From contig NZ_QAOH01000006.1 of assembly GCF_003050785.1 (NCBI RefSeq), positions 62,001 through 126,000 of the forward strand: 64,000 nucleotides of DNA. The letters are read 5' to 3'. Below the pieces are notes generated by a model. That model was not told the origin of the DNA and ran no database searches. It saw nothing but the letters and a program-made list of their open reading frames with translations. The translations under genes were made by a program, and so were the position numbers. This stretch comes from Celeribacter persicus. GTDB lineage: Bacteria; Pseudomonadota; Alphaproteobacteria; Rhodobacterales; Rhodobacteraceae. Positions 1 to 64,000 of the stretch are shown in pieces; positions within the stretch are counted from its first letter, which is position 1, and each line of letters opens with the position of its first letter.

Positions 1-1140
1 AAGGTACCCCGGCGCACGGAGTTTCGCACGGTAGGGTTTGTTCGTTCCGTCGGAAACGAGGAACACGCCGAACTCGCCTTTCGGCGCTTCGACGGCGGCA
101 TAGACCTCGCCCTGCGGCAGTTTGAACCCTTCGGTGTAAAGTTTGAAGTGATGGATGAGTGCCTCCATGGAGGTTTTCATATCACTGCGTTTCGGCGGCG
201 TGAGCTTGCCACGGGCCAGCACATCGCCCTGATTTTCCGGCATCCGCAGCATGGCGCATGCCTGTTTGATGATCTTGGTCGACTCGGCCATTTCCAACAT
301 GCGGCACATGTAGCGGTCATAGCAGTCGCCGCTGGTGCCGACCGGAATCTGGAAATCGAACTCGTTGTAGCACTCATAGGGCTGGCTGCGACGCAGGTCC
401 CAGGCAAGGCCCGAGCCGCGCACCATCACGCCAGAGAAGCCCCAGTCGAGCACTTCTTCCTCGCTGACGATGCCGATGTCGACGGTCCGCTGTTTGAAGA
501 TGCGGTTGTCCGACAGCAGGTAGTGAATGTCGTCAAGCACTTTCGGGAAGTGATCGGCCCAGGCCTCGATATCGTCGATCAGCTCCGGCGGCAGGTCCTG
601 ATGGACGCCGCCCGGACGGAAATAGGCGGAGTGAAGACGCGCGCCACAGGCCCTCTCATAGAAGATCATGAGCTTTTCACGCTCTTCGAAGCCCCAGAGC
701 GGCGGCGTCAGCGCACCGACGTCCATCGCACCGGTGGTGGTGTTCAGAAGGTGGTTCAGAACGCGGCCGATCTCGGAATAGAGCACGCGGATGAGAGAGG
801 CACGGCGCGGGATTTCGACACCGGCCAGACGTTCGATGGCCAGACACCAGGCATGTTCCTGGTTCATCGGCGCCACGTAATCGAGACGGTCGAGATAGGG
901 CAGGTTCTGGAGATACGTACGGTTCTCCATCAGCTTTTCGGTGCCGCGGTGCAAAAGACCGATATGCGGGTCGGCGCGCTCCACGATCTCACCGTCCAGC
1001 TCCAGAACCATCCGCAACACACCGTGGGCCGCAGGGTGCTGAGGCCCGAAGTTGATGTTGAAGTTCCGGATCTTCTGTTCGGTGTCGGTCGCGTCGTGCG
1101 AACCGTCATCGTAGGTGTTTTGCCGGATATCGACGTCCAT
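1..1140 (-). CDS. nuoD: NADH-quinone oxidoreductase subunit D (49 kDa subunit of complex I), 3' end cut off by window
   Basis: Translating the minus strand from the ATG at 1140 gives 380 uninterrupted residues of NuoD, running off the window; the family is about 400 residues, so only a short C-terminal piece is missing. Visible family blocks are an N-terminal [15 protein letters not shown] and an [13 protein letters not shown] block, then [11 protein letters not shown]. NuoD forms part of the quinone-binding Q module of respiratory complex I on the cytoplasmic side of the inner membrane. It begins 2 bp after the stop of a sulfotransferase gene, so the nuo operon is interrupted between nuoC and nuoD but is probably still co-transcribed. 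Identity is very secure. Confidence 0.97.
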
Positions 1141-1142
1141 TC

Positions 1143-2039
1143 TCAGATCCTCGCCATATTCGCCTGCCACCGCGCGGGCAGCGGGCCAAAGCTCTTTTCG
1201 ACATAGGCATATTGCGGCGCCAGGAATTGCGCTGCCTCATGCCGCTGTTTGTCACTCAGTTTCAGATGCACACCTTCATGCGCATGCGGTTCTTGGTCTA
1301 CGGGCTTCTCAGAAATTCCAAGGAAAGCGCAGAGACTCGTAAGCCCCTCGCCCGACAGCACGTCCTCGGTAAAGCCCACGAAAAGCTTGTCCTCGGGCAC
1401 CGCCCGTTTGAGTTTTTCCACGATCCCGACATAGTCGCCGCGTTCGGGAATATGGGTTTCCATGCCCTTTTTCATCGTGCGGTTCATGATCCGCCGGGCC
1501 TTGATCGCGACCTCTTCGCCGGGCTGGCGCTGGCGCGTGGCCTGCATGCGCACATGCGACCAAAGACGGTCCACCGGATCGCGCATCAGGAAGACGAAAC
1601 GCACATCGGGCGCCATATGCGCCATCTCGCGCAGGCGCTCTTCGGTCAAAAGACCGTAGCCCGGTGTGATGTCGCCCGCGACTTTCTTGTCCCCGATCCC
1701 GTCCAGAAGATAGAACAGGTAATCGGACACGCCCTCGCGCCCCAGTTCGAGAATGCGCACGATCTCGTCCACATCCATGATCTGACGCTCAAGATTGCCC
1801 ACCTTCCAGAGATTGGCGTTCTTGCGCGCGATATTCTGGCGTCCGACAAGATCGGCGCGCAGACGGGCGTAGACATCAAACTGATGCTCGTAATCGTCGA
1901 AATCCACAGTGTCGAAATAGTGGATTTCCTTGATCGAACGCATGTGGCAATCCGGGTGATCGTGCAAATAGCGATAAAGCGAGCTGGTGCCCGCTTTCGT
2001 CGCGCCGACGCAGATCATGATGGCCGGATCGCCGCTCAC
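1143..2039 (-). CDS. Sulfotransferase family protein inserted between nuoC and nuoD
   Basis: This 298-residue protein has the two PAPS-binding signatures of sulfotransferases. The 5'-phosphosulfate loop is [16 protein letters not shown] near residues 10-25, with K15 as likely catalytic or phosphate-binding lysine. The 3'-phosphate motif is [16 protein letters not shown] near residues 150-165. There is no signal peptide, so it is probably cytoplasmic. The start is GTG, preceded by a GAAGGGGG Shine-Dalgarno inside the end of nuoC. Gaps are 3 bp to nuoC and 2 bp to nuoD, so it must be translated from the nuo transcript. The acceptor substrate cannot be read from sequence; it might be a carbohydrate, lipid or small molecule. 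A role in complex I is not implied by the fold. Confidence 0.9.
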
Positions 2040-2042
2040 GTC

Positions 2043-2645
2043 TCAGGCCCCCTTCTCGTCGCCGGGAAGGATGTATTTCGCGCCTTCCCATGGGGAAAGG
2101 TTGTCGAACTGGCGGTATTCCTGCACGAGGCTCACCGGCTCGTAGACCACGCGTTTCAGCTCTTCGTCATAGCGCACTTCGGTGTAACCCGTGGCCGGGA
2201 AATCCTTGCGCAGCGGATGGCCGCGGAAGCCGTAGTCGGTCAGCAGACGACGCAGGTCCGGGTGACCGGAGAAGATGATGCCGAACATATCGAAGGTTTC
2301 ACGCTCGAACCAGCCCGCCGACGGGTGCACGGAGATGATCGAGGGGATCGTTTCCTCTTCGCGCAGGGCGGCGATCACGCGGATGCGCTGGTTCTGATAC
2401 ATCGACAGGAAGTGATAAACCACGTCGAAGCGCTGCTCGCGCTCCGGGTGATCGACCGCCGTGATGTCCACCAGCGAGGAGAACTTGCAGGTGCCGTCGG
2501 TTTTCAGAAAATCGACGAAATCCACAATCCCGGCGGCGGTCACGGTCACATTCAGCTCGCCAAAGGCCACCTCGGTCGAGAGCACGTCATCGGGACGTTT
2601 CATCTCGATATGGGCGGCGAGTTCCAGAAGGGCTTCTTCGCTCAT
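2043..2645 (-). CDS. nuoC: NADH-quinone oxidoreductase subunit C (30 kDa subunit)
   Basis: This 200-residue protein matches NuoC over its full length. The hallmark block [19 protein letters not shown] lies in the middle, followed by [19 protein letters not shown]. The subunit belongs to the peripheral connecting arm of complex I, next to NuoD and NuoB. It is a free NuoC, not the NuoCD fusion seen in enterobacteria. The ATG start lies 11 bp after the nuoB stop. The next downstream gene is the sulfotransferase, not nuoD, which is the unusual point of this operon. Confidence 0.96.
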
Positions 2646-2656
2646 CAGATCTCTCC

Positions 2657-3546
<890 letters not shown>

Positions 3547-3907
3547 GAGCGGCTCCTTGGTTTGCGCGCTCTCGGGGAGACTCAATTGTCGAGCAACCTC
3601 GGGCGCGCTGCTTTGCTAGCTTGCTGTGGTTTAGCCCCCTGCGACAATATGGTCAACCAAACGCGCAGTGAGAAAAGCCTTAATTTCAAGGGGTCTGACA
3701 CGTTTTTTTGCACTCGCGATCACGTTACATGGCGCCGCGGCGGGATTTGCCGATACGTCGCGATTCGAAGGGATTTTTCTTATTATTTTTGTCGGAATTC
3801 GCAAAATTGCATGCATATGCACACTATTTCGTCACATTCCCCAACGCATATCAAAATACGAATATTTCCTGAACCTTATCCCCTGCCCCACGGACGGGTC
3901 GCACAGC
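3547..3907. other. Gene-free stretch upstream of nuoA
   Basis: This 361-bp interval separates the end of the DegT-type gene from nuoA; both are on the minus strand. The distal part (about 3660-3880) is visibly more AT-rich than the coding DNA around it, as expected for a promoter region. The only element I can propose is the promoter at 3628-3656. I see no convincing terminator hairpin after the DegT gene, no RNA gene and no supported small ORF. Confidence 0.6.
3628..3656 (-). promoter_or_regulatory. Candidate sigma-70 type promoter of the nuo operon
   Basis: On the minus strand a TTGACC -35 element is followed after exactly 17 bp by TAAACC as -10. It lies about 80 bp upstream of the nuoA start. 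The -35 is a close match; the -10 is only moderate. This is pattern inference only. Confidence 0.45.
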
Positions 3908-5101
3908 TCACCCGGCCCGCAGGATCTCCTCGCGAATAATCCGCGACAATATTGCGCAGTCCTCCAGACTGAAGGTCAGCGGCAAGCGCACATCCATGAT
4001 CGCGCGCAGCACACGGTCGCTGTCGGGCAGGCTTTGCGGCTTGGCATAGCGCCAGCTTTCGTAACGCGAGGTGAAGGCCACCGGCTCAGGTGCCCCGAAC
4101 CATTTGAGTTCCACACCACGCGCAAGACAGCGCGCCACCAGCGCTTCGATCTTTTCATCCAGCCAGTCCATCAAAAGAAACTGAAACGAAGAGCCGACAT
4201 AATGCTCCTGCTGCGAGCGTAGGGTCAGGGTGAGCCCCGGCGTATCCCGCAGCCCCTCCTCGACCACGCGGTAGCGCGCGTTCCAGTTCTCCACCTGACT
4301 GTCGAGATTGCGAAGCTGCACCCGCAGGATCGCGGCGCGCAGATGATCCATCCGTCCCGACACATTCGGTGTCTGATATTTGATCGCCTCATACACTTCC
4401 GGCGCAGGACCGGCAGTGTGCTTGCCATAGAGCATGTACGATCCCGACAACATGATGGCCCGCGCCGCGATCTCGTCGTCATCGGTGATGAGAAAGCCGC
4501 CCTCACCCGAATTGATATGTTTGTAAGTCTGGGTCGAATAACACCCGATGACCCCGTGCCGCCCCGAAGGCACCCCGTCCCAATGCGCTCCCATCGTATG
4601 CGCACAATCCTCGATGACGGCAACACCCGCACCGTTACAGATATACATGAGCGCATCCATGTCGACGATATGCCCGCGCATATGAGACAGCATCAGCACC
4701 TTTGCCCCGCTCTCCGCAATCTTCACCGGAAGATCGTCGAGGTCGATCACCAGCCCCTCGGTCACACCGACGAACACCGGCCTTGCCCCCACGGAGGCTA
4801 TCGCACCGGGTACGGGAGCGAGCGTGAAGGCGTTGGTCAGGACCGGCTCACCGGGTTTGACCTCAAGCGCACGCAGCGCACATCCCAGAGCATAACCGCC
4901 CGAGGCCACCGCAAGCGCATATTTCGCGCCCGTATAGGCGGCGAATTCCTCTTCGAGTTCCGCGACCTCCCCCTTCTCCCCCGGAAGCGTGTTGTAGCGG
5001 TGCAGCCGCCCCGAGCGCATGACCTCCACAGCCCGCGCGATAGCCTCTTCCGGGATTGGCTCCTGCTGGGTGAAGTTACCTTTAAAAACCTCGTCACTCA
5101 T
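3908..5101 (-). CDS. DegT/DnrJ/EryC1/StrS family PLP-dependent aminotransferase
   Basis: This 397-residue protein has the fold-type I sugar aminotransferase pattern. An N-terminal ELEEEFAAYTGAKYALAVASGGYAL block is followed by VAVIEDCAHTMGA (the PLP-contacting Asp) and CYSTQTYKHINSGEGGF, where K194 is the expected Schiff-base lysine. Relatives transfer amino groups to nucleotide keto-sugars or similar substrates. No other sugar-modification or glycosyltransferase genes are nearby, so the substrate is unknown. Its ATG overlaps the TGA of the upstream HAD phosphatase gene (ATGA), so the two are translationally coupled and may act on related metabolites. Confidence 0.88.
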   Translation of the reverse strand: MSDEVFKGNFTQQEPIPEEAIARAVEVMRSGRLHRYNTLPGEKGEVAELEEEFAAYTGAKYALAVASGGYALGCALRALEVKPGEPVLTNAFTLAPVPGAIASVGARPVFVGVTEGLVIDLDDLPVKIAESGAKVLMLSHMRGHIVDMDALMYICNGAGVAVIEDCAHTMGAHWDGVPSGRHGVIGCYSTQTYKHINSGEGGFLITDDDEIAARAIMLSGSYMLYGKHTAGPAPEVYEAIKYQTPNVSGRMDHLRAAILRVQLRNLDSQVENWNARYRVVEEGLRDTPGLTLTLRSQQEHYVGSSFQFLLMDWLDEKIEALVARCLARGVELKWFGAPEPVAFTSRYESWRYAKPQSLPDSDRVLRAIMDVRLPLTFSLEDCAILSRIIREEILRAG

Positions 5102-5763
5102 CCGATCAGTTCCTTCGTCAGCCGCGACAGCTCATTATAATGGGTAAGCAAAGCTTCCGGCTCCAACCGTTTCACCCCGTCCCCATCCGGCCCGAAGGTC
5201 ACCAGCACACAGGGCACCCCCGCCGCCTTCGCCGTCTCCCGATCCGTCTCAGTGTCGCCCACAAGGAAAGACTGGGATAAGACACCTCCGACCTCCTCGA
5301 CCGCCGCCAGATAGGGTTTTGGATCGGGTTTCGACACGCCCACCGTCTTTGCGCCGATCATCGAACCGAACAGATCGCGCACGCCAAGCCGGGTCAACAA
5401 ACGATCCGCCAGATCTTCCGGCTTGTTGGTACATACCCCCACGGCATACCCACCGCTGCGCAGTTCCTCGACCGCATCCGCCGCCCCGTCATAAAGCCGG
5501 GTGTGTGTGTCGATGTGCTCCGCGTAGACATCGAGCAGGATCGGATATTGCTCCATCACCTCCGCTTCATCGAACCCCGGTTTCACGCGGGAAAATCCGA
5601 GCGTCAGCATCGCCCGCCCACCGCGAAACGCCGTATGCGCATCCCTCTCCGGGTCCAGCACATCGCCATATCCCAGCCCCCGGAAACAGGCATTCGCCGC
5701 CGCGATCAGATCGGCGGAGGTGTCCGCCAGCGTGCCGTCGAGATCGAAAATCACAGTGCGCAT
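5098..5763 (-). CDS. gph: HAD-superfamily hydrolase, phosphoglycolate phosphatase-like
   Basis: The 221-residue protein starts with the HAD motif I, VIFDLDGTLADT, with nucleophile D7 and acid D9. It continues with VGVCTNKPEDLADRLL (motif II region), KPDPKPYLAAV (motif III lysine) and FLVGDTETDRETAKAAG (motif IV). This matches Gph-type phosphatases that dephosphorylate 2-phosphoglycolate, although a different small phosphate ester is possible. The start at 5763 has AAGGA six bases upstream; longer upstream reading lacks family similarity. It overlaps the DegT gene by 4 bp and is divergent from glmU. Confidence 0.85.
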   Translation of the reverse strand: MRTVIFDLDGTLADTSADLIAAANACFRGLGYGDVLDPERDAHTAFRGGRAMLTLGFSRVKPGFDEAEVMEQYPILLDVYAEHIDTHTRLYDGAADAVEELRSGGYAVGVCTNKPEDLADRLLTRLGVRDLFGSMIGAKTVGVSKPDPKPYLAAVEEVGGVLSQSFLVGDTETDRETAKAAGVPCVLVTFGPDGDGVKRLEPEALLTHYNELSRLTKELIG

Positions 5764-5934
5764 GTCCGGTCCTTGTTGCGGCAGCGGCGGCTCGCTTTGG
5801 GCAAACTCCCGCTGAATGCTGTAATCTGGCGTCAGAATAAGTGAAGCCCCATGCCCGCTCGGGCCCTTGCGGCGCTCCGTGTCATGGGTAAAACGGCAGA
5901 CAGACAAAGAAAAGAGCAGATCGGGACGAAAACC

Positions 5935-7287
5935 ATGGCAACAGCCCTCATTCTTTTGGCCGCCGGACAGGGAACACGGATGAATTCCGACCTGCCCAAG
6001 GTGCTGCACCCGATCGGCAACGCCCCCATGTTTGCCCATGCGCTGGCCTCCGGCACCGCTTTGGACCCGGAGCGCACGGTTCTGGTCGTCGGTCATGGCG
6101 GCGATCTGGTCGCGACAGAGGCCGCGAAGATCGACGAGGAGATCGTGATCGCCCGTCAGGAAGAACAACTCGGCACGGCGCACGCGGTTTTGCAGGCGAA
6201 AGAGGCGCTGTCGGGGTTCGAAGGCGACGCCATCGTGCTCTATGGCGACACGCCCTTCATTTCCGAGGACACGATCCTGCGCATGGCCGAGGCGCGCAAA
6301 TCGGCCGATGTGGTCGTTCTGGGCTTCGAGGCCGCCGATCCGGCACGTTACGGACGTCTGGTGATGGAGGGTGACAGGCTCACCCGCATCGTCGAATACA
6401 AGGACGCGACAGAGGCCCAGCGCGCAATCACCTTCTGCAATTCCGGTCTGGTCGCCGCCGATGCGAACGTGCTGTTTGAGCTTCTCGAACAGGTCGGGAA
6501 TGACAATGCCGCCGGGGAATATTATCTACCGGACATCGTTGAAATCGCATGGAAAGCCGGACGCACCGCGACCGCCGTTGCCTGTGACGAATCCGAGACG
6601 CTGGGCGTCAACACCCGCGCCGAGCTTGCCCGCGCCGAAGCGATTTTCCAGGCCGCCAAACGTGCGGAAGCGTTGGAGAACGGCGTGACCCTCATGGCGC
6701 CCGAAACCGTGTTCTTCTCGCTCGACACCTATATCGGGCGCGATACGGTGGTGGAGCCGAACGTGATCTTCGGCCCCGGCGTCACCGTGGAATCCGGTAC
6801 ACGTCTGCGGGCGTTCAGCCATTTCGAGGGCTGTCATGTGTCGATGGGATCGACCGTCGGCCCCTTCGCCCGTCTGCGCCCCGGCGCAGAACTGTCGAAC
6901 AACGCGCACATCGGCAATTTCGTCGAGGTGAAAAATGCCCTGATCGGCGAGGGCGCCAAAGTGAACCATCTCACCTATATCGGCGATGCGGAGATCGGCG
7001 ACGGCACCAACGTGGGCGCGGGCACGATCACCTGCAACTACGACGGCGTGTTCAAACATCGCACCGTCGTGGGACGCAATGCCTTCATCGGCTCGAACAC
7101 CATGCTGGTCGCGCCGGTGACCGTGGGGGATGAGGCGATGACCGCGAGCGGTTCCGTCATCACCACGAACGTCGAGCCGGGCGCTCTCGCGATCGGACGC
7201 GCGAAGCAGGTGAACAAACCGATGCTCGCCGTACGAATGTTCGCAAAGTTAAAGTCTCTCAAAGATAGAAAGCAAAAAGGTCAGTAA
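5935..7287 (+). CDS. glmU: Bifunctional GlmU: glucosamine-1-phosphate N-acetyltransferase / UDP-GlcNAc pyrophosphorylase
   Basis: GlmU carries out the last two steps to UDP-N-acetylglucosamine. The N-terminal uridyltransferase domain opens with LAAGQGTRMNSDLPKVLHPIG. The C-terminal half shows left-handed beta-helix hexapeptide repeats (IGEGAKVNHLTYIGDAEIGDG and following) and the acetyltransferase block GTITCNYDG, then FIGSNTMLVAPV. Length is 450 residues, normal for the family. The ATG at 5935 is chosen because homology starts there; the in-frame upstream extension is not family-like. It is followed one base later by glmS, so the pair forms an operon for cell-envelope precursor synthesis. 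Confidence 0.97.
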   Translation: MATALILLAAGQGTRMNSDLPKVLHPIGNAPMFAHALASGTALDPERTVLVVGHGGDLVATEAAKIDEEIVIARQEEQLGTAHAVLQAKEALSGFEGDAIVLYGDTPFISEDTILRMAEARKSADVVVLGFEAADPARYGRLVMEGDRLTRIVEYKDATEAQRAITFCNSGLVAADANVLFELLEQVGNDNAAGEYYLPDIVEIAWKAGRTATAVACDESETLGVNTRAELARAEAIFQAAKRAEALENGVTLMAPETVFFSLDTYIGRDTVVEPNVIFGPGVTVESGTRLRAFSHFEGCHVSMGSTVGPFARLRPGAELSNNAHIGNFVEVKNALIGEGAKVNHLTYIGDAEIGDGTNVGAGTITCNYDGVFKHRTVVGRNAFIGSNTMLVAPVTVGDEAMTASGSVITTNVEPGALAIGRAKQVNKPMLAVRMFAKLKSLKDRKQKGQ

Positions 7288-7288
7288 A

Positions 7289-9103
7289 ATGTGCGGTATT
7301 GTAGGGATTTTGGGAAATCATGAAGCGGCTCCGATCCTCGTCGAGTCACTGAAAAAGCTCGAATATCGCGGCTATGACAGCGCTGGCATCGCCACGGTGT
7401 CGAACGGCAGGCTCGACCGTCGCCGCGCGGTCGGCAAGCTGGTGAACCTCTCCGATCTTTTGGTGCATGAACCTTTGGCTGGCAAGACGGGGATCGGTCA
7501 TATCCGCTGGGCGACCCATGGCGCGGCGACCACCGGCAATGCGCACCCGCATCGCTCCGGTCCGGTCACGGTCGTGCATAACGGCATCATCGAGAATTAC
7601 CGCGAATTGCGCGCGGAACTGGCCGAGGCGGGTCTTCTCCCGGAGACGGAAACCGATTCCGAGACCGTAGCACTTATGACGCGAATGTATATGGATCGGG
7701 GACTTGACCCGCACGAAGCCGCGGTTGCCACCCTCAAGAAACTCGACGGGGCCTTCGCGCTCCTGTGGCTTTTCGAGGGCGAGGACGACCTGATGATCGC
7801 CGCGCGCAAAGGCGCGCCGCTGGCCATCGGGCACGGTGAGGGTGAGATGTTCGCGGGCTCGGATGCCATCGCACTGGCTCCGATGACCGACCGCATCACC
7901 TATCTGGAACAGGGCGATTATGCCTTCATCACCCGCGCAGGTGTCGAAATCTTCGATGAGGCAGGACGACTGGCCAACCGCGACGAGCAGCGCATCGACC
8001 TTGGTGCCACGCAGGTCGAGAAAGGCGGCTACAAGCATTTCATGGCCAAGGAAATCGCCGAACAACCTGCCGTTCTGGGTGACGCTTTGCAACATTATCT
8101 CACCGATGATGGGCTGAATCTGCCGTCCGATTTGGACTTTTCGAACATTTCGCGTCTGACGCTGGTGGCCTGTGGCACCGCCTTCTACGCCTGTTCGGTG
8201 GCGAAATACTGGTTCGAAAGCCTCGCCCGCCTGCCGGTGGAAATCGACGTTGCCTCGGAATTCCGCTACCGTGAACCACCGCTTCCGACCGACAGCTACG
8301 CGATCTTTGTCAGCCAGTCCGGCGAGACCGCCGACACACTGGCCGCGCTTCGGTATTGCCATGAAAAGGTTGCGAAAACCGTTGCCGTGGTGAACGTACC
8401 CAGTTCCTCCATCGCGCGCGAAAGCGACATCGCCCTGCCGATCCTCGCAGGCGTCGAGGTCGGCGTGGCGTCGACCAAGGCCTTCACCTGCCAACTCCTC
8501 GTCCTCGCGAGCCTCGCGCTCAAGGCGGCGCGCGATCGCGGCCATATGACCGAGGCGGAGCTCAAACAACATATGGAAGAACTGCGCATCCTGCCCGGTC
8601 TCCTGACCCGCGCGCTCGATCTCGACGAAACGCTGAATATCGTCTCAAATGACCTTTCCGAGGCGCGCGACGTATTGTTCCTCGGGCGCGGGGCGATGTA
8701 TCCCCTGGCGCTCGAAGGTGCTTTGAAACTCAAGGAAATCAGCTACATCCATGCCGAAGGCTATGCCTCCGGCGAGCTGAAACACGGCCCCATCGCCCTG
8801 ATCGACAGCCACACACCGGTGATCGTCTTCGCCCCACACGACCCTTTGTTCGACAAGACCGTCTCGAACATGCAGGAAGTCATGGCGCGCGGTGGCAAGG
8901 TGCTTCTGGTTTCCGACAGGAAAGGGTTGGAAATTGCCTCCGAAGGGGTCTGGCAGACGGTGCAAATGCCCGAAGTGCCGGATCTTTTCGCTCCGATCCT
9001 CTATGCCGTCCCGGCCCAGCTCATCGCCTATCACACGGCGGTCGCCAAAGGCACCGATGTGGACCAACCGCGCAATCTGGCGAAATCCGTGACGGTGGAA
9101 TGA
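7289..9103 (+). CDS. glmS: Glutamine-fructose-6-phosphate aminotransferase (isomerizing)
   Basis: GlmS makes glucosamine-6-phosphate from fructose-6-phosphate and glutamine. The N-terminal glutaminase begins MCGIVGILG with the catalytic Cys2. GHIRWATHG and HNGIIENY follow. Two SIS domains come next, with FVSQSGETADTLAAL in the first and SYIHAEGYASGELKHGPIALI in the second. The C-terminal end, PRNLAKSVTVE, is the family terminus. The length of 604 residues is normal. The start lies 1 bp after the glmU stop, with AAGG inside glmU. I see no glmS ribozyme, and there is hardly room for one. Confidence 0.98.
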   Translation: MCGIVGILGNHEAAPILVESLKKLEYRGYDSAGIATVSNGRLDRRRAVGKLVNLSDLLVHEPLAGKTGIGHIRWATHGAATTGNAHPHRSGPVTVVHNGIIENYRELRAELAEAGLLPETETDSETVALMTRMYMDRGLDPHEAAVATLKKLDGAFALLWLFEGEDDLMIAARKGAPLAIGHGEGEMFAGSDAIALAPMTDRITYLEQGDYAFITRAGVEIFDEAGRLANRDEQRIDLGATQVEKGGYKHFMAKEIAEQPAVLGDALQHYLTDDGLNLPSDLDFSNISRLTLVACGTAFYACSVAKYWFESLARLPVEIDVASEFRYREPPLPTDSYAIFVSQSGETADTLAALRYCHEKVAKTVAVVNVPSSSIARESDIALPILAGVEVGVASTKAFTCQLLVLASLALKAARDRGHMTEAELKQHMEELRILPGLLTRALDLDETLNIVSNDLSEARDVLFLGRGAMYPLALEGALKLKEISYIHAEGYASGELKHGPIALIDSHTPVIVFAPHDPLFDKTVSNMQEVMARGGKVLLVSDRKGLEIASEGVWQTVQMPEVPDLFAPILYAVPAQLIAYHTAVAKGTDVDQPRNLAKSVTVE

Positions 9104-9104
9104 G

Positions 9105-9758
9105 ATGTTGAACATGAACGCAACCGAAGTGATGAACCGGCTCAAAGCCGCGGGCGCTGCAGAACGCGCAGCCGATCTGGAGACCCGCTTCGGCACGGGC
9201 AATTATTTGGGCGTGCCCCCGCAGACTCTGGAAGACATGGCGCGCGAGCTGCGTCAGGAGATTGCCTTCCCCGCGCGCTTGATGGTGGCCCAAGAACTTT
9301 GGAACAGCGGCGTGCTCGAAGCCCGGCTCATGGCTGCGAAACTGCTGACTCAGGCTCGTATCGCGGACGATGCTGCCGTTTGGGACCAGATTTGCGCATG
9401 GATTTCTGAGGCCGGGAACTGGGCCGAACTGGATGCGCTCGCCAATGCCGGTGCGCGTCGGATCGTCACCGATTTGTCACGGATGGAGACCGTGCATAGG
9501 CTCGCGAAATCCGAACGCACCCTCGACCGGCGCGCAGCGCTTGGCCTGTCTTTACCTCTGGCCAAGCTTGCCCATCCCGATGAAGACGAGAAAAACGCCA
9601 TCGACGATGTCTTGTTCTGGCTCACCCATGCGTTGCAAGATGCGGATAAGGATGTCTCGCGCATGGCCGACACATGGCTCAGGAGCCTTGGCAAACATGA
9701 TCGCAAGCACGCAAGTATGGTGCGGCGCGTCGTTCAATCCCGCACAAATGCCGATTGA
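9105..9758 (+). CDS. DNA alkylation repair (AlkD/AlkC-like HEAT-repeat) family protein
   Basis: The 217-residue protein has the all-helical, HEAT-like pattern of the AlkD family. Blocks such as [38 protein letters not shown] and [18 protein letters not shown] recall the helical repeats that wrap DNA in AlkD glycosylases. Members either excise alkylated bases or serve unknown roles, so activity is not assured. It starts 1 bp after the glmS stop and is likely part of that operon. A second ATG at 9114 is an alternative start. No cysteine clusters or membrane segments are visible. Confidence 0.75.
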
Positions 9759-9799
9759 ATCGCTTGGCAGCTTCGCCCACACGCCCTAGATTGTCCGCC

Positions 9800-10813
9800 A
9801 TGTCCAACGCGCCCCGTCTCATCGACCCGTTTGCCCGTGCGATCACCTACCTTAGGGTGTCGGTGACGGATCGCTGCGATTTCCGTTGTGTTTATTGCAT
9901 GGCGGAACACATGACCTTCCTGCCGAAAAAGGAATTGCTCACGCTCGAAGAGCTTGACCGGATGTGTTCCACCTTCATCGGTCTGGGCGTCGAGAAACTG
10001 CGGATCACCGGGGGCGAGCCTCTGATGCGGCGCGGGATCATGACCTTTTTCAACAACATGAGCCGGCACCTCGACAGCGGTGCGTTGAAAGAGCTGACGC
10101 TGACCACGAACGGCTCGCAGCTCGACCGATTTGCGACCGATCTCTATGCCGCAGGCGTGCGACGGGTGAACGTTTCGCTCGACACGCTGGACACGGATAA
10201 ATTCGCCCGTGTGACGCGCTGGGGCCGTCTCGATCAGGTGCTCCGCGGGATCGACGCCGCGCGAGAGGCCGGTCTCAGGATCAAGATCAACACCGTGGCG
10301 CTCAAGGGCTTCAATGAGGACGAACTTTTCGACCTGACGGAATGGTGCGCGCGTGAAGCAATGGATCTGACCTTCATCGAGGTCATGCCGATGGGCGATC
10401 TGGGTAATGAGGACAGGATCGGACAATATTGGTCGCTCAAGGATCTGCGCGGCGATCTTGCCATGCGCTACACACTGACCGATCTCACCGAGCGCACAGG
10501 AGGGCCCGCGCGTTATGTGCGGCTTGAAGAGACCAGGCAGAAGATCGGCTTCATCACGCCGCTCACGCATAATTTCTGCGAAAGCTGTAACCGGGTGCGG
10601 ATGACCTGCACCGGCGATCTCTTCATGTGTCTCGGACAGGAAGACAACGCCTCGCTACGCGACGTCATGCGCGCGCATCCCGAGGATGACGGGCCGCTGA
10701 TCGCCGCCATCGAAGAGGCGATTTCGCACAAGCCGAAAGGCCACGATTTCGACTATTCCCGCCAGCGGGCCGATGGTCAGGTCTCACGGCATATGAGCCA
10801 TACCGGAGGGTGA
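9800..10813 (+). CDS. moaA: GTP 3',8-cyclase (molybdenum cofactor biosynthesis protein A)
   Basis: MoaA is a radical-SAM enzyme that starts molybdenum cofactor synthesis from GTP. The SAM-binding cluster motif is CDFRCVYC (C26, C30, C33). The second, substrate-binding cluster uses C260, C263 and C277 in [33 protein letters not shown] is the GGE motif. The protein ends in the conserved Gly-Gly dipeptide needed for GTP handling. Length is 337 residues. No other moa genes are adjacent. Its stop directly abuts the stop of the convergent membrane protein gene. Confidence 0.97.
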
Positions 10814-11950
10814 TCAGGGCAGCCCGGTCAAATAGTCCGGATGCCACCGAAGCGCGATGATCAGGCACAGAAGTGTCACGATCCATCTGCCGCCGGAGTT
10901 GCGCCGGAGCCAACCGACATGCGTGGCCGCGATGAACAGCACCGTCAGGCAAAACGCCTGTAGACTTAGCCACCGGCCCCAATCAATCGCCACGAAATAC
11001 AGCGGCAGAATCGGCACAACGCCACAGAGGATCAAAAACAATCCACGTCTGACGGGCCGCACATCCGCCACAAAGAACGCATAGGGCAGACTCCAAAGCA
11101 CGGCCCCCAGGCCGAAATACAGCATGTTCCGCTCGCTCCGGGCCGTGTGCAAGAGCGCCAGATGATCTTTCATCTCCGCCGCAGCCCAGGAGATTGCCCC
11201 CGCGCAGAAGGTTTCCGGAACATCCCGCTGCAACAGAGGCTCACAAAGCTGCGCGACGTTGTCGACATTTCGGAACACAAGGGCGAAACAGAAACCTGCG
11301 CCCCCGAGCAGCAACACGATCCCGGTCGTAATAAGGACGGGGCGCGTCGGTCGTCCGATATCTTCACGTGATCGCAACACGGCCCAAGAGATCGCCATGA
11401 AAACCGGCAAGAGAAATGCCATGGCTTCATGCGCCCAGACCGACAGAACCATGAGCGCACCGGAAAGGTGATAGAGCCAGAGCTTCTGCTTTTGCAGTGC
11501 TCCCAGAGCACAAAACAGTGCAAGCGCGCCCAGAATTTCCTTGCGAAAGGTTGCCTCATGTTCAGCGCACCAGAACACCAGAGAAAAGGCCGGGGAGAGG
11601 AAAAGCAACGCGGACATGGCATCCTGTGGCAGACGCCATAACACGCGCGCCATCACCACAAGCAGAGCCAGTCCCAGAACGGCCTGCGTCGCGATCACGA
11701 CAGCCACCGGAGACACAGCGGTCACATCAGACAGCCAAAGGAAAACCTCCCCCACGACACCACGCCGCACGGGACCTCCATGCATGTGAATGAGCCAGTC
11801 GCCCTGACGAAAATCCGAACCGCCGTTTTTCCAGTCCCCGGTGAGACTGGAGATGAATGACGCGAGGCAGAAGAGCAACACAAGGAAGAGAAGCGCACGA
11901 TAGGCCATGCGCCCAGCTCTGTCCGCGTCCCAAGGGAACCCGCTCTTCAT
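10814..11950 (-). CDS. Polytopic integral membrane protein of unknown function
   Basis: I do not recognise the family. The 378-residue translation has about ten hydrophobic segments, starting with RALLFLVLLFCLASFISSL, and a charged loop containing FWCAEHEATFRKEI. Such layouts occur in EpsG-like and glycosyltransferase-associated membrane proteins, but there is no catalytic motif I can name. I choose the ATG at 11950 because the upstream extension is arginine-rich and not membrane-like. The gene is convergent with moaA with no intergenic base, and lies 37 bp downstream of the M20 amidohydrolase in the same direction. Confidence 0.7.
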   Translation of the reverse strand: MKSGFPWDADRAGRMAYRALLFLVLLFCLASFISSLTGDWKNGGSDFRQGDWLIHMHGGPVRRGVVGEVFLWLSDVTAVSPVAVVIATQAVLGLALLVVMARVLWRLPQDAMSALLFLSPAFSLVFWCAEHEATFRKEILGALALFCALGALQKQKLWLYHLSGALMVLSVWAHEAMAFLLPVFMAISWAVLRSREDIGRPTRPVLITTGIVLLLGGAGFCFALVFRNVDNVAQLCEPLLQRDVPETFCAGAISWAAAEMKDHLALLHTARSERNMLYFGLGAVLWSLPYAFFVADVRPVRRGLFLILCGVVPILPLYFVAIDWGRWLSLQAFCLTVLFIAATHVGWLRRNSGGRWIVTLLCLIIALRWHPDYLTGLP

Positions 11951-11987
11951 ATGAGGCCCGTTCGTCACATGATGAGCCTCATCGGGA

Positions 11988-13151
11988 TCACGCCGCCGGC
12001 AAGCGGCTTTCCACCATCTCGGCATACCACGAACACCCCGCAGGCAGGGCCTCGTCATTGAACATATATTTCGGGTGATGCACCGGCGCGCCCGGACCGT
12101 TGCCGACGATGATATAGGCGCCGGGGCGTTCCTCCAGCATATAGGCGAAATCCTCGCCCCCCATCACCAGCGGATATTCCTCGCAGCCGCCCGACACTTT
12201 GGTCGCCGCTTCGATCGCGTATTCGGTTTCGCGGTCGTGATTCACCATGACCGGATAACCCAGATGATAATCGACCACGATATCAGCGCCAAAAGTCGCC
12301 CCGATCCCGGCACAAATCTCTTTCAGACGATCCTCCGCCTGTTTGCGCACGTCCGCATCCAGCGTGCGCACAGTGCCTTTCAGCATGACCTGCGCGGGCA
12401 GGACGTTGTGCGCCTTGGATGAACTTTCGACCGTACAGACGGAAACGACCACCTGTTTCGTCGGGTCCACATTGCGCGAGGCAATGGTCTGAAGCGCAAT
12501 CACCAGATGCGCCGCCGTCACCGTGCTGTCCACCGTCTCATGCGGTTTCGCGGCATGACCGCCCCTGCCCTTCACATAGATCTCGAACTCGTCGGCGGCG
12601 GCAAAGAACGGGCCGGGACGGATCGCGAATGTCCCCGTCGGAAGGTTCGGCCAGTTGTGCATGCCGTAGACCTCGTCGATGCCGAAACGCTCCATCAACC
12701 CCTCTTCGCACATCACCCGGCCACCGCCGCCGCCCTCTTCGGCAGGTTGGAAAATCACCACGGCGGTGCCGTCGAAATTCCGGGTTTCGCACAGATATTT
12801 CGCCGCGCCCAGAAGCATCGCCGTGTGACCGTCATGGCCGCAGGCATGCATCACGCCGGGATTTTTAGAGGCGTATTCGGAGCCGGTTTCCTCAAAGATC
12901 GGCAGCGCATCCATATCGGCGCGCAGCCCCACGGTGCGGCCCTTGCTGTCCGTTTTGCCCTTGATCACCCCGACGACGCCGGTCTTGGCCATTCCCTCGA
13001 CCACCTCGTCACAGCCGAACTCGCGCAAAAGGTCCGCCACTTTCTTCGAGGTGCGCGGCAGGTCGAATTGCAATTCGGGGTGAGCATGGATGTCTCGTCG
13101 CCAAGCGGTGATTTCGGGAAGCAATTCGGCGAGGCGGTTCTTGATCGGCAT
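11988..13151 (-). CDS. M20 family metallo-amidohydrolase (hippurate hydrolase / N-acyl-amino acid amidohydrolase type)
   Basis: This 387-residue protein has the M20D pattern. An RRDIHAHPEL start is followed by LRADMDALPI and HACGHDGHTAMLLGAA, the metal-binding HxCGHDxH block. FQPAEEGGGGG carries the catalytic and bridging glutamates, then YGMHNWPNLPTG and MGGEDFAYMLEERPGAYI follow. Relatives release amino acids from hippurate, N-acetyl or other N-acyl amino acids. It is divergent from an oligopeptide-type ABC importer, which suggests processing of imported amides or peptides. A second M20 gene lies at 21961-23148, on the far side of that importer. Confidence 0.9.
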   Translation of the reverse strand: MPIKNRLAELLPEITAWRRDIHAHPELQFDLPRTSKKVADLLREFGCDEVVEGMAKTGVVGVIKGKTDSKGRTVGLRADMDALPIFEETGSEYASKNPGVMHACGHDGHTAMLLGAAKYLCETRNFDGTAVVIFQPAEEGGGGGRVMCEEGLMERFGIDEVYGMHNWPNLPTGTFAIRPGPFFAAADEFEIYVKGRGGHAAKPHETVDSTVTAAHLVIALQTIASRNVDPTKQVVVSVCTVESSSKAHNVLPAQVMLKGTVRTLDADVRKQAEDRLKEICAGIGATFGADIVVDYHLGYPVMVNHDRETEYAIEAATKVSGGCEEYPLVMGGEDFAYMLEERPGAYIIVGNGPGAPVHHPKYMFNDEALPAGCSWYAEMVESRLPAA

Positions 13152-13492
13152 ATCGGTCTCCGGCGGAGTAGGATGAGGGTGTTCGTAGTAAGGGCCAACA
13201 TTCTGGCTCCCTGTAACCCGACGCCTTGGGCACAACCGAGGCAAGATGCGTTTTGGCACACCCCCCTGATCGCGCCCCATGTCGCGGGGTTTGTTCCGAG
13301 CGTGATCGCGCTTTGCACAGAGGTCAAGCAGATGTGCCTCACAATTTATCCATTGGTAAAAAAAGTTGCACTTTCGGGCACCTTGCCCCTTGCGCCCTCA
13401 AAAAGAGGTGATACCGTTTTGTCATACCGACTTCGGACCAACCGGAGCGGAAACATAATAACAAAGAAAACCAACAGTTTGGGGGTCACCGT
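13152..13492. other. Divergent promoter region between M20 amidohydrolase and ABC importer operon
   Basis: This 341-bp interval must hold the promoters of both the minus-strand amidohydrolase and the plus-strand transporter operon. The part nearest the importer (about 13340-13480) is AT-richer. A GGGGG ribosome binding site precedes the importer start. I could not identify a clear operator, riboswitch or small gene. Confidence 0.5.
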
Positions 13493-14551
13493 ATGGCCGA
13501 TGGGGCCGCACCCGTACTCAATGTCCGGGACCTGAAGACCGTTTTCAAAACGCGGTCGGGGTCCGTTCATGCCGTCAATTCCGTGTCTTTCTCGCTCAAG
13601 CCTGGTGAATTATTGGGCGTTGTTGGCGAATCCGGCTCCGGCAAGTCGGTGACCATGATGTCGCTGATCGGTCTGATCCCCTCGCCTCCCGCGCAGGTCT
13701 CGGGAGCGGGTGTCGATTTCGGCGGCACCGACCTGCTCAAGGCTTCCGACGATGAGTTACGCAAAATCCGTGGTGCCCGCATCGGCTTCGTGTTTCAGGA
13801 CCCGATGACCTCGCTGAACCCGGTGTTCACGGTCGGCTATCAGATCATGGAACCGCTGCGCAAACATATGAAGATGTCTAGGGCGCAGGCGCGCGGGCGG
13901 GCGAAGGAACTGCTCGAACTCGTCGGCATCCCCGATGCGGAGCGCCGCCTGTCGGATTTCCCGCATCAGTTTTCCGGCGGCATGCGACAACGGGTGATGA
14001 TCGCCATCGCGCTGGCCTGCGATCCCGAGGTGCTGATCGCCGACGAGCCGACCACCGCGCTTGACGTCACCATTCAGGCGCAGATTCTCGAACTGATGCA
14101 TGAGTTGCGCGCAAAACTCGGCATGGCGGTGATCTGGATTACCCACGATCTGGGCGTGATCGCCGGGATCGCCGACCGGGTTCTGGTGATGTATGGCGGA
14201 CAGATCGTCGAACATGCGCCGGTGCGCGAGTTGTTCAAACATCCGCGCCATCCCTACACCCGCGCTCTGCTCAAAACCGTGCCCTCCGTGCGTGGCGAAC
14301 GGGCCGAGCGGCTTGAGGTGATCGAAGGCCAGCCACCGATCCTGCGCGCAGAACCGTCGAGCTGTTCCTTCGCCGCACGCTGCCCCTTTGCCTTCGCACG
14401 TTGCCTGTCCGAGAACCCGGCACGGTTCGACGTCGGACCGGGCCATGATGCCGCCTGTTTTTACGATTTCGAAGCCGGAGCGCCCAGAGCCACGGTCAGC
14501 GCCGCCGCCGTCGGCAGGCCCGAATTCGAGGGAGGTGCCCATGCTGGATGA
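13493..14551 (+). CDS. Oligopeptide/dipeptide-type ABC importer ATPase (OppD/DppD family)
   Basis: This 352-residue ATPase has a Walker A ([14 protein letters not shown]), Q-loop ([12 protein letters not shown]), signature ([15 protein letters not shown]) and Walker B ([14 protein letters not shown]), then a switch histidine in WITHDLGV. The C-terminal oligopeptide-specific region with [12 protein letters not shown] contributes cysteines typical of the Opp/Dpp ATPase tail. It opens a five-gene operon of ATPase, ATPase, binding protein, permease and permease, which energises uptake of small peptides or similar solutes across the inner membrane. Its end overlaps the next gene by 11 bp. Confidence 0.93.
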
Positions 14552-15539
14552 CACCAAATCGAACAAGGTTCTGGTTGAGGTCCGGGACCTGAAAATGCAT
14601 TTCCCGATCCATGCGGGCGTGCTCAGGAAACGCGTGGGCGAGGTGAAAGCCGTCGACGGGATTTCCTTTGACATTTACGAAGGTGAAACGCTTGGCCTCG
14701 TGGGTGAAAGCGGCTGCGGCAAATCCACCGCCGGACGCGCGATCCTGCGGCTTTACGACATCACCGAGGGCACGATCAGGATCGACGGGGTGGAGATCGG
14801 CCACACGCCGCAGCCCGACCTGCGCAAGATGCGCCCGACCATGCAGATGGTATTTCAGGACCCGCAGGCCTCACTCAACCCGCGCATGTCCGTGGCGGCG
14901 ATCATCGGCGAGCCTCTGGACGAACATGCCAGACTCTCGAAAGCGGAGAAGCGCGAAAAGGTGCTCTCTCTGATGGACGCAGTGGGGCTAAACCGCGACT
15001 TCGCCAACCGTTATCCGCATGAGTTTTCCGGCGGTCAGCGCCAGCGGATCGGCATCGCCCGCGCGCTGGCGCTCAATCCGAAATTCATCGTCTGCGACGA
15101 ACCGATCGCCGCGCTCGATGTGTCGATTCAGGCGCAGGTGGTGAACCTTCTGGAAGATTTGCAGGAAGAGTTCGGCCTGACCTACCTCTTCATTTCTCAC
15201 GACCTGTCGATGGTGCGCCATATCGCGGACCGGGTGGCGGTGATGTATCTCGGGCGCGTCGTGGAGCTTGCCTCCCGCGAGACGCTGTTTGCCGATCCGA
15301 AACACCCCTACACGCAGGCGCTTTTGTCCGCCGTCCCCGAGCCCGATCCGTGGCTTGAGGAAAAGGTCGAGCGCATTCTTTTGCAGGGTGACGTGCCCTC
15401 GCCGTCCAACCCGCCGAAAGGCTGCAATTTCTGCACCCGCTGCCCGCAGGTCATGGACATCTGCCGCGAGATCGACCCGCTGGGTCAGGAGATCGCACCG
15501 GGGCATCAGGTGACCTGTCACCTGTACCAAACGACCTGA
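14541..15539 (+). CDS. Oligopeptide/dipeptide-type ABC importer ATPase (OppF/DppF family)
   Basis: The second ATPase of the importer has 332 residues. It shows Walker A ([16 protein letters not shown]), Q-loop ([12 protein letters not shown]), signature ([15 protein letters not shown]), Walker B ([14 protein letters not shown]) and switch ([12 protein letters not shown]). The C-terminal cysteine-containing tail reads [14 protein letters not shown]. The ATG at 14541 is selected because GGGAGG sits just upstream; it overlaps the first ATPase by 11 bp, implying translational coupling and a heterodimeric ATPase pair. Substrate specificity cannot be assigned. Confidence 0.93.
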
Positions 15540-15598
15540 GAGAGCGCCACCAAGGCGCCGGTTTCGAGGACAAGAGCATCCAACAAGGAGAGGTTAAA

Positions 15599-17311
15599 AT
15601 GAATATCAAGACTGCCCTGATGGGCACCGTTTTGGGAACCGTCGCAGGGTTCGCCATGGCCCCGGCCGCGTTTGCGGAACGTGGCTCCGACGGCCATGTG
15701 AACATCATCTACTGGCAAGCGCCCTCGACGATGAACCCCTATCTGTCGGGCGGCACCAAAGAGCTTGAAGTCGGCTCGCTCGTGCTGGAACCGCTGGCAC
15801 GTTATGATGCGGAAGGCAACATGGTGCCCTTCCTCGCCGAATCCGTACCGACCGTGGAGAACGGTGGCGTCTCCGAAGATCTGATGAACGTCACATGGAA
15901 GCTCAAGGAAGGCCTGCTGTGGTCCGATGGCAAGCCGCTGACCTCCGAGGATGTGCGTTTCACCTGGGAATACTGCACCTCCGAGGGTGGCGGCTGTTCC
16001 CAATCCGAGAAATACAATGACGTCACAGATGTGGAAATCGTCGACGACCTGACCGTGATCGTGCATTTCGGCGTACCGAAACCCTTCCCCTACGGGCCGT
16101 TCGTGGGCAATCAGGCCCCGATCATCCAGAAGGCGCAGTTCGCCGATTGCACCGGCGAAGCCATGGCCTCCTGCACCGATCAGAACTTTGCTCCCATCGG
16201 CACCGGCCCCTTCGTCGTGGACGAATTCAAGACCAATGACGTGGTGTCCATGTCCGCCAACCCGAACTACCGCGATCCGGCGAAACCGGCGTTTGCGACC
16301 GCGACCGTCAAGGGCGGTGGCGATGCGGCGGCTGCGGGTCGTTCGGTGCTTGAGACCGGCGAGTTCGATTACGCATGGAACCTGCAACTCGCCCCTGATG
16401 TGCTTGCCGACATGGAGAGCAAGGGCAAGGGCAAGCTGGTCTCCGCCTTCGGCACCCTCGTCGAACGCATCATGGTGAACTACACCGATCCCGATCCGGC
16501 GCTTGGCGACAAACGAGCCACCGCCGCGCATCCGCACCCGATCCTGTCGGACAAATCCGTGCGTCAGGCGCTCTCGATGGCGATCGACCGCGAGCTTCTT
16601 GTGGAAATCGGCTATGGGGCCGCGGGTAAAGTGACCTGTAACGTTCTGCCGGCGCCTGCGATCTACGCCTCCACCGCCAATGACGCCTGCATGGTGCAGG
16701 ACATCGAAGGCGCGAAAGCCCTGCTCGAAGCAGATGGCTGGGTCATGGGTTCCGACGGCATCCGCGAAAAGGATGGCAAGAAACTCTCACTACTGTTCCA
16801 GACCTCCACCAACGCCGTGCGTCAGGATTTCCAGGCGATCATCAAACAGTGGTGGAACGAGATCGGCGTCGAGGTCGAGTTGCGCAACATCGACAGCTCT
16901 GTGTTCTTCGGTGGCGACGCGGGTTCCCCGGACACGTTCCAGAAGTTCTTCGCGGATGTGGAAATGTACGCCAACAACTTCGACGGCACCGACCCGGAAG
17001 CCTACATGGCCAACTGGGAGTGCAAACAGGCACCGCGTCCGGAAACGCAATGGCAGGGCAACAACATGCCGCGCTACTGCACCGAAGAATATGACGCTCT
17101 GGTCGCGGAAATGGCCAAGACCGGCGATCTTGAAAAGCGCGCCGAGCTGGCAAAAACCATGAACGATATGCTGATGCAGGACTACGCGATCATCCCGCTG
17201 GTCTATCGCGGCCGTGTCTCCGCCGCGTCTAACACGCTGGGCGGGGTCGAGATCAATGCGTGGGATTCCGAGCTCTGGAATGCCGCCGACTGGTATCGCA
17301 TCAAAGAGTAA
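15599..17311 (+). CDS. Family 5 extracellular (periplasmic) solute-binding protein of the ABC importer
   Basis: This 570-residue protein has a signal peptide ending near residue 26 (MAPAAFA then ERG). The mature part has the type-5 solute-binding pattern: VLEPLARYDAEGNMVPFLAES, WKLKEGLLWSDGKPLTSEDVRFTWEY and IGTGPFVVDEFKTND. Relatives bind peptides, but also opines, nickel or sugars. Several cysteine pairs in the mature domain may form periplasmic disulfides. It sits between the ATPase pair and the two permeases. The AAGGAGAGG ribosome binding site is strong, fitting high expression of the binding protein. Confidence 0.93.
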   Translation: MNIKTALMGTVLGTVAGFAMAPAAFAERGSDGHVNIIYWQAPSTMNPYLSGGTKELEVGSLVLEPLARYDAEGNMVPFLAESVPTVENGGVSEDLMNVTWKLKEGLLWSDGKPLTSEDVRFTWEYCTSEGGGCSQSEKYNDVTDVEIVDDLTVIVHFGVPKPFPYGPFVGNQAPIIQKAQFADCTGEAMASCTDQNFAPIGTGPFVVDEFKTNDVVSMSANPNYRDPAKPAFATATVKGGGDAAAAGRSVLETGEFDYAWNLQLAPDVLADMESKGKGKLVSAFGTLVERIMVNYTDPDPALGDKRATAAHPHPILSDKSVRQALSMAIDRELLVEIGYGAAGKVTCNVLPAPAIYASTANDACMVQDIEGAKALLEADGWVMGSDGIREKDGKKLSLLFQTSTNAVRQDFQAIIKQWWNEIGVEVELRNIDSSVFFGGDAGSPDTFQKFFADVEMYANNFDGTDPEAYMANWECKQAPRPETQWQGNNMPRYCTEEYDALVAEMAKTGDLEKRAELAKTMNDMLMQDYAIIPLVYRGRVSAASNTLGGVEINAWDSELWNAADWYRIKE

Positions 17312-17389
17312 TCTCTTTTCGGGCGTCCCCTCCCCGCGAGGACGGGGCGCCCTCTCCCAAGACAAAAGACCTGAACCGAGGCGCCGCCT

Positions 17390-18397
17390 ATGCTCCATTA
17401 CACGATCCGTCGTCTACTCCTCGCCATTCCGACGCTTCTGTTCATCTCTTTGGTGATCTTCCTTTTGCTGGATCTTGCCCCCGGCGATCCGATGGCCTCC
17501 ATCCCGCTCACGGTGCCCCCGGAGGTGAAGGAGCGGATGCGCGAAGCTCTGGGCCTCGGCGAGCCGGTGCATATCCGCTTCCTGAACTGGCTTTACCAGT
17601 TCTTCATCGTGGAGCCGCAGGTGGCTTTCGATCATCTCTTCGGCACGGATTTTTCCGAGGGCAAACAACGGATCATTTCCTTCCAGTCCCGCTCACCCGT
17701 CATGTCCGTCGTCGCCGAACGTATGCCGCAAACGCTCTGGGTCGTGGGTCTTTCCTATGTTTTCGCCACGCTCATCGCCGTACCGATCGGCATCATTTCC
17801 GCCTACCGGCAATATAGCTGGTTCGATCAGCTCGGCACCTTCGTGTCGATGATCGGGTTCTCCATCCCGACCTTCTTTTCCGGCGTGCTGCTGATCGTGA
17901 TCTTCTCCGTCACCTTGGGCTGGTTCCCCTCGATCTACGACACAACGCACGAAGTCACCGACTGGTCTTCCTTCGTCTTCCAGATGAAACAAATGGCCAT
18001 GCCGGTTTTCGTTCTCACGCTGTACAACGCAGCCCAGGTCAGCCGCTTCATGCGCGCCTCCATGCTCGACAACCTCAATCAGGATTACGTCCGCACCGCC
18101 CGCGCCAAAGGCATGTCGGAGAAAGTCGTCGTCCTGCTGCACGTGCTGCGCAACTCGATGATCCCGGTCGTCACCGTGATCGCGCTCGGCGTGCCCTCGA
18201 TCTTCGGCGGGGCGATCATCACCGAGCAGGTGTTTCAGGTGAACGGCCTCGGCCAGATGCTGATCACCGCGATCTACGCCTCGGACGCGCCGATGGTGCA
18301 AACACTGACCTTCATCTTCGCTGTGCTCATCGTGCTCTTCAATCTCATCGCGGACATCCTCTACGGCATTCTCGATCCGCGCATCCGCTACGACTAA
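17390..18397 (+). CDS. ABC importer permease, OppB/DppB family
   Basis: The 335-residue permease begins with the OppB-type N-terminus (YTIRRLLLAIPTLLFISLVIFLLLDLAPGDP). It carries six predicted transmembrane helices and a C-terminal binding-protein-dependent transport domain. The EAA-like coupling loop is visible as DYVRTARAKGMSEKVVVLLHVLRNS. The last residues GILDPRIRYD are the family's usual terminus. It forms the translocation pore with the next gene product, 12 bp downstream. Confidence 0.93.
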   Translation: MLHYTIRRLLLAIPTLLFISLVIFLLLDLAPGDPMASIPLTVPPEVKERMREALGLGEPVHIRFLNWLYQFFIVEPQVAFDHLFGTDFSEGKQRIISFQSRSPVMSVVAERMPQTLWVVGLSYVFATLIAVPIGIISAYRQYSWFDQLGTFVSMIGFSIPTFFSGVLLIVIFSVTLGWFPSIYDTTHEVTDWSSFVFQMKQMAMPVFVLTLYNAAQVSRFMRASMLDNLNQDYVRTARAKGMSEKVVVLLHVLRNSMIPVVTVIALGVPSIFGGAIITEQVFQVNGLGQMLITAIYASDAPMVQTLTFIFAVLIVLFNLIADILYGILDPRIRYD

Positions 18398-18409
18398 GGG
18401 AGGTTGATC

Positions 18410-19327
18410 ATGTCAGACGCAACCGTGACCACCACCGTCAAACCGAAAGCTCCCCGCAACCAGTGGTGGGATGTCTGGGACCAGTTCAAGACCCACAAGG
18501 GCGCCATGGCGGGGCTGATCTTCTTCGTCTTCATCGTGCTGGCAGTCTACCTCGGCCCCTTCCTCTGGAAGATCGACCCGACCTATATCGACTTCCGCGC
18601 CCGCAATCAGGGACCGTCTCTGGCGCATCCCTTCGGAGCCGATCAGTTGGGCCGTGACATCCTCGCCCGGATGCTTGCGGGCGGGCAGGTGTCGATTTCC
18701 GTCGGTCTCACCGCCATGATCCTGTCGCTCGTTCTGGGCACTTTCGTCGGCGTCCTCGCAGGCTATTGGAAAAGGCTCGACGGCATGCTGATGCGGCTCA
18801 CCGACCTGTTTCTGGCCCTGCCGCTCCTGCCGCTTCTGATGGTGATCATCATGCTGTTCCGCGATCCCCTGCGGAAGATGTTCGGGCTTGAGGCCGGGAT
18901 TTTCATCCTGATCGTTTTCGTCATCGGCATTACAAGCTGGATGCAGACCGCGCGGATCGTGCGGGGCGACGTGTTGGCGCTCAAGGAACGCGAATACGTG
19001 CTCGCCGCCCGCTCCATCGGCACACCCTCCCGCCGGGTTGTGTTGCGGCACATCCTGCCCAACATCATGTCACCGATCATGGTGTCGGCCACTCTGGGCA
19101 TTGCCAATGCGATCATCACGGAAAGCGCGCTCTCCTTCCTCGGCCTCGGCTTCCCGCCGGATTACCCGACATGGGGACGGCTCTTGTTCGACGCCAAGGA
19201 CATGATCCAGCAATACCCCGAACGCGTGATCTGGCCGGGTCTGGCGATCTCGCTCACCGTGCTGGCGGTGAATTACATCGGCGACGGGCTGCGCGACGCG
19301 CTCGACCCGCGTATTCGTGGCCGGTAA
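18410..19327 (+). CDS. ABC importer permease, OppC/DppC family
   Basis: The 305-residue second permease has the OppC N-terminal helix, then HPFGADQLGRDILARML, typical for this subfamily. Its coupling loop reads REYVLAARSIGTPSRRVVLRHILPN, and it ends GLRDALDPRIRGR. The ATG at 18410 is six bases behind GGGAGG; the TTG two codons earlier is not used. It closes the transporter operon, followed by a strong terminator. Confidence 0.93.
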   Translation: MSDATVTTTVKPKAPRNQWWDVWDQFKTHKGAMAGLIFFVFIVLAVYLGPFLWKIDPTYIDFRARNQGPSLAHPFGADQLGRDILARMLAGGQVSISVGLTAMILSLVLGTFVGVLAGYWKRLDGMLMRLTDLFLALPLLPLLMVIIMLFRDPLRKMFGLEAGIFILIVFVIGITSWMQTARIVRGDVLALKEREYVLAARSIGTPSRRVVLRHILPNIMSPIMVSATLGIANAIITESALSFLGLGFPPDYPTWGRLLFDAKDMIQQYPERVIWPGLAISLTVLAVNYIGDGLRDALDPRIRGR

Positions 19328-19353
19328 CACTTGGGGCAAAATAAAAACAACAG

Positions 19354-19379
19354 ACGCGCCGCACGCCCGGCGCGTTTTT
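19354..19379 (+). terminator. Rho-independent terminator of the ABC importer operon
   Basis: A 7-bp GC-rich stem (ACGCGCC with GGCGCGT) encloses an 8-base loop and runs straight into five T residues, 27 bp after the last permease stop. Confidence 0.9.
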
Positions 19380-19556
19380 CTTTGTTTGCCGCCTCGCTCA
19401 CGAGGCATGACTGCGTTTTCCCAAGACCGGAAACCAGAGAACAATGTTCTCCGCAGTCCTGCCAAACCCATCCAACGAAAGATTGCCACAGCGTATTTCC
19501 TCCGCATATGCAGACGGAAATTCCTCACACATTCCCCTCTCCCGGAGATCTGCGAC

Positions 19557-20621
19557 ATGTATGAAACATTCGGACTGGACATGACCCCGCGTCAGGCCTC
19601 GGTGATCCTTGGGCTCGGGATCGGCGTGCTGTTCGGCGCGCTGGCCGAAGTGTCGCGTTTCTGTTTCCGCCGTGCCGTCGCCGGTCCGCGTAACGAGCGC
19701 GGCGCCGCTGCGGGCGTCTGGCTCGCAGCACTCGCCAGTGCCGTGATCGGCACCCAGATCGCGGTTGCCGAAGGGCTGATTTCCTTCGCTGATCACCGTT
19801 TTCTCGCCCTCGACCTGCCCTGGCTCGCCATCGTGACCGGAGGGCTGATGTTCGGCTCCGGGATGGTTCTGACACGCGGCTGCGTCTCCCGTCTTACCGT
19901 GCTCAGCGGCTCCGGCAATCTCCGCGCCGCCCTTGTGCTCGTGGTCTTTGCCGTGGTCGCACACGCGACGCTCAAGGGCGTACTCGCTCCCGTCCGCACC
20001 ACGCTCGGCAACATCACCGTCCCGCTCGACAGTGCCGCCCTGCCCGGCCCCGCCCTGCTCTGGACCGCGCTGATATCGGGGACGTCCGCGCTTGTCGCGT
20101 GGAAATACGCGAACAGCGGGCGCGATCTGATCCTCGGCGGGCTGATCGGCCTTCTCGTGCCTGCCGCATGGATCGGCACCGGCTTCGTCCTGTTTGACGA
20201 ATTCGATCCGATCGCAATGGAAAGCCTGTCCTTCACCTCACCTTCGGCGGAGACCCTGTTCTGGTCCGTCGCCGCCTCCTCCATCCCTGCGGGGTTCGGC
20301 ACCGGCCTGATCGGCGGTGTCCTTCTGGGGGCTCTCGCCTCGTCGCTGTTGTCTGACCGCTTCCGCTGGCAGAGCTTCGAGAGCCCCCGTCAAACCGGGC
20401 GTTACATGGCGGGCGCGGCACTGATGGGCGTGGGTGGTGTGCTTGCGGGCGGCTGCACCGTCGGCGCGGGGCTTGCGGGTGTGCCGAGCCTATCGCTCGC
20501 CGCCATCCTCGCGCTGATCTCCATCGCTTTGGGTGGCGTACTGACCGCGCGGGTTATCCGAGATGATGTTTCTTTATCCGCCGCAGCCCAAGCCAGACCG
20601 CAAGGACAACCAGCGGAGTGA
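19557..20621 (+). CDS. YeeE/YedE family membrane transporter (thiosulfate/sulfur-compound uptake type)
   Basis: The 354-residue protein has about nine or ten hydrophobic segments and the cysteine motifs of the YeeE/YedE family. These are RGCVSRL in the middle and GGCTVGAGLAG near the C-terminus, within the repeated small-residue helices of this fold. Characterised members import thiosulfate through conserved cysteines, so a sulfur-uptake role is likely but not proven. Translation likely starts at ATG 19557 with GGAG upstream; the in-frame region before it overlaps the importer terminator and is not membrane-like. The 3' end overlaps the convergent DUF3422 gene by 68 bp. Confidence 0.87.
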   Translation: MYETFGLDMTPRQASVILGLGIGVLFGALAEVSRFCFRRAVAGPRNERGAAAGVWLAALASAVIGTQIAVAEGLISFADHRFLALDLPWLAIVTGGLMFGSGMVLTRGCVSRLTVLSGSGNLRAALVLVVFAVVAHATLKGVLAPVRTTLGNITVPLDSAALPGPALLWTALISGTSALVAWKYANSGRDLILGGLIGLLVPAAWIGTGFVLFDEFDPIAMESLSFTSPSAETLFWSVAASSIPAGFGTGLIGGVLLGALASSLLSDRFRWQSFESPRQTGRYMAGAALMGVGGVLAGGCTVGAGLAGVPSLSLAAILALISIALGGVLTARVIRDDVSLSAAAQARPQGQPAE

Positions 20622-21840
20622 GCAGCGCAAGCGCCACGCCTTTCGACAGGCCCAGCGGTTCCAGTACCGGATAGATCAGGTAGCCCGCAAGACTTACGGC
20701 ATAATAGCTGATCGCCACCACCGACAGCCCCTCCACCGTCTCCTGAAGACGCAGTTGCAGATCGGCGCGCTTGTCCATGCTTTCCAGAAGCTTCTGGTTC
20801 TGCGCCTGACGGCTCACATCGACCTTGGTGCGCAACAGGTTCGCCGCTCGCGCCGTCCGTTCGGCGAGATTCTCAAGCTGCGTCTTTGCGGCATGCACCG
20901 TGCGCATCGCGGGATCAAAGCGCCGCATCATGAACTCGCTGAACAGCTGCCGCCCCTGAAACCGGCTTTCGCGCAGCACGTCGACCCGCTGCGTCACGAT
21001 CGCCTCATAGGCCCCGGTCGCACCAAAGCGGAAATTCGTCCGTGTCACGATACCCTCAATCCGGGTCGACAGCCCGAGAATATCCTCAAGCATCTCCTCG
21101 GCGGGCACGTCCTGTTTAGCGGTGAGCGTCGCCATCAACTCCGCCAGCTCCTTCTCGATATCGGCCAGCTCACGCACCACCTTGCGCGCCTGCACAAGGC
21201 CCAGCATCGACATCGCCTTGTAGGTCTCGATTTCGCAAAGCCGCTGCAAAACCCGCCCGATCCGGCGTTGCCCGCAATCCGTGCAGGGGAAGATCGCGAA
21301 ACGCATATGCCCCGCTTCGTCGATGCGAAAATCGCCCGCCACAACCATCGCCCCGTCGAGCACACGGGCCACGGCAAGGCTTTCGCGCTCGAACCAACTG
21401 TCGATCCGCTCGATGATCTGCGCGTCCTGTTCCACGGTCTCGACCCTGATCAGCGCGGAGGTGATCCGTAGCCCTGGTGCCGCGTCGAGCCAGTCTTCGG
21501 GAAAGAGATCGAAGGTGTTCTTGTCGAAGGCCCGCTCCGCCACCCCTTCGGCGAAGATTGTGTAGGTCACGAACTCCGTATGGCTTTCCCACTTGAGACG
21601 GTATTTGCCCAGAGGCCCTATGTAATGCGTCGCCCCCGGTGCCGGATGCGGCGCACCGTAGCGGTCCAGAAGCGCCAGAAGATGCGCCCGGTCGAGATCG
21701 CGGTCGCGCCGCGCCGCATCGCCCGCCGCCCGGATCGCCAGATAGGCCGCCCGCGCGTTGGTCGTCACTTCGGGAAAAGGACGGGCGTGCAACTCATTGG
21801 CCAGTTCATAGCGGCGCGGGTGATCGGTCAAAGGAGCCAT
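20554..21840 (-). CDS. DUF3422 family membrane-anchored protein
   Basis: The 428-residue protein matches the DUF3422 family, common in alphaproteobacteria and of unknown function. Recognisable blocks are RYELANELHARPFP near the start, CTDCGQRRIGRVLQRLCEIETYK in the middle, then a long helical, probably coiled region. Two C-terminal transmembrane helices (ISYYAVSLAGYLIYPVLEP and GVALALLTPLVVLAVWLGL) are followed by a basic tail. This layout suggests an inner-membrane protein with a large soluble domain. It overlaps the YeeE gene tail to tail by 68 bp. Confidence 0.85.
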   Translation of the reverse strand: MAPLTDHPRRYELANELHARPFPEVTTNARAAYLAIRAAGDAARRDRDLDRAHLLALLDRYGAPHPAPGATHYIGPLGKYRLKWESHTEFVTYTIFAEGVAERAFDKNTFDLFPEDWLDAAPGLRITSALIRVETVEQDAQIIERIDSWFERESLAVARVLDGAMVVAGDFRIDEAGHMRFAIFPCTDCGQRRIGRVLQRLCEIETYKAMSMLGLVQARKVVRELADIEKELAELMATLTAKQDVPAEEMLEDILGLSTRIEGIVTRTNFRFGATGAYEAIVTQRVDVLRESRFQGRQLFSEFMMRRFDPAMRTVHAAKTQLENLAERTARAANLLRTKVDVSRQAQNQKLLESMDKRADLQLRLQETVEGLSVVAISYYAVSLAGYLIYPVLEPLGLSKGVALALLTPLVVLAVWLGLRRIKKHHLG

Positions 21841-21870
21841 GGGAGTCTCTGTGAAATATTATGTCTTTCG

Positions 21871-21900
21871 CCTATAGCCCAGGCATGCCTCCCGAGGCAA
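21871..21900 (-). promoter_or_regulatory. Candidate promoter of the DUF3422 gene with overlapping palindrome
   Basis: On the minus strand TTGCCT and TATAGG are separated by 18 bp, about 30 bp upstream of the DUF3422 start. The -35 overlaps the perfect inverted repeat TGCCTCGGGAGGCA, which could be an operator. Confidence 0.4.
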
Positions 21901-21960
21901 ATTAAAAATTCATTCTTTATCAGTGGCTTATATGGATGCGATGGTATACCGCAACCCGCT

Positions 21961-23148
21961 TCACCCAAGTTCCTCGGCCACGACATTCATCCAGTAGGCC
22001 ACACCGATGGGAATGAGCGCGTCGTTGAAATCGAATTTCGGCGTATGAACGAAGGCCGCATTTGGTCCATCGCCATTCCCGATCGACACGTAAGCCCCGG
22101 GAATCTTTTCGAGATAATAAGCAAAGTCCTCACTGGCCCCGATCGCAGGCGCTTTGGTATCGGTCAACCCCGCCCCGGCTCCTGCCGCATGGGCACGGCC
22201 AGCAACTGCGACTTCATCCGCCGTATTCACCAACGGCGGATAGCCGCGATCATAGTGCACCTGGGCTTCGACCCCGGCCGCCAGCGCGCAACCTTCGGCC
22301 AGACGGGCAATCTCACGCTCCAGCGTATCGCGCACCTCGGGGCGATAGCTCCGCGCCGTACCCGCCACCAGCACGCTTGCCGGAATGATGTTCGGGCTTT
22401 GCCGTTCGCCCCCCGCGACATGGCCAATGGAAACCACCGCCCAATCGGTCAGCGCCACCTTGCGCGACACGACATTGCCGAGCGCGACCATGAACTGCCC
22501 CGCGGCCACGGTGGGATCGGTCGCCTTCTCCGGCGAGGCGCCATGCCCGCCGGTGCCCTCGAACACCACCTCCCAATCGTCAGAAGCGGAGGTATAGGGA
22601 CCGACCCGCGTGGTCATCTGCCCCAGCGGATCCATCGGACCGTTGTGCACACCATAGATCGCATCGGTCGGGAAGAGATCGAACAAACCATCCCTGATCA
22701 TCTCATGCGCACCGCCTCCGCCCTCCTCCGCCGGTTGAAACACAAAGCGCACCGTGCCCGCAAAATCCGGATCGGTGGCGAGTTTCTCGGCGGCAGCGAG
22801 CAGCATCGTCGTATGCCCGTCATGACCACAGGCATGCATCTTGCCCGGCACTTGCGAAGCGTAGGGCAGCCCGGTGGCCTCGGTGATATGCAGCGCATCC
22901 ATATCGGCGCGGAGCGCGATCACCTTTTGCCCCGGTCGCTTGCCCTTGAGCGTTCCCACCACGCCGGTCTTGCCAAGCCCGCGATGCACCTCGATTCCCA
23001 GTTTCTCCAAAAATTCCGCCACCAAAGCAGAGGTCCGCACCTCTTCGAAAGCGGTCTCGGGATGGGCGTGAATGTCGCGGCGGATCGCCGTCATCTTCTC
23101 GATGAAACGTGTATCTGCGGCAATCTCTTCGGGGGTCACATGATTCAT
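21961..23148 (-). CDS. M20 family metallo-amidohydrolase (second copy)
   Basis: This 395-residue M20D-type amidohydrolase shows RRDIHAHPETAFEE, LRADMDALHI, HACGHDGHTTMLLAAAE (metal site), FQPAEEGGGG and IGASEDFAYYLEKIPGAYV. It is clearly related to, but not a recent duplicate of, the enzyme at 11988-13151. Likely substrates are N-acyl or amidated amino acids; the exact one is unknown. The ATG at 23148 has AGGAGCC upstream. It lies about 75 bp downstream of the carboxymuconolactone decarboxylase-like gene on the same strand and may be read from the MerR promoter. Confidence 0.9.
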   Translation of the reverse strand: MNHVTPEEIAADTRFIEKMTAIRRDIHAHPETAFEEVRTSALVAEFLEKLGIEVHRGLGKTGVVGTLKGKRPGQKVIALRADMDALHITEATGLPYASQVPGKMHACGHDGHTTMLLAAAEKLATDPDFAGTVRFVFQPAEEGGGGAHEMIRDGLFDLFPTDAIYGVHNGPMDPLGQMTTRVGPYTSASDDWEVVFEGTGGHGASPEKATDPTVAAGQFMVALGNVVSRKVALTDWAVVSIGHVAGGERQSPNIIPASVLVAGTARSYRPEVRDTLEREIARLAEGCALAAGVEAQVHYDRGYPPLVNTADEVAVAGRAHAAGAGAGLTDTKAPAIGASEDFAYYLEKIPGAYVSIGNGDGPNAAFVHTPKFDFNDALIPIGVAYWMNVVAEELG

Positions 23149-23224
23149 GCTGAGGCTCCTTTGTCCCGAGCATGACCGCTTGCGGCAAAGATGAAAAGCC
23201 ATCGCACCGCAAGCCGGCTGTGCG

Positions 23225-23596
23225 TCAGGCGGCCCCAAACACCTCTGTCGCGGCATTCAACCCGTTGATCGCGGCAGGCATCCCGGCATAAAGCGCCATT
23301 TGCCAGATCACTTCGGCGATTTCCGTCTCACTGGCACCCGCCGCCAGAGCATGTTCGATGTTGATCTTAAGCTGCGGCGCGGTGCCCCCACCCAAGGCCG
23401 TCAGCGCCGCAACCGTGCAAAGCTGGCGGGTTTTCAGATCCACGCCCGCACGCGCATATTGCCGCCCATAAGCCCATTCGATCAGGGTCTCTGCCATGTC
23501 CGGGACGATCCCGTCATAGCGTTCCGACAAGATGGTCTCCAAATCGGGGTTCAGCACCTTGATGACCTCGCGGCCCTTTTGCAATGCGTCAGACAT
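23225..23596 (-). CDS. Carboxymuconolactone decarboxylase (CMD/AhpD-like) family protein
   Basis: The 123-residue protein has the all-helical CMD pattern: WAYGRQYARAGVDLKTRQLCTVAALTALGG, then LKINIEHALAAGASETEIAEVIWQMALYAGMPAAINGL. The CxxC pair of the peroxidase-active AhpD subgroup is missing; only one cysteine is present. It is therefore closer to gamma-carboxymuconolactone decarboxylase-like members, often of unknown function. Its start overlaps the end of the upstream MerR gene, so the two are coupled and likely controlled by the MerR protein. Confidence 0.85.
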   Translation of the reverse strand: MSDALQKGREVIKVLNPDLETILSERYDGIVPDMAETLIEWAYGRQYARAGVDLKTRQLCTVAALTALGGGTAPQLKINIEHALAAGASETEIAEVIWQMALYAGMPAAINGLNAATEVFGAA

Positions 23597-23960
23597 GGCT
23601 CTCTTCCTCTGATTCAAGCTTTTGATAAATCGCGACCTTGCGATCCATGAGGGCGAGTGTTTCCTGCATCAGCACCAGCTTACCCCGGATCACCTCCCGG
23701 TGCGCCTCAAGCATTTCGCGACGCGCCGTGTAAGTGGCCGCACCCTGACGCCGCAACTCAGCATAGCGCACCCGCTCCGCCTGCGGCATGCCCGTGGCAT
23801 TGAGCTGACCGAGGAATGCGATCCAGCCGATCACATCGTCCGGGTAATCGCGCCGCCCCGCCCCATCGCGCGGTGGCGGGTCGATCAGGCCGATCTTCTC
23901 GTAAAACCGGAGCGTGTCGATGCTCAGACCAGTGGCGGTCGAGACCTCTGAAATCTTCAT
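23589..23960 (-). CDS. MerR family transcriptional regulator
   Basis: The 123-residue protein begins with the MerR winged helix (MKISEVSTATGLSIDTLRFYEKIGLI), followed by RRDYPDDVIGWIAFLGQLNATGMPQAERVRYAEL. The C-terminus is a dimerising coiled coil from about residue 75. There are no cysteines to suggest metal binding; it resembles aldehyde- or electrophile-related MerR regulators. It overlaps the carboxymuconolactone decarboxylase-like gene by 8 bp. A textbook MerR promoter lies directly upstream, implying autoregulation and control of its partner gene. Confidence 0.92.
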   Translation of the reverse strand: MKISEVSTATGLSIDTLRFYEKIGLIDPPPRDGAGRRDYPDDVIGWIAFLGQLNATGMPQAERVRYAELRRQGAATYTARREMLEAHREVIRGKLVLMQETLALMDRKVAIYQKLESEEESHV

Positions 23961-23990
23961 CTTGCCCTCATGTCTTCAAGGTCGAAACAG

Positions 23991-24021
23991 AGCCTAGGTG
24001 CTGGAGCATACTCCAGCTCAA
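23991..24021 (-). promoter_or_regulatory. MerR-type promoter/operator with 19-bp spacer and perfect inverted repeat
   Basis: On the minus strand TTGAGC (-35) and TAGGCT (-10) are 19 bp apart, the elongated spacing typical of MerR-controlled promoters. Inside lies a perfect 7-bp inverted repeat, GCTGGAG-TATG-CTCCAGC. It sits about 30 bp upstream of the merR-type gene. Confidence 0.85.
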
Positions 24022-24082
24022 GCACTTTCTCCCGACCATTCCTGCAACCACCCTGTGCGTTTCCTTTGTGCCCCAAATACTC

Positions 24083-24114
24083 AAACAAAAAGGGCGACCC
24101 AAAGGCCGCCCTTT
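24083..24114 (-). terminator. Rho-independent terminator after pntB
   Basis: On the minus strand an 8-bp stem (AAAGGGCG with CGCCCTTT) with a 10-base loop is followed by TTGTTT, about 20 bp beyond the pntB stop. Confidence 0.85.
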
Positions 24115-24134
24115 CTTTGTTCTGTCTGCCCCGA

Positions 24135-25568
24135 TCAGTCGATCTTCGGAAGCAGATCGCCGATGGACTGTTTGGCATCGCCGTAATACATGCGCGTGTT
24201 GTCCTTGTAGAACAGCGGGTTCTCGATGCCCGAATAGCCCGTGCCCTGACCGCGTTTGCAGACGAAGACCTGTTTGGCTTTCCACACTTCCAGAACCGGC
24301 ATCCCCGCGATGGGAGAGTTCGGATCTTCCTGTGCCGCCGGGTTCACGATGTCGTTCGAGCCGATCACGATCACCACATCGGTGTCCGGGAAATCCTCGT
24401 TGATCTCGTCCATTTCCAACACGATGTCGTAAGGCACTTTCGCCTCGGCCAACAGCACGTTCATATGCCCCGGAAGACGGCCCGCCACCGGGTGGATGGC
24501 AAAACGGACGTTCTTGCCCTGCGCGCGCAGCTTGCGGGTCAGTTCGGCCACGTTCTGCTGTGCCTGCGCCACCGCCATGCCATAGCCCGGCACGATGATG
24601 ATGCTGTCAGCCTCGTTCAGAGCCGCCGCCACGCCGTCGACGTCGATCGCGACCTGTTCGCCCTCGACCTCCATCGCCGGACCCGTGGTGCCGCCGAAAC
24701 CGCCGAGGATCACGGAGACGAAGCTGCGGTTCATCGCCTTGCACATGATGTAAGACAGGATCGCACCCGAAGAACCGACCAGCGCGCCGACCACGATCAA
24801 AAGATCGTTGCCAAGCGAGAAGCCGATCGCCGCCGCGGCCCAGCCCGAGTAGGAGTTGAGCATGGAGACCACGACCGGCATATCCGCGCCGCCGATACCC
24901 ATGATCAGGTGGTACCCGATGAAAAACGCCAGAAGCGTCATCAGGACCAGCGTCCAGCCGCCCGCACCGTTCATGTAGAGGATCAGCAGAACGACGGAGA
25001 GGATCGCAGCGCCAGCGTTCAGCGCATGACCGCCCGGCAATTTGGTGGCTTTCGAAGTCACCTTGCCCGCGAGCTTGCCAAAGGCAACCACGGAGCCGGT
25101 GAAAGTCACCGCCCCGATGAACACGCCAAGGAATAGTTCGACCTTGAGGATGTTCAGTTCCACGGGCGTCTTATGCGCCACAACCGCGGCGAAGCCTTCG
25201 AGCAGGTGTTTCTGATCTGCGGTCATCGCGGCGATGCGCGCGGCTTCGATATGGGTGTTGAACCCCACGAAAACGGCAGCGAGACCAACAAGGGAGTGCA
25301 TCGCGGCGACAAGCTGCGGCATCTCGGTCATCTCGACCTTTTTCGCCACATACCAGCCGATGACACCGCCCGCCGCGATCAGGATCGCAGAGAGCACCCA
25401 AAGGCCAGAACCCGGCCCGATCAGCGTCGCGAACACGGCCAAAGCCATGCCGACAATGCCATACCAGACGGCGCGTTTCGCACTTTCCTGCCCCGAGAGA
25501 CCGCCGAGTGCGAGAATGAAGAGAACGGCAGCGACCACATAGGCCGCAGTGGTAAATCCGTAGTCCAT
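24135..25568 (-). CDS. pntB: NAD(P) transhydrogenase subunit beta
   Basis: PntB has 477 residues: about nine N-terminal membrane helices, then the NADP(H)-binding domain III. That domain shows [15 protein letters not shown], the [22 protein letters not shown] block, [15 protein letters not shown] and the final [23 protein letters not shown]. With PntA it couples proton entry to hydride transfer from NADH to NADP+, supplying NADPH. It lies 12 bp after pntA and is followed by a terminator, making a two-gene operon. Confidence 0.97.
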
Positions 25569-25580
25569 AATCTCTCTCCC

Positions 25581-27152
25581 TTACGATTTCTGGAACATGG
25601 CGAGCATGCGCCGCGTGACAAGGAAGCCGCCGAAGATATTGATCCCGGCCATGAAGACCGAAAGCGCGGCGAGAAGGATCACCAGCCAGGAGCCGGAGCC
25701 GATCTGCATCAGCGCCCCCAGAATGATGATCGAGGAGATCGCGTTGGTCACCGCCATCAGCGGCGTGTGCAGCGAATGCGACACGTTCCAGATCACCTGG
25801 AAACCGATGAAGACGGAGAGCACGAAGACGATGAAGTGCTGCATGAATGAGGCAGGTGCCACAAGGCCCACGCCCAGAAGCAGGATCGCACCCACAGCGA
25901 TCAGCGTCACCTGATTGCGGGTTTGCTTCTTGAACGCGGCCACTTCGGCGGCGCGTTTTTCCTCGGGCGTCAGTTCTTTCGGCTTTTCCTTCGGCTTCGC
26001 AGCAATCGCGGCCACTTTCGGCGGCGGCGGCGGGAAGGTGATCTCGTGATCGTAGGTCACGGTCGCACCGCGGATCACATCGTCTTCCATGTTGTGCACG
26101 ACCTTGCCGTCTTTCTCCGGCGTCAGGTCGGTCATCATGTGACGGATGTTCGTCGCATAAAGCGTCGAGGCCTGGGTCGCCATGCGGGACGGGAAATCGG
26201 TGTAACCGATGATCACCACACCATTGTCGGTGACGACGCGCTCGTCCTTCACCGTGCCCTCGACGTTGCCGCCACGCTCGGCGGCGAGATCGACGATCAC
26301 GGAGCCGGGCTTCATCGCCTCAACCATATCCTTGGTCCAGAGCACCGGCGCCGGACGGTTCGGGATCAGCGCGGTGGTGATCACGATGTCCATCTCGGGG
26401 GCCAGTTCACGGAACTTGGCGAGCTGGGCGTTGCGGAATTCCTCGGACTGCACGGAGGCGTAACCACCGGTGGCGGAGCCATCCTGCTGCTCTTCCTCGA
26501 AATCGAGATAGACGAACTCGGCGCCCATGGATTCGACCTGTTCGGCAACTTCGGGCCGCACATCGAACGCGTAGGTGATCGCACCCAGCGAGGTCGAGGT
26601 CCCGATGGCGGCCAGACCGGCCACACCGGCGCCGACGATCAGCACCTTGGCGGGCGGCACCTTACCGGCGGCGGTCACCTGACCGGTGAAGAACCGGCCA
26701 AAGTTGTTGCCCGCCTCGATCACGGCACGATAGCCCGCGATGTTCGCCATCGACGACAGAGCGTCCATCTTCTGCGCGCGCGAAATACGCGGCACCATTT
26801 CCATGGCGATGACGTTCGCACCCGTCTCTTTCGCCTTTTCCATGCCCTCGGCATTGCCGCCCGGGTTGAAGAACGAAATAAGCGTCTGGCCTTTGCGCAG
26901 ATAGCCCATTTCGGTCTCGTCCGGCTGGCGGACTTTCGCGACGATATCGCAAGCATCCCAAAGCGCCTTCGCGCCCTCGATCACCTCGACACCGGCCTCT
27001 GCATAGGCCGCATCGGAAAACCCGGCGGCAGCACCCGCCCCGGATTGAATCGCGCAGTCATAGCCAAGCTTCTGTAGCTGCCTGGCACTCTCAGGCGTCA
27101 GCGCAACCCGCGCCTCCCCCTCGAACACTTCCTTAGGAACACCGAATTTCAC
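25581..27152 (-). CDS. pntA: NAD(P) transhydrogenase subunit alpha
   Basis: The 523-residue protein is a full fused alpha subunit. The N-terminal NAD(H)-binding domain I contains KFGVPKEVFEGEARVALTPES, the Rossmann motif VLIVGAGVAGLAAIG, and AERGGNVEGT. A charged, proline-rich linker with lysine and glutamate repeats (about residues 370-400) leads to four C-terminal membrane helices. So it is the undivided type rather than the split PntAA/PntAB form of Rhodospirillum. The start is GTG with AGAGGA upstream. A palindrome shared with another promoter lies in its upstream region. Confidence 0.97.
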   Translation of the reverse strand: MKFGVPKEVFEGEARVALTPESARQLQKLGYDCAIQSGAGAAAGFSDAAYAEAGVEVIEGAKALWDACDIVAKVRQPDETEMGYLRKGQTLISFFNPGGNAEGMEKAKETGANVIAMEMVPRISRAQKMDALSSMANIAGYRAVIEAGNNFGRFFTGQVTAAGKVPPAKVLIVGAGVAGLAAIGTSTSLGAITYAFDVRPEVAEQVESMGAEFVYLDFEEEQQDGSATGGYASVQSEEFRNAQLAKFRELAPEMDIVITTALIPNRPAPVLWTKDMVEAMKPGSVIVDLAAERGGNVEGTVKDERVVTDNGVVIIGYTDFPSRMATQASTLYATNIRHMMTDLTPEKDGKVVHNMEDDVIRGATVTYDHEITFPPPPPKVAAIAAKPKEKPKELTPEEKRAAEVAAFKKQTRNQVTLIAVGAILLLGVGLVAPASFMQHFIVFVLSVFIGFQVIWNVSHSLHTPLMAVTNAISSIIILGALMQIGSGSWLVILLAALSVFMAGINIFGGFLVTRRMLAMFQKS

Positions 27153-27218
27153 GTGTCGATCCTCTTTTTCCCCAGTCTTCTCTCGTTGGCACCTTCCTTA
27201 CCCAATCGCGGCAATGCA

Positions 27219-27240
27219 GCGCAACATTATTGCGCAAACA
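27219..27240. promoter_or_regulatory. Inverted repeat upstream of pntAB
   Basis: GCGCAA-CATTA-TTGCGC (27219-27235) is a perfect 6-bp inverted repeat about 70 bp upstream of pntA. Its right part continues as TTGCGCAAACA, an 11-mer found again upstream of the cytochrome c' operon at 34091. It may be a regulator site. Confidence 0.35.
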
Positions 27241-27262
27241 TTGCCGAAACTGTGACGGGAGG

Positions 27263-27706
27263 TCACAGCCAGCGCCGTGTCTTTTGCGCCCAGGTTTGAA
27301 ACTCCTCCGAAAATTTCGTCCTGAGCCATGTTTCTTCCTCAGCAATGAACCGCCTTTGTATCACCGTCATAAAGACGGGGATCAAAAACACGCCTGCCGG
27401 GCTGCCGAACAGTAAAGCAAAGCCAGCAAGTGTAAAGGCATCGCCGAGGTAAATCGGGTTTCGTGTCAGCCGGTAAACCCCGTCGGTCACAATGTCGGAC
27501 GGAATCCGATGCGGCACGACGGTGGTGTGATGTCGGCGCATGGCGAACACAGCCAGTCCCATGAGCATCACCCCGAGAGCAATCAACACACCACCAAGAA
27601 ACCTGAGCCAGAACGACAACAAAATCACCAGACCCAACTCCGCCAGCCCCCATGTCAGCACCATGAAAGCCAGCAACCAGATCGGAGGATAATCAAGATA
27701 TTTCAT
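27263..27706 (-). CDS. Isoprenylcysteine carboxyl methyltransferase-like (PEMT/ICMT-type) small membrane methyltransferase
   Basis: The 147-residue protein has three or four hydrophobic helices and the membrane-methyltransferase motif VYRLTRNPIYLGDAFTLAGF, then a C-terminal EEETWLRTKFSEEFQTWAQKTRRWL. This is the SAM-binding signature of the ICMT/phospholipid methyltransferase-like superfamily. Bacterial members act on lipids or on unknown small molecules. The ATG at 27706 is chosen because upstream reading is not membrane-like. It stands alone on the minus strand, divergent from a GNAT gene. Confidence 0.85.
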   Translation of the reverse strand: MKYLDYPPIWLLAFMVLTWGLAELGLVILLSFWLRFLGGVLIALGVMLMGLAVFAMRRHHTTVVPHRIPSDIVTDGVYRLTRNPIYLGDAFTLAGFALLFGSPAGVFLIPVFMTVIQRRFIAEEETWLRTKFSEEFQTWAQKTRRWL

Positions 27707-27783
27707 ATCTAAAATATATAACCTCTTTTGCCTCGTGCTGAAAAGCCCTACTGAACCAGAACCCGTCAGGCGAGGAAAATGTC

Positions 27784-28248
27784 GTGAAACTGCGCAGAGT
27801 GCAAAGAGAAGATGCCGATGCCTGTTATGCGCTCTTTCATCGCACCATCCATGGCGGCACAGGCGCGTTTTACGATGCCGAACAACGCGCCGCATGGGCC
27901 CCCGCCCGAGAACACGCACCCCAAAGCTGGCCTGACCGGCTCACCAGCGGCTATGCAATCTGCGCCACACGCTGGGGGCGGATCAAAGGCTTTTTCACCA
28001 TGGGATACGACGGGCATATCGACTTCGCCTACGTCGCCCTCGAAGAGATGGGCAAAGGCACCGCACTCAAACTCTACGCGGCCTGCGAGGCGGAAGCGCA
28101 GCGCCTGGGCCTGAGCCACATGGACACAGAAGCCTCCCACCTCGCCCGCCGTTTCTTCGAGAAACGCGGCTGGGCGGTGGTGGCGCGCCAAACCGTCATC
28201 CGGGATTCGGTCGGGATCGAGAACTTTCGTATGGAAAAGCGGTTGTGA
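27784..28248 (+). CDS. GNAT family N-acetyltransferase
   Basis: The 154-residue protein shows a GNAT layout. KLRRVQREDADACYALFHRTIHGG opens the fold, GFFTMGYDGHIDFAYVALEEMGKGTALKLY holds beta-4 and the acetyl-CoA pyrophosphate loop in a degenerate form, and ASHLARRFFEKRGWAVVARQTV is the C-terminal half. The loop is GKGTALK rather than the canonical Q/RxxGxG/A. The start is GTG with AGGAAAA upstream. Substrate is unknown. It is convergent with the amidotransferase-like gene, with a 10-bp gap. Confidence 0.82.
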   Translation: MKLRRVQREDADACYALFHRTIHGGTGAFYDAEQRAAWAPAREHAPQSWPDRLTSGYAICATRWGRIKGFFTMGYDGHIDFAYVALEEMGKGTALKLYAACEAEAQRLGLSHMDTEASHLARRFFEKRGWAVVARQTVIRDSVGIENFRMEKRL

Positions 28249-28258
28249 GCGCCCCCGC

Positions 28259-29035
28259 TCACGCCTCCTCGGACACCCTCTCCCGTCGCGCCTCGGCAAA
28301 AGCGTACACCGCCTTGCCAAAGGCCTCGAACAGGGGCCGCGACACCGGGTCTTCGCCCGCGCGGTATTCCGGGTGCCATTGCACCGCGAGCGAGAACCCC
28401 GGCGCGTCCTTCACATAGATCGCCTCGGGCGTACCGTCGGGGGCATAGCCGTCGATCACGATGCGCGCGCCGGGTTTCTTGATCCCCTGCCCGTGCAGCG
28501 TGTTGGTCATCACCTCGTCCGCACCTAACAACGCCTCGAACACGCCGCCCTTGGTCAGCTTGACTGGGTGGCGCAGCGCGAATTTCTCCTCAAGCGTCCC
28601 CTCCGGCGGCATGCGATGATTCATTCGCCCGGGCAAGTCACGAATCTCTGGATAAAGCGTGCCGCCCATCGCGACATTGATCTCTTGAAATCCGCGACAG
28701 ATGCCGAAAATCGGCTGGCCCGCCGCGACACAGGCCCGGATCAGCGGCAATGTCACCGCATCGCGGCAGCGGTCAAAGCACCCGTGCGCAGCGGTTTCCT
28801 CTTCGCCATATTCTTCCGGATGCACATTCGGGCGTCCGCCGGTGAAGACAAACCCATCACAGGCCGCCATCAGTTCTTCGACGGAAACAAAGTTCGGATG
28901 CGGCGGGATCAAGAGCGGCATGCAGCCCGCCACGTCGGACACGGCTTCGGCATTCATATGCCCGCCGGTAAAGGCCGGGTAACTGCCGTGCAGCAGATCC
29001 GTATTGCCAATAATACCGACGACTGGTCGTGTCAT
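28259..29035 (-). CDS. Class-I glutamine amidotransferase-like gamma-glutamyl hydrolase (peptidase C26, PuuD-like)
   Basis: The 258-residue protein has the C26 triad. The nucleophile C113 lies in PIFGICRGFQEINVAMGG, and the His-Glu pair lies in AVQWHPEYRAG near residue 222. FTGGRPNVHPEEYGE and TLYPEIRDLPGRMNHRM are typical of gamma-glutamyl-gamma-aminobutyrate hydrolases, which cleave gamma-glutamyl amides in polyamine breakdown. No other putrescine genes are nearby, so the substrate stays open. The ATG at 29035 matches the family start (TRPVVGIIGN). Confidence 0.88.
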   Translation of the reverse strand: MTRPVVGIIGNTDLLHGSYPAFTGGHMNAEAVSDVAGCMPLLIPPHPNFVSVEELMAACDGFVFTGGRPNVHPEEYGEEETAAHGCFDRCRDAVTLPLIRACVAAGQPIFGICRGFQEINVAMGGTLYPEIRDLPGRMNHRMPPEGTLEEKFALRHPVKLTKGGVFEALLGADEVMTNTLHGQGIKKPGARIVIDGYAPDGTPEAIYVKDAPGFSLAVQWHPEYRAGEDPVSRPLFEAFGKAVYAFAEARRERVSEEA

Positions 29036-29168
29036 GATTTGACTCTCCTTTTCCTCAAAGATACCGGCTTTTACCGAAGAGAAAAGGCCAAGCCACGCGC
29101 AGCCCCTCTGCATCTGCGCGCGTTTTTACGGCTTGGGCGTGAAATTGTGCACAGAAGGGTTGAGTTGC

Positions 29169-31310
29169 TCAATCCGCAGCCTTCAACTCCAGCCGCCGCG
29201 CGTGCAGCACCGGTTCGGTGTAGCCCGACGGTTGGACCCGGCCCTTGAACACGAGATCGCAAGCCGCCTTGAAGGCGATGGTTTGATACGACGGGGCCAT
29301 CGGCACATAAAGCGGGTCACTTGCATTCTGGCGATCCACGACGGTGGCCATTTTCTTCATCGCCTCCATCACCCGTTCCTCCGAAACCACGCCATGATGC
29401 AGCCAGTTGGCCAGCCCTTGCGAAGAAATCCGGCAGGTGGCGCGGTCTTCCATCAGACCAACGTCGTGAATATCCGGCACCTTTGAACAGCCCACGCCCT
29501 GATCGACCCAGCGCACCACATAACCAAGGATGCCCTGCGCGTTGTTCTCGATCTCGGCGGTGATTTCCTCGTCCGACCAGTTGACGCCTTTGGCCACTGG
29601 GATGGTCAGCAAATCCTCAAGCGTGCCACGAGCACCGCCTTTCGCGATCTCGTCCTGCACGGCAAAGACATCGACCTTGTGATAGTGCGTGGCATGCAGC
29701 GTCGCGGCCGTGGGCGATGGCACCCAGGCACAGGTCGCGCCCGCTTTCGGATGGCCGATTTTCGCCTCCAACATGGCGTGCATCAGATCTGGCATAGCCC
29801 ACATGCCTTTGCCGATCTGCGCGCGGCCCTTGAGACCACAGGCGAGGCCAATATCGACATTGCGCTCTTCATAGGACTTGATCCACGGCTGATCCTTCAT
29901 CTCGCCCTTGCGGATCATCGGCCCAGCTTCCATCGAGGTATGAATCTCGTCGCCGGTGCGATCCAAAAAGCCGGTGTTGATGAAGGCCACGCGATGTTTC
30001 GCGGCGCGGATGCATTCCTTGAGGTTCACGCTCGTGCGGCGTTCCTCATCCATGATCCCGAGTTTCACGGTATAGGGCTCCAGCCCGAGAATGGCCTCGA
30101 CACGGCTGAAAATCTCATCCGCAAAGGCGACCTCTTCCGGCCCGTGCATTTTCGGCTTCACAACATAGACCGATCCTTTGACGGAGTTGCGCGGGCCTTC
30201 GGTCTTTTGCAGATCGTGCAGCGCAATCATCACGGTCACCAGCGCATCCATGATCCCCTCGCCGATCTCGCACCCCTCCGGGTCCAAAATCGCCGGGTTC
30301 GTCATCAGATGCCCGACGTTGCGCACAAGCATCATCGCGCGGCCCTGAAGCGTGATCTCCGTCCCGTCCGGCGCGGTGAAGACCCGATCACCATGGAGCG
30401 CACGGGTAAAGGTCTTGCCCCCCTTCTCGACCTCCTCAGTCAGATCGCCCTTCATCAGGCCAAGCCAGTTGCGATAGGCGCCAACCTTTTCCTCTGCATC
30501 GACGGCAGCGACCGAATCCTCGCAATCCATGATGGCGGAGACCGCCGCTTCCAGCAGAATGTCGGAAATCCCAGCCCTGTCCTGTTGTCCAACAGGGGTC
30601 GTGGGATCGATCACGATGTCGATGTACAGCCCGTTCTTTTGCAGAAGGATGTGGCCATCCGATGAACCGGCGAATTGCGAGGGATCGGCCAGCCCTGTCT
30701 CCCCCATAGCCCCTTCGACCAATAGAAGCTCGCCCTTCACGGTCAGTCCCGTCACATCCGCCCAAGAACCACCAGCCAGCGGCGCCACCGCATCCAGATG
30801 CGCCTTGGCCCAGGCGATCACCCGCGCCCCACGCGCCACGTCATAGCCCTTCCCCTCGGGCAAATCGCCCAGCGCATCAGTCCCATACAAAGCATCGTAG
30901 AGAGACCCCCAACGCGCATTCGCCGCGTTCAGCGCATAGCGCGCATTGGTGATGGGCACGACAAGCTGCGGCCCCGGTTTGGTCGCGAATTCCGGGTCGA
31001 TCTTTGTCGTCTCGATCTGGAAATCCGGTCCCTCCGGCACGAGATAGCCGATGTCTTCAAGGAAAGCCCGATAAGCCGCCGCGTCGAACTCCTGCCCTTT
31101 GCGCGCCAGATGCCACGCGTCGATCCTGGCCTGAATCTCTTCGCGTTTTTCCAGCAATGCGCGATTCCTCGGCCCGAAATCGCGGACCATCTCCGCAAGC
31201 CCCTCCCAGAACGCCGCAACCGTCACCCCCGTGCCCGGCAGGGCCTCGGTTTCGATGAATTGGGCAAGCTCTTGGGCGACCATCAGGCCGGATTTATCGA
31301 CGCGCGTCAT
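29169..31310 (-). CDS. glcB: Malate synthase G
   Basis: Malate synthase G condenses glyoxylate with acetyl-CoA to malate, serving the glyoxylate shunt and glycolate use. The 713-residue length is normal for isoform G. Typical blocks are [60 protein letters not shown] and [47 protein letters not shown] follows near the C-terminus. It stands as a single gene on the minus strand, divergent from pepN. Confidence 0.97.
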
Positions 31311-31492
31311 GGAGGAATCACCTGTGTCTGAGAAGTGTCGGAGGTGCAGACTAAAGAGTTTCCTATCGGAAACAACCCGCAGCCCTGCGAAGCATCGCAC
31401 ACCCCCTTTCGCACCTCGCGAACCCCGTTGCAGCCCCCACGCCCGAGGCCTACCCTCCCCTGACCCGAGTCTCCTGCAAGAAAGTGCCACCG

Positions 31493-34042
31493 ATGAAAGA
31501 CGCAGCCCCCCAGACCATCTACCTCAAGGATTACACCCCGTTCGGGTATCGGATCGAAAGCGTCGATCTCACGTTCAGGCTGCACCCGACCGCGACACGC
31601 GTGATCTCGAAAATCGTCTTCGCGCCGAATCCGGAGGCCACCGACAAGCGGTTCTTCCTGCATGGCGAAGAACTCGAACTGATCTCCGCCACGGTCAATG
31701 GCGATCCGATCACCCCGCGTCTTGTCGAGGGCGGGCTTGAGGCCGATGTGCCCGAAGGGCCGTTCATCTGGGAGGCGGAGGTGGAGATTTCCCCGCAAAC
31801 CAACACGGCGCTCGAAGGGCTCTATATGTCCAACGGGATGTATTCGACGCAATGCGAGGCCGAAGGATTTCGCAAGATCACCTATTACCCCGATCGGCCC
31901 GATGTGATGGCGGTTTTCACGGTCCGGGTGGAGGGCGATCTTCCGGTGCTGTTGTCCAACGGTAACCCGGTGGAGCGCGGCGCAGGGTTCGCCGTCTGGC
32001 ACGATCCCTGGCCGAAACCTTCCTATCTCTTCGCTCTGGTCGCGGGCGAACTGATCAACCACCCCGACACATTTACCACGAAATCGGGGCGTGAAGTCGA
32101 GCTGAACATCTGGGTTCGTCCCGGCGACGAGGACAAATGCGCTTTCGGGATGGAGGCACTCAAGAAGTCGATGAAATGGGACGAAGACACCTATGGCCGC
32201 GAATACGACCTGGACATTTTCAACATCGTGGCCGTGGACGATTTCAACATGGGCGCGATGGAGAACAAGGGGCTGAACATCTTCAACTCGTCCTGTGTTC
32301 TGACCTCGAAAGAGACCTCGACCGATGCGAATTTCGAGCGCATCGAAGGCATCATCGCGCATGAGTATTTTCACAACTGGACGGGAAATCGCATCACCTG
32401 CCGCGACTGGTTTCAGCTCTGCCTCAAGGAAGGTCTGACGGTTTACCGCGACCAGATGTTCTCCGGCGACATGCGCTCGCATGCAGTGAAACGCATTGAA
32501 GAAGTTATGATTTTGCGCGCCCGCCAGTTCCGGGAGGACAACGGTCCGCTGGCCCATCCGGTGCGTCCGGAAAGCTTTGTCGAGATCAACAATTTCTACA
32601 CCGCGACCGTTTACGAGAAGGGCGCGGAAATCATCGGCATGCTGCGACGTCTCATCGGCGATGAGGCTTATCGCAAAGGCTGCGATCTCTATTTCGACCG
32701 CCATGACGGTCAGGCTGTGACCATCGAGGATTGGCTCAAGGCTTTTGAGGATGCGACGGGGCGTGATCTTGCACAATTCAAACAATGGTACAGCCAGGCA
32801 GGCACGCCACGCCTGAAAATGGAGGAAAGCTGGGACGACGGCACGCTGACGCTCACCTTCACCCAGTCGACGCCCCCCACACCCGGCCAGAGCGGGAAGA
32901 AACCACAGGTGATCCCGATCGCCGTCGGTCTTATCAGCCCCAATGGCGACGAGGTGGTGCCGACCACTGTTCTTGAGATGACCGAAGCGCAGCAGAGCTT
33001 TACCTTCGAAGGTCTCGGCGCGCGCCCTGTGGCCTCCGTGCTGCGCGATTTCTCCGCACCGGTGATCCTTGAGCGCGAGATTGACAATGACACCCGAGCC
33101 TTCCTGCTGGCCCATGACACCGACCCGTTCCAGAAATGGGAAATGGGCCGTGCGCTCGCCAAGGACACGCTGATGTCGATGATCGTCAAAGGCACGAAGC
33201 CGAGTTTCGCCTATCTCGACGCGATCAAATCCGTGCTGGTGGACGACGGTCTCGACCCGGCCTTCCGCGCCCTGTCGCTCGGCCTGCCCGCGCAGGACGA
33301 TCTGGCGCAATCTCTGTTCGACGCGGGCGTCACGCCCGATCCGCAACGCATCTTCGAGGCGCGCGAAGAGCTTCGGCATCTGCTCTCCGCTCACCTGCGC
33401 GAGGTGCTTCCGGCACTCTACAAGGAGAATGAGACCGGGGCTTTCGTACCCGATGCCGAAGGTTCCGGCAAACGCAGCCTGCGCCTTGCGGTGCTGTCGC
33501 TTCTCAGCCTGCGCGATGAGGGCGTCACCGCCCGCGCGCTTTACAAACGCGCCGACAACATGACCGAACAGGCCGGTGCCTTACAGGCGCTCCTGTCTGC
33601 CGGACTAGGAACGGAAGAACTACAAGCCTTTGAAGCGCAATGGAAAGGCGACCGCCTCGTGATGGACAAATGGTTCACCATGCAGGTCGCTTCCGCCGTC
33701 CCCGAGACGGCCGCTCAGGTCGCCGAGACATTGAGCCGCCACCCGGCGTTCACCAACAAGAACCCGAACCGCTTCCGCGCGGTCTTTGGCGCACTGTCTG
33801 CGAACCATGCCGGGTTCCACCACGAGAGCGGTGCAGCCTATCGTCTTCTGGCGGATCAGCTCATCACGCTCGACGCAATAAACCCGCAGATCACCGCGCG
33901 GATGAGCGGCGCGTTCGAGACCTGGAAACGCTACGACGCGGACCGGCAGGACATGATCCGCGCCGAACTGGAGCGCATTCTGGCCACACCGGGCCTGTCG
34001 CGGGACACGACGGAAATGGTCAGCCGGATTCTCGCAGCCTGA
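31493..34042 (+). CDS. pepN: Aminopeptidase N (M1 family, zinc-dependent)
   Basis: PepN removes N-terminal residues from peptides in the cytoplasm. The exopeptidase motif GAMENKG begins near residue 254. The zinc site is HEYFHNW with H290, E291 and H294, plus E313 in [10 protein letters not shown]. The length of 849 residues fits the proteobacterial PepN type with a C-terminal helical domain. I prefer ATG 31493 over the GTG three codons earlier; ribosome binding is weak for both. It may process peptides brought in by transporters such as the one at 13.5-19.3 kb, but no linkage is shown. Confidence 0.96.
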
Positions 34043-34088
34043 CCTGGCTGCACAGATCGCCCGAGAATTGTTTGCGTGAACTTTTTGC

Positions 34089-34101
34089 GTTTGCGCAAAC
34101 A
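34089..34101. promoter_or_regulatory. Perfect palindrome upstream of the cytochrome c' operon
   Basis: GTTTGCGCAAAC (34089-34100) is a 12-bp perfect palindrome in the 216-bp gap between pepN and the cytochrome gene. TTGCGCAAACA from it recurs at 27230 upstream of pntAB. Possible operator. Confidence 0.35.
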
Positions 34102-34163
34102 GTTCCACATCATAACGAAAAGTTGAACCGCTTCGGACGCTTGCCAGCGACGGAACGGATAGA

Positions 34164-34196
34164 ATGTCACATTTAAATTAAGCGACGCTGTGACAT
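34164..34196. promoter_or_regulatory. Long inverted repeat upstream of the cytochrome c' gene
   Basis: ATGTCACA and TGTGACAT form a perfect 8-bp inverted repeat around a 17-bp, partly AT-rich spacer. It ends about 60 bp before the cytochrome start, where a dimeric regulator or the promoter would be expected. Confidence 0.4.
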
Positions 34197-34258
34197 GATC
34201 TAACCCATCGTGCGGACAGCCCGCTTTATATTTGTAACCAGACAGGGATTCCCATCCA

Positions 34259-34717
34259 ATGCGTAAACTTCTTATCTCCACCGTAATCGCGGCCACCGCG
34301 GCCACCGGCGCCATCGCGCAGGCCCCCTCCGACGTGGCAAAAGCCCGTCGCGCTTTCTACACGCTTGTCGGCTACGAAATGGCCACACTGGGCGGCATGG
34401 CCCAAGGCAAGGTCGACTATGACGCCGAGGTTGCCAGCCAGTCCGCCAAGGACCTCCTGACGCTCACCGGCTACCACACCGCCGATCTCTTCGTGCCGGG
34501 CACCTCGAACGAGGACCTGCCGGGCGAGACCCGTGCGAAAGCGGACATCTGGTCCGACATGGAAGGCGTTCAGGAAAAAGGCATGGCCTTCTATCAGGCC
34601 GTGGTCGAGCTCAACGACGTGGCTGGCAATGGCCTCGACGCGCTGCGTCCGGCGGTCGGCAAACTCGGTGGCACCTGCAAGGCCTGCCACGACGACTATC
34701 GCGCTGCTGATTTCTGA
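34259..34717 (+). CDS. Cytochrome c' (class II c-type cytochrome), periplasmic
   Basis: The 152-residue protein has a signal peptide (KLLISTVIAATAATGAIAQA). A single heme motif, CKACH, sits close to the C-terminus (C140, C143, H144), which is the class II cytochrome c arrangement. The rest is helical, fitting the four-helix bundle. Cytochromes c' bind NO and other gases or carry electrons in the periplasm. A cytochrome b561-type gene follows 15 bp downstream, suggesting a membrane donor or acceptor for this protein. Confidence 0.92.
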   Translation: MRKLLISTVIAATAATGAIAQAPSDVAKARRAFYTLVGYEMATLGGMAQGKVDYDAEVASQSAKDLLTLTGYHTADLFVPGTSNEDLPGETRAKADIWSDMEGVQEKGMAFYQAVVELNDVAGNGLDALRPAVGKLGGTCKACHDDYRAADF

Positions 34718-34732
34718 TCGGGGCGGCGAGAC

Positions 34733-35332
34733 ATGACGGACCGGCTTGAAAAGACCTACCTCTGGGACCCGGTGGTGCGTGTGCTGCACTGGGCGCTCGT
34801 GATCGCGTTTTTCACCGCCTTCGGGCTTGGGAAATTCGGCCCCGACCAGATGACGCTGCATTTTTACGCGGGCTATACCGTGGCCGTGATCGTGGTTCTG
34901 CGCGTGCTTTGGGGTTTTTTCGGCTTTTATACCGCGCGTTTCGCCAATTTCGTCAAAGGTCCGGGCAAGGTGATCGCCTATGCCCGGACGCTTCCCTCTA
35001 CGACGCCCTCGCGCTCCTACGGGCACAACCCGGTCGGCGCGATCTTCGTCGTCGGCGTGCTGATCGTTCTGGCGATGCAGGTTCTGACGGGAATGCTGTC
35101 CGACCCGGAGGATTACATCAACGTCGGCCCGCTGGCGCAATACGTGTCGATCGAGACCGCGCGCAAGGCGCTGTCCTATCACGAGCCGCTGTCCTTCCTG
35201 CTTCTGATCATGGTGATCGCCCATATCGGTGCAATCTTCTGGTACAAGACGCGCAAGGGCGAAAACCTCGTGACGCCGATGATCACCGGTTACGCGGAGC
35301 TTCCGCCGGAGAAAATCCCGCATCGGCAATAA
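34733..35332 (+). CDS. Cytochrome b561 family membrane protein
   Basis: The 199-residue protein has four membrane helices with the b-type heme histidines expected for the cytochrome b561/Ni-Fe-hydrogenase b family: WDPVVRVLHWALVIAF, HFYAGYTVAVIVVLRVLWGFFG, YGHNPVGAIFVVGVL, and YHEPLSFLLLIMVIAHIGAIFWY. It would pass electrons between the quinone pool and the cytochrome c' encoded just upstream. A terminator follows four bases after the stop. Confidence 0.92.
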   Translation: MTDRLEKTYLWDPVVRVLHWALVIAFFTAFGLGKFGPDQMTLHFYAGYTVAVIVVLRVLWGFFGFYTARFANFVKGPGKVIAYARTLPSTTPSRSYGHNPVGAIFVVGVLIVLAMQVLTGMLSDPEDYINVGPLAQYVSIETARKALSYHEPLSFLLLIMVIAHIGAIFWYKTRKGENLVTPMITGYAELPPEKIPHRQ

Positions 35333-35336
35333 GAAA

Positions 35337-35361
35337 AGGGCGCTCTCGGGCGCCCTCTTTT
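35337..35361 (+). terminator. Rho-independent terminator of the cytochrome c'/b561 operon
   Basis: A 7-bp stem AGGGCGC / GCGCCCT with a six-base loop is followed by CTTTTG, immediately after the b561 stop. Confidence 0.88.
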
Positions 35362-35374
35362 GTCTTTGCAGAGA

Positions 35375-36248
35375 TCACAAATCCTGCGTCGGCATCGGCG
35401 GCATGTCACCGTTCATCTCGCCCGGCATGGACGGCGGGGTATCTACAACACGCTCTGCGGTGAAATCAATCGGGATCACAACGGAGCCATAATAGCCCTC
35501 CGACACACTCCCCTTCATCTCCAGTGTTTGCTGGGCGATCTCATCCTCAGAATTGTCGCCAAACACGTTATCGCCGGAGAGCGAGTTGTTGTTCAGGTTC
35601 TCGGTGCTGTCGTTGTAATTGTCGGCCTCATAGACCAGACGCGCCTGATCCTCCGGGATTGCGATCTGCGCGGTCAGCACAGAATTCTCACCGGCCACGG
35701 CGGCCTCGGCGCTTTCAAAAAACCTCGAAATGAATATGCGGCCAGCGCGACGGGTAACAGCCCGGCACGATGGTGGTGAACTTGACCTTGCCTTCCGCAT
35801 CGGCAATCGCCAACCCACGCAACCAGTTGGCCTCAGTATGGTCATAGAGCGAATACTTGCCTTCACCATCGCAATGCCAGATGTAAATCGCATAGCCTTC
35901 GAGCGGCGTGCATCCGTCATGATCCTGAAGCGTCAGTTCAAGCTCAAGCGGCACACCTTCGACCTCGCCCTCATAATCGCCAAAGGAGGTCGTGATGTCC
36001 GTGCGCAGGATACCTTCCTGTTCAAGCACGTTCACCACCTGACCGTTCTTGCTGTTGGACCCATCCGCAGGGTACGGGCCCTGCGTCTCCCAAGGCAGCG
36101 CAATGCATTCGAGCGCCGCGGCAGGCAGACCGGAAGCAGAAGCGAGGCCCAAACCGCCCATCACGCCCAGAAAACGGCGGCGGCCCAGAAGTTTCGGAAG
36201 GTCATGTTTGAATCCATGGTCATGGCTATGATCGTGGCTGTGCGTCAT
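35375..36248 (-). pseudogene. Intradiol ring-cleavage dioxygenase-like gene with a +1 frameshift
   Basis: Reading from ATG 36248 (AGGAG upstream) gives a histidine-rich start, a Tat-type signal (RRRFLGVMGGLGLASASGLPAAA) and an intradiol dioxygenase-like domain with WETQGPYPADGS, CDGEGKYSLYD and GCYPSRWPHIHFEVF. It then stops at 35715. The rest of the domain (ESAEAAVAGENSVLTAQIAIPED through NSLSGDNVFGD) continues without loss in the next frame to 35375. The switch lies in a run of six T (minus strand; 35717-35722). Five Ts would restore one frame of about 290 residues. This may be a sequencing error, a real mutation, or slippage. Confidence 0.85.
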
Positions 36249-36358
36249 CGGATGTCTCCTGATCGTTTGCTTTGACAGACAAACGCGGCAGCGCGGCATT
36301 TCAGTCGCCCGAAGACGTCAAATGAACGTGATGGAACCAAACGCGCCGATCCGCGTAC

Positions 36359-36814
36359 TTAGAGCGGTCCGGGACGACGTTCTTCGGAGAGCACGACGTT
36401 CGCCTCCACGTTCCCCACGCCCGGAAGCGTCATGATCCGCCGCCGCAACACACGCTCGAAATCCGGCAAGTCCTGCGCCACGACGCGCAGTCGATAATCG
36501 AACAGGCCAAGGACATGCTGCACCGTCTGCACCTCCGGGATCGCCCGCACCGCGCGTTCGAAATCCTCAAGGCTGACCCGGCCTTTGGTGGCAAGCTTCA
36601 CCCCCAAGAAGACGGTCACCCCGAACCCCAGCGCTTCAAGATCGAGATCGACCCGGCGCGGCCCGAACACCCCCGCCTCTCGCAACCTCTTGATCCTGCG
36701 CCATGTGGCCGGTTGACTGAGGCCGAGATCCCGCCCCAAGGCCCCCGCCGATTGCGTGGCATCCTCGCACAGCGCGCGGATGATCTTGCGGTCGATGTCG
36801 TCAAGCTCGATCAT
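36359..36814 (-). CDS. Lrp/AsnC family transcriptional regulator (second of a tandem pair)
   Basis: The 151-residue protein has an N-terminal helix-turn-helix (DRKIIRALCEDATQSAGALGRDLGLSQPATWRRIKRLREAGV) and a C-terminal RAM ligand domain (VQHVLGLFDYRLRVVAQDLPDFERVL, then LPGVGNVEANVVLSEERRPG). Lrp-type proteins sense amino acids and form octamers. It overlaps the upstream Lrp gene by 4 bp (ATGA), so the two are translated together and might form hetero-oligomers. The effector cannot be told from the sequence. Confidence 0.92.
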   Translation of the reverse strand: MIELDDIDRKIIRALCEDATQSAGALGRDLGLSQPATWRRIKRLREAGVFGPRRVDLDLEALGFGVTVFLGVKLATKGRVSLEDFERAVRAIPEVQTVQHVLGLFDYRLRVVAQDLPDFERVLRRRIMTLPGVGNVEANVVLSEERRPGPL

Positions 36815-37266
36815 AGTGGCACCGACTGGCTGTCCTTGATCGTCGCCACCTGCATCAGCGCCTCGATATCGGTCATGTGTGGCAGGGTCAGAATTTTGTC
36901 GCGGTAAATCCGTTGGTAATCCGCCATATTCCGCGCAATCACCAGAAGCCGTGCATCCACCCGACCGAGAAACGTCCCGATGCTGATCACCTCGGGCACC
37001 TCGCGGGCGCTCGCAATGAATTCGTCAAAGGCACGCGGTTCGGTCTTGTCGAGTGTGATCCGCAGACTGACTTCCACCGCATAACCGAGCGCGCGCCAGT
37101 CGACCTCTTCGCGGATCGTTTTCACGATCCCGGTTTTGCGCAAACGCTCAAGACGCCGAATATATGTCGACTGTGTCATGCCCGCACGCTCCGCCAGTAA
37201 TGAAACAGACGCATCTGGAGCGGCCTGCAATTGCCTTAACAGGCGTCGATCCGCATCATCTACCAT
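36811..37266 (-). CDS. Lrp/AsnC family transcriptional regulator (first of a tandem pair)
   Basis: Also 151 residues, with a DNA-binding domain (DDADRRLLRQLQAAPDASVSLLAERAGMTQSTYIRRLERLRKTG) and a RAM domain (ISIGTFLGRVDARLLVIARNMADYQRIYRDKILTLPHMTDIEALM). The two partners are clearly divergent, so this is an old duplication. ATG 37266 has GGGGG upstream. It is divergent from the Hint-domain gene, with 227 bp of AT-rich DNA between them. No adjacent amino acid exporter or dehydrogenase hints at the target. Confidence 0.92.
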   Translation of the reverse strand: MVDDADRRLLRQLQAAPDASVSLLAERAGMTQSTYIRRLERLRKTGIVKTIREEVDWRALGYAVEVSLRITLDKTEPRAFDEFIASAREVPEVISIGTFLGRVDARLLVIARNMADYQRIYRDKILTLPHMTDIEALMQVATIKDSQSVPL

Positions 37267-37493
37267 AAAGCCCCCGAAAATTCCGTTATTTCTGCATAAT
37301 AAATAAGCCAAGAAGAGATTTATACAAAAAATCATACTCCTGAACAGCCGCCCCCCCGAAAGAGCACCACGCCGGCCATGGCATAAAGAAGCCAAAGCGT
37401 TTCTCATATCGGGAATTCATTTCGCGAAAAGCAAAAAGACATGGTATGGTTAACCAAAAAACTTGAGGCAGAAACAAAGAAGCGCATACCGAC

Positions 37494-38621
37494 ATGAGCG
37501 AAACAACCCTCTATGTTTACGAGGTCAGTGCGATCTCCGTAACCACGACAAACGGTGTAGCCGTCCCCAGTGTTCTTGAAAAAGCCCTGTGGGGCGATGC
37601 ATTCAGTTGGGAAAAGCCGAACGATCTCGTTCTGACATTGCCGGAAACGACAACTGCAATCGTTTACAATGACGCCGATGGCTTGTTACAGGACGACCCG
37701 TATTCCGGCAGCTCCGTCACGGACCAGACCCTGCTTGAAGAAACGACACTGAACGGCACGACATATTCGCCGAGCGAGGGGACTGTGAGATGGGGCTACC
37801 CATCCCCTGTTACGGTTGAAAGCGAATACAGCGTGGAACTGCTCGGGTCAGACGGCGAAACATATACGCTGGTCGGCATTTCGATCACGACCGGTTACAA
37901 TACCGAAATCGTCGGCGTTGCATTCGACGGGGCCCAACCGCCAGCCGGGGTTACGCTGACATATGTGCAGGGCAATTCCACCTATCAGTCTACGGGCCCC
38001 AACCTTGACCCCACCCCGACCGTTCCCTGTTTTGCCGCCGGAACGAAGATAGAAACCCCCAATGGTGAGGTTCCGATCCAATATCTGAAAGTTGGCGATC
38101 TTGTCTCCACACTGGATCACGGTCCCCGTCCCATTTTATGGATCGGGCATAGTACCGTAGACGGTCGCAGCAAACTCGCCCCCATTCAGATCGAGGCAGA
38201 AGCCCTCGGAAACCGTAACGCTCTGAAAGTCTCGCCAAATCACCGCTTCCTCCTGCATGGCGCTGATATCGAGCTTTTGTTTGGCGAAGAGAGTGTGTTC
38301 GCTCCGGCGAAAGCGCTGGTAAATGACATATCCATCCGCCGCAGCCCCTGTCATCGCGTCACATATTTCCACATCCTGCTCAGCGGGCATGAAATCATTT
38401 TCTCCGAAGGCATCGCGACGGAAAGCCTTTTTACGGGTCCAATGGCCATGAGCGCACTCGACGACGCTGCACGGAATGAACTCTATGAGATTTTTGGCGA
38501 CGCGTTACCCGATGCAGCGACCTTGAGCCGCCCGGAAATCACGGTTTCCGAAGCGACCGCGCTCAAGCTTGCCCCGAGCCCGGCTTCACGGCACCAAATT
38601 TATTTCACGGGTCGAATCTAA
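37494..38621 (+). CDS. Hint-domain containing protein
   Basis: The 375-residue protein has a beta-rich, Thr/Ser-rich N-terminal region of no recognised family (about 1-175). A C-terminal Hint module follows, starting at C179 in CFAAGTKIETPNGEVPIQYLKVGDLV, with LDHGPRPILWIGH, KVSPNHRFLLHG and SGHEIIFSEGIATESLF. This is the Hint_2 type frequent in Rhodobacteraceae, related to intein and hedgehog self-processing modules, but no C-extein follows. Base composition is visibly lower in GC than its neighbours and AT-rich gaps flank it, suggesting horizontal acquisition. No signal peptide is seen. Function unknown. Confidence 0.85.
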   Translation: MSETTLYVYEVSAISVTTTNGVAVPSVLEKALWGDAFSWEKPNDLVLTLPETTTAIVYNDADGLLQDDPYSGSSVTDQTLLEETTLNGTTYSPSEGTVRWGYPSPVTVESEYSVELLGSDGETYTLVGISITTGYNTEIVGVAFDGAQPPAGVTLTYVQGNSTYQSTGPNLDPTPTVPCFAAGTKIETPNGEVPIQYLKVGDLVSTLDHGPRPILWIGHSTVDGRSKLAPIQIEAEALGNRNALKVSPNHRFLLHGADIELLFGEESVFAPAKALVNDISIRRSPCHRVTYFHILLSGHEIIFSEGIATESLFTGPMAMSALDDAARNELYEIFGDALPDAATLSRPEITVSEATALKLAPSPASRHQIYFTGRI

Positions 38622-38697
38622 ATCGGCGCACCCAACCAAAACGAAAGAATGATTTATTCACAAAATAGAAAAATAAAGCATGATTGCGCACATATAA

Positions 38698-39801
<1,104 letters not shown>

Positions 39802-39821
39802 GCGCTACCTCATCCGAGACG

Positions 39822-39852
39822 AAAGGCCCCGGCGCATGCGTCGGGGCCTTTT
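39822..39852 (+). terminator. Rho-independent terminator of ilvC
   Basis: A 9-bp stem AAGGCCCCG / CGGGGCCTT with a 10-base loop is followed by TTTTC, about 20 bp after the ilvC stop. Confidence 0.9.
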
Positions 39853-39870
39853 CATGTCAAAGAGGTGGTC

Positions 39871-40458
39871 ATGCCGAAATTTACCCCACAAACCGTCCGC
39901 ACCGACAGCGGTCACTCCGCCGCCTGCGGTCCCTATGAGGCCCTGCTGTTCAGCGACAGCGGAGAGTTGACGCAATTCGGTGCCTTTCTCGAAATTCTGC
40001 CACCGGGCTCCGCCTCCGCACTCAAACACTGGCATGAAGGAGAGGACGAGATGGTCTATATGATCGCGGGCGAGGTCATCGTCACGGAGGGAGATGAAAC
40101 CTATCCGCTCAGCGCGGGAGAAGCCGCAACCTTCAAGGCTGGCGTGGCCCGTGGTCATTGTCTGCGTAATAACGGTCCCGATGAAGCCCGTTATCTAAAG
40201 CCTTTCGCAATAAACTTGAGATACGAGTTGATTGCGAAAGGCCCGCCACATCAAAACGTTACGCCACGTTTCCCGAAAATCTGTGATTCAGGTCTTTCGC
40301 GAAACGCTTTGGTGATCGGCACGCGTTCTGCGGGAGATACAGTCACCTATCCCGATCACGACCGCATCCTGAGATTCACCCGCAGCGGCGCCAATATCAC
40401 GACCCGCACACACACTACCACAAATGGCATCCCCTCCGGCTCTCCCTATGAAGACTGA
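39871..40458 (+). CDS. Cupin domain protein carrying a 38-residue in-frame insertion
   Basis: The cupin core shows GGEL-like turns with HWHEGEDEMVYMIAGEVIV (motif 1, metal-binding histidines and glutamate) and a second motif ending GVARGHCLRNNG. Related cupins then have RYL followed directly by V-x-GTR and a YPD.D motif. Here RYL (to 40196) is separated from VIGTRSAGDTVTYPDHDRIL (from 40312) by exactly 114 bp encoding 38 unrelated residues. The frame stays open, giving 195 instead of about 157 residues. Whether the protein still folds is unknown. ATG 39871 is preceded by AGAGG. Confidence 0.88.
   Translation: MPKFTPQTVRTDSGHSAACGPYEALLFSDSGELTQFGAFLEILPPGSASALKHWHEGEDEMVYMIAGEVIVTEGDETYPLSAGEAATFKAGVARGHCLRNNGPDEARYLKPFAINLRYELIAKGPPHQNVTPRFPKICDSGLSRNALVIGTRSAGDTVTYPDHDRILRFTRSGANITTRTHTTTNGIPSGSPYED
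40197..40310. mobile_element. 114-bp palindromic element inserted in frame in the cupin gene
   Basis: The segment interrupting the cupin gene is bounded by 12-bp terminal inverted repeats, AAAGCCTTTCGC at the left and GCGAAACGCTTT at the right (11 of 12 match). It contains two more strong hairpins. One is GCCTTTCGCAAT / ATTGCGAAAGGC (40200-40242, perfect 12-bp stem). The other is CGTTTCCCGAAA / TTTCGCGAAACG (40267-40306, 11 of 12). It has no coding capacity of its own except the host frame and is 38 codons long without stop. Removing it restores an uninterrupted cupin motif. No target duplication is evident. It resembles a MITE or a protein-inserted palindromic element. Confidence 0.8.
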
Positions 40459-41392
40459 CATCTCCCCGCTTCCCAATATCACCCCCGCCTCCTGGATCAT
40501 GGTCGGCATCCTCGGCTTTGTCTGGGGCTCCACCTTTATGGTGATCGAGATTGCCCTCACCGGCATCTCGCCCTTCTGGCTCGCCACCTTCCGGCTAACC
40601 ATCGCGGCGCTTGTCATGGCCGCCTTCTGGGGCGTAGACGGGTTCAGAATGGGCACAGAGCCGGACAACAAACCGCATCCCATGGCGCTGATCTGGGCCG
40701 GGGCGATTTCCTCCGGCGTACCGTTCCTATTCCTGAACTGGGGCCAGCAATACGTGACCTCCGGTTTCGCCGGGACCTCCATGGCCGCCGTGCCTCTGGT
40801 CGTGTTGCCAATGGCGCATTTCATGGTGGCAGGTGAGCGTTTGACAATCCGCTCCGTCATCGGTGTGGCACTTGGTTTTCTGGGCGTTTTCCTTCTGGTC
40901 GGGCAGGATGCACTCCATAGTTCAGGCGCGGATCTCGAATTCTGGGGGCGGATGGCCTGCCTCACCGTCGCGTTTTGCTACGCGCTCAATTCGATCACCA
41001 TCCGCCGCCTGCCACCCATCAACCCGACCGCGCTCACCACGATCATGATGGCCAGCGGGGCGCTGATCACCCTGCCCTTCTCCCTTGCCGCCGAAGGTCT
41101 CCCCGGGCTGCCGCCGCTCAAGGCCTTTGTCGCGCTGATCTTCCTCGGCGTCGTCTCCACTGCCGCGATGAATCAACTGCGCGTACTGGTGATCCGCTCC
41201 GCCGGACCGACCTTCATGACGCTGGTGAATTATCAGGTGCCGCTCTGGTCCGTGATTTTGGGCGCGTGGATACTCAGCGAGCCGCTGCCGCCCACACTGA
41301 TCCTTGCGCTGGCCTTGATTCTGGGCGGCGTGATGATTTCGCAATGGCCCTCCCTACGCCCCATTGTGCGTCGGATTTTCGCGCAGCTCTGA
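40448..41392 (+). CDS. EamA/DMT superfamily transporter
   Basis: The 314-residue protein has ten predicted helices arranged as two EamA repeats: WIMVGILGFVWGSTFMVIEIAL opens the first and GRMACLTVAFCYALNSITIRRLPP the second. LVNYQVPLWSVILGAWILSEPLPP lies near the end, typical for drug/metabolite exporters of amino acids or their analogues. The ATG at 40448 overlaps the cupin stop by 11 bp; another ATG at 40424 is possible. Co-transcription with the cupin gene is likely. Substrate is unknown. Confidence 0.92.
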   Translation: MKTDISPLPNITPASWIMVGILGFVWGSTFMVIEIALTGISPFWLATFRLTIAALVMAAFWGVDGFRMGTEPDNKPHPMALIWAGAISSGVPFLFLNWGQQYVTSGFAGTSMAAVPLVVLPMAHFMVAGERLTIRSVIGVALGFLGVFLLVGQDALHSSGADLEFWGRMACLTVAFCYALNSITIRRLPPINPTALTTIMMASGALITLPFSLAAEGLPGLPPLKAFVALIFLGVVSTAAMNQLRVLVIRSAGPTFMTLVNYQVPLWSVILGAWILSEPLPPTLILALALILGGVMISQWPSLRPIVRRIFAQL

Positions 41393-41442
41393 CTTGCAGC
41401 CAAGCAGCAATCGTGAGCAGATGGCGTACAAAGGAGTCCGTG

Positions 41443-41844
41443 ATGACCAAGCCCGAACATGACGACCACATCCCCGCCGACCTCACGCCCGCGAACGAGA
41501 GTGAGATTGAGGCCGAACGCGCCCGTATGTTCACCCTCGACTTCTGGAAAAGCCTTCTGGCCGGGCGCGAAGGTCTGGGCGATACGTTCTGGGCGGGCAA
41601 TTACCTTGCCGCGCTGTTTTTCGTGCCGGTCTATGTGCTCCTGATCGCGATCCCGCCGCTTTACGGGCTGATCCCCGTCGTGTTCATCCTCTTCGGCATC
41701 TATTTGTTGTTCGTCGCCCGCGCAGTCTGGCTCGCCAAGCCCAAGGGCAATGCAGGCAAGGGCTGGAAGATCGCCGGCGTGATCTGGACCCTGATGAACG
41801 CCGCCATGTCCTTGGCCTATACGCCATTCACCGGCGGGTCCTGA
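41443..41844 (+). CDS. Small membrane protein of unknown function
   Basis: The 133-residue protein has an acidic N-terminus (about residues 1-45). Two or three membrane helices follow (YLAALFFVPVYVLLIAIPPLYGLIPVVFILFGIYLLFVARAVWL and GWKIAGVIWTLMNAAMSLAYTPF). AAAGGAG six bases upstream fixes the start firmly. It lies 50 bp after the EamA gene in the same direction. I do not recognise the family. Confidence 0.75.
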   Translation: MTKPEHDDHIPADLTPANESEIEAERARMFTLDFWKSLLAGREGLGDTFWAGNYLAALFFVPVYVLLIAIPPLYGLIPVVFILFGIYLLFVARAVWLAKPKGNAGKGWKIAGVIWTLMNAAMSLAYTPFTGGS

Positions 41845-41857
41845 TCTCGCAAAAGCC

Positions 41858-41872
41858 TTAACACAGCCTTAA
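41858..41872. promoter_or_regulatory. CtrA binding site, full consensus
   Basis: TTAA-N7-TTAA (spacer CACAGCC) is an exact match to the CtrA response-regulator box of alphaproteobacteria. It lies about 57 bp upstream of the envelope-protein gene at 41929, in the short gap after 41844. Confidence 0.6.
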
Positions 41873-41928
41873 TTCGGCTCCGATCCTAGTGTAAAACACC
41901 GGAAACAGGCCCAAATTTCACGAGACCG

Positions 41929-42384
41929 ATGCAAATCAAACCTTTCCTCGCCGCCCTTCTCCTCTCCGCCGCCCCGGCCTTCGCCGACGGGCTGGCCCCC
42001 GATTACGCCGTTATCCCGCTGGCCTCGCATCATTACGGCGACTGGGGCGACGAGGAAGGGGACGATTTCAACGAATTCAATCCGGGTCTGATGTTCACAT
42101 GGGCGGAGCGCGCCTATGGGCTGAACTACACGGTCGGCGCCTACCGCGACAGCCGCTCGGACACCTCGCTGCACCTCTCCGCCGCCAAAATGTGGGATAT
42201 CGGTGCGCATGCACAGGCCGGGATCGTCGGTGCCTATATCCATTCCTTTGGCGATGGCTACACCGGTTTTGCCCCCTCCCTGCAAGTGAGCTACAAATCC
42301 CTCTTCCTGAATGTCGCGACCGGGTATGACGATGGGGTTTATGGCGTGATCTCGACCGGTTTCATCATTCCGCTCGGGCGCTGA
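41929..42384 (+). CDS. Predicted exported beta-barrel-like protein of unknown function
   Basis: The 151-residue protein has a signal peptide (FLAALLLSAAPAFA). The mature part is rich in aromatic and glycine residues with alternating strands (GLNYTVGAYRDSRSDTSLHLSAAKMWD, HAQAGIVGAYIHSF, LQVSYKSLFLNVATGYDD) and ends in a short hydrophobic strand. An acidic loop contains GDEEGDDFNEF. This pattern suggests a small periplasmic or outer-membrane protein; I cannot name the family. A perfect CtrA box lies just upstream and a bidirectional terminator downstream. Confidence 0.75.
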   Translation: MQIKPFLAALLLSAAPAFADGLAPDYAVIPLASHHYGDWGDEEGDDFNEFNPGLMFTWAERAYGLNYTVGAYRDSRSDTSLHLSAAKMWDIGAHAQAGIVGAYIHSFGDGYTGFAPSLQVSYKSLFLNVATGYDDGVYGVISTGFIIPLGR

Positions 42385-42411
42385 ACGCGCACAAATCCTG
42401 TCGTAAAAAGC

Positions 42412-42441
42412 AAAAGGCGGCCATCTCAGCCGCCTTTCTTG
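42412..42441. terminator. Bidirectional terminator between the exported protein gene and glmM
   Basis: A 9-bp stem AAAGGCGGC / GCCGCCTTT has T-rich flanks on both strands (CTTGTCCTTTT on the plus strand, TGCTTTTT on the minus strand). It serves the gene ending at 42384 and glmM ending at 42462. Confidence 0.88.
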
Positions 42442-42461
42442 TCCTTTTCGAACAATCGCCG

Positions 42462-43808
42462 TTATTGCGTCGCCGCCTGAACGGCCTCGACCACATTGTC
42501 CACCGCCGCGTTAAGGATCGCCTCGTCCACGCTTTCCGCCATCACGCGAATAAGCGGTTCGGTCCCGGATTTGCGGATCAGAAGTCGACCGTTGCCGGAG
42601 AGCTTCGCCTCCGCATCGGCGATGGCGGCCTGCACCTGCGCCTCCTCCAGCGGATTTTGCCCGGTGCCGTAACGCACATTCTTCAAAAGCTGCGGCACCG
42701 GCTCGAACACCTGCGCCAGATCGGATGCTTTCCTGCCGGTCTCGACCATGGCCGCGAGGAATTGAAGCCCTGCCAACAACCCATCTCCGGTGGTCGCATA
42801 GTCGGTCATCACGATATGGCCGGATTGCTCGCCACCGAGATTGAACCCGCCCTGACGCATCCGCTCGACCACATAGCGATCACCCACGGCGGTGCGCTCA
42901 AGTCGCAGCCCTTCGGCCTCCAGAAACCGCTCAAGCCCAAGGTTCGACATCACGGTGGCGACCAGGGCCCCGCCCGCAAGCCGTCCCTGATCGGCCCAGC
43001 TTTTCGCCATCAACCCCATGAGCTGATCGCCATCGGCGACCTGCCCCCGTTCGTCGAGGATCATCACCCGATCCGCATCGCCATCGAGGCAGATGCCGAC
43101 ATCCGCGCCATGAGCCACCACGGCCTCGGCGGCGGTCTGGACATAGGTCGACCCGCAATGATCGTTGATATTCTTGCCGTTCGGCGCGGTACCGACCGCG
43201 ATCACCTCCGCGCCCAGTTCCCAAAGCACCTCAGGCGCCGTGCGATAAGCTGCGCCATTGGCGCAGTCGATCACCACCTTCAGCCCCTGAAGGCTCATCC
43301 CGCGCGGCAGGGTCGATTTCACCCGCTCATTGTACCGGAACCGCCCGTCGTCGATGCGTTTGGCGCGCCCGATATTGCTGGCCTGCGCGGGCTCGACACC
43401 CTCCTCCATCAGCCGCTCGATCTCGCTTTCCGCCTCATCGGAGAGCTTGAACCCGTCGGGGCCGAAGAACTTGATACCGTTATCCTCGGCGGGGTTGTGC
43501 GAGGCGGAAATCATCACGCCGACATCTGCACGCATCGACGTGGTCAGCATCCCGACCGCAGGCGTCGGAACCGGCCCAAGGAGAAAGACGTTCATGCCGG
43601 TCGAGGTAAACCCCGCCGTCATCGCGGTTTCGAACATGTAACCCGACAGCCGCGTGTCCTTGCCGATCACCACCCGGTGCTCGCGCGAGCCGTCGCGGCG
43701 GAAATAGCGCCCGGCGGCAGCTCCGAGTTTCAACGCCATTTCGGCAGTCATCGGATGGCTGTTTGCGCGCCCGCGCACCCCGTCCGTACCAAAAAACTTA
43801 CGAGACAT
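42462..43808 (-). CDS. glmM: Phosphoglucosamine mutase
   Basis: GlmM interconverts glucosamine-6-phosphate and glucosamine-1-phosphate, the step between GlmS and GlmU. It starts [14 protein letters not shown]. The phosphoserine site is [17 protein letters not shown] with S103 as active-site residue. The metal loop is [17 protein letters not shown], the sugar-binding loop [10 protein letters not shown], and the phosphate-binding loop [12 protein letters not shown]. Length is 448 residues. GGGAG is placed well for ATG 43808. It overlaps folP by 11 bp, forming a folB-folP-glmM operon. Confidence 0.98.
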
Positions 43809-44826
43809 ACCCATCTCCCACACCTGTCGCCGCCTGCCAAAGGGCAAGCGCCTGTTTCGTCTCTTTGAAATCATGCACACGGTGAATCTGAATGCCCTGC
43901 CCGAGCGCCGCCAGCGTCACCGCCATCGTGCCCGGCGCGCGATCCTGCGCCACGGGGGCCCTGCCGATCTTGCCGATGAAGCCCTTGCGCGATACGCCCA
44001 GAAGGATGCCACAACCAAGACCATGGAACAGAGAAATCCGCTCCAGAAGCGCCAGATTATGCGCCACAGTCTTGCCAAAGCCGATACCGGGATCGACGAG
44101 GATTTGCGCTCGCGGAATGCCCGCCACCTCGGCCACTTCGATCCGATCTTCAAGAAAATCGTACACATCGAGCAGTACGTTGTCGTAGTGCGGATCGTCC
44201 TGCATCACCTCGGGATCGCCCTGCGCATGCATGAGACAGACCGGCGCGCTGGCCTCGGCACTCACCCGCGCCAGATCCGGGTCGTGGGTGAAGGCGTAGA
44301 CGTCATTGACGAGGCTCGCCCCGGCTTTCAGCGCCGCCTGCGCCACCTGGCCTTTGCGCGTGTCGATGGAAATCGGCACAGTGCTTTGTGCCCGGATCGC
44401 TTCAATCACTGGCGTAGTGCGGACAATCTCCTCCTCAACGGGAACGTAATCCGCGCCCGGACGCGTGCTTTCGCCGCCGATGTCGATAATATCGACACCC
44501 GCCGCAAGCATCTCCTGCACCTGCGCCAGTGCCACTTCGGGACGGTTGAACTTGCCGCCATCGGAGAAACTGTCAGGCGTGACGTTGAGAATGCTCATCA
44601 CCGAAGGCTGACCCAGATCGAGCCCTGCAAGGGGCGCACGCCGCGCAGTCAGACGCGTGCGCGCCTCCTCCGACAGATTGGAAACCGGCAGAATCTCGGG
44701 CGGCTCATCCCGGCGCAACCGTTCCACATGGGTGAACCAGCACCAGCCCCCCGCAAGTGTCAGCGCTCCCTCCGGACGGGCCGGATCGCAGCTTGGGATC
44801 GGCCTGTCATAAAACGCCTGCGCCAT
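43798..44826 (-). CDS. folP: Dihydropteroate synthase
   Basis: FolP joins p-aminobenzoate to the pterin pyrophosphate. Diagnostic blocks are [84 protein letters not shown] and [11 protein letters not shown]. The 342-residue product has an N-terminal extension of about 75 residues before the barrel, common in this order. It starts 1 bp after the folB stop and overlaps glmM by 11 bp. It is the target of sulfonamides in related bacteria. Confidence 0.97.
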
Positions 44827-44827
44827 G

Positions 44828-45733
44828 TCAGGACAGCTCCACCGCACCGTCGGGATCGCAGGTCTCTGCGCCCTCGATCAACACCGAGCCAAGGCTCAGA
44901 ACCTTGGTCGCGGACAACTCCTGCGCCAGCCACGCAACCATTTCCGCGATGCCGCCCTTCGGCCCATGCACCGCATCGAGCACGAGTTTCGACGGCGCCC
45001 AGACTGAAATCTGCCCCTGTTTCATCGCCCAATCGAGCTCGGTCCGGCTCGCCCGCACGACACAGCGCGCGTCCCGCCCGGCCAGAACCCAAGCGTTCTG
45101 TTCCATCGCCAATAGGTCGATCCGCCGCTGCGCCGCCTTATGCGCCGCCTTCGGCCAGTCGCCCGAAGGCAGTCCGACCGTGAGGATCACCGGACGCGGA
45201 TCGGCCGCCAGCGTGTCGATCCATTTGGGGAGCTGCGCACTCGCCAAGGCCTCCGCCCCGAGATGCACGATCAGCGGATGCGGCACCGGGGCTTCCATCG
45301 CCACGGCGCGCCCGACCTGATCGGCGCTGCGCACGATCTCGACGCCCAGAGCGCCGGGCCCCCGGTCGAGCTTTTCGATCCGCACGAACACCCGGAAGGC
45401 ACGCGGCTCGGTCAGGATACGCTCGGCGATCCGTTCGGCGAGGGTTTCGAGCAGATTGAGACGTTCAGCAGCAAGCTCCGTATGGATCGCCTCTGTGAGT
45501 CGGTCATAGGACAGGATGCGGTCCACATCGTCGTCAATCGGCCCGGAGACCGGCGTCAATTCCACCACGATGTTGAAGGACACCCGCTGACGCACACCAC
45601 GTTCGGCCTGAAACGCACCGATTTCCACATCTACCACATGATCGCGCAGCGAAATGCGGTCGAGCGGCACCGCGTCGGATGTCGCCAGTGCGCGGGCCTC
45701 GGGGTGCTCGAAAGCCTGTCGAATTTCGGACAT
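44828..45733 (-). CDS. folB: Dihydroneopterin aldolase with long C-terminal extension
   Basis: The N-terminal part (about residues 20-130) is a FolB domain: DRISLRDHVVDVEIGAFQAERGVRQRVSFNIVVEL and LSYDRLTEAIHTELAAERLNLLETLAERIAERI, then FRVFVRIEKLDRGPGALGVEIVR. It performs the aldolase step of folate synthesis. Unlike the usual protein of about 120 residues, this one continues for about 165 more residues of unassigned type (PLIVHLGAEALASAQ through VLIEGAETCDPDG). It precedes folP by 1 bp. No folK is present in this cluster. Confidence 0.9.
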   Translation of the reverse strand: MSEIRQAFEHPEARALATSDAVPLDRISLRDHVVDVEIGAFQAERGVRQRVSFNIVVELTPVSGPIDDDVDRILSYDRLTEAIHTELAAERLNLLETLAERIAERILTEPRAFRVFVRIEKLDRGPGALGVEIVRSADQVGRAVAMEAPVPHPLIVHLGAEALASAQLPKWIDTLAADPRPVILTVGLPSGDWPKAAHKAAQRRIDLLAMEQNAWVLAGRDARCVVRASRTELDWAMKQGQISVWAPSKLVLDAVHGPKGGIAEMVAWLAQELSATKVLSLGSVLIEGAETCDPDGAVELS

Positions 45734-45829
45734 TGACGGTCCCTTTTGCAAGTTTGGCCCTTGCTACCGCTTTGCCGCAACCGGGCCAAGGCCCAATCGC
45801 CCGCCGCAGGGCCTTGCCCATGAAACGGC

Positions 45830-45855
45830 AAAACCCCGCCGTTTTACGGGCGGGG
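45830..45855 (-). terminator. Rho-independent terminator after the SleB-type hydrolase gene
   Basis: On the minus strand CCCCGCC / GGCGGGG with an eight-base loop is followed by TTTTG, about 30 bp after the stop at 45883. Confidence 0.85.
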
Positions 45856-45882
45856 CCTGAAACAATTCCGTGAGTTCGTGCG

Positions 45883-46566
45883 TTAAGCCTGCGGCATCCG
45901 GTAGAACATGTGAACGCCGATCTGCGCCGTCTTGGCGAATGTACGCGCCCAACGAGGGCTCACAGCGCGGGTATGATAATGGGTCGCGCCCTGGGTCAGG
46001 CTGCGCGGCGCCCCATCGAGCATGAGACGGGCAACCTTGGCGACCTGCTCGTAGGCAGCCTTTTCACGCACCACGTCGGAATAGCCGTCGCAGGTGTAGG
46101 TGAACTGGCACTGGTATTTCTTCCCGGTGCCCTGATGCACCACGCCGCACACCGTGTTCGGGAAGGCGGGGGAGGACACGCGGTTGAGGATCACCTCGGC
46201 CACGGCGAACTGGCCTTTGACACTTTCACCGCGTGCTTCGAAATAAAGCGCCTCGGAGAGGCATTGCCATTCTGTGCCCCCGTTGGCGGTTGGGCGGCTG
46301 TCAAGGAAGGCCTTGGTGTATTCGAGCGCTTTCGGAGCGGACGATTTCGGCTTGAAGCTTTGCAGAAGGCGCTCGATCGCATCCGTGCCCGCATTTTCGA
46401 GACCGTCACGTTCCTGATCCAAAAGCGCGTTGAGTTCCATGCCGAGCACCGGGTTCGGATCGTTCGAATGGCTCACCGTCACATCGGCCTGAGCCGCGCC
46501 GGTCAGCGTACAAAAGCCGAGCGAGGCCAGAAGCGCGAACGCCTTGAGCCGAGCTGAGAGTGTCAT
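45883..46566 (-). CDS. Cell wall hydrolase of the SleB/CwlJ family, secreted
   Basis: The 227-residue protein has a signal peptide ending near residue 27 (LTGAAQA). Its C-terminal Hydrolase_2 domain shows QCLSEALYFEARGESVKGQFAVAEVILNRVSSPAFPNTVCGVVHQG, CQFTYTCDG and GATHYHTRAVSPRWARTFAK. The family glutamate is in ALYFEARGE. It probably cleaves peptidoglycan in the periplasm, as SleB-like lytic enzymes do; in a non-spore-former the role is wall turnover. GGAGGG precedes ATG 46566. Confidence 0.92.
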   Translation of the reverse strand: MTLSARLKAFALLASLGFCTLTGAAQADVTVSHSNDPNPVLGMELNALLDQERDGLENAGTDAIERLLQSFKPKSSAPKALEYTKAFLDSRPTANGGTEWQCLSEALYFEARGESVKGQFAVAEVILNRVSSPAFPNTVCGVVHQGTGKKYQCQFTYTCDGYSDVVREKAAYEQVAKVARLMLDGAPRSLTQGATHYHTRAVSPRWARTFAKTAQIGVHMFYRMPQA

Positions 46567-46714
46567 AAGGGTTATCCCTCCATTGCGCCCCGAAAGCGGG
46601 GCCTCACGGGTGGTTTCGACGGGCGGACATAGGGGGAAAACGCCAAAAGGTCCACCCCGAGGTGGTCCGGGCGATTTTCGAAGCGTCAAGAGAAAGGCGA
46701 AAACCAGCCTTCAA

Positions 46715-46733
46715 ACCGCCCGAAATCGGCGGT
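46715..46733 (-). terminator. Weak candidate terminator after ppdK
   Basis: A 6-bp GC stem ACCGCC / GGCGGT lies 40 bp after the ppdK stop, followed by only TTTG on the minus strand. The short T-tract makes it doubtful. Confidence 0.3.
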
Positions 46734-46773
46734 GCTTCGCCTTTATTTTCAGCCCTTTGTCAAAAGACTGTGA

Positions 46774-49323
46774 TTATTTTGCATCTATGGCAGCAAGCTG
46801 CGCCGCGGCAAGGCGGGCCACAGGCACCCGGAAGGGCGAACAGGACACGTAATCAAAGCCCGCCGCACGGCAAAAGGCGATTGATTCGGGGTTGCCGCCA
46901 TGCTCGCCACAGACTGCCACGGTCAGCTCCGGGCGCACCTTGCGACCGCGTTCGGCGCCGATCTTGAGCAGTTCGCCGACGCCCTCGAAATCGAGCGTAT
47001 GGAACGGATCTTCGGGGAACACGCCCTGTTGCACATAGGCATTCATGAAACGTCCGGCATCGTCCCTCGACAGACCGTAAGCCATCTGCGTCAGGTCGTT
47101 CGTCCCGAAGGACAGGAAGGCGGCGTTCTGGGCGATGTCTCCTGCACGCAGAGCCGCGCGCGGGGTTTCGACCATGACGCCGAGCCGATAGGTGAACTCC
47201 GCCCCGGTCTCGTTGCGCACCGCTGCCGCGACCCCGTCGATCTGGGTCTTGACCAGTTCGACCTCGCGTTTCGCAGACACCAGCGGGATCATGATCTCCG
47301 GCACCACCGGCGCACCGTGTTTGCTGGCCTCGATGGTAGCCTCGAAAATCGCGCGGGCCTGCATCTCGTAAATCTCGGGGAAGGTGATACCGAGACGCAC
47401 CCCCCGCATGCCGAGCATCGGGTTGAATTCCGACAGCCAGTCGATCCGACGCGTCACATCCGAGAGCGGCAGATCGAGCGCCTCGGCGAGTTCCTTGGCC
47501 CCTTCGCGATCCGAAGGCAGGAATTCGTGCAACGGCGGATCGAACAGGCGAATGCAAACCGGCAGGCCTTCCATGATGCGGAAAAGCTCAATAAAGTCAG
47601 ATCTTTGCATGGGAAGCAATCGCGCAATAGCCTCTGCTCTATCCTCGTGCTTTGCGGCAAAGATCATCTCCCGCATCACGGTCAGACGGTCCCCTTCGAA
47701 GAACATATGCTCAGTGCGGCACAGCCCGATGCCCTGCGCCTTGAAATTGCGCGCGACGGCGGCATCCGACGGCGTGTCGGCATTGGCGCGCACCCCGATG
47801 TCGCGGATTGCATCCGCCCAGTCCATCAGTTGAAGATACCACTGATCCTTGACCGGCGGCAGCAGTCGTACCGCCCCCAGCAACGCCTCGCCCGCAGAGC
47901 CGTCGAGCGTAATCACATCGCCTTCCTCAAGCTTGCGACCGTCTCCGAGCGTCAGCGTGCGCTCGCGAGTATTGATCCGGATCGAGGCCCCCACGACACA
48001 GGGCATACCGATGCCCCGTGCGATCACCGCCGCGTGCGAGGTCACGCCACCACGCTCTGTCAGAATGCCGACAGAGGAATGCATGCCGCGAATGTCCTCT
48101 GGCGTGGTTTCGCGCCGCACGAGAATGCAGGGCTCGCCGCGCGCCTCATAGGTCTGGGCCACGCTGGAGTTGAACACGATCCGCCCGACCGCCCCGCCGG
48201 GCGAGGCCGCAATCCCCTTGGCCAGCACATCGCGCTTGTCCTTGGGATCGACCTGCTGGTGCAGCAATTCGGTAAGCGAGCGGGCGGGAATGCGCAAGAT
48301 CGCCTCCTCACGCGGAATGATCCCATCCTCGGCCAGTTGCACGGCGATGCGCAGAGCGGCGCGGGACGAGCGCGGCACCCGCACAGCGTCGAGCACGTAG
48401 AGCTTGCCTTCGGAAATGGTGAATTCCACCTGCATCTCTTCGCGCAAACGCACCCGGCAGAGCCGCGTCATCTCCACGAGTTTGGCGAACAGCTCCGGCT
48501 GCGCCTCTTCCAGAGAACCGCCTCGCTCATCCTTGGAAAGGTAAAGCACATCCTTGCCCGCGCCCGCAGTGACCGCCGCACGCCCCTGTGCCTGCCGCAT
48601 GTAACGTCCTTTGACCAGAGGTGCGCCGGTCTGCTCATCGACGAGTTGCACCACCCCGGCCCCGCTCTCGCCCGGTCCGAGCCCCAGTGCCATGCTCTGC
48701 ACGATCAGCCCGAGGCCGGCATCTGCGGGCGCCCCTTTGGCCTGACGCAGGAGACGCGCCGTGGTGCCCTCCCAGGCGCGCGCCATGGAACGCAGCACCT
48801 GTCCGAGCTGATGTGCCGGGTCTTGCGGGAACGGATCGCCGGTCTCATCCTCATTTGCGGCCAGCGCCGATTTCAGCGCCTCCTGCACCGGGACAGACGT
48901 ATCGAATTCGAACAATTCGGGATCGAGTCGCTCCACATGCACCGCGAAAGCTTGCACAAATCGAAGATAAAGCGCGTCCGCCGCCTCTGCCCCGTGACTG
49001 TCAGTCAGTTCCGCATGACGGGCGTCATTCATGCCGATATTGAGGATCGCGCCGGGCCCGCCCCAGTCCGGGTCCTCGGACGAGGGCCGCACGGACAGCA
49101 GGGGCGCATCGCCGAAGACGCGCAAAAGGGCCTTCATGTCGAAAGCCTGCCCTTCCGCCAGACGATGCACGGCGTCAAAAGACAGGGCAACGGTTTCGGG
49201 CACAGGCAGGTCGAGACGGATCAGTCGTTGCAAGCATTTTGCCCGACCGCCATGGGTATTGACCGCGATCGGAGCGACGCGGCGGATGCGGGTGAACCCG
49301 AGGATGTCGCTCTCTTGCTGCAC
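46774..49323 (-). CDS. ppdK: Pyruvate, phosphate dikinase
   Basis: The 849-residue protein has the PPDK order. An N-terminal ATP-grasp part includes SVRPSSEDPDWGGPGAILNIGMND and VEFTISEGKLYVLDAVR. The phosphohistidine domain is ILTERGGVTSHAAVIARGIGMPCVV (H430). The PEP/pyruvate barrel carries GIGLCRTEHMFF, LRMRGVRLG-like blocks, FSFGTNDLTQMAYGLSRDD as the variant here, and AVCGEHGGNPESI. It makes PEP from pyruvate, ATP and phosphate for gluconeogenesis. The start is GTG with GGGGAGG. It lies downstream of glyS behind a terminator. Confidence 0.95.
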   Translation of the reverse strand: MQQESDILGFTRIRRVAPIAVNTHGGRAKCLQRLIRLDLPVPETVALSFDAVHRLAEGQAFDMKALLRVFGDAPLLSVRPSSEDPDWGGPGAILNIGMNDARHAELTDSHGAEAADALYLRFVQAFAVHVERLDPELFEFDTSVPVQEALKSALAANEDETGDPFPQDPAHQLGQVLRSMARAWEGTTARLLRQAKGAPADAGLGLIVQSMALGLGPGESGAGVVQLVDEQTGAPLVKGRYMRQAQGRAAVTAGAGKDVLYLSKDERGGSLEEAQPELFAKLVEMTRLCRVRLREEMQVEFTISEGKLYVLDAVRVPRSSRAALRIAVQLAEDGIIPREEAILRIPARSLTELLHQQVDPKDKRDVLAKGIAASPGGAVGRIVFNSSVAQTYEARGEPCILVRRETTPEDIRGMHSSVGILTERGGVTSHAAVIARGIGMPCVVGASIRINTRERTLTLGDGRKLEEGDVITLDGSAGEALLGAVRLLPPVKDQWYLQLMDWADAIRDIGVRANADTPSDAAVARNFKAQGIGLCRTEHMFFEGDRLTVMREMIFAAKHEDRAEAIARLLPMQRSDFIELFRIMEGLPVCIRLFDPPLHEFLPSDREGAKELAEALDLPLSDVTRRIDWLSEFNPMLGMRGVRLGITFPEIYEMQARAIFEATIEASKHGAPVVPEIMIPLVSAKREVELVKTQIDGVAAAVRNETGAEFTYRLGVMVETPRAALRAGDIAQNAAFLSFGTNDLTQMAYGLSRDDAGRFMNAYVQQGVFPEDPFHTLDFEGVGELLKIGAERGRKVRPELTVAVCGEHGGNPESIAFCRAAGFDYVSCSPFRVPVARLAAAQLAAIDAK

Positions 49324-49410
49324 TGCGGCACCTCCCCTTTGGCGGCACGCTACGCCTCATGGGGACGTGAGCGCAACCGTTAACCGTAACGGCACAGAGA
49401 ATTGGTGAGA

Positions 49411-49440
49411 AACCGTTGCCGGAAAACGATCCCGGCAACG
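49411..49440 (-). terminator. Rho-independent terminator after glyS
   Basis: A 9-bp stem CGTTGCCGG / CCGGCAACG with a 9-base loop lies just after glyS; the minus strand continues GTTTCTC. Confidence 0.75.
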
Positions 49441-49448
49441 GGGACGGA

Positions 49449-51677
49449 TCAGCTCTCCACCCGCGTCAGATCGGCCACCGACAGGCAAATCTCGCGAATC
49501 CGGCCCAGAAGATTGAGCCGGTTGCGCCGCACGATGTCGTTGTCGGTGTTGATTTGCACTGCCTCGAAGAAAGCATCGACCGCGGGGCGCATATCGGCCA
49601 TGGCGGACATGGCAGCGGTAAAATCCTCATCCTTCATCGCCGGTTTGATCGCATCAGACGCGGCATCGAGCGCGGCAAACAGTGCTTTCTCCTCGTCGGT
49701 CTCTGCGAATTTGACGTCCGGGCCAAAGCTGTATTCGACACCGTCCTTCTCTTCGGCCTGCGTCAGGATGTTATTGGCGCGTTTGAAGCCTTGGATCAGG
49801 TTGGTGCCGTCTTCCGTGTCGAGCATCGCCTGCAACGCGCGAGCGCGTTTCACCAGAAGCGTGATATCGTCATTGCCCGGCATCGCGAGACAGGCGTCGA
49901 TCACGTCGTGACGAATGCCCTCGTCACGCAGGAAGACTTTCAAGCGATCATGGAAGAAGGACAAGAGATCGTCGGAGGTGTCCGGCACCGCCCCCGCCAC
50001 GGATTTCACCGCGTCTTTCTCGTCATCCGAGAGTTTGTCGGAAATCGCGTCGAACGCCGCACCGAAGACACCGTGTTCGGCGATCTCATCGAGGATTTCT
50101 TTCAGCGTGTCGATAACACCGTCATTTTCATCCGCCGCAGCGATCTTGTGCAACAGAAGCTGGGCGTCGATGAAGCGATCAAGGCTCATGCGCACGTCGT
50201 TGGTGATCAGAAGACGGATCACACCCAGAGCTGCGCGGCGCAGCGCAAACGGGTCTTTCGAACCGGTGGGTTTCTCGTCGATGGCCCAGAAGCCGGTCAG
50301 CGTGTCGAGCTTGTCGGCCAGTGCGACGGCCACAGACACCGGATCGGTCGGCACATCGTCGGAGGGCCCGAGCGGCGAATAGTGGTCACGGCAGGCATCG
50401 GCCACAGCATCGGACAACCCGGCGATCTTGGCATAATAACGGCCCATGATGCCTTGCAGTTCGGGGAATTCGTAGACCATCTCCGAGGACAGGTCGGCCT
50501 TGGCAACTTTCGCAGCCAGTTCCGCCTCGTGCCTTTTCGCACCGACGATGGGCGCAATGTCATGGGCCAGTTGAGCGATCCGGGCGATGCGCGCGCCCTG
50601 CGACCCGAGCTTGTTGTGGAAGGTCACGTTGGCGAGCGGGGCGGCCATGGCTTCGAGCCCTTCCCGCTCCACCGTGCGCACATCGTTTTCCCAGAAGAAT
50701 TTCGCATCGGACAACCGCGCGGAAAGCACTTTCTGGTTTCCCGCCAGAATGGTTGTGCCATTGTCGGCGGTTTCACGGTTGGCGACGGTTACGAATTTCT
50801 CGATCCGCCCTGTCTTCGGATTGCGGACAGAAAAGAATTTCTGATGCTCTTTCATCGAGGTCTGGAGCACCTCGGGCGGCAGGTCGAGGAAATCCGCCCC
50901 GATCTCCCCCATCAACACCACCGGCCATTCCACGAGGCCGGCGACTTCGGCCAAAAGCCCTTTGTCCTCAACGACTTCCAATCCCTGCGCAAAGGCCTGA
51001 TTGGTCGCATCGTGCCAGATGTGATCGGCGCGCTCTTGCGGGTCGAGAATGACGAAATTCTGTTTCAGTTTCGCGACGTAATCGTCGAAAGAGGTTACCT
51101 TGAAACTGCCCGAGGACATGAAACGGTGGCCCCAGACAGTGTTCCTGGAGGTGATGCCGTCGATCTCAAGCGGCACCACTTCGGCCCCGTCTTCGCGGCT
51201 CATCAGACAGACAATCGAATGCAACGGACGCACCCATTTGAGGCTTCCCGCGCCCCAGCGCATCGACTTTGGCCAAGGGAAATTGCGCACGGTCGCTTCC
51301 AGTACCTCGGCCACGATCTCCGACGCCGGACGACCGGGTTTAGTGATCTTGGCAAAATAGACCTGACCTTTTTTCTCGTCACGAATCTCAAGCTCGTCTT
51401 TCGTTACCCCTGCCCCACGCAGGAAACCCTCCAGCGCTTTTTCGGGCGCATCGACGCGCGGGCCCTTGCGTTCCTCGACCGTGGTCGGGGACGCGTCCAA
51501 TAGCCCCTCAATCGACAAAGCCAGACGGCGGGGCGTGGCAAAAGCGCCCGCAGAGGCATAGGTCAGACCGGCCTCGACGAGACCGTTCGTCACCAGAGAT
51601 TTCAGGTCCTCGGAGGCACGTTTCTGCATCCGGGCCGGGATTTCTTCGGAGAAAAGCTCGATCAGCAAGTCAGCCAT
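49449..51677 (-). CDS. glyS: Glycine-tRNA ligase beta subunit
   Basis: The 742-residue protein begins DLLIELFSEEIPARMQ, the strict GlyS N-terminus. It shows ATPRRLALSIEGL, GSLKWVRPLHSIVCLM and LADKLDTLTGFWAIDEKPTGSKDPFALRRAALGVIRLL, then a C-terminal anticodon-binding helical part. With GlyQ it forms the alpha2beta2 bacterial glycyl-tRNA synthetase. It lies 3 bp after the small membrane protein gene that separates it from glyQ. Confidence 0.98.
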   Translation of the reverse strand: MADLLIELFSEEIPARMQKRASEDLKSLVTNGLVEAGLTYASAGAFATPRRLALSIEGLLDASPTTVEERKGPRVDAPEKALEGFLRGAGVTKDELEIRDEKKGQVYFAKITKPGRPASEIVAEVLEATVRNFPWPKSMRWGAGSLKWVRPLHSIVCLMSREDGAEVVPLEIDGITSRNTVWGHRFMSSGSFKVTSFDDYVAKLKQNFVILDPQERADHIWHDATNQAFAQGLEVVEDKGLLAEVAGLVEWPVVLMGEIGADFLDLPPEVLQTSMKEHQKFFSVRNPKTGRIEKFVTVANRETADNGTTILAGNQKVLSARLSDAKFFWENDVRTVEREGLEAMAAPLANVTFHNKLGSQGARIARIAQLAHDIAPIVGAKRHEAELAAKVAKADLSSEMVYEFPELQGIMGRYYAKIAGLSDAVADACRDHYSPLGPSDDVPTDPVSVAVALADKLDTLTGFWAIDEKPTGSKDPFALRRAALGVIRLLITNDVRMSLDRFIDAQLLLHKIAAADENDGVIDTLKEILDEIAEHGVFGAAFDAISDKLSDDEKDAVKSVAGAVPDTSDDLLSFFHDRLKVFLRDEGIRHDVIDACLAMPGNDDITLLVKRARALQAMLDTEDGTNLIQGFKRANNILTQAEEKDGVEYSFGPDVKFAETDEEKALFAALDAASDAIKPAMKDEDFTAAMSAMADMRPAVDAFFEAVQINTDNDIVRRNRLNLLGRIREICLSVADLTRVES

Positions 51678-51680
51678 GGG

Positions 51681-52208
51681 TCAGTTTCCTTCAGGGGCGG
51701 GCGGACAGCCCGCAGGCGCGGGATCGCCGTCGAATACGGCCGCCCCGCAACGGTTGATCTGGTTCCAGGCATAGCCGCGCCCGTCCGGATAGACGGCAAT
51801 CACACGGTCGATGCCATAGGTGATATTCTCTTCGCCCATAAAGGCGATGGCCAGCCCCGCCTCAAGATCGGCACCGATGCGTTTGGCATCAAAACACGAA
51901 AACCACGAGGGCGCGATCAGCGGCGCGGGGCGGTCGTAGGGCTGGAAGGTTTCGGTCATCATCGCCACGGAAAGCGGCGTGGTAAAACAGGCGCGGAACT
52001 TGATCGGTGAGGTGTCGGCGTCGATACCTTCGAAATTCTCGGCGATGATGTCCTCAGGCAGTCCCGCAAAGCTGGTCGCATGGATCGTGGCGGCGGGCGC
52101 AGAGGCGTCCAGCCGGTCGTAATAGGCATAGACCTGCGTGTAATAGAGGCCAGCGCCGAAAACGAGTGCGAGCACCACGATAAACCCTGCGATCAGCTTG
52201 CCGTTCAT
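51681..52208 (-). CDS. Single-pass membrane protein between glyQ and glyS (resembles the DUF6446 family)
   Basis: The 175-residue protein has one N-terminal membrane helix ([30 protein letters not shown]), then a periplasmic domain with [77 protein letters not shown]. Three or four cysteines may form disulfides. Its ATG overlaps the glyQ stop (ATGA) and it ends 3 bp before glyS. I recall such a gene at this place in other Rhodobacteraceae and tentatively assign DUF6446. No function is known. Confidence 0.8.
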
Positions 52209-53161
52209 GCGCTCTGCGCCTCGGGCATCCAACCACCCGCCGTGGTCTGCACGAAGGCGTCGGCACAGGCCTTGGCCAACGTGCGCACCCGTCCGATATA
52301 GGCCTGACGCTCGGTCACCGAGATCACGCCGCGCGCGTCCAAAAGGTTGAACAGGTGCGAAGCTTTGATGCATTGGTCATAGGCCGGGTGGACCATGATG
52401 ATACGCTTGCCGGTTTTCGGATCTTCCGCCGGATTGTCCAGAAGCGCGTGGCATTCCGCCTCCGCCTCTTCGAAATGCTTCAGGAGCATTTCGGTGTTGG
52501 CGGCGTCGAAATTGTGCCGGGAATATTCTTCCTCGGTCTGTTTGAAGACATCGCCATAAGTCAGCGGGATCGGCGATTGCGGATCGTTAAACGGCATGTC
52601 CATAACGTGGTCGATCCCCAACACATACATCGCCAGACGCTCAAGCCCGTAGGTCAGCTCACCCGAGACCGGTTTGCAATCATGGCCCCCGACCTGCTGG
52701 AAATAGGTGAACTGGCTGACTTCCATCCCGTCGCACCAGACCTCCCAGCCAAGCCCCCAGGCCCCCAGAGTGGGGCTTTCCCAGTCGTCTTCAACGAAAC
52801 GGATGTCATGCAGATCGGTGTCGATGCCGATGGCTTTCAGGGAGCCGAGGTACAGGTCCTGCAAATCCGGCGGCGACGGTTTGATCAGCACCTGATACTG
52901 ATAGTAATGCTGTAACCGGTTCGGGTTCTCGCCATAGCGCCCGTCGGTGGGACGGCGCGAAGGCTGAACATAGGCGGCGGCCCAGGCGGTCGAACCCAGC
53001 GAACGCAGCGTCGTGGCCGGGTGGAATGTTCCCGCGCCCACTTCCATGTCATAGGGCTGTAAAATAGCGCAACCTCGCGAGGCCCAATAGCTCTGGAGCC
53101 TCAGGATGATCTCCTGAAAAGACCGCGGTTTCTCGACACTCTCGGAGGGGGACAGGGACAT
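52205..53161 (-). CDS. glyQ: Glycine-tRNA ligase alpha subunit
   Basis: The 318-residue protein has the class II catalytic blocks of Gly[92 protein letters not shown] and [16 protein letters not shown] 53161 is preferred over the TTG five codons upstream. It heads the glyQ - small membrane protein - glyS operon and is divergent from the secreted protein gene at 53401. Confidence 0.98.
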
Positions 53162-53400
53162 GGGTTCTTTCGCCAATTCTGCTGATCAAACGCGGGCACA
53201 TCCCTAGCGGGGCCCGGCGGGGGCGTCAATGACAAGGCAACCCGCACCGGTCCGCCAAGGCCGATTTCCCGGCAGTTTTACATCACAAGCCCGCCATTTG
53301 CGCCCATGCCTCTCCACAGCATGTTGACCTTCACGTCAAACCTGTTTTCTTAAACCACAATATAAGGGCCAAAGGGTCCGCAGGAACGTAAAGGGTTTTC

Positions 53401-55188
53401 ATGAAAAGGTCTCTCGCCGCTGCCCCGCTGGGGCTCGCCGCCACACTGTTGCTCACCACGGCCTTGTACGCCGAACAATGGATTCAGATCGAAGCGCAAC
53501 CCTCCCTGACAGAGGCAACCGAGGCCGCCCGCGGCTATGCCGGGCGTCTGCCGAATGTGGTGGGTTTCGAACTTCCGGGACGGTGGAATGCCATCGCACT
53601 CGGCCCCTACGCGACCGAGGCGGAAGCCGAGGCCGCCCGTCTGACGCTCCGCGCGCAGGGAATGATCCCCAGCGATAGCTACCTGACCGACGGCACCCAG
53701 TATCGCCAGCCGTTCTGGCCGGTGGGGGCGACGCTTTCGACCCTGCCCACGGCGACAACGCCGGATGTTGCAACCGAGGTCACGGTTCCCGAAGTGACCG
53801 AGACCGCGATGCCCGCCGAGGATCTGCCAGTCGAAAACATGCCCATCACGCTTCCCGATGAGACCCCCGCCGAGGCCCGTGCCTCCGAGCGTGCGCTCAA
53901 CCGCGAAGACCGCGAGGCGCTTCAGACCGCGCTCAAATTCGCCGGCGTTTATGACTCCGGCATCGACGGTGCATTCGGTCCCGGCACGCGGCGCGCCATG
54001 TCCGACTGGCAAGCGCTCAAGGGCTATGACGTCACAGGCGTCCTGACCACGCAGCAACGCGAAGAGGTGCTCGGAGCTTATCGCACCGTGATCGACAGCC
54101 TCGGGTTGACTCCCGTAGCCGATGAGGTGGCTGGCGTCACGCTGTCCCTGCCCTTGGGGCTGGTCGGGTTCGACGCCTACGCGCCGCCATTTGCGAAATA
54201 CAAATCGAAGGACAGCTCCGGCGTGCAGGTCCTGCTGATCTCGCAGACCGGTGATGAAGCCACACTGGGCGGCCTTTACGAGATCATGCAGACGCTTGAA
54301 ATCGTACCCATGGAGGGCCCACGTTCGCGCGACAGCAAATCCTTCACCCTCACCGGCACCAATACGGAGATCACCTCGCACACCGAGGCGCGTCTGGTGA
54401 ACGGGACCGTGAAGGGCTGGACCCTGATCTGGCCGACGCCGAAGACGACGGATGACGAGACCCGGCATCAGATGGCACTCGACGCGATGAAAACCAGCTT
54501 CGCAACGCTCGATGGCGTACTGCCTGATGCCTACGGCGAGGGCGCCGCGCAAGACATCGACCTTCTGGCCGGGCTCGACATTCGCCGCCCGGACAAGGCC
54601 GGCTCCGGCTTTTACGTCGATGACAAGGGCGCGGTTCTAACCTCCGCCGATCTCGTCGCCTCCTGCGCCAGAATCACCATCGACGATGGCTACGAGGCCA
54701 CGGTGACCGCGACCGAGGACGGCATGGCGCTTTTGACCCCGGTCGAGACCCTTGCCCCTCTGGCGGTGGCGAAGTTCGACAGCCAGCTGCCGCGTCTTCA
54801 GTCCGAGGTCTCCGTGTCGGGCTATGCCTATGCCGGTCGTCTCGATGCGCCGACGCTGAACTACGGGCTGATGGCCGAGCACAAGGGGCTGTCGGGCGAA
54901 GAGGACCTTTTGCGTCTGGCGATGACCACGCTTCCGGGCGAGGCGGGCGGCCCGCTTTTGAACAACTCCGGCGCGGTGATCGGCATGCTCGCCGCGAAAG
55001 ACGCTATCCCCGAGGCGCAGGCCCGCAGCCTGCCGGAGGATGTGGCCTTTGCCTATGACATGGAAAAGATCGCGGGCTTCCTGTCCGGCCACGGCGTGAC
55101 CGTTTCCGCGTCCGAGAGCACCACGTCCGATGCCGATCTGGTCCGCATCGGGCGCGATCTCACGGTTTTGGTGAATTGCTGGAACTGA
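53401..55188 (+). CDS. Secreted peptidoglycan-binding protein with a trypsin-like domain lacking catalytic His and Ser
   Basis: The 595-residue protein has a signal peptide (about residues 1-24, LLLTTALYAEQ). An N-terminal SPOR-like region is followed by a low-complexity linker, a PG_binding_1 domain (DREALQTALKFAGVYDSGIDGAFGPGTRRAMSDWQALKGYDVTGVLT), a middle domain, and a C-terminal trypsin/HtrA-like fold (GSGFYVDDKGAVLTSADLVASC through GPLLNNSGAVIGMLAA). Where active proteases have AH and GDSGGP, this has AD (D417) and GEAGGP (A515). It is therefore probably a protease-like scaffold without activity, acting at the cell wall. Confidence 0.85.
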   Translation: MKRSLAAAPLGLAATLLLTTALYAEQWIQIEAQPSLTEATEAARGYAGRLPNVVGFELPGRWNAIALGPYATEAEAEAARLTLRAQGMIPSDSYLTDGTQYRQPFWPVGATLSTLPTATTPDVATEVTVPEVTETAMPAEDLPVENMPITLPDETPAEARASERALNREDREALQTALKFAGVYDSGIDGAFGPGTRRAMSDWQALKGYDVTGVLTTQQREEVLGAYRTVIDSLGLTPVADEVAGVTLSLPLGLVGFDAYAPPFAKYKSKDSSGVQVLLISQTGDEATLGGLYEIMQTLEIVPMEGPRSRDSKSFTLTGTNTEITSHTEARLVNGTVKGWTLIWPTPKTTDDETRHQMALDAMKTSFATLDGVLPDAYGEGAAQDIDLLAGLDIRRPDKAGSGFYVDDKGAVLTSADLVASCARITIDDGYEATVTATEDGMALLTPVETLAPLAVAKFDSQLPRLQSEVSVSGYAYAGRLDAPTLNYGLMAEHKGLSGEEDLLRLAMTTLPGEAGGPLLNNSGAVIGMLAAKDAIPEAQARSLPEDVAFAYDMEKIAGFLSGHGVTVSASESTTSDADLVRIGRDLTVLVNCWN

Positions 55189-55209
55189 GCCTTTTCAGTA
55201 CGCCCCTTG

Positions 55210-55240
55210 AAAACCCCGCTCCCAAGCGGGGTTTTATTTT
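55210..55240. terminator. Bidirectional Rho-independent terminator
   Basis: An 11-bp stem AAAACCCCGCT / AGCGGGGTTTT with a four-base loop is followed by ATTTTT on the plus strand; the minus strand also ends in a T run. It serves the genes ending at 55188 and 55234. Confidence 0.92.
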
Positions 55241-55974
55241 TCCGGGGACACAGCACGGCGCAAAAGCGCAAGCGCCGCCTGATCCGCCTTGCCCTTTGTC
55301 AGCCAGGCTAGCGCAAAAATCCAGATACCCGCAGCCTCGCCCCAGAAGATCAGGTTATGCACATTGACGAACGTCTCCGCTCCGCCCCAGCGCGCCATGG
55401 CAAAAGCCCCGGCAATCCCCGCCAGAGCGACAAGGATGCCGTAGCCACAGGCTTTGTAGATATAGGGGCGCACGCGGCTTTCGGTCTTGGGAAACTGCAC
55501 GAGGCAGAAGATGACGAGGCACAGGAAAAAGACCACCGCCGAAAGATTATGCACCCAGGAAGACGCGCTTACACCGATCAGCTTTTGCGTCACGGTTTCC
55601 GCGGGGGGCACGCAATGCGCCATACCCTCCGGCGGAATACAATCGGCCAGCGACGGGAAAAACGCCACGAGCAGGGCGGAGATTCCGGCAACAGAGGCCA
55701 GCACCTGATCCGAGAAGGTCTCGTCGGAGCGGCGCGGATAGCCCTTGTAGGAAATCAGGAACACACCGATGGCGGCGAGCGATCCAGTGAACATCTCGCG
55801 CAGCGGCGAGAAGAAGAAATTCGAAACGCTGTCGCGCAGCGAACCCTCAAGCCCCATACCGCCGACAATCAGCGCCGGGGGCAGGATCAGCGCCACCACG
55901 CCCAGTGCCTGCCGCACCCGGTAGAAACTCATCACATGCGGATCGCTCTTGTCGCTCTCGCTGGTGTCACTCAT
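55234..55974 (-). CDS. DUF998-like polytopic membrane protein
   Basis: The 246-residue protein has six hydrophobic segments. GSLRDSVSNFFFSPLREMFTGSLAAIGVFLISYKGYPRRSDE recalls the SISDYYYTPMRN-type motif of DUF998-like proteins. The loop between helices 3 and 4 has two cysteines (DCIPPEGMAHCVPP) that could form a disulfide. The function is unknown. It starts 22 bp after trkH on the same strand and is probably its operon partner. Confidence 0.75.
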   Translation of the reverse strand: MSDTSESDKSDPHVMSFYRVRQALGVVALILPPALIVGGMGLEGSLRDSVSNFFFSPLREMFTGSLAAIGVFLISYKGYPRRSDETFSDQVLASVAGISALLVAFFPSLADCIPPEGMAHCVPPAETVTQKLIGVSASSWVHNLSAVVFFLCLVIFCLVQFPKTESRVRPYIYKACGYGILVALAGIAGAFAMARWGGAETFVNVHNLIFWGEAAGIWIFALAWLTKGKADQAALALLRRAVSPEK

Positions 55975-55996
55975 GCCCGTCCTCCTGTCGAACGGA

Positions 55997-57445
55997 TTAT
56001 GCCCGCCAGAACCGGATCGTGAAAAGGGCGAAAACCGACATCACCTCAAGCCGCCCGATCAGCATGGCTATGGCCAGTATCCATTTCGCCGGCGTGTTCA
56101 CCGTCTCGAAATTCCCCGCAGGCCCGATGATCTCCCCAAGGCCCGGCCCGACACAGGCCAGCGCCGTCGCAGCCCCCGAGACAGCAGTGATGAAATCGAG
56201 CCCGGTGGCCGCCAGAAGCACCGCCGTGAGGCCCAGCGTCACGATGAAGAACGAAAAGAAAGCCATGACGGAAGACAACACGTCCTCGGTCACCGGATGG
56301 CCCTGATAGCGCGGGGTGAAGACCCCGTTAGGACTGTGGATCTTGCGGATTTGCGCCCGCATCGACGCCCAGAGAAGCTGATAGCGGAAGACCTTGACCG
56401 AACAGGCGGTCGAGCCCGCGCAGCCACCGATCAACCCGATGAAGAAAAACGCCACCGCCGGGAACGCGCCCCAAAGCTGATAATCGGTGGAGGCATAGCC
56501 GGTGCCGGAAATGATTGAGGTGACGTTGAACAGGCCTTCACGGAAGGAATGTTCGAAGTGGTCCTGATTGACGATCAGGCGATAGATCGCAAAGCCGATC
56601 GTCAGGGCGAAAATGATCGCGAGATAGGCGTGGATTTGCGTGTCACGCCACAGCGGCTTGGCGGTGCCTGCCAGCAGTTGCACATAGCGTACGAAGGGCA
56701 GGCTGGCCAAGATCATGAAGAAGGAGGAGACATATTCCGCCGGCCCCTGGAAGGCCCCGAACGACGCATCTCGGGTGGAGAACCCGCCGGTGGAAAGTGT
56801 CGTCAAAGCATGGTTCAGCGCATCGAAAACATTCATGCCCACAAGAATATAGCCGAGAAAACAGGCAATCGTCAGGGCGATGTAGATCACCGAGATGCGT
56901 GCGGCAATCTCCCCCGCGCGTGGCAACACCTTGCCATCCGTATCAAAGGCCTCGGAACGGAACACCTGCATGCCGCCGACCTTGAGTTCCGGCAGGAACA
57001 CCATGGCGACAACAATGATCCCCACGCCGCCGAACCATTGCAACATCGAGCGCCACAACAAAATGCCCGCGGGCAGATCGTCGAGACCGGAGAAGACGGT
57101 GGAGCCGGTGGTGGTCATGCCCGACATGGATTCGAAAAACGCATCCGTCAGGCTCGCCTCCGTCGCACCGAGCATGAAGGGAATGCCCCCGAACAGCGGC
57201 AGGATGAGCCAGATCAGCGAGGTCAACAGGAACATCTGCCGGATCGACAGCCCCTGTTGCTGACCGTTCTGCGTGGCAAGGGCAAGCGTCACACCGGCAA
57301 CGAAGGTGATCACCCCGGCCCGAAAGAACACGTGCCACTCGCCCGACCCCGTGGCGAGATCCATCGCCATAGGAATCGCCATCGTCAGGCCGAGGAGGCC
57401 GACGAGCGTTCCGATCACATATCCGACTGGGCGTAAATCCGTCAT
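55997..57445 (-). CDS. trkH: TrkH family potassium uptake protein
   Basis: TrkH is the membrane pore of Trk potassium uptake. The 482-residue protein has the four pore repeats with selectivity-filter-like sequences: ESMSGMTTTGSTVF, ALTTLSTGGFSTRD, TSIISGTGYASTDY and SGAATALACVGPGLGE. The GGCAGSTACSVKVFRYQLL segment is the family block between repeats. TrkA, the cytoplasmic regulator, is not in the window. It lies 70 bp downstream of folE2. Confidence 0.96.
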   Translation of the reverse strand: MTDLRPVGYVIGTLVGLLGLTMAIPMAMDLATGSGEWHVFFRAGVITFVAGVTLALATQNGQQQGLSIRQMFLLTSLIWLILPLFGGIPFMLGATEASLTDAFFESMSGMTTTGSTVFSGLDDLPAGILLWRSMLQWFGGVGIIVVAMVFLPELKVGGMQVFRSEAFDTDGKVLPRAGEIAARISVIYIALTIACFLGYILVGMNVFDALNHALTTLSTGGFSTRDASFGAFQGPAEYVSSFFMILASLPFVRYVQLLAGTAKPLWRDTQIHAYLAIIFALTIGFAIYRLIVNQDHFEHSFREGLFNVTSIISGTGYASTDYQLWGAFPAVAFFFIGLIGGCAGSTACSVKVFRYQLLWASMRAQIRKIHSPNGVFTPRYQGHPVTEDVLSSVMAFFSFFIVTLGLTAVLLAATGLDFITAVSGAATALACVGPGLGEIIGPAGNFETVNTPAKWILAIAMLIGRLEVMSVFALFTIRFWRA

Positions 57446-57515
57446 GGCGCCAAGGCTTGGCCGGGCTTCGCGGACAAGTCAAGCGCGCCTTCGGGGCAGC
57501 GGCGTCGCAGGCGGC

Positions 57516-58631
57516 TCAACCGACGTGAAACAAGGTCGAAAACAGTTTCGGATCGAGGCTCTGCGCGGCGAAGGTTTCGCCTTCGGTCAACACCGATACC
57601 GCATCGTGAGAATGCAGGCTTTCCTGATGCGAGGCGATGACACGGAAATCGCCGATGCGGCGGTCGTTTTCCAGCACTTCGGAGAAAAGCCGCGCCGCAT
57701 CCTCGACGAAAATCGGATTGGCGGCATTGAGTTCCGCAAAGGCCTGTTCGTCCTCGCGCTTCACCATCACCTGCGTTTCGGTCGGGATGGCGGTCCGGCA
57801 GAGATCAATCAGGTCCTCGAACCAGAGCGTGTCCGGCTGGTTCTTCACCTCGACCGAAACCCGCGCCACGGAGCGTTGCGAATGTGGCGTGGCAAGCTGA
57901 TGCCGGGTGCGGCGGGCATGTTCGGAAAGTTCAAGAGAACAGGGGCAAGTAGAGCTGTAAACATAGTCCAGATGCATGATTTCCGTCATTTTACCGCCCT
58001 GCTCCACAAGCTCCAGCGCGATGTCGTAATACTGGTACCCCTCAAGCCCGGAACGCAGGGAGCGGCGTTTGACCGGAAAGGAAAACCGCATCTGGATACG
58101 GGCATCGAAACTTTCGAGGTCGCTTTGATAATCCCGAAGCGCCGCCTCGATCACCTCGAAGGAAAAGCTCCGCTCCGCGTGTTTGTAGAAAGAGCGCATG
58201 ATGCGGGACATGTTGATGCCCTTTTTCTCCGCCTCCAAAGACACGGTGCCGGTGACGGAGGTTTCAAGCGTCAGATCACCCGCACCGTTCAAACTGTCAC
58301 GGGTCTTGAACCGGATCGGCAGACGGAAATTCGAGATGCCAACATGCTGAATCTGCCGTTTCGCCCCCTTGATCAGACTCTCCGGACCGTTTTGCAGATC
58401 CGGCAGACCTTGTTTATAGGCCTCCGAGACCTCGAAATCCTCCGGGTACGCCCGACGCAGTGCCGGGTAATTGGCGAAATCGTCCGCTTCGGGCAAGAGC
58501 CGCGCGATGGCCGGATCAAGCTCGGCCACTTCCGTGGGCGTCGCACTCTTGGCCCAGTCGCGTAGGGTGGCGAGAGCGGCCTCGGCGGCCGCTCTGTCAT
58601 TTTTCTCAAGATCGCTCGTCTGGATGTTCAT
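57516..58631 (-). CDS. folE2: GTP cyclohydrolase FolE2 (type IB)
   Basis: FolE2 makes dihydroneopterin triphosphate, the entry of folate synthesis, and replaces zinc-dependent FolE. The 371-residue protein has the COG1469 blocks: HVGISNFRLPIRFKTRD, SLEAEKKGINMSRIMRSFYKHAE, LDYVYSSTCPCSLELSEHAR (metal cysteine) and HSQRSVARVSVEV. With folB and folP at 44-46 kb, much of the folate pathway is in this window. In some bacteria folE2 is derepressed under zinc starvation; a possible operator lies in the promoter. Confidence 0.96.
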   Translation of the reverse strand: MNIQTSDLEKNDRAAAEAALATLRDWAKSATPTEVAELDPAIARLLPEADDFANYPALRRAYPEDFEVSEAYKQGLPDLQNGPESLIKGAKRQIQHVGISNFRLPIRFKTRDSLNGAGDLTLETSVTGTVSLEAEKKGINMSRIMRSFYKHAERSFSFEVIEAALRDYQSDLESFDARIQMRFSFPVKRRSLRSGLEGYQYYDIALELVEQGGKMTEIMHLDYVYSSTCPCSLELSEHARRTRHQLATPHSQRSVARVSVEVKNQPDTLWFEDLIDLCRTAIPTETQVMVKREDEQAFAELNAANPIFVEDAARLFSEVLENDRRIGDFRVIASHQESLHSHDAVSVLTEGETFAAQSLDPKLFSTLFHVG

Positions 58632-58651
58632 CGCAAATCCCCTTTGGCCCT

Positions 58652-58680
58652 CATATAGGAGGTTCTGAACTATTTACCAA
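58652..58680 (-). promoter_or_regulatory. Candidate folE2 promoter with a small inverted repeat in the spacer
   Basis: On the minus strand TTGGTA and TATATG are 17 bp apart, about 20 bp upstream of folE2. GTTC-A-GAAC lies in the spacer and may be an operator. Confidence 0.45.
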
Positions 58681-58703
58681 TACGAAGGAGATTTGCCTCT
58701 GGA

Positions 58704-59888
58704 TCAAACGGCGTCGAGCGCGTGCAGAATGTCCGCGATGATGTCATCCGTATCCTCAAGCCCCATCGACAACCGCACCAGACCGTCCGTGAGACCAAGC
58801 TCCGGGCGTTTCTCCACCGGCACGTTCTTGTGCGTCGTGGTGCAAGGATGAGTCGCGATGGATTTGGCATCGGCGAAATTGTTCGAGAGCGTAAACACCT
58901 CAAGCGCGTTGAGAAATTTGAATGCCGCCTCCTTACCACCCTTGAGATCGACGGTGATCACGGTGCCCGAGGCCTCGGATTGGGACTTCGCGAGATCGTA
59001 TTGCGGGTGTGATTTGTAGGACGGGTAGCGCACAGAAGCGAGCGCCGGGTGCCCGTCGAGCACCTCGCAAAGCCTCATCGCCGTCGCTGCCTGTTGCCGC
59101 ACACGCAGGTCGAGCGTGTCGAGGGATTTGAGTTGAATCCAGGCGTTGAACGGTGAAATCGCGCCGCCGGTGTGCTTGATATACATTTCCACGGGCCCCC
59201 GGATCAGGTCCTTGTCGCCCGCGATGATGCCGCCGAGACAGCGCCCCTGCCCGTCCACATGCTTCGTTGTGGAATAGATGATCAGGTCCGCACCACATTC
59301 CTTGGCGTAGGAGAAGATCGGCGTGCACATGGCGTTGTCCACCACCACGAGCGCGCCGACCGCATGAGCCAGCTCAGAGACCGCCCTGAGGTCGATCACC
59401 TCCAGCGTCGGGTTGGAAATGCTCTCGCAGAACACCGCCTTGGTGTCGGGCCGGATCGCGGCTTTCCATTCATCAAGGTTCGTGCCATCGACCAGCGTCG
59501 TCTCCACCCCGAATTTCGGCAGCACTTCGGTGACGATATAGAGGCAGGAGCCGAACAAGGCCTTCGAGGACACCAAATGATCGCCCGCCTTCAAGATCGA
59601 CATCAGCGCACCTGCAACGGCAGCCATGCCGGAAGCGGTCGCAAAGGCGTCCTCGCAACCCTCGATCGCGGCCATCCGGTCCTCGAACATACGCGTCGTA
59701 GGATTGCCGTAACGGGCATAGATGAACTCATCCTCACCCTGATCGACAAAGCGCGCTTCCGCCGCCTCGGCCGTGTCGTAGACAAAGCCCTGCGTCAGAA
59801 ACAACGCCTCGGACACCTCGCCATATTGCGAGCGGCGTACACCGTCATGGATGAGTTTCGTACGGGTTTTCCAGTCTTTTCTGGTCAT
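58704..59888 (-). CDS. metZ: O-succinylhomoserine sulfhydrylase
   Basis: MetZ forms homocysteine from O-succinylhomoserine and sulfide with PLP. The 394-residue protein has EFIYARYGNPTTRMFEDRMAAIEG, ATASGMAAVAGALMSIL, VVVDNAMCTPIFSYAKECGADLIIYSTTKHVDGQGR (K209 binds PLP) and a C-terminal GLTDGLVRLSMGLED. This places it in the Cys/Met metabolism family, MetZ branch. It is preceded by a SAM-II riboswitch, so expression should fall when S-adenosylmethionine is abundant. Confidence 0.94.
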   Translation of the reverse strand: MTRKDWKTRTKLIHDGVRRSQYGEVSEALFLTQGFVYDTAEAAEARFVDQGEDEFIYARYGNPTTRMFEDRMAAIEGCEDAFATASGMAAVAGALMSILKAGDHLVSSKALFGSCLYIVTEVLPKFGVETTLVDGTNLDEWKAAIRPDTKAVFCESISNPTLEVIDLRAVSELAHAVGALVVVDNAMCTPIFSYAKECGADLIIYSTTKHVDGQGRCLGGIIAGDKDLIRGPVEMYIKHTGGAISPFNAWIQLKSLDTLDLRVRQQAATAMRLCEVLDGHPALASVRYPSYKSHPQYDLAKSQSEASGTVITVDLKGGKEAAFKFLNALEVFTLSNNFADAKSIATHPCTTTHKNVPVEKRPELGLTDGLVRLSMGLEDTDDIIADILHALDAV

Positions 59889-59972
59889 GTGATCCCTTTC
59901 GCCATTCCTAATCCCCATTCGATCAAGGGCTGGGGCACGGCAGGTTCTGACCAACCTGGTGTCTCGTCCTGA

Positions 59973-60026
59973 CCTCTTTAGCGGTATGTTTATCGTGGCC
60001 CGCAATCCGGAGAACAAATCGCCACA
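59973..60026 (-). ncRNA. SAM-II (metA-type, SAM_alpha) riboswitch controlling metZ
   Basis: The minus strand from 60026 reads TGTGGC GATTTG, then a short loop with GGATTGCG, then GCCACG ATAAACAT and CCGCTAAAGAGG. The outer 6-bp helix TGTGGC / GCCACG and the conserved strings GATTTG, TTGC, TAAACA and GCTAAA are those of the SAM-II aptamer, known upstream of met genes in alphaproteobacteria. It ends about 85 bp before the metZ start. A -35/-10 pair lies immediately upstream. The pseudoknot pairing was not modelled. Confidence 0.88.
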
Positions 60027-60034
60027 TGGCCCGT

Positions 60035-60063
60035 GGCGTACAAATCCTGCGACATTCTGTCAA
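60035..60063 (-). promoter_or_regulatory. Promoter of the SAM-II riboswitch and metZ
   Basis: A perfect TTGACA -35 (minus strand, 60063-60058) is followed after 17 bp by TACGCC. The expected transcription start lies just before the riboswitch. The -10 is weak. Confidence 0.6.
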
Positions 60064-60164
60064 CAGCCCCCGCCCCCGTTAACAAAGATTCACCGCGCTG
60101 TCGCAGCATCGTGACAATCCCCACGCATCTTCGCGCGCGAGCAGTACCATCAGAGGCGGGTGCC

Positions 60165-61082
60165 ATGCCCCTTTTGAAGATCAACGCCGACGGCCCCTTT
60201 CTGCCGCCCGAGACCCGTGTGCGCCTGCGTCACGCGCTCGACGCCACGCCCAAGGGCGCGCCCGTGGTGATCTGTCTCCATGGCTACAAGTTTTCACCCC
60301 GTGCCCCGGCGCATGATCCGCACGATCATATCCTCGCCCTCGATCCCGGTCTCAGTTCGCGCAAGGTGCTGAGCTGGCCGCGCGCCCTCGGCTTCGGCAC
60401 CGGAACGGCGCAGGAGGGCCTTTGCATCGCGCTCGGCTGGGAAGCGCGCGGCACGATCTGGCAGGCCTTCGACATGGCCCGCCAGACCGGGGAGGCGCTG
60501 GCCCGGTTGATCTGGAAAATGGACCGGCCCGTGCAACTGATCGGCCATTCCCTCGGCGCGCGGGTGATCCTTTCGGCCCTGCCCCGCCTGCCTGCCGGTG
60601 CGGTGCGGCGCGCGATCCTTCTGGCCGGGGCGGAATTCCGCTCCGCCGCGCTCCATGCCCTCGACAGCGAGGCCGGACGCGCGACGGAAATTCTCAACGT
60701 CACCTCGCGGGAAAACCGGTTCTACGACCTGATGTTCGAGATGGCCCTGCCCGCCGAACACGGGGCCTCGCGTGCGCTTGGAGCGGGGCTTGGCGAAGTG
60801 CGGCGCAACTGGTGCGATCTCGCAATTGACGATTCGATGGCGCGGGCGGCGCTCGCCGGGCTCGGCTACCCGATCCCCGCCCCCGACCGACGTGTCTGCC
60901 ACTGGTCTCCTTACCTGCGCGAAGGGCTCTTCGATCTCTACCGCGTCGTCCTGCGCACGCCCGAGCGCCTGCCACTGGCCCTGTTGCAGGACAGCGTGCA
61001 GCCGATCCCGCCCAGATCACGGTGGCGTGCGCAAGAATCTGTCGGTTCTCCCTTGTCCTTTTCGCGCAAAGCGTCATCCTGA
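60165..61082 (+). CDS. Alpha/beta hydrolase
   Basis: The 305-residue protein has an alpha/beta hydrolase pattern with VVICLHGYKFSP (oxyanion region) and the nucleophile elbow LIGHSLGARVIL. CHWSPYLREGLFDLYR lies near the C-terminus, where the catalytic histidine is expected. No signal peptide is visible. I choose ATG 60165, since a longer reading would run over the metZ promoter. It resembles serine hydrolases of unknown substrate. A GST gene and another hydrolase follow, suggesting a small detoxification or metabolic operon. Confidence 0.82.
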   Translation: MPLLKINADGPFLPPETRVRLRHALDATPKGAPVVICLHGYKFSPRAPAHDPHDHILALDPGLSSRKVLSWPRALGFGTGTAQEGLCIALGWEARGTIWQAFDMARQTGEALARLIWKMDRPVQLIGHSLGARVILSALPRLPAGAVRRAILLAGAEFRSAALHALDSEAGRATEILNVTSRENRFYDLMFEMALPAEHGASRALGAGLGEVRRNWCDLAIDDSMARAALAGLGYPIPAPDRRVCHWSPYLREGLFDLYRVVLRTPERLPLALLQDSVQPIPPRSRWRAQESVGSPLSFSRKASS

Positions 61083-61123
61083 CGCGCATCCAACATCCGG
61101 ATGACTGCACGGGCCTTAGACAA

Positions 61124-61852
61124 ATGATCGACACCCCCATCACGCTTTACTACTGGCCAACACCGAACGGCTGGAAAATCTCCATCGCGCTCGAAGAGAT
61201 GGATCTGCCCTATGAGGTGAAACTCGTGAACATCGGCAAGGGCGAACAATTCGACCCCGAGTTTCTCAAGATTTCCCCGAACAACCGCATGCCCGCCATT
61301 GTCGACCCGGAAGGCCCCGGCGGGCGACCGATCTCGATTTTCGAAAGCGGGGCGATCCTGCAATATCTCGCGCGCAAATCCGACAAGTTCTACGGCGGCG
61401 GCGAACGCGACCGGACCACGGTGGATCAATGGCTGATGTGGCAGATGGGCGGTCTTGGCCCGATGGCCGGTCAGGCGCATCACTTCCTGAGCTATGCGCC
61501 CAACATGGAGCCGCCGAACGATCTGCCCTATGCCAAGAACCGCTATCGCAATGAGGTCGCGCGGCTCTACGGCGTCCTCGACCGGCGGCTGGCCGAGGAG
61601 GAATTCGTTGCGGGCGATTTCTATTCCATTGCCGACATGGCGATCTGGCCCTGGGCCTCTCTGTGGGAGAAACAGGAACAGACGCTGGACGACAAGCCAC
61701 ATCTCAAACGCTGGATCGCACGAATCGCCTCGCGCCCGGGCGTTCAGCGTGGCCGCGCTCTCGCCGCCGAGAAGCGCAGCAATGTGGCCGATGACAAGGA
61801 TGCACAAAAAGTGCTCTTCGGTCAGGGGGCAAAACAAGGGCCAAAAGCGTGA
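61124..61852 (+). CDS. Glutathione S-transferase family protein (YfcG/Ure2-like)
   Basis: The 242-residue protein has an N-terminal thioredoxin-like domain: ITLYYWPTPNGWKISIALEEMDLPYEVKLVNI, then FLKISPNNRMPAIVDPEG and ISIFESGAILQYLARKS, the glutathione-binding ES motif. A C-terminal helical domain has FYSIADMAIWPWASLWEKQ. The NGWK in place of a catalytic Cys and the SPNNRMPAI block fit the YfcG/Ure2-like group, which often has disulfide-bond reductase activity. Its stop overlaps the next start by 4 bp (GTGA). Confidence 0.92.
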   Translation: MIDTPITLYYWPTPNGWKISIALEEMDLPYEVKLVNIGKGEQFDPEFLKISPNNRMPAIVDPEGPGGRPISIFESGAILQYLARKSDKFYGGGERDRTTVDQWLMWQMGGLGPMAGQAHHFLSYAPNMEPPNDLPYAKNRYRNEVARLYGVLDRRLAEEEFVAGDFYSIADMAIWPWASLWEKQEQTLDDKPHLKRWIARIASRPGVQRGRALAAEKRSNVADDKDAQKVLFGQGAKQGPKA

Positions 61853-62970
61853 TCCTGACCCGGCGGGACATGGTTCTGGGCGTGGGGGCACTGGCGCTGA
61901 GCGGCTGCTCGGTGCCGCAAATGACCATCCCGCCGGATATATCGGATATCCCCGTCGCCCGGCGCCGGGACCTTCTGGTCGTGACCAACCGGCGGGTGTC
62001 CGCCGCACAAGGCCTCGAATTCGACAGCCTGCGCTCCGACCGGATGTTTTATTGCGACTACGGGATTTCCGTGCCGCCGGATCGCAAACCGGGCGAGTTT
62101 TCCTTTCCACGCAGCACGCTCGATCCCGACCGCCAGTTCTTCGTCACCCAAAGCACGCATTTCCCGGACGAACGCGGGTTCCTCAACCGGCTGAACGCAC
62201 GCCTGCGCACCCTGCCGAAAGGCGAACGCAACGTCGTGCTCTTCGTGCATGGCTATAACGTTTCCTACCCCGGCGCGGTGTTTCGGGCGGCGCAGATCGC
62301 CACGGATTTCGACCTCGGGCAACCGATGGTGCTATTCTCATGGCCCTCTGCCGGGCGGCTGTCGCGCTATGCTTATGACCGCGATTCCGTCCTCTACGCC
62401 CGAACGGCACTGGCCGAGACCCTGCGGATGCTGTGCAAAAGCCACGCCGAGAACATCATGGTGCTGGCACATTCCATGGGCGGACTTCTGGCGATGGAGG
62501 CGCTCAAGCGGCTGGCCTTGCAAGGCGACCGCAGGACGCTGTCCAGGCTGATCGGCGTGGCTCTGGTTCAGCCCGACATTGACGTCGATCTGTTCCGGCG
62601 ACAGGTGGTGGATTTGCGGCCTTACGATGTGGATCTGGCGGTCTTCGCCTCCCGTCGCGACCGGGCGCTCAAGATTTCCGCCGTGCTCACCGGCGGGCAT
62701 CCACGTGTGGGCGAGGCGGAAAATATCGAGGATCTGCGTCGTCTCGGCGTGGTGGTCATCGACACCTCCGGCGCACCTATGGGCGATCCTCTGGGGCATG
62801 CCGCCCTGATGCGCTCCCCTGCGCTCCTGTCCATGATTGCCTCGGAAGAGCTGGTGGACCGCATCGTGTCCGGCGCGCCGGGACAGGACATCCTGATCGA
62901 AGGGCTGAGCCTGACCGGCAAGGCAGCGCTGGCCATCGCCTACCTGCCCTATACGATCACCGGAAGCTGA
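61849..62970 (+). CDS. Predicted lipoprotein alpha/beta hydrolase (DUF900 type)
   Basis: The 373-residue protein starts at GTG 61849, overlapping the GST stop. It has an N-terminal export signal with twin arginines (TRRDMVLGVGALALSGCS) and a lipobox-like LSGC, so it is likely lipid-anchored. The DUF900 hydrolase block follows: NVVLFVHGYNVSYPGAVFRAAQIATDF, LFSWPSAGRLSRYAYDRDSVLYAR and MVLAHSMGGLLAMEAL (nucleophile serine). It continues LIGVALVQPDIDVDLFRRQ. Substrate unknown; it may act on envelope esters. Confidence 0.88.
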   Translation: MILTRRDMVLGVGALALSGCSVPQMTIPPDISDIPVARRRDLLVVTNRRVSAAQGLEFDSLRSDRMFYCDYGISVPPDRKPGEFSFPRSTLDPDRQFFVTQSTHFPDERGFLNRLNARLRTLPKGERNVVLFVHGYNVSYPGAVFRAAQIATDFDLGQPMVLFSWPSAGRLSRYAYDRDSVLYARTALAETLRMLCKSHAENIMVLAHSMGGLLAMEALKRLALQGDRRTLSRLIGVALVQPDIDVDLFRRQVVDLRPYDVDLAVFASRRDRALKISAVLTGGHPRVGEAENIEDLRRLGVVVIDTSGAPMGDPLGHAALMRSPALLSMIASEELVDRIVSGAPGQDILIEGLSLTGKAALAIAYLPYTITGS

Positions 62971-62986
62971 CCCCGAAAGCGGAGGC

Positions 62987-63610
62987 TTACTCCGCCGCGT
63001 CCTTATCGGCCTCTTCGGTCGAATGCCGCGCCATCAGCCCGGACTGGCTCATGAAGAAGGCGAGCATGGCAATGGGCAGGCCGAACGTCTTGAACTTGAC
63101 CCATGTGTCGGTGGTCATCGTCCTCCAAATCGCCTCATTGGCGAGCGCGAGTCCGAAGAAGAACAGCATCATGCGAAATTCGAGCTTGCGCCAGCCGTCG
63201 GCATCGAGCGGCATCACCTCGCCCAGAACCAGTGAGAGATAGCTTTTCGAGCGCAAGAGACCGAGACCCAAGATGGCCCCGAACATCAGATAGATCATCG
63301 TCGGCTTCATCTTGAAGAAGCGTTCGTCATTGAGCCAGATCGTCAACCCGCCAAAGACGACAACCAGCACCAGCGTCATGATCTGCATCGCCGACAGCTT
63401 GCCGGTGAGCCGCCAGAGCACAAGCGTCGAGAGCGCCAGAAGCGGGATGAACACCGCCGTCATGACGATGAAACCGGAATATTCCGAGCCCGCGATCAGG
63501 AAGGTATGATCGCGCAGCGCGATATAGCCCGCGAAAAACGCGAGGATCGGACCCATTTCCAGCGTCGGTTTGATCCAGGGTTTCATCTGTTTCTCAGGTT
63601 GCTCTGACAT
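62987..63610 (-). CDS. yciB: YciB-like inner membrane-spanning (intracellular septation) protein
   Basis: The 207-residue protein has about five helices and the YciB pattern: KPTLEMGPILAFFAGYIAL, TVLWRLTGKLSAMQIMTLVLVVVFGGLTIWLNDERFFKMKPTMIYLMFG and LTEVMPLDADGWRKLEFRMMLFFFGLALANEAIWRTM-like segments. YciB proteins affect septation and envelope integrity. ATG 63610 is used; another in-frame ATG at 63586 is possible. It lies downstream of an EamA gene on the same strand with a 10-bp gap. Confidence 0.9.
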   Translation of the reverse strand: MSEQPEKQMKPWIKPTLEMGPILAFFAGYIALRDHTFLIAGSEYSGFIVMTAVFIPLLALSTLVLWRLTGKLSAMQIMTLVLVVVFGGLTIWLNDERFFKMKPTMIYLMFGAILGLGLLRSKSYLSLVLGEVMPLDADGWRKLEFRMMLFFFGLALANEAIWRTMTTDTWVKFKTFGLPIAMLAFFMSQSGLMARHSTEEADKDAAE

Positions 63611-63620
63611 GCGTTTCCTC

Positions 63621-64000
63621 TTAGCCACCCATCTCAACTATGACCGCGCCGACGGCAATCAAGGCCATGAGGGACAATCTTCTAGGCCCCACCTTTTCGC
63701 CCAGCACGATCCAGCCGATGAGCGCGGCAAATACGGTCGAGGTTTCCCGTAGCACAGCGGCCTCGCCGACATTGTCCAGCCGGGTGGCGAGCATGATACA
63801 GCCGAAAGAGAAATAGGCCACGATGCCGCCGAAGAAGCCTTTGACGGCAAGCGGGGCAAGCGCGGGTTTATATTCCATCTGGCGATAGCGCAGAAAGGCC
63901 ACCACCGGCATCACCAGCCCGTCGAGGAAGAAGAACCACGCGAGGAAGGTAAACGGATCGGCGGTGGCGCGAATACCGTAGGCGTCATAGGTGGTGTAAA
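63621..64000 (-). CDS. EamA/DMT superfamily transporter, 5' end cut off by window
   Basis: The reading frame is open from the window end to a TAA at 63621. It encodes the C-terminal EamA repeat: FTFLAWFFFLDGLVMPVVAF, KGFFGGIVAYFSFGCIMLATRLDNVGEAAVLRETSTVFAALIGWIVLGEKVG and RRLSLMALIAVGAVIVEMGG. The block VLRETSTVFAALIGWIVLGE is typical for these drug/metabolite transporters. The start and the N-terminal half lie outside the window, so substrate and length are unknown. Confidence 0.88.
   Translation of the reverse strand, partial: YTTYDAYGIRATADPFTFLAWFFFLDGLVMPVVAFLRYRQMEYKPALAPLAVKGFFGGIVAYFSFGCIMLATRLDNVGEAAVLRETSTVFAALIGWIVLGEKVGPRRLSLMALIAVGAVIVEMGG

Follow-up and report, generated by a model that had tools for sequence, protein, structure and literature searches.

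A 114-bp palindromic element, probably one copy of a MITE-like family of Rhodobacteraceae, lies in frame in a cupin gene of Celeribacter persicus

Introduction

How does a conserved protein motif come to be split by 38 additional codons while its reading frame stays open? The question is raised by a cupin gene in a 64,000-bp stretch of the Celeribacter persicus genome (contig NZ_QAOH01000006.1, positions 62,001 to 126,000; hereafter the window, whose numbering is used throughout). A first-pass annotation of the sequence had proposed that 114 bp within this gene are a short non-autonomous element that a protein can tolerate, comparable in concept to Rickettsia palindromic elements. We followed up that proposal computationally, asking what the insert is, how it may have arrived and what it may do to the protein.

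Results

The insert and its empty sites

The gene matches Pfam PF07883 over residues 40-109 (E 7e-17), and its nearest solved relative is 3i7d. The insert, AAAGCC...CGCTTT, splits the cupin motif RYL-VIGTR in frame, and the locus reads CCCGTTATCT, then the 114 bp, then GGTGATCGGCAC. The first-pass annotation had located it exactly, at 40197-40310: the frame is open throughout the 38 inserted codons, and excision gives CGT TAT CTG GTG ATC GGC. The leucine codon is split between CT and G, and leucine is read at both edges, as CTA on the left and TTG on the right. Model R1 matched the window at a single place at E up to 1, positions 40196-40311, with 98 bits. Features of the locus are collected in Table 1. 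Elsewhere in the window, a downstream EamA-like frame (40424-41392, named by eye) overlaps the cupin 3' end (40424-40458) if its first ATG is used, and the protein encoded at 37494-38621 contains what by eye is a Hint-like stretch (CFAAGTKIETPNG...).

Table 1. Features of the interrupted cupin gene, in window coordinates
Feature	Position	Strand	Remarks
Cupin gene (Cupin_2) with in-frame insert	39871..40458	+	195 residues, 38 of them added; open frame
CTA, left part of split leucine codon (target C T^G G)	40195..40197	+	CTG here in 4/5 orthologues, CTT in 1/5
114-bp palindromic element (AAAG...CTTT), putatively mobile	40197..40310	+	Without counterpart in 19/19 homologues; dispersed genomic copies
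Left terminal inverted repeat, AAAGCCTTTCGC	40197..40208	+	11/12 match to right end
Hairpin 1 (17-nt arms)	40200..40242	+	Stem kept across copies by compensating changes
Linker	40243..40266	+	Small third hairpin in many other copies, none in the cupin copy (folds)
Hairpin 3, inverted relative to hairpin 1	40267..40306	+	
GATTC (GANTC) in hairpin 3 loop	40285..40289	+	
Right terminal inverted repeat (GCGAAACGCTTT on +)	40299..40310	-	Ends conserved across the element family
TTG, right part of split leucine codon	40309..40311	+	

When cupin homologues were compared for an empty site, as the first-pass annotation had suggested, the insert was present in 0 of the 19 that could be aligned (5 orthologues and 14 more distant homologues). 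An uninterrupted RYLVIGTR is conserved in all five orthologues, four from the genus (G003, G012, G019, G018) and one from the family (G021). The empty site reads CGCTATCTGGTGATCGG in four of these and CGCTACCTTGTCATCGG in the fifth. A second empty counterpart was found for a transposase gene of the two-contig genome G006, which the element interrupts out of frame and which is called an IS3 family transposase in related plasmid records. There the filled site reads CACCACA-TA[...]TA-GTCC; the empty site is CACCACGTAGTCC in two Sulfitobacter plasmids and CACCACATACTCG in one Leisingera plasmid. Given its absence from all 19 cupin homologues, and both close and diverged copies elsewhere in the genome, the presence of the insert is more than chance.

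These observations bear on the reading that takes the 38 residues for an ancient domain of the protein, kept by selection, instead of a mobile insert. An open frame in an intact cupin gene would agree with that. However, the residues occur in none of the 19 homologues, the structure predicted for them has a pLDDT of about 25-45, and the same DNA is dispersed, mostly outside genes, which contradicts this reading already; we consider it hardly credible. The first-pass annotation had named as evidence against a mobile element the same 38 residues in distant orthologues together with a lack of other genomic copies. We found the reverse on both counts: the homologues do not have the residues, and the genome has many other copies.

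Ends and hairpins of the cupin copy

The 12-bp terminal inverted repeats described earlier are present with 11 of 12 positions matching. So are two internal hairpins, but the 12-bp arms ascribed to both apply to hairpin 3 only (40267-40278 and 40295-40306, 92% complementary); the arms of hairpin 1 are 17 nt long (40200-40216 and 40226-40242, 94% complementary). The loop region of hairpin 1 is TTGAGATA in the cupin copy, and most other copies have CTGANNCA there. RNA spanning 40190-40317 was predicted to fold at -47 kcal/mol; 200 shuffled sequences gave -25.8 (SD 3.3; z -6.4), none of them as low, in agreement with the strong RNA structure that had been expected of the insert.

A dispersed family in Rhodobacteraceae

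Searching the 114-bp segment against its own genome and other Rhodobacteraceae, another check suggested, revealed a dispersed family with copies in relatives. A DNA search of the C. persicus genome gave 17 rows, two of which are the window copy on its two strands. A covariance model built from 16 copies gave 77 rows at E <= 0.001, which reduce to 42 distinct places because many palindromes match on both strands. These are 41 full-length copies and one truncated copy (L060), a lower bound since 150 of 986 candidates were scored. The end motif by itself occurred 50 times in this genome, against 2 occurrences of the reversed control.

Matches were found in 14 of 20 Celeribacter genomes at E <= 1e-4 and in 17 of 295 Rhodobacteraceae genomes (17 of 294 genera, own included) at E <= 1e-5, the family search scoring 12 candidates per genome under strict filters. 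Of the genus genomes, two have loci with 100% identity to Celeribacter sp. HF31 (two of 3115 bp) and C. naphthalenivorans (2353 bp), in line with the genus name. Under the same limits, C. persicus alone matched in a class sample of 289 genomes (0 of the other 288). The end motif appeared in 106 of 385 class genomes, never more than five times outside C. persicus and in numbers similar to the control. A pattern scan of named genomes yielded 59 stretches, mainly from Roseovarius, and others from Celeribacter, Loktanella, Brevirhabdus and MAGs of unclassified Rhodobacteraceae or Alphaproteobacteria; one record, likewise a MAG, is labelled Verrucomicrobia.

In G006, where 40 of the 57 candidates were scored, a single subfamily had 40 near-full-length copies, and 14 of these were identical over 115 bp. 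Five of these 14 lie inside copies of one IS3-like IS, one of the five sharing one flank only, and nine lie elsewhere, so part of the multiplication in G006 is due to the IS. In all, the element was seen inside an IS3-like transposase gene of this genome at five places, out of frame (L201, at G006:C1:1194803-1194917; L192, L194, L195 and L204), apparently as a passenger of the IS.

Other collections were also searched. No Rfam match touched the element at eight loci; six matches at E up to 1 all lay outside it and below gathering scores. Plasmids gave no match for the G006 subfamily, and partial matches for the cupin copy in six records (Aliiroseovarius 4, Roseovarius 2), with no listed gene beneath them in gene tables that are incomplete. 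The L038 copy had no match among phages, and viral contigs had no exact match to the right-end pattern. A protein consensus of the element's open frame matched in 4 of the 295 family genomes, own included. Apart from the cupin, the own-genome matches with long open frames were rejected as coding cases, since by eye they appear to lie opposite genes of the other strand or in intergenic DNA.

Family anatomy and stem covariation

Across copies the ends are TAAAG...CTTTA and the length is about 115 bp (115 or 116 bp in 48 of 58 copies). The plan runs TAAAGCG, a stem, a loop region mostly starting with CTGANNCA, the returning stem and a linker, often folded as a small hairpin, and then the same plan inverted. 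In lowest-energy folds of the 41 own-genome copies, 33 form a separate first hairpin and eight a single end-to-end stem; RNAalifold, run on the 16 copies of alignment A1, chose the end-to-end stem over two hairpins. The inverted-repeat ends allow either fold.

Stem pairing was measured in 58 copies, 41 own and 17 from other genomes. We counted pairs by script, since alignment A2 sets some stem arms out of register. Each 5' arm was paired with its own partner, with the partner taken from copies differing in the 5' arm at four or more places, or with a shuffled partner, the register being optimised alike in all three. Out of 12 pairs, the first stem formed 10.6 with its own partner, 6.8 with that of a differing copy and 6.4 with a shuffled one; the other stem formed 9.9, 6.8 and 6.0, respectively. 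Stem sequences differ among subfamilies and pairing is kept. Two causes would account for this covariation: the hairpin is under selection, or one arm has repeatedly been converted by the other.

GANTC was present in 22 of the 41 own copies, mostly near the position of the hairpin 3 loop, but the total of 24 sites lies within the range of shuffled copies (mean 17.3, maximum 30). Smaller and differently built relatives also came to light. Single hairpins of 49-50 bp with TA(A/G)AGCG...CGCTTTA ends occur in other genomes (L146:4654-4702 and 6656-6705, L136, L163), and one of them provides the stop codon for a gene that by eye resembles nicotinate phosphoribosyltransferase. L259, L263-L266 and L273-L275 are relatives of 95-106 bp with similar ends and another plan, in which one long stem runs from end to end and encloses an inner hairpin; GAAATC...GATTTC occurs in some of them.

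Anatomy of this kind brings to mind an element of the REP/REPIN type, with a Y1 (HUH) transposase mobilising it in the form of a single-stranded hairpin. The two inverted hairpins resemble a REP dimer, the single hairpins of L136, L146 and L163 share the ends of the full element, and pairing is conserved where sequence is not. Against this, no GTAG-type tag was seen in the copies and Y1_Tnp was not found in 17 of the 20 genus genomes. Three matched, C. persicus itself only partially, and there was none in the copy-rich G006, G019, G012 and G001. We regard a REP-type origin as quite unlikely.

Target site

TA stands at both ends in 122 of the 146 copies that are distinct by their flanks. The same single insertion was seen in two species at L077/L087 and, by eye, at L051/L068 and L062/L083. 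Of the other 24 rows, five were left out (L087, and L060, L118, L139 and L204 for truncated or misplaced ends), and L216 was read again. Among the 19 usable copies without TA at both ends, the outer base alone had changed in 16, the inner base alone in one and both in two; the excess of outer over inner changes (16 versus 1) gave p 0.0003. A pyrimidine (C or T) precedes the outer T at 268 of 292 ends, the few misplaced ends included.

At TA targets, schemes with and without TA duplication give identical sequence. The clearest case for the scheme without duplication is the cupin: its site is CT^GG in four orthologues, consistent with the element having gone in between T and G and no target base having been duplicated. 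Judged from the flanks, an element AAAG...CTTT likely joins to T on one side and to A, or at times G or C, on the other, without repeating any base of the target.

An alternative is a classical MITE of the IS630/Tc1-mariner kind, in which a DDE enzyme cuts and duplicates TA and the TG at the cupin arose by a later synonymous change, TTA to TTG. The prevalence of TA at both ends and of a pyrimidine before the T would suit it. The four genus orthologues have CTG at this codon, however, and not CTA, and the 16-to-1 bias towards outer changes also speaks against it.

Search for the mobilising enzyme

The element is short, encodes no transposase and bears terminal inverted repeats, as MITEs do. In five of six genomes searched, all five bearing copies (G006, G019, G012, G001, G011), there was no match to DDE_3, the IS630-type transposase domain. 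The C. persicus genome had three, two of which are transposase pieces at G000:C1:408236-408581 that end 20 bp from element copy L052, either by chance or as an old partner.

No long element with the ends of the main subfamily was found in G006. Its end motif gave 76 hits, of which two fell outside the listed copies, one a chance match and the other a truncated copy, and by eye no pair of end motifs framed a longer element with a transposase. Two G006 copies 1.1 kb apart flank an apparent host membrane-protein gene. In 1.1 Mb of locus DNA, six end pairs were spaced wider than one copy; four are neighbouring copies and two, by eye, surround ordinary genes.

The DDE_3 pieces beside one own-genome copy thus count in favour of an IS630-type MITE, while the five copy-bearing genomes with no DDE_3 and the lack of a long G006 element count against it. 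We think it a serious candidate that is nonetheless somewhat improbable. Neither DDE_3 nor Y1 was matched in the copy-rich G006; the mobilising enzyme would have been lost or be of another class.

Coding insertions and effect on the protein

Copies lie mostly outside genes. A crude hexamer score applied to the joined flanks of 142 copies was above zero on both sides for two IS copies, L073, L047, L106, the cupin copy, L070 and L203. L073 was rejected as a coding insertion because it lies between gapA-like and ArsR-like genes (by eye) with no Pfam match, and L047 because it is intergenic by eye. The cupin score is weak on the right side (0.10), and its in-frame status rests on the orthologues; by this crude test it appears to be the sole convincing in-frame coding insertion among the 142.

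The cupin gene stayed open because the net insert is 114 bp and the phase nTA AAG ... GCT TTn contains no stop codon in the cupin copy. That phase favours read-through, being open in 30 of 82 copy-orientations, compared with 12% of shuffles, although the copies are related and so not independent; the phase starting TAA is closed in 82 of 82. Net length is divisible by three in 18 of the 41 own copies.

The insert might instead have inactivated the cupin, leaving a fresh pseudogene. It does split a motif, RYLVIGTR, conserved in five of five orthologues. But the gene has no stop or frameshift, and its dN to each of the four genus orthologues is 0.20-0.23, not raised over the 0.21-0.25 among the orthologues themselves (one close pair, 0.06). 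By these measures the gene is without apparent decay or excess amino-acid change, and an intact frame may only reflect a young insert. The predicted fold also appears intact. From 6 sequences AlphaFold gave a poor model (pLDDT 54.6). With 20 sequences the mean pLDDT was 76, residues 115-147 being the sole stretch below 50, and the best match was 3i7d (TM 0.86 by target length). The insert is predicted to be a disordered loop that leaves strand 106-113 with the cupin fold undisturbed. Inactivation seems unlikely to us, and the protein probably carries the 38 extra residues.

Discussion

We conclude, with a probability of about 0.87 for the explanation as a whole, mechanism included, that the 114 bp represent a copy of a mobile element of Rhodobacteraceae that is MITE-like and non-autonomous. 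We take as established its dispersed copies, the empty orthologous sites, the precise ends, the open frame, the stem covariation and the identical copies in a relative. The first of these, with the empty sites and the open frame, uphold the original suggestion of a short non-autonomous element tolerated in a protein gene.

In the mechanism we propose, an element of about 115 bp with AAAG...CTTT ends and two inverted hairpins around a linker would enter YT^AR sites precisely, and occasionally YT^G or YT^C. A trans-acting enzyme would recognise its ends, by the terminal AAAGCG together with the CTGANNCA motif lying about 20 nt inside, and probably also the hairpin. In the cupin gene, the target would have been C T^G G within a leucine codon. 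The cupin would be translated and still fold, its 38 extra residues most likely a floppy loop, and the insertion would be nearly neutral.

A broader idea, which we offer tentatively and think more probably wrong than right, is that such hairpin elements are recognised by shape and short end motifs, are moved by neither DDE_3 nor Y1 enzymes, and join at T^R with no duplication while their stems drift with pairing kept. If this were true, stem drift would create new subfamilies with mobility intact, and a protein would occasionally gain a loop of 38 residues. The strengths of the case are that the empty sites are clear, that a relative has identical copies and that the stems covary strongly. They open two questions to testing: which agent mobilises palindromic elements lacking a known transposase, and whether a folded protein tolerates a loop of this kind.

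We did not find this element family described in the open-licence literature; RIME1 of Rhizobium was considered through the literature alone. Several known systems are similar, the closest being Rickettsia palindromic elements and Caulobacter CIR repeats. ERIC/RU-1, RUP and Correia are described as TA-flanked bacterial MITEs that are short with inverted repeats (PMC2229807), and the account available for RU repeats includes in-frame fusion with reading frames, a precedent for the cupin case (PMC2759123). The Rhodobacteraceae element shares their short length, inverted repeats and TA termini; unlike them, it has a two-hairpin plan, and five of six genomes had no IS630-type transposase. CGTC REPs are reported in the cited account to be common in Alphaproteobacteria, to be without an associated transposase and to occur within genes at times (PMC3733652). 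They and the REP/REPINs with RAYT form inverted hairpin dimers and single units, as our element does, but its units are 45-50 bp rather than 20-40, no GTAG tag was seen, and four genomes rich in copies had no Y1 transposase.

The CIR repeats of Caulobacter were reportedly described by Chen and Shapiro in 2003. As summarised in one later source, CIR repeats of Caulobacter and Brucella are about 110 bp, with two arms, a linker and TA termini; some copies have GANTC in the terminal loop, and they are described there as not found within genes and as having stops in all six frames (PMC2229807). Likened by description, this is the closest body plan to that of our element, and both occur in Alphaproteobacteria. 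The two arms, linker and TA termini are seen here as well, a separate first hairpin forming in 33 of 41 own copies. Conservation of GANTC is not seen, with 22 of 41 copies and a site count within the shuffle range. Our element also differs in its open frames and one coding insertion. Our class sample gave no R1 match or end-motif excess outside Rhodobacteraceae.

Work on Rickettsia palindromic elements (RPEs) is reportedly due to Ogata, Claverie and co-workers. The cited descriptions give RPEs as palindromic, about 105-150 bp long and located in protein genes with an open frame (PMC10969869, PMC2229807), in-frame insertion being frequent (PMC10969869). The likeness proposed at the outset holds, compared by description alone, for size, palindromes, open frame, in-frame insertion and the lack of a known mobiliser. 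It fails for frequency: coding insertions are frequent in RPEs, and here a single convincing in-frame case stands out among 142 copies by a crude test. The host group differs too, and our element has two inverted hairpins and conserved AAAGCG ends. The cupin gene of C. persicus would represent a further alphaproteobacterial setting, outside intracellular Rickettsia, in which palindromic elements enter protein genes in frame.
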